Positions 1 through 12,935 of a DNA stretch of 12,935 nt are shown here, piece after piece. Position numbers and translations under genes: made by a program. This DNA comes from an uncultured Roseburia sp. (GTDB taxonomy: Bacteria; Bacillota; Clostridia; Lachnospirales; Lachnospiraceae), in contig CAMENQ010000028.1 of NCBI GenBank assembly GCA_945928585.1, forward strand, positions 1 through 12,935. The letters are read 5' to 3'. Below the pieces are notes generated by a model. That model saw only the letters and a list, made by a program, of their open reading frames with translations. It did not search any database and had not been told where the DNA came from. Within the stretch, counting starts at the first letter, position 1, and each line of letters opens with the position of its first letter.

Positions 1-1
1 G

Positions 2-1390
2 TTCAGAATCAGTCAGATATGTTTTTTTGATGAGAACAGAAGTTTGGAGAGGGTAGTTATATCCTTTACAAATACAGATGAAAGTACAGAAATCGAGCAG
101 AGCTTAAAATTTCACTCTGAAAAAGATCCTCTTACACATTTGCCAAATATAAATGCCTTCTCAAGAAATGTAACAGAGATGACGCAGAATAATCCGTCAG
201 GAAAGTTCAGTATGATTAGGATGGATGTAGAGGGCTTTCGTGTCATAAATGATATGTTTGGAGATAAAGAAGGAGACAGGCTGCTGACGTTTATCGGAGT
301 CAGAATTCAGGAGTGTCTTGACGAGGATTCAAATGTGTCATACTGCAGAACGGCTTCGGATGTATTTCTTATGTGCGTATCTACAAAAGAGTACTCAGTT
401 GCAAGTATTATAGAATATTTAAGAAGAGCAGTTATTTCATATCCTTGTATGTATGATATACAGCTTGCATTTGGAGTGTATGAAATTACGAAGGAGGATA
501 TAGACAGGCTTACTCCCGTAAATACATATATAGACAGGGCAACAGCGGCACAGAATACCATAAAAGGTAATTACCTTAATCATATTGCCTATTATAATGA
601 AGGACTGGCACAGCAGGAGAGGCGTGAGCAGATGATTATATCAGATATGCAGACGGCTCTTGCAGAAGAACAGTTTGAAGTGTATATTCAGCCAAAGGTT
701 GATATGAGTACAAAAAAGATAGTTGGCTCAGAGGCACTTACACGATGGAATCATCCGACCAGAGGCATAATTCCGCCGGGAGAATTTGTTCCTGTATTTG
801 AAAAAAACGGATTTGTCGTAGAACTTGATGAATACATTATAAAACAGACCTGTAGGCTTATAAGAAAGTGGATTGACAAAGGTATACCGGTATATCCGGT
901 TTCTGTAAACCTGTCAAGGACAAACTTATATAATCCTCAGCTAGTTACTCATATAGAGGAATATATAGCAGAGTATGATGTACCCAGAGATAAGATAGAA
1001 TTTGAACTTACAGAAAGTGGTTTTGCCACAGACAATAATCATCTGTCTGCGTTGTCAAAAAAACTGCAAAGCAGAGGCTTTAGGGTATATATGGATGATT
1101 TTGGAAGTGGATACTCTTCACTTAATGCACTTAGGGAAATATCTGTAGATGTACTTAAAATTGATTTAAGATTTCTCCCTACCGAAAAAAATGATATTAA
1201 GGCAAATACCATACTAAAGCATGTAGTGTGGATGGCACAGGATTTAAATATGGAAATAGTAGTAGAAGGCGTGGAAAAGCAGGAACAGGAGGATTTTCTT
1301 GTTAAGCTTGGATGTAAAGTAGCCCAGGGCTTCTATTATCACAAACCTATGACAGTAGAGCAATATGAGAAAGAAGTTATGGAGGGTTAA
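2..1390 (+). CDS. GGDEF-EAL protein, probable c-di-GMP phosphodiesterase (5' partial)
   Basis: Predicted to hydrolyse cyclic di-GMP. The frame is open to the left window edge, so the TTG at 44 is probably internal; residues ending in RVVISFTNTDES look like the tail of a PAS-like sensor domain (inferred). Numbering from that TTG, a GGDEF domain spans about 28-180 but its signature is degenerate (A104-S-D-V-F108), so cyclase activity is unlikely. The EAL domain (about 200-445) keeps the family's metal and catalytic residues: E230 of SEALTRW, N289, E321 of ELTES, D351-D352 of DDFGSGYSS, K372, E408 and Q428 of QGFYYHKP. A functional phosphodiesterase is therefore expected, with the dead GGDEF perhaps sensing GTP. 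The stop lies 3 bases before the receiver gene, whose ribosome site sits inside this gene's end, so the two are probably translationally coupled. Confidence 0.93.
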   Translation, partial: FRISQICFFDENRSLERVVISFTNTDESTEIEQSLKFHSEKDPLTHLPNINAFSRNVTEMTQNNPSGKFSMIRMDVEGFRVINDMFGDKEGDRLLTFIGVRIQECLDEDSNVSYCRTASDVFLMCVSTKEYSVASIIEYLRRAVISYPCMYDIQLAFGVYEITKEDIDRLTPVNTYIDRATAAQNTIKGNYLNHIAYYNEGLAQQERREQMIISDMQTALAEEQFEVYIQPKVDMSTKKIVGSEALTRWNHPTRGIIPPGEFVPVFEKNGFVVELDEYIIKQTCRLIRKWIDKGIPVYPVSVNLSRTNLYNPQLVTHIEEYIAEYDVPRDKIEFELTESGFATDNNHLSALSKKLQSRGFRVYMDDFGSGYSSLNALREISVDVLKIDLRFLPTEKNDIKANTILKHVVWMAQDLNMEIVVEGVEKQEQEDFLVKLGCKVAQGFYYHKPMTVEQYEKEVMEG

Positions 1391-1393
1391 TCG

Positions 1394-1768
1394 ATGGATG
1401 AGAAGATATTATTGGTAGATGATGCAAAATTTGCCAGAAAGGTTGCGTTAAAGTCATTGCAGAATGGAGGCTTTGACAATGTGATTCAGGCTACAACGGC
1501 AGCAGAGGCTATGGAGATGTTTGAAAAAGAAAATCCGGATTTAGTACTTTTAGATATTACATTACCGGACAATTCAGACTTAACGCTGCTGGAAAATTTA
1601 TTAAAGAAAAAGCCTGACGCAAAGATAATTATGACATCTGCCATAGGGCAGGATTTGATTATTGAGGATTCCATAAATGCAGGAGCAAAGGCCTTTGTAA
1701 CAAAGCCATTTACAGAAAAGGAATTTCTTGAAACGATTTTTAAAGTCCTTGAAGAAAAGGAAGTCTGA
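1394..1768 (+). CDS. Stand-alone CheY-like response regulator receiver
   Basis: A 124-residue single-domain receiver with no output domain. It should be phosphorylated by an unseen histidine kinase and act by protein contact, as CheY does. Visible family residues are the acidic pair D9-D10, the phospho-acceptor D54 in VLLDITLPD, T81 in MTSA and K104 in VTKPF. Length is normal for CheY. The ATG at 1394 has GGAGGG at 1381-1386, which overlaps the end of the upstream EAL gene. It lies between a c-di-GMP phosphodiesterase and a CheC-type phosphatase, suggesting a small module joining phospho-relay and c-di-GMP signalling. Whether it binds a flagellar switch or another target cannot be told from sequence. 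Confidence 0.95.
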   Translation: MDEKILLVDDAKFARKVALKSLQNGGFDNVIQATTAAEAMEMFEKENPDLVLLDITLPDNSDLTLLENLLKKKPDAKIIMTSAIGQDLIIEDSINAGAKAFVTKPFTEKEFLETIFKVLEEKEV

Positions 1769-1782
1769 GAGGGGGTAGAGAT

Positions 1783-2382
1783 TTGAATATTTTTAATGAA
1801 GAAGGATTAATAGATTCTGATGTTCAGGATGTATTATACGAGCTTGGAAATGTAGGATTGGGAAATGCCAGTATTACAGTAGGCCGGATTATGGGAGTCA
1901 GACTTCATATAGGGGTGCCGAAAATTATTCCTGTAGATGAAAAACTTGCCACGGAGCTGGTAGATTTTAATGGCAAACTTGGCATTATGATGAAGTTTCA
2001 AAAGACACTGCATGGGGCTATGCTCATTATCATAAAGGAGGAGTTTGTAGATAAGGTAGTAGAAAAAATGACTGAAAATGAAGACATAAACTGCGATGAA
2101 TCAGAGCGGATATCAGTTATTCAGGAATTTGCCAATATTATATGTGCAGCATATCTTAAAGCAGTAGGTCAGTATACGGAAATGCGTATATATGTTAAAC
2201 CATCAGGTTTTAACGATATATCAGTAAACGATATTATGAATAAATATAATAAGGCTATATGTATAGATACAAGTTTTACCGTTGTTTATGAAAATGGGGA
2301 TGTATTGGATGATGTCGGACATATGGTTATGCTTCCTGATGAAGAATCAGTTGAAAAGCTTATAGAACCATTATGCGATTAA
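1783..2382 (+). CDS. cheC: CheC-type CheY-P phosphatase
   Basis: This 199-residue protein belongs to the CheC/CheX/FliY phosphatase family, which dephosphorylates CheY-P. Both copies of the catalytic E-x2-N signature are present: E20/N23 in ELGNVGLGNA and E115/N118 in QEFANII. Two copies and a length near 200 residues favour CheC over CheX, which is shorter and has one. The TTG start at 1783 has a purine-rich GAGAGGGGG site at 1767-1775 that overlaps the end of the receiver gene, so it is the third gene of the operon. The adjacent single-domain receiver is its obvious substrate. No CheD, the usual CheC partner, is in the window, so the pair may work outside classical chemotaxis. A strong stem-loop follows. 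Confidence 0.88.
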   Translation: MNIFNEEGLIDSDVQDVLYELGNVGLGNASITVGRIMGVRLHIGVPKIIPVDEKLATELVDFNGKLGIMMKFQKTLHGAMLIIIKEEFVDKVVEKMTENEDINCDESERISVIQEFANIICAAYLKAVGQYTEMRIYVKPSGFNDISVNDIMNKYNKAICIDTSFTVVYENGDVLDDVGHMVMLPDEESVEKLIEPLCD

Positions 2383-2396
2383 TATTTACAGATAAT

Positions 2397-2459
2397 AAAG
2401 AGTCTGTCGCACTAAGAAATATAATGTTGTATTATATTTCAGGTGCGGCAGCCTCTTTT
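2397..2459 (+). terminator. Long stem-loop terminator after cheC
   Basis: A 16-base arm at 2397-2412 (AAAGAGTCTGTCGCAC) pairs with 2443-2458 (GTGCGGCAGCCTCTTT) with two imperfect positions. A second inner stem, AAATATAAT at 2417-2425 with ATTATATTT at 2431-2439, closes a 5-base loop. The distal arm ends in CTCTTTT. The A-rich start of the left arm could also let it work on the other strand. It separates the signalling operon from the ABC exporter genes. Confidence 0.75.
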
Positions 2460-2486
2460 AAATTATAGAATAGGAGAAAAAAGAAA

Positions 2487-4334
2487 ATGAAAAAGCTGTT
2501 TGGGTATATGAAACCATATGCCATTCTTGCGTTTATATCACCACTTATGATGATAGGTGAGGTAGTAGCAGATTTAATACTTCCGTATCTGATGTCATTT
2601 ATTGTAAATTATGGTATTACAGGTATAGATATAAATGACAGTGAAAAAGGTTCACATATTGCTGCATCAATAATGAAACTGTTTCATGGAAGTGATTACG
2701 GAAGTATGGATATAATTATTACCTTTGGAATACTTATGCTGGTGGTAACGCTTGTAGGGGGCTTTTTTGGAGTGTCTTGTGCTTATACTGCAGCCAGAGC
2801 GGCACAGGGCTTTGGAAATGATTTAAGACGTGATGCATTCAGCCGAGTAATGTCACTTTCTATTGAGCAGACGGATAAATTTACTACAGGTTCGCTTGTT
2901 ACAAGAATGACGAATGATATTACCATGGTAATGGATTTTATGGAAATGCTTATGCGTATGTTTGTACGTTCGCCGATGTTTCTGATTGGCGGTACTATTA
3001 TGCTGATAGCACTTAATTTACAGTTTGGTGTCATACTTTTATGTTCAATACCTGTTCTTGTTATAGTTCTTGCCATTGTACTGACAAAAGCAATGCCATT
3101 ATATGAAATAGTACAGAAAAAACTGGATAAGGTAAATTCGGTAGTACAGGAAAATGTAAATGGCGCAAGAGTTGTGAAGGCGTGTGTAAAAGAAAATTAT
3201 GAATATGAAAGATTTAAAAATGCCAACGGGGAACTGAAAAATACAAATTATTCTGTGTTGAAGCTTATGTCGGTTATTACTCCTGTGCTTACTGTTATAC
3301 AAAATCTTGCAGTCATAGCAATTATATATATAGGCGGCTTAAATATAAGCATAGAAAAAAACGGCATGGATACAGGTACGATAATGGCAGCAGTTACATA
3401 TATTTCACAGGTAATAATGTCAGTTATGATGACTACAAATATGTTTCAGTCTATTTCAAGAGCAACAGCATCCGGAAAGAGAATACGTGAGATTATAGAT
3501 ACACAGCCTGTTATATTAGATGGTAAAGGTAAAGAACCGGGTAATTCAGATTCAGAAATTGCAGTTGAAATGGAAAATGTAGGCTTTAAATATCCTGAGA
3601 CAGTAGGAAGACCTGTGCTTAAGGGCATAAATCTTAAGATAAAAAAAGGAGAAACCTTTGCCATAATAGGTGCAACCGGATGTGGAAAAACATCACTTGT
3701 ATCACTTATTCCAAGATTTTATGATGTTACAGAGGGGGCTGTATATGTAGACGGTGTAAATGTAAAGGATTATAAGCTGTCAAAGCTTAGAAAAAAAATC
3801 GGCTTTGTAATGCAGAAAAGTGAGTTATTCTCAGATACCATAGAAGGCAATATAAAATGGGGTAAGGAAGATGCTTCATGGGAGGAAATAAAAGATGCTG
3901 CCCGGGCGGCACAGGCATCACCGTTCATTGAAGAATTCAGCGATGGCTACAATACATTTATAGCGGAAAAGGGAGCTTCCCTTTCGGGAGGACAAAAGCA
4001 GAGAATGTCAATAGCCAGAGCATTAGTAAGAAAACCGGATATCCTTATACTTGATGATTCTACCTCTGCACTTGATCTTGCCACGGAGGCTAAGCTTAGG
4101 GCTTCCTTTAAAACAGTGCTTGATAAAACAACTGTCATAATGATTGCACAGCGTATAGCCAGCGTTATGGAGGCTGACAGGATAGCTGTAATAGAGGGAG
4201 ACGGAACAATAGAAAGCATAGGAACCCATGAAGAACTTATGCAAAACAGTGAAACTTACAGGGATATTTACGCTTCACAGAATAAAAATAATATGTCGGA
4301 TGAAAAGGCAGGTGACAAAAATGGCAGAGAATAG
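2487..4334 (+). CDS. Heterodimeric ABC exporter subunit, degenerate ATPase site (ATP-binding/permease)
   Basis: A 615-residue half-transporter of the BmrC/TM287 type: a six-helix exporter membrane domain (about 15-325) followed by a nucleotide-binding domain (about 355-595). Walker A is GATGCGKTS at 395-403, the Q loop lies in VMQKSELFSDT, and the signature LSGGQ at 499-503 is canonical. The residue after the Walker B aspartate (D523) is D524 rather than catalytic Glu, and the switch-loop His is Q555 (MIAQRIAS). These two changes are typical of the subunit that supplies the non-hydrolysing site in heterodimeric exporters. The start at 2487 has AGGAG at 2472-2476. Its 3' end overlaps the next gene, the partner subunit, by 14 bases. 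Substrate is unknown; drugs, lipids or peptides are all possible for the family. Confidence 0.95.
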   Translation: MKKLFGYMKPYAILAFISPLMMIGEVVADLILPYLMSFIVNYGITGIDINDSEKGSHIAASIMKLFHGSDYGSMDIIITFGILMLVVTLVGGFFGVSCAYTAARAAQGFGNDLRRDAFSRVMSLSIEQTDKFTTGSLVTRMTNDITMVMDFMEMLMRMFVRSPMFLIGGTIMLIALNLQFGVILLCSIPVLVIVLAIVLTKAMPLYEIVQKKLDKVNSVVQENVNGARVVKACVKENYEYERFKNANGELKNTNYSVLKLMSVITPVLTVIQNLAVIAIIYIGGLNISIEKNGMDTGTIMAAVTYISQVIMSVMMTTNMFQSISRATASGKRIREIIDTQPVILDGKGKEPGNSDSEIAVEMENVGFKYPETVGRPVLKGINLKIKKGETFAIIGATGCGKTSLVSLIPRFYDVTEGAVYVDGVNVKDYKLSKLRKKIGFVMQKSELFSDTIEGNIKWGKEDASWEEIKDAARAAQASPFIEEFSDGYNTFIAEKGASLSGGQKQRMSIARALVRKPDILILDDSTSALDLATEAKLRASFKTVLDKTTVIMIAQRIASVMEADRIAVIEGDGTIESIGTHEELMQNSETYRDIYASQNKNNMSDEKAGDKNGRE

Positions 4335-6171
4335 ACCGAAGCAGGAAGTTAATATGCCGCGGTTAGGACCGGGAGGAAGACCTGGCGGGCCGGGAGGACC
4401 TATGGGTGCAAGAATAAACAAAGAAAAGCCAAAGAACACAAAGGCTACTCTTTTACGAATTTTAAAATATATTGGTAAAAATAAGCTTGTACTCATTATG
4501 CTTGTTATTTTTATGGCGATAATTACGGCAATAGATGTAATAGGCCCAATGTTTCAGCAGAAGGCAATAGACACTATTTCATTTTATGACGGAAAACTTC
4601 ACGTAGATTTAGAAAGTATGAGAAGTTATCTTATTGTGATGGTATGTATATTCTTATGTAGTGCATTGTTGAATTTCTTTCAGGGTATATTTTCTGCAAA
4701 ACTTTCCCAGGCGACAGTATACGCCATGAGAAATGATTTGTTTAAGAAAATTTCCAAACTGCCTATAAAATATACCGATACACACAAACATGGTGATATT
4801 ATGAGCAGGATGACAAATGATGTGGAAAATGTATCAAATGCCATAGCACAGTCTATCACCAGTCTTTTTTCGGCACTTCTTACATTAGTGGGCGTTACGG
4901 CAATGATGCTTTATTATAGCTGGATTATGACTATTATTGCTATAGTTACCATACCTGTTACTATTTTTATTTCATCAAAGCTTGCTAAGTTTATGAGAAA
5001 ATATTTTGTTAAACAGCAAAAGCTTTTAGGCCAGATAAACGGTCATGTGGAGGAGATGATAACAAGTTATAAGACAGTAGTGGCTTATGGCAAGGAGGAG
5101 GAAGCAGTAGAAAAATTCGGGAAGGTTTCGGATGAACTTAGAAAGTGCAGTATAAGTGCAAGAGTCTGGGGCTCAATAATGGGACCTATTATGAATTTTT
5201 TAGGAAATTTTCAGTATGTTATACTGGCATCAGTAGGCGGCTTTATGATGATAAAGGGCTATGGCGGAATGACTATAGGTAAGATACAGGCAATGCTCCA
5301 GTATTCAAAAAATTTCAGCAGACCTATAAATATGATTGCATCACAGTATTCATCTATTTTGACGGCACTTGCAGGAGCAGAGCGTATATTTGAGATTATG
5401 GACAATGAAGATGAAACGGATGAGGGAACAGATATTGTCGATATAAGCAGTATGAAGGGAGATATAGAATTTAAGGACATATATTTTGGATATGTGGATA
5501 ATGAACCGGTTCTTAAAGGATTAAACCTTTCAGTAAAAGCAGGACAGAAGATTGCCATAGTAGGTGCTACAGGCTCCGGAAAAACAACTATAGTAAATCT
5601 TCTTACAAGATTTTATGAAGTTAATTCAGGGACGATAACAATAGACGGCAGAGATATTACCACCATACCGAAGGAAAATTTAAGAAAAGCAATAGCTATA
5701 GTACTTCAGGATACTGTACTTTTTAATGACACAATAAGGGCAAATATAAAATATGGAAATACTGATGCAGATGATGAAGCCATAAGAGCTGCTGCTTCAA
5801 CAGCCATGGCAGACAGATTTATTGAAAGACTTCCGGAAGGCTACGATACTATGCTGGCTGAGGCAGGCTCAAATCTGTCCCAGGGACAGAGACAGCTTTT
5901 ATCAATAGCAAGAGCAGTACTTGCAGAGCCGAAGATACTTATACTCGACGAGGCTACATCATCAGTAGACACACGTACGGAAATGCATATACAGCAGGCA
6001 ATGGTTAATCTTATGAAAGGAAGAACATCTTTAATAATTGCCCACAGACTTTCTACAATACGTGATGCAGATGTTATAGTGGTAGTAAATGATGGAAGAA
6101 TAGTGGAGTCCGGAAATCATAATGAGCTTATAAAGCAGAAAGGAGAATATTTTAAGCTTTACAGCAAGTAG
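4321..6171 (+). CDS. Heterodimeric ABC exporter subunit, catalytic partner (ATP-binding/permease)
   Basis: A 616-residue half-transporter pairing with the preceding gene. The frame is open back to 4228, but the ATG at 4321 is preferred: it has AGGTGA at 4310-4315, gives a family-like N terminus and a short 14-base overlap suited to translational coupling. A Gly/Pro-rich tail (about 14-32) precedes the membrane domain (about 45-345). Walker A is GATGSGKTT at 415-423, Walker B ends D543-E544 with the catalytic Glu present, and the switch His is H575 (IAHRLST). The signature is LSQGQ (519-523) instead of LSGGQ. In a head-to-tail dimer this altered signature faces the partner's degenerate Walker site, so the defects fall together in one ATP site and the other site is complete. 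Confidence 0.95.
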   Translation: MAENRPKQEVNMPRLGPGGRPGGPGGPMGARINKEKPKNTKATLLRILKYIGKNKLVLIMLVIFMAIITAIDVIGPMFQQKAIDTISFYDGKLHVDLESMRSYLIVMVCIFLCSALLNFFQGIFSAKLSQATVYAMRNDLFKKISKLPIKYTDTHKHGDIMSRMTNDVENVSNAIAQSITSLFSALLTLVGVTAMMLYYSWIMTIIAIVTIPVTIFISSKLAKFMRKYFVKQQKLLGQINGHVEEMITSYKTVVAYGKEEEAVEKFGKVSDELRKCSISARVWGSIMGPIMNFLGNFQYVILASVGGFMMIKGYGGMTIGKIQAMLQYSKNFSRPINMIASQYSSILTALAGAERIFEIMDNEDETDEGTDIVDISSMKGDIEFKDIYFGYVDNEPVLKGLNLSVKAGQKIAIVGATGSGKTTIVNLLTRFYEVNSGTITIDGRDITTIPKENLRKAIAIVLQDTVLFNDTIRANIKYGNTDADDEAIRAAASTAMADRFIERLPEGYDTMLAEAGSNLSQGQRQLLSIARAVLAEPKILILDEATSSVDTRTEMHIQQAMVNLMKGRTSLIIAHRLSTIRDADVIVVVNDGRIVESGNHNELIKQKGEYFKLYSK

Positions 6172-6212
6172 TTTGCAGGACAAACCACATAGAAAAAGAG
6201 GAGAAGGAAAAG

Positions 6213-8237
6213 GTGAAAAAACGTATAAAACTTATAATGCTTTTGGCATTAGTGATTATTATAGCGGGAATAGCAGCATTTTGCGTTATAAATAATAGGG
6301 ATAATAAGGGGGAAAATGAGGATAAGCAGGAAACAGGTACAACTGCAGTTTCAGGGGAGAATGTAACGAAGGAAAATAAAGAGAATACTCTTGAGGATAT
6401 TTTTAATAAAGAATATGACAATGATGTAACTGTAAAAACAGGCAGTTTGGAAAAGGCTACATATACAAGACAGGCAGAATATCTTGACAGAGGACTTGTA
6501 GCAGTAAAAACGGAGGAAGGAGTGTTTTTAAGCTGGAGATTTCTTGGCACAGATGATGAAAATACAGCCTTCAACATATACAGAAACGGAGAATGTATAA
6601 CAGAAAAACCTATTACTGATAAGACAAACTATCTGGACAAGGAGTATGTACAGGAAAGCAAATATTATGTGGAAACAGTAAGTACTGATGATAATGGAAA
6701 TATAACACAGGCTCAGGTGGATATTTCAAAGGAGGTAAGTCCTCTTGAACAAAATTATTTCGATATACCTCTTTTAAAGCCGGATTCACTTACCATGCCT
6801 GACGGAAGTACCTGCACATATTCGCCGAATGATGCAAGTGTAGGTGATTTAGACGGTGACGGTGAGTATGAAATCATATTAAAGTGGGATCCGTCAAACG
6901 CACAGGACAATTCAAAAGACGGATATACCGGAAATGTATATATAGATGCTTATAAAATGGACGGAACATTTATTTGGAGAATTGACTTGGGAGTAAACAT
7001 ACGTGCCGGAGCACATTACACACAGTTTATGGTATATGATTTTGATGGAGACGGAAGGGCAGAGATGGTCTGTAAAACAGCAGACGGTACAACAGACGGA
7101 AAGGGAAATGTCATAGGTGATGGGACGGCAGATTACCGTTCACAGGCAGGCCGTATTTTAGAGGGACCGGAATATCTTACATTGTTCGACGGTCTTACGG
7201 GAGAAGCACTGGACACCATAGATTATGAGCCGGCCAGAGGAAATGTAAAAGACTGGGGGGATGACTACGGCAACAGAGTAGACAGATTTCTGGCTGCAGT
7301 AGCATATCTTGACGGAAAAACACCAAGTGTTATTATGTGCCGCGGTTATTATACAAGAGCCGTACTGGTGGCGTATGAGGTAGTAGACAAAAAGCTTGTA
7401 CACAGATGGACTTTTGACAGTGACGAAAAGGGAAATGAAAAATATGCAGGACAGGGAAACCACAACCTTGCAGTGGCAGATACAGACTGGGACGGCTGTG
7501 ATGAGATTGTATACGGACAGTGTGTAATAAATGAAGATGGTACAGGACTATTTTCTACCGGAATGGGACATGGAGATGCCATACACGTAGGAGATTTTCT
7601 TCCTGAAAGAGAAGGACTGGAGGTCTGGGGTTGCCTTGAAGCTTCAGGAGGAGCTATGCTGTGGGACGGCTCTACGGGAGAGTGTATCTTAAGAATTATT
7701 GCGTCAGGAGATACAGGCAGAGCCGTAGCAGGAAACTTTATACCAGGAAATAACGGTGCAGAATTTGCGTCAGCAGCAAATGACAATGTATACGACGCAC
7801 ATGGTAATATACTTACAAGCTGGTCATCAATCACAAAATGGTCGCAAAATTATGCCATTTACTGGGACGGTGATTTGGAGCAGGAAATTCTTGACCGTAA
7901 TATGATAGATAAATATAATGGAGGAAGACTTTTTAACGCAGCCGGAGTAAACTACAATAACGGAACAAAAGCAAATACTTCACTTACGGCAGACATACTT
8001 GGTGACTGGAGAGAGGAAATGATATTCCCGACTACAGACGGAAACTCCTTAAGAGTATTTACTACCACCGATGAGACAGATTACAGGATATTTACACTGA
8101 TGCATGATATACAGTACCGCTGTCAGGTGGCAGCCCAGAATGTTGCTTATAATCAGGGTCCATACACAAGCTTCTTTTTAGGTACAGGTTATGATTTGCC
8201 AAAGCAGCCTGATATAGAGACAGTAAAAATAAATTAA
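6213..8237 (+). CDS. Rhamnogalacturonan lyase, polysaccharide lyase family 11, membrane-anchored
   Basis: Expected to cleave the rhamnose-galacturonate backbone of pectin by beta-elimination outside the cell. The C-terminal part, including GHGDAIHVGDF, GDWREEMIFP and NVAYNQGPYTSFFLG, matches the hallmark regions of YesW/YesX-type PL11 enzymes. An N-terminal beta domain begins near residue 92 (LDRGLVAV), followed by a propeller-like body with Asp-rich calcium-type loops at D212-L-D-G-D-G, D276-F-D-G-D-G and D423-T-D-W-D-G. Residues about 5-27 form one hydrophobic segment followed by a charged, low-complexity linker. The Cys in AAFC lacks a convincing lipobox, so an uncleaved membrane anchor or ordinary signal peptide is likelier than a lipoprotein. 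The GTG start at 6213 has GAGGAG at 6198-6203. It sits 41 bases after the ABC pair with no terminator between, so co-transcription is plausible, but a shared function is not shown. Confidence 0.93.
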   Translation: MKKRIKLIMLLALVIIIAGIAAFCVINNRDNKGENEDKQETGTTAVSGENVTKENKENTLEDIFNKEYDNDVTVKTGSLEKATYTRQAEYLDRGLVAVKTEEGVFLSWRFLGTDDENTAFNIYRNGECITEKPITDKTNYLDKEYVQESKYYVETVSTDDNGNITQAQVDISKEVSPLEQNYFDIPLLKPDSLTMPDGSTCTYSPNDASVGDLDGDGEYEIILKWDPSNAQDNSKDGYTGNVYIDAYKMDGTFIWRIDLGVNIRAGAHYTQFMVYDFDGDGRAEMVCKTADGTTDGKGNVIGDGTADYRSQAGRILEGPEYLTLFDGLTGEALDTIDYEPARGNVKDWGDDYGNRVDRFLAAVAYLDGKTPSVIMCRGYYTRAVLVAYEVVDKKLVHRWTFDSDEKGNEKYAGQGNHNLAVADTDWDGCDEIVYGQCVINEDGTGLFSTGMGHGDAIHVGDFLPEREGLEVWGCLEASGGAMLWDGSTGECILRIIASGDTGRAVAGNFIPGNNGAEFASAANDNVYDAHGNILTSWSSITKWSQNYAIYWDGDLEQEILDRNMIDKYNGGRLFNAAGVNYNNGTKANTSLTADILGDWREEMIFPTTDGNSLRVFTTTDETDYRIFTLMHDIQYRCQVAAQNVAYNQGPYTSFFLGTGYDLPKQPDIETVKIN

Positions 8238-8263
8238 ACATAAGATTAGGTGGGGGTTTGGAA

Positions 8264-8380
8264 TTCCGGCTGGCTGTGGCATTAAAAATTTCGGTTTTCT
8301 GCCGAGGTTTTAATCATGAGTCTGAAACCTTAAATGAATATAGACAGCCGGACTTAGGAAATCCGGATATTGGCTTTTTT
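8264..8380 (+). promoter_or_regulatory. Structured leader with competing stems upstream of the Dus gene (possible attenuator)
   Basis: The 157-base gap before the Dus gene is rich in complementary segments. TCCGGCTG (8265-8272) pairs perfectly with CAGCCGGA (8345-8352), enclosing ATTAAAA/TTTTAAT (8281-8287 with 8308-8314) capped by TTCGG/CCGAG (8290-8294 with 8302-8306). Two alternatives compete: AGGTTT (8305-8310) with AAACCT (8325-8330), and CCGGA (8348-8352) with TCCGG (8362-8366), the latter lying upstream of T6 at 8375-8380. The AGGAGG ribosome site follows at once (8381-8386). This resembles an antiterminator/terminator layout, but the T-run is 8 bases beyond the last stem, so it could be only a read-through terminator for the lyase transcript. 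A weak promoter-like pair (GAGACA 8217-8222, TAAGAT 8241-8246, spacing 18) may start the leader. I recognise no known riboswitch class. Confidence 0.45.
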
Positions 8381-8394
8381 AGGAGGAACACATT

Positions 8395-9363
8395 TTGAAA
8401 CTATATTTTGCCCCCCTCGAGGGAATAACAGGGTACATATATAGAAATGCCTACAGAGATGTTATTGAAGAAGGCAGCCATTTAATAGACAAATATTTTT
8501 CGCCGTTCATTTCACCGGGTGTTAATCAGCCGTTGTCGCGAAAGGAAATAAGGGATATTCTTCCTGAAAATAACAAAAACATCTGCCTTATACCACAGCT
8601 TCTCGGATGCAGGGCAGAGGACATACTTCTTGGCATAAAGGCAATAAAGGAGCTTGGATATAATGAGGTAAATATAAATCTTGGCTGTCCGTCAGGAACT
8701 GTAGTTGCAAAGAAAAAGGGCTCGGGACTTTTGGCTTATACAGAAGACCTTGATGAGTTTTTATATAAAATATATGAAAAAGCAGATATTAAAATATCCG
8801 TAAAGACACGCATAGGAAAAAACAGTCCTGATGAGTTTTACGAAATAATGGACATATATAATAAATATCCTATGGAAGAGCTGATAATCCATCCAAGAAT
8901 TCAGACGGATTTTTATAAAAACACTCCCAATATGGAAATGTTTAATTATGCCAAAGCCAATAGTAAAAACAGGTTGTGTTATAACGGGGATATAATATGT
9001 GCAGAAAATTATAAAAACATAGTTGAAAAATATACAGGAAAGGCTAAACCGGCCTCACTGGTGGAATCCATAATGATAGGCAGAGGATTTATAAGAAATC
9101 CAATGCTGATATATGAGATAAAATCCGGTGAAACCAAGGATGTAGAGTTATCGGAACATAAGAAAAAACTGAAAAGGTTTCACGACAGACTCCTTGCTGA
9201 TTATACGGAGGAAATGTCGGGAGAAAGACCGGTGCTGTTTAAGATGAAGGAGCTGTGGTCATATATGGGAGATATGTTTCCAGACAGTGAAAAACTCCTT
9301 AAAAAGCTTAGAAAAACGGAAAGTTTGGAAAAGTATAAGGCTATAGTTGGGGAAATTTTGTAA
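8395..9363 (+). CDS. tRNA-dihydrouridine synthase (Dus family, divergent)
   Basis: A 322-residue flavoenzyme predicted to reduce uridine to dihydrouridine in tRNA using FMN and NADPH. It opens with the Dus N terminus (YFAPLEGITG) and has the active-site loop NINLGCPSGTV with catalytic C98, the basic follow-up KKKGSGLL, K137/R139 in VKTRIG, H166/R168 in IHPRIQ, the NGDI phosphate loop (197-200) and MIGRGFIRNP (227-236). These cover the FMN-binding barrel, with a helical tRNA-binding C-terminal domain from about 245. Length is normal. It looks unlike typical DusB, so the modified tRNA position is left open. The TTG start at 8395 is supported by AGGAGG at 8381-8386. The structured leader upstream may regulate it. 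Confidence 0.92.
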   Translation: MKLYFAPLEGITGYIYRNAYRDVIEEGSHLIDKYFSPFISPGVNQPLSRKEIRDILPENNKNICLIPQLLGCRAEDILLGIKAIKELGYNEVNINLGCPSGTVVAKKKGSGLLAYTEDLDEFLYKIYEKADIKISVKTRIGKNSPDEFYEIMDIYNKYPMEELIIHPRIQTDFYKNTPNMEMFNYAKANSKNRLCYNGDIICAENYKNIVEKYTGKAKPASLVESIMIGRGFIRNPMLIYEIKSGETKDVELSEHKKKLKRFHDRLLADYTEEMSGERPVLFKMKELWSYMGDMFPDSEKLLKKLRKTESLEKYKAIVGEIL

Positions 9364-9425
9364 GGGAAAAACGTACATAAACAAGTTCCCTCCTTTGTTT
9401 CTGTTATCGGACTGCCTATCCTGAT

Positions 9426-9452
9426 TACAGAATAAAAGAATACAGAATAAAA
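9426..9452 (+). repeat. Short direct repeat in the gap between Dus and LysM-GH18 genes
   Basis: TACAGAATAAAA occurs at 9426-9437 and again at 9441-9452, a 15-base period. A further ACAGAAT lies at 9481-9487. The rest of the 137-base gap holds only weak hairpins, GGGAA (9364-9368) with TTCCC (9386-9390) and CTGTTATC (9401-9408) with GATTACAG (9423-9430). Neither is followed by a good T-run. No function is assigned. Confidence 0.4.
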
Positions 9453-9500
9453 AATTTATGCATGCCATATATTATTTTGAACAGAATGTACAGGTGACAT

Positions 9501-10271
9501 ATGGATATATATATAGTAGCAGAGGGAGATACAGTGGATAGTATAGCCGAAGGATATGGTATTACGGCAGAAAGCCTTATATTTGTTAATCAGCTTGTAT
9601 ATCCATACAGGCTTGCAGTCGGTCAGGCACTTTTAATATTTCCACAGGGACAGGATAACAATGGTACAGAAAAGAAGGAAATAACCGTTAATGGTTATGC
9701 TTACCCATTTATAAATAGCTGGACACTCAGACAGACATTGCCATATCTTACGGATTTGTCTGTCTTTTCTTATGGCTTTACAATGGAGGGAAAATTGTTG
9801 TATCCTGCTCTTCCAGAAGAATGGATGATAAATATGAGCCGTGAATTTGGAACAAGACCCATACTTACCCTGACACCCTTTGGACCGGACGGAAATTTTA
9901 ACAATCAGCTTATTCACAGTGTAGTGAGAAATCCATCATATTCTGCAGCACTTATTGAGGATTTGTTAAGAGTAATGCGGCAAAAGGGATATATGGGAAT
10001 GGATATAGACTTTGAGTATATTCTGGCGGAGGACAGGGATTATTTTACTGAATTTGTAAGAAATGTTACGGAGACTATGAATGATAATGGTTTTACCGTA
10101 TCAGTGGCACTTGCACCGAAAACCTCTGCATCACAGCAGGGATTATTATATGAAGGGAAAGATTATAGGGCTCTTGGAGAAGCGGCAAATTCAGTGCTGC
10201 TTATGACGTATGAGTGGGGGTATACATATTACCGTAGTTGTTATACAGTTAAAAAATATCGCGTATTTTAG
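9501..10271 (+). CDS. LysM-GH18 peptidoglycan hydrolase of YaaH/SleL type, 3' end replaced by element insertion
   Basis: The protein starts with one LysM domain (about 3-48, YIVAEGDTVDSIAEGYG to LLIFP), which binds peptidoglycan. A glycoside hydrolase 18 barrel begins near residue 60 and has the catalytic motif D168-I-D170-F-E172. The combination is that of YaaH/SleL-type proteins, which act on spore cortex in Bacillus and relatives. Family likeness runs to YEWGYTY (237-243, ending at 10229). The following 13 residues (YRSCYTVKKYRVF) do not resemble the Gly-Pro-Pro continuation expected there, and the frame stops at 256, so I estimate roughly 120 or more residues of barrel are missing. The last 23 bases overlap the convergent recombinase gene. 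It is probably inactive while the element is in place. The ATG at 9501 has AGGTGA at 9492-9497. Confidence 0.88.
   Translation: MDIYIVAEGDTVDSIAEGYGITAESLIFVNQLVYPYRLAVGQALLIFPQGQDNNGTEKKEITVNGYAYPFINSWTLRQTLPYLTDLSVFSYGFTMEGKLLYPALPEEWMINMSREFGTRPILTLTPFGPDGNFNNQLIHSVVRNPSYSAALIEDLLRVMRQKGYMGMDIDFEYILAEDRDYFTEFVRNVTETMNDNGFTVSVALAPKTSASQQGLLYEGKDYRALGEAANSVLLMTYEWGYTYYRSCYTVKKYRVF
10220..10246. other. Candidate attachment site (left element junction)
   Basis: A 27-base imperfect palindrome centred on C10233. The outer arms are GTATA (10220-10224) and TATAC (10242-10246), with TACCGTA at the centre (10230-10236). It spans the point where the GH18 reading frame loses family similarity (after 10229) and ends three bases before the recombinase stop codon. 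Large serine recombinases act on short imperfect palindromes of this kind, often next to their own gene. The exact crossover dinucleotide cannot be fixed without the other junction. Confidence 0.55.
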
Positions 10272-11844
10272 GCATTATCTGCAATTCAAAATTTGCATTA
10301 TCACCATTTCCTTTGGTATTTCGTTCCGTTTTCAGGTAATCTACTCTCTTTAAAACACTTTTGAGCAATTTATTCTTTGCCTCTGCATTTTCCATGGAGT
10401 AATATGTTTCCATCAACTGGTTAACCTTAGGAATAAATTCTTCAAACATATTCTGCTCTGCAAGAATAGAATTATATTCCTGCTCAGATTCAAAAATAGA
10501 CTTTTTTAAGGAAGATATGTCACCGGTAAGCTTTGAGCTGCGTTCTTTAAAAATTTCAGGAGTATAAACCCCCTGTTCAACCAATGTATAAGCTTTATCC
10601 AACTGTTTTTGAACAGAAACAAGCTGTGATTTCAATGAATTTATAATTTCCTTCTTAAGAGAAAGTTCGGAAGAAAAATGGATAACCTCTTTATTGGTTT
10701 TCCATGCTAATTCATTTGAAGTAGTCCACTCTTTTAATGACTCAAGTACCTTTGCCTCTATTAATTCAATCGGAGCCGATATATTGTCACAATATCTGTT
10801 AGGACATTTCATAACATAATATGCTTTTTTTGTATTTGAAAACGTGCGTGTCATCATGGTACCGCATTTTTTGCAATAAACTAATCCGGTAAGTGGATTC
10901 ATAAGAACTTTGTTTGACGGAGCAGTGCTGTGTACATTTGATTTTAAGATTTTACCGGCACGCATAAAAGTAACATCATCAATTATTGGGGCGTGTAAGC
11001 CGTCAATAATCATACAGGAGCCGTCTTTTACCCTGCGTTCCGTAATCTGTCCATCCACTATGTTTTTATGTGTTTTCTCCCATTGCCAACGGACTTTCCC
11101 AATATATGTAGGATTTACAAGCATATCCTTTATACTTGAATGTGACCAAAACTTACCGGAACGTGGCTTTATTCCCATAGAATCAAGTTCCTTAGCAATA
11201 AGGGACATTCCTATAGGTTGTCTTGAACCATCAGGAAGCAGCTTTCCATTTACATAGAGGTCGAATATAAGGCGAACTATAGTTGCTTCTTCATCCACAA
11301 TCTGTAAAGTCCATCCTTTGCCATTTTTTATTTTGACACGCTCATATCCATATGGAGCTGTTGAGGCAATATATTTACCTTCACTAACAGATGCGATTCT
11401 GCCACGCTGAATACGTCTGTTGATAGTTTTATACTCACGTCGTGACATAAAAAGACCGAACTCAAAGTATTCTTCGTCATATTCGTTATTAGGATCATAT
11501 ATTTTCAAAGGAGTAATTATCTTAGTATTTGTAGTTTTAAACACGGAGGCTATATATCCCTGGTCCATTGTGTCACCACGGGCCAGACGCTCTACTTCGA
11601 CAACGAGCACTCCGGTATATTCACCGCTGCTTAAAAGGTGTATCATCTTTTGAATTTCAGGCCTTGCAGCAATGGTTTCGCCGGAGACCACTTCTTTAAA
11701 GATTCTCTCTATGTATAAATTATGTTTTTCTGCATATTCGGTAAGCAGCTTCTCATGCCTTGCCAGTGTTTCGCCGGCACCCTGCATTTCAGCTTCCTTG
11801 TCAGCCCTGCTTTTACGAAGATACATTAAGTATTTTTCAGCCAT
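10249..11844 (-). CDS. Large serine recombinase (site-specific integrase)
   Basis: A 531-residue recombinase that would integrate and excise its element through a covalent phosphoserine link. The N-terminal resolvase catalytic domain has R10 and nucleophile S12 in YLRKSRAD, R61 in ARPEIQ, and R86/R89 in VERLARGDT. The recombinase domain (about 155-300) includes STAPYGYERV and MLVNPTYIGKVRW. A zinc ribbon follows with C324-x2-C327 and C347-x4-C352, then a coiled coil of about 390-465, as usual for directionality control in this family. Length is typical and no frameshift is seen. On the - strand AAGGAG (plus 11855-11860) lies 10 bases before the ATG. The stop abuts the candidate att site, and a - strand terminator upstream insulates the gene from read-through. 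Confidence 0.96.
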   Translation of the reverse strand: MAEKYLMYLRKSRADKEAEMQGAGETLARHEKLLTEYAEKHNLYIERIFKEVVSGETIAARPEIQKMIHLLSSGEYTGVLVVEVERLARGDTMDQGYIASVFKTTNTKIITPLKIYDPNNEYDEEYFEFGLFMSRREYKTINRRIQRGRIASVSEGKYIASTAPYGYERVKIKNGKGWTLQIVDEEATIVRLIFDLYVNGKLLPDGSRQPIGMSLIAKELDSMGIKPRSGKFWSHSSIKDMLVNPTYIGKVRWQWEKTHKNIVDGQITERRVKDGSCMIIDGLHAPIIDDVTFMRAGKILKSNVHSTAPSNKVLMNPLTGLVYCKKCGTMMTRTFSNTKKAYYVMKCPNRYCDNISAPIELIEAKVLESLKEWTTSNELAWKTNKEVIHFSSELSLKKEIINSLKSQLVSVQKQLDKAYTLVEQGVYTPEIFKERSSKLTGDISSLKKSIFESEQEYNSILAEQNMFEEFIPKVNQLMETYYSMENAEAKNKLLKSVLKRVDYLKTERNTKGNGDNANFELQIMPKIRDIF

Positions 11845-11874
11845 AGTTATGTCACTCCTTTATAAATAAGTATG

Positions 11875-11898
11875 AAAAAAGGGTGTAAAAAAACACCT
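11875..11898 (-). terminator. Minus-strand terminator upstream of the recombinase gene
   Basis: Read on the - strand, AGGTGT (plus 11893-11898) and ACACCC (plus 11881-11886) form a 6-base stem, including one wobble, around a T-rich loop. A run of six T follows (plus 11875-11880). It should stop transcription coming from the Abi-like gene before the recombinase, which then needs its own promoter in the short remaining leader. Confidence 0.65.
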
Positions 11899-11903
11899 GT
11901 TCC

Positions 11904-11932
11904 TTGTAAAACCGATGCTTAGATGGTACAAT
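11904..11932 (+). promoter_or_regulatory. Sigma-70-type promoter for the candidate small RNA
   Basis: TTGTAA at 11904-11909 and TACAAT at 11927-11932 are separated by exactly 17 bases. Both hexamers differ little from TTGACA and TATAAT. The predicted start is near 11939-11940. It points away from the recombinase and towards the 3' end of the Abi-like gene, where the only downstream object is a terminator about 45-70 bases away. Confidence 0.55.
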
Positions 11933-11939
11933 ATAGCTT

Positions 11940-12016
11940 GTCTAGGGCTGGTGTATCATCTAAGATGGTAGATTAGCTATGAGGGTGCATCTGTTGGTAG
12001 CGGATGCACCTTTTTT
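11940..12016 (+). ncRNA. Candidate small RNA convergent with the AbiF-like gene (possible RNA antitoxin)
   Basis: A predicted 75-80-base transcript running from the promoter's expected start to a strong terminator. It has no credible coding content: the longest ATG frame (11979, 14 codons) lacks a ribosome site and runs through the terminator. The 5' part has ATCATCTAAGATGGT, able to fold as a small hairpin. TCTA (11941-11944) pairs with TAGA (11969-11972), and including bases from 11933 the pairing extends to about 12 base pairs, ATAGCTTGTCTA with TAGATTAGCTAT (11969-11980). The 3' end is the GGTGCATC/GATGCACC hairpin. The terminator T-run ends 4 bases from the Abi-like stop codon. AbiF-family HEPN proteins are reported to be accompanied by a conserved RNA antitoxin, so this is inferred to be its RNA partner. 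A transcript of the same structured region on the - strand is an alternative. Confidence 0.5.
11984..12016 (+). terminator. Intrinsic terminator of the candidate small RNA
   Basis: A perfect 8-base stem, GGTGCATC (11984-11991) with GATGCACC (12003-12010), has an 11-base loop and is followed directly by six T (12011-12016) and then GTTTT. The T-run is on the + strand only, so it terminates + transcripts and not those leaving the convergent Abi-like gene. Confidence 0.85.
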
Positions 12017-12019
12017 GTT

Positions 12020-12934
12020 TTAGAGTAACTTTTGTTTGATACAACGTTTACACGGAATGAGTTCAATATCAATAGCTTTTTCGAGCGGTATTTCAACAGC
12101 TTTTTTAATTCCGCTACAGTGAGGTATCCTATGATATTTATTGCTGTTGCTTGATATGTATACAATTTTTTGAGTTACAATGTTTATATTGAGTATCTGA
12201 CCTAAATAGGTTACATCTTGAGGAAACTGATGACAATGTCTTTCCAATTCTTGACATAATGCAGAATTTAATCGGTCAAAAGGGTTTTGATAGTTAAATA
12301 AACTTAGTAAAAAAAGTAACTGACTAAATCCACGGGTTTGAGGGGCAGAATTAGAATTGAAAATGTCATCAAATCTAAGTTTATATTTACTATTGTGATT
12401 ATAAATTCGACCACCATGAGCAGCAATGTTCCTATAGTCCAGACATATATACAATGTATCCATCATTAGTTTGCATATGGCATCATTATAAAGTTCTAAT
12501 TCATCAGCATTATACAACTGATTAATCATTTGTATTTTTTGTTCTTCTTTAAACAAATCAATAAAGTTGACAATGGTACTAAAATAAATACTTTTAAATA
12601 ATATCCAAGGAGGGACGGCACCATAATTGCTATTATAGTGGTGAATCGGATTTTTATCGGTGTCCAATGTTTTCCTTAAGGTATCTAAGATACCAGACAA
12701 TGTAAAACGTTGTTTACGTTTCTTTTTGTTTTGATAATTTCTGTATGCTAAATAGTCATCTTGATGTGTACCGAATGATTTAGCAACAACACTAGCAGCA
12801 ATTTCCTTAATGTGTTCTTCAAGGTCTTGCATAGAAGCCATAACTGCATTACGGAGGTTTTTATCTAACATATATAGAGAACATATCTGTTCAAAAGATA
12901 CTCCGGATCGGTAGCTTATATTGGTTCCTGAATT
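12020..12934 (-). CDS. AbiF-like (Abi_2 family) HEPN protein with C-terminal His/Cys module (5' partial)
   Basis: Probably a HEPN-type RNase acting in abortive infection or as a toxin. The ATG at 12871 is internal: the frame is open to the window edge and the upstream codons read YRSGVSFEQICSLY, continuing the Abi_2 pattern before LDKNLRNAV, so at least 304 residues are encoded and the N terminus is missing. Numbering from that Met, the Abi_2-like core includes NPIHHYNSNYGAVPPWILF (74-92) and the HEPN motif R147-N-I-A-A-H152 followed by GGRIYN. The last 50 residues form a separate module with YH247-x4-C252 and PC274-x2-C277, resembling small metal-binding tails in some nucleases. The gene is convergent with the candidate small RNA, and its 3' end lies about 175 bases from the recombinase start. 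Confidence 0.82.
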   Translation of the reverse strand, partial: NSGTNISYRSGVSFEQICSLYMLDKNLRNAVMASMQDLEEHIKEIAASVVAKSFGTHQDDYLAYRNYQNKKKRKQRFTLSGILDTLRKTLDTDKNPIHHYNSNYGAVPPWILFKSIYFSTIVNFIDLFKEEQKIQMINQLYNADELELYNDAICKLMMDTLYICLDYRNIAAHGGRIYNHNSKYKLRFDDIFNSNSAPQTRGFSQLLFLLSLFNYQNPFDRLNSALCQELERHCHQFPQDVTYLGQILNINIVTQKIVYISSNSNKYHRIPHCSGIKKAVEIPLEKAIDIELIPCKRCIKQKLL

Positions 12935-12935
12935 A

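What the first reader, a model, noticed from the sequence alone, without database searches (positions are those of the whole stretch)
11904..12935. AbiF-like HEPN protein paired with a convergent small-RNA unit: candidate RNA-antitoxin system on a mobile element
Seen: a protein with the Abi_2 core and an R-N-x3-H HEPN motif, and directly at its 3' end a TTGTAA-17-TACAAT promoter, about 75 bases without coding content and a perfect 8-base-pair terminator with T6. Known: AbiF-family HEPN proteins have been reported as toxins stably associated with a conserved non-coding RNA antitoxin, and as the proposed ancestor of Cas13. Inferred: this is a divergent member of such a system, carried by a serine-recombinase element, with its RNA encoded convergently.
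Basis: partly seen in the sequence, partly recalled or inferred. Interest (0 to 1): 0.85.

Follow-up and report, generated by a model that had tools for sequence, protein, structure and literature searches.

The report
Antisense RNA beside phage-type integrase genes
The small RNA next to this abortive-infection toxin gene is real, but it looks like a brake on the neighbouring DNA-integration enzyme and belongs to an RNA family that turns up before many such enzymes; the toxin's own RNA partner lies, in related genes, on the other side of the toxin gene.

The parts
12020..12934 (-). Abi_2 / AbiF-family HEPN gene, last 304 codons; the 5' end lies beyond the contig
12416..12433 (-). HEPN motif R-N-x3-H (RNIAAH)
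   Evidence: R244, N245 and H249 of P0001 invariant in 38 sequences
12041..12133 (-). C-terminal H/C...CxxC module, possibly metal-binding (likeness to Ada-type zinc sites is recalled, not tested)
   Evidence: H344, C349, C371, C374 of P0001 invariant in 38 sequences; outside the 8vz6 alignment, which ends at model residue 329
11904..11932 (+). Promoter of RNA2: TTGTAA-17-TACAAT
   Evidence: -10 columns invariant or nearly so in 18 RNA2 sequences, which were collected partly for having a promoter
11939..12016 (+). RNA2, about 78 nt (start inferred as 7 nt after the -10 box): hairpin plus intrinsic terminator 11981-12013; antisense to the recombinase leader
   Evidence: fold z -6.35; model R2 match 11904-12013, E 1.3e-8 (the window is in the training set)
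11918..11929 (+). Arm Y of the inverted repeat, overlapping the -10 box of RNA2
   Evidence: CTTAGATGGTAC; spanning pairs in 18 of 18 loci, window z -2.8
11953..11964 (+). [not shown]
   Evidence: GTATCATCTAAG
11887..11918 (-). Leader terminator on the recombinase strand: hairpin 11918-11893, then a T run, about 42 bases before the start codon
   Evidence: -6.3 kcal/mol; 7 of 10 bases of its 5' arm lie in Y; place. A second hairpin GGTGTTTTTTTACACC with T run at 11897-11882
10249..11844 (-). Large serine recombinase, proposed target of RNA2
   Evidence: Resolvase, Recombinase and Zn_ribbon_recom domains
9501..10271 (+). LysM / glycosyl hydrolase 18 gene interrupted by the element at about 10227-10233
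   Evidence: PF00704 and PF01476; same-genus genome G218 has an uninterrupted 396-aa frame, 79% identical up to residue 244

Best explanation
Two separate RNA devices lie on this element. (1) The Abi protein is an AbiF-type HEPN toxin whose own RNA partner (R1) is a leader RNA just upstream of the gene on the same strand; here it falls beyond the contig end. (2) The convergent RNA, RNA2, is an antisense RNA inside the leader of the recombinase gene, which follows the Abi gene on the same strand. Proposed action: a transcript coming from the Abi side makes a leader with arms Z' and Y' (antiterminator) and X' (which forms a terminator with Y') before the recombinase start. RNA2, starting within the inverted repeat, pairs with Z', frees Y' for X', and transcription stops before the recombinase, so read-through from the cargo gene does not switch on the recombinase unless RNA2 runs low. 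Shown by comparison: family, position, promoter, terminators, inverted repeat. Inferred: transcription, pairing, attenuation, biological role.
For: R1: 25 of 27 related Abi loci have promoter plus R1 directly upstream; in 23 distinct sequences 9 of 16 pairs have compensatory changes and 0 of 500 shuffles reach the covariation score. RNA2: 61 of 200 family genomes match at E <= 0.01; next sense gene an integrase in 27 of 30 loci fetched, 17 of 20 held-out; 18 of 20 viral contigs holding the terminator; 4 of 4 outside the family; Dorea phage DO134P1. Inverted repeat across the promoter in 18 of 18, z <= -2.0 in 17; in 20 new loci 18 have >= 9 spanning pairs and 12 have z <= -2. Leader terminator 16 of 18; 16 of 20 new versus 9 of 200 shuffles; 10 of 11 recombinases with RNA2 versus 3 of 12 without. 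Mean predicted terminator probability 0.46 alone, 0.91 with the RNA2-complementary stretch blocked; 16 of 31 rise by >= 0.2, none falls by that much.
Against: No expression or pairing data. No integrase promoter was identified. Blocking a competitor is bound to favour the terminator; against leaders with the upstream part shuffled only 11 of 31 are specially anti-terminated (10 without L089, whose terminator is hardly predicted at all), and the window's own is not (0.64; 29 of 40 shuffles as low). 16 of 31 leader terminators are already likely alone. Wobble pairs in the repeat are somewhat commoner on the RNA2 strand (33 of 406) than on the leader strand (17 of 371), the opposite of a purely leader-strand function. 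Five of 36 loci with RNA2 have no leader terminator: L047, L077, L102, L121, L126. In L036, L085 and L092 the best terminator's arm shares 0 to 2 bases with the repeat. R1 in this exact element is inferred from a 99%-identical protein whose N-terminal extension reads through R1, not seen.
Confidence: 0.57

Rival explanations
1. One reading: the convergent RNA is the RNA antitoxin of this Abi protein.
For: Adjacent, structured, own promoter and terminator. Abi genes do stand before RNA2 in 4 of 30 loci, and 7 of 9 Abi loci that are followed by an integrase hold RNA2 in between (not L050, and L005 has no gap).
Against: 0 of 20 held-out RNA2 loci have Abi before RNA2 (Pfam on 18 upstream genes; BLAST to Uma2 for L117 and L127); RNA2 sits before integrases without Abi; the Abi subfamily has its own upstream RNA; no RF03085 match in the window at E <= 1.
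Confidence: 0.04
2. RNA2 controls the integrase, but not by attenuation: by colliding transcription, by RNase III processing of the duplex, or as a shared bidirectional terminator that insulates the integrase from cargo transcription.
For: RNA2 ends within 30 nt of the upstream sense gene's stop in 18 of 29 loci; 16 of 31 leader terminators are already likely alone.
Against: Does not explain why the leader terminator's arm lies in the inverted repeat in 15 of 18 loci, nor the leaders that fold terminator-free until blocked.
Confidence: 0.23
3. The inverted repeat is a DNA feature (operator of a dimeric regulator, cruciform or single-strand hairpin); RNA2 is a by-product of the promoter in it.
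For: The repeat spans the promoter in 18 of 18; palindromes are typical operators (general knowledge).
Against: The repeat's sequence varies strongly between loci while pairing persists, unlike a common operator; the RNA2 terminator also covaries, 6 of 11 pairs with changes on both sides.
Confidence: 0.13
4. RNA2 acts in trans on other targets (host or rival phage) and merely travels with integrases.
For: Short RNA with variable hairpin and unpaired 5' end.
Against: The position before the integrase, with leader terminator, is kept across serine and tyrosine integrases.
Confidence: 0.03

Closest known systems
RCd22-AbiF of Clostridioides difficile phi027 and PbAbiF-AbiFr (RF03085 family)
   Same: Abi_2/HEPN protein with R-N-x3-H, PbAbiF fold, leader RNA with promoter, hairpin and terminator directly upstream of the gene on the same strand (PMC12373285 section 7)
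   Different: R1 had no RF03085 or other Rfam match in 21 of 25 R1 loci scanned; one covarying hairpin plus terminator instead of two abiF motifs; a C-terminal CxxC module outside the PbAbiF alignment; a recombinase can follow the toxin gene
pIP501 RNAIII-repR antisense attenuation (pT181 RNAI/II-repC is recalled)
   Same: Antisense promoter inside the target's leader, short RNA, premature termination before the target gene (PMC4981023 passages)
   Different: Target is an integrase or serine recombinase, not a replication protein; the antisense promoter itself lies in the inverted repeat; no experiment yet
Sporulation-gene intervening elements (skin, SP-beta in spsM, gin)
   Same: Element with a serine recombinase interrupts a gene next to the recombinase (PMC4191935 passages; PMC5595907 listing)
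   Different: That the interrupted LysM/GH18 gene serves spores is recalled; its role and any developmental excision are untested

Membership tests
AbiF RNA-antitoxin system | Abi_2 domain | tested here: met
   PF07751 E 3.8e-26, 92.9 bits over a 25.6-bit cut-off
AbiF RNA-antitoxin system | HEPN motif R-phi-x3-H, conserved | tested here: met
   invariant in 38 sequences
AbiF RNA-antitoxin system | PbAbiF-like fold | tested here: met
   [not shown]
AbiF RNA-antitoxin system | conserved ncRNA directly upstream on the same strand | tested here: met
   25 of 27 relatives; L005 meets a contig end, L060 is a gene fragment. In the window itself the place is beyond the contig end
AbiF RNA-antitoxin system | ncRNA matches RF03085 | tested here: not met
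   none in 5 R1-bearing loci at E <= 0.5 nor in 16 more at the gathering score, so 21 of 25 scanned; none in the window at E <= 1; the R1 model hits none of 8 RF03085 loci
AbiF RNA-antitoxin system | toxicity neutralised by the RNA through binding | not testable with these tools
   bench work
Window RNA2 as AbiF antitoxin | RNA conserved together with the Abi family | tested here: not met
   0 of 20 held-out RNA2 loci have Abi as the gene before
Plasmid antisense attenuation (pIP501/pT181 kind) | antisense promoter and RNA with own terminator inside the leader | tested here: met
   18 of 18 model loci, which were picked for it; among 20 new loci only L124, at a contig end, has no clear -10 box
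Plasmid antisense attenuation (pIP501/pT181 kind) | leader terminator before the target start | tested here: met
   16 of 18; 16 of 20 new versus 9 of 200 shuffles
Plasmid antisense attenuation (pIP501/pT181 kind) | mutually exclusive leader structures switched by the antisense RNA | tested here: inconclusive
   terminator arm touches the repeat arm in 15 of 18; switch predicted in 16 of 31, special against shuffles in 11 of 31, not in the window
Plasmid antisense attenuation (pIP501/pT181 kind) | target is a replication initiator gene | tested here: not met
   the genes are integrases; so it may work like, but is not a member
Sporulation intervening element | interrupts a sporulation gene, excised in the mother cell | tested here: inconclusive
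   interruption shown; gene role and excision untested

The most novel reading that the evidence does not exclude
Phages and integrative elements of Bacillota share a general, sequence-diverse but architecture-conserved antisense RNA switch on their integrase genes, serine and tyrosine alike. It lets a defence cargo gene placed just before the integrase be transcribed without firing excision, and, being diffusible, could act across elements as a copy-number or superinfection brake.
Probability: 0.35. Interest if true: 0.85.

Novelty: new variant of a known kind. Interest (0 to 1): 0.7.

Why it matters
If right, a widespread RNA family that no scanned locus matched to Rfam controls when mobile elements integrate or leave, using a plasmid copy-control logic on a recombinase. 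The RNA may also mark a cargo slot: the four proteins I chose for PADLOC (P0001 for the window's Abi, and the genes before RNA2 in L102, L105, L111) match AbiD, PDC-S03 (Uma2), PDC-S13 (BRO) and SoFic models, so it could be a handle for finding defence genes; other upstream genes are DUFs, HTH or have no Pfam match. Separately, R1 gives this AbiF subfamily a testable RNA partner outside RF03085.

Tried and rejected
Convergent RNA as Abi antitoxin: rejected on neighbourhood. R1 beyond the subfamily: the R1 model, run on 64 sources including 26 loci of distant Abi relatives (L007-L032), found only L004, L006 and L092 (same place as L006), plus two weak hits (E 0.09 and 0.62) in L079. The protein in viral contigs by peptide patterns: none. 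Window 11850-12935 in phages and plasmids: none. L111 RNA2 region in phages: none; L105 region: Dorea phage DO134P1 and an 18% cover match in MT836489.1. Exact promoter pattern in viral contigs: none. A structure-bearing model of RNA2: the sequence alignment gave no common pairs, so R2 is sequence only. Single-strand DNA promoter idea: considered, not tested; its geometry points the wrong way by recall.

Caveats on counts. The 30 RNA2 loci are one per genome from the best-scoring of 94 matches in 61 of 200 genomes; ten overlap the model's training loci or the window and are left out of the held-out count. None of the 20 is a copy of a training sequence (best BLAST 133 bases at 80%). The three held-out misses are L121 (NYN-type gene next; its name is by eye), L124 (contig end) and L127 (short ORF, no Pfam match). 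L116 was misplaced by my script and redone: it keeps its integrase, inverted repeat (23 pairs) and leader terminator (-7.3), and shuffles go from 8 to 9 of 200. Of 23 recombinase loci, L081 (doubtful unit) and L096 (promoter only) were left out of both groups. The 18 of 20 viral contigs rest on the exact 29-base terminator and include two weak tblastn hits, L138 (E 3e-6) and L149 (15 residues); L139 has 113 bases only and L151 no integrase. Of the four out-of-family matches L161 covers the terminator part only. In Dorea phage DO134P1 my pattern found the -10 region but no -35 box.

Literature: searches (listings). None of the listings showed an antisense RNA in an integrase leader; that is not proof of absence. 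PMC12373285: abstract and sections 6, 7, 11, 12 and part 1 of 13; PMC12737573, PMC12165695, PMC4981023 and PMC4191935: passages. Zilberzwige-Tal et al. was not read.

Full report
What was claimed and what is there. The promoter, the perfect 8-bp terminator with six T and the Abi_2 protein with R-N-x3-H are present at the stated places. The RNA unit is not chance: fold z -6.35, 0 of 200 shuffles; promoter plus strong terminator in 0 of 500 shuffles. The window is one whole contig of a draft genome, and the Abi gene runs off its end.

Its RNA partner is on the other side. In 25 of 27 loci that encode relatives (24, 3; two pairs share identical leaders), the gene is preceded on the same strand by a promoter (TTGACAAG-17-TATAAT kind in most) and an RNA with a hairpin and a terminator, then ribosome site and start. 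L005 meets a contig end and L060 is a gene fragment. In 23 distinct sequences 9 of 16 pairs show compensatory changes and no shuffle of 500 reaches the covariation score. P0001 starts with about 25 extra residues that read through this RNA: tblastn aligned them to leaders of relatives, and the model is disordered there (pLDDT under 50). This is the RCd22 arrangement (PMC12373285), but R1 did not match RF03085 in 21 loci scanned, and the R1 model hits none of 8 RF03085 loci. In the window this place is past the contig end, so R1 here is inferred. R1 is rare: 6 of 200 genomes, one of them a weak hit.

The convergent RNA is another thing. DNA like 11921-11948 turned up without a neighbouring Abi before a tyrosine integrase (G088) and a serine recombinase (G014). 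Upstream regions of recombinase relatives and gaps between Abi and integrase (7 of 9 such loci) gave 18 members, chosen for having a promoter and a terminator. A sequence-only model matched 61 of 200 genomes of the bacterial family.

Neighbourhood test. Of 30 loci fetched, 27 have a verified serine or tyrosine integrase as next gene on the strand opposite RNA2 (BLAST, Pfam, L101). In the 20 not used for the model it is 17; the misses are L121, L124 and L127. Abi is the gene before in 4 of 30, all training loci or the window, so 0 of 20 held out. Other genes before are Uma2, BRO, Fic, HTH, M78 peptidase, a HicB-like antitoxin and DUFs, or have no Pfam match. Outside the family 4 of 4 non-self matches, among 149 genomes searched, also precede integrases. 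Of 20 viral contigs with the exact terminator 18 have an integrase. Dorea phage DO134P1 carries NYN gene, RNA2, serine recombinase. No Rfam match overlaps RNA2 in the window, in L033, L034, L036, or in 12 further loci.

Leader anatomy. On the integrase strand a hairpin followed by a T run stands before the gene in 16 of 18 loci and in 16 of 20 new loci, against 9 of 200 shuffles; 10 of 11 recombinases with RNA2 have it against 3 of 12 without. An inverted repeat spans the RNA2 promoter in 18 of 18 (9-27 pairs, z -1.3 to -6.0); in 20 new loci 18 have at least 9 spanning pairs, but only 12 reach z -2. In 15 of 18 the terminator's 5' arm touches the repeat arm, by 1 or 2 bases in L092 and L085.

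Mechanism. This is the layout of antisense attenuation as in pIP501, where RNAIII makes the repR leader terminate early (PMC4981023). Folding supports a switch in part. Of 36 loci, 31 have a leader terminator; blocking the RNA2-covered stretch raises its mean probability from 0.46 to 0.91, with 16 of 31 rising by at least 0.2 and none falling by that much. But only 11 of 31 leaders resist termination more than their shuffles, and the window's is not among them (0.64 alone, 0.95 blocked). Wobble pairs in the repeat lean to the RNA2 strand (33 of 406 versus 17 of 371). In 18 of 29 loci the upstream gene ends within 30 nt of RNA2's end, so the integrase is probably reached by read-through from that gene; in G150 the Abi stop overlaps the recombinase start (read from the sequence), and in G169 R1 directly precedes a serine recombinase. 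No integrase promoter was found. I therefore hold the family and its link to integrases as shown by comparison, and attenuation as the likeliest of several regulatory readings.

Verdict. The RNA is the more novel part: an integrase-leader antisense family, widespread in this bacterial family and found in a few genomes of other families of the phylum.

Noticed in passing
L129 (G015), L131 (G040), L132 (G169): R1 leader RNA without an Abi gene in the locus: in L132 it directly precedes a serine recombinase, in L129 it lies beside RNA2 and an integrase. Solitary antitoxin-like RNAs; 2 of 5 convincing R1 hits (L130, L133) do have Abi.
   Followed up: partly
window 9501-10271: LysM/GH18 gene interrupted at about codon 244 by the element; an uninterrupted homologue exists in G218. 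Could be a sporulation-type intervening element.
   Followed up: partly
L034, L039, L051 near RNA2: A further unit beside RNA2: strong promoter and RNA with, in L039, a short hydrophobic holin-like peptide on the other strand, resembling a type I toxin-antitoxin pair by eye.
   Followed up: no
L079 and L094, beyond the RNA2 terminator: A third conserved RNA-like stretch (on the integrase strand AACCGTA...TACGGTTGAAAGGCACTC), seen by eye.
   Followed up: no
G057:C37 6337 and 7368; G195:C10 70865 and 72111; G140:C27 26230 and 27284; G059:C16 27861 and 28999: Two RNA2 matches about 1-1.3 kb apart, some partial, as if one cargo gene were bracketed by two units.
   Followed up: partly
genes before RNA2: L102, L105, L111: Upstream cargo matches PADLOC models PDC-S03, PDC-S13 (also a type I specificity model) and SoFic: a possible defence hotspot.
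   Followed up: partly
window 12041-12133 (-): Abi subfamily carries a C-terminal H/C...CxxC module; short matches to query residues 253-302 alone occur in several other genomes.
   Followed up: no
P0001, P0027, P0099 N-termini: Gene calls extended upstream by reading through the R1 leader RNA; probable annotation errors.
   Followed up: partly
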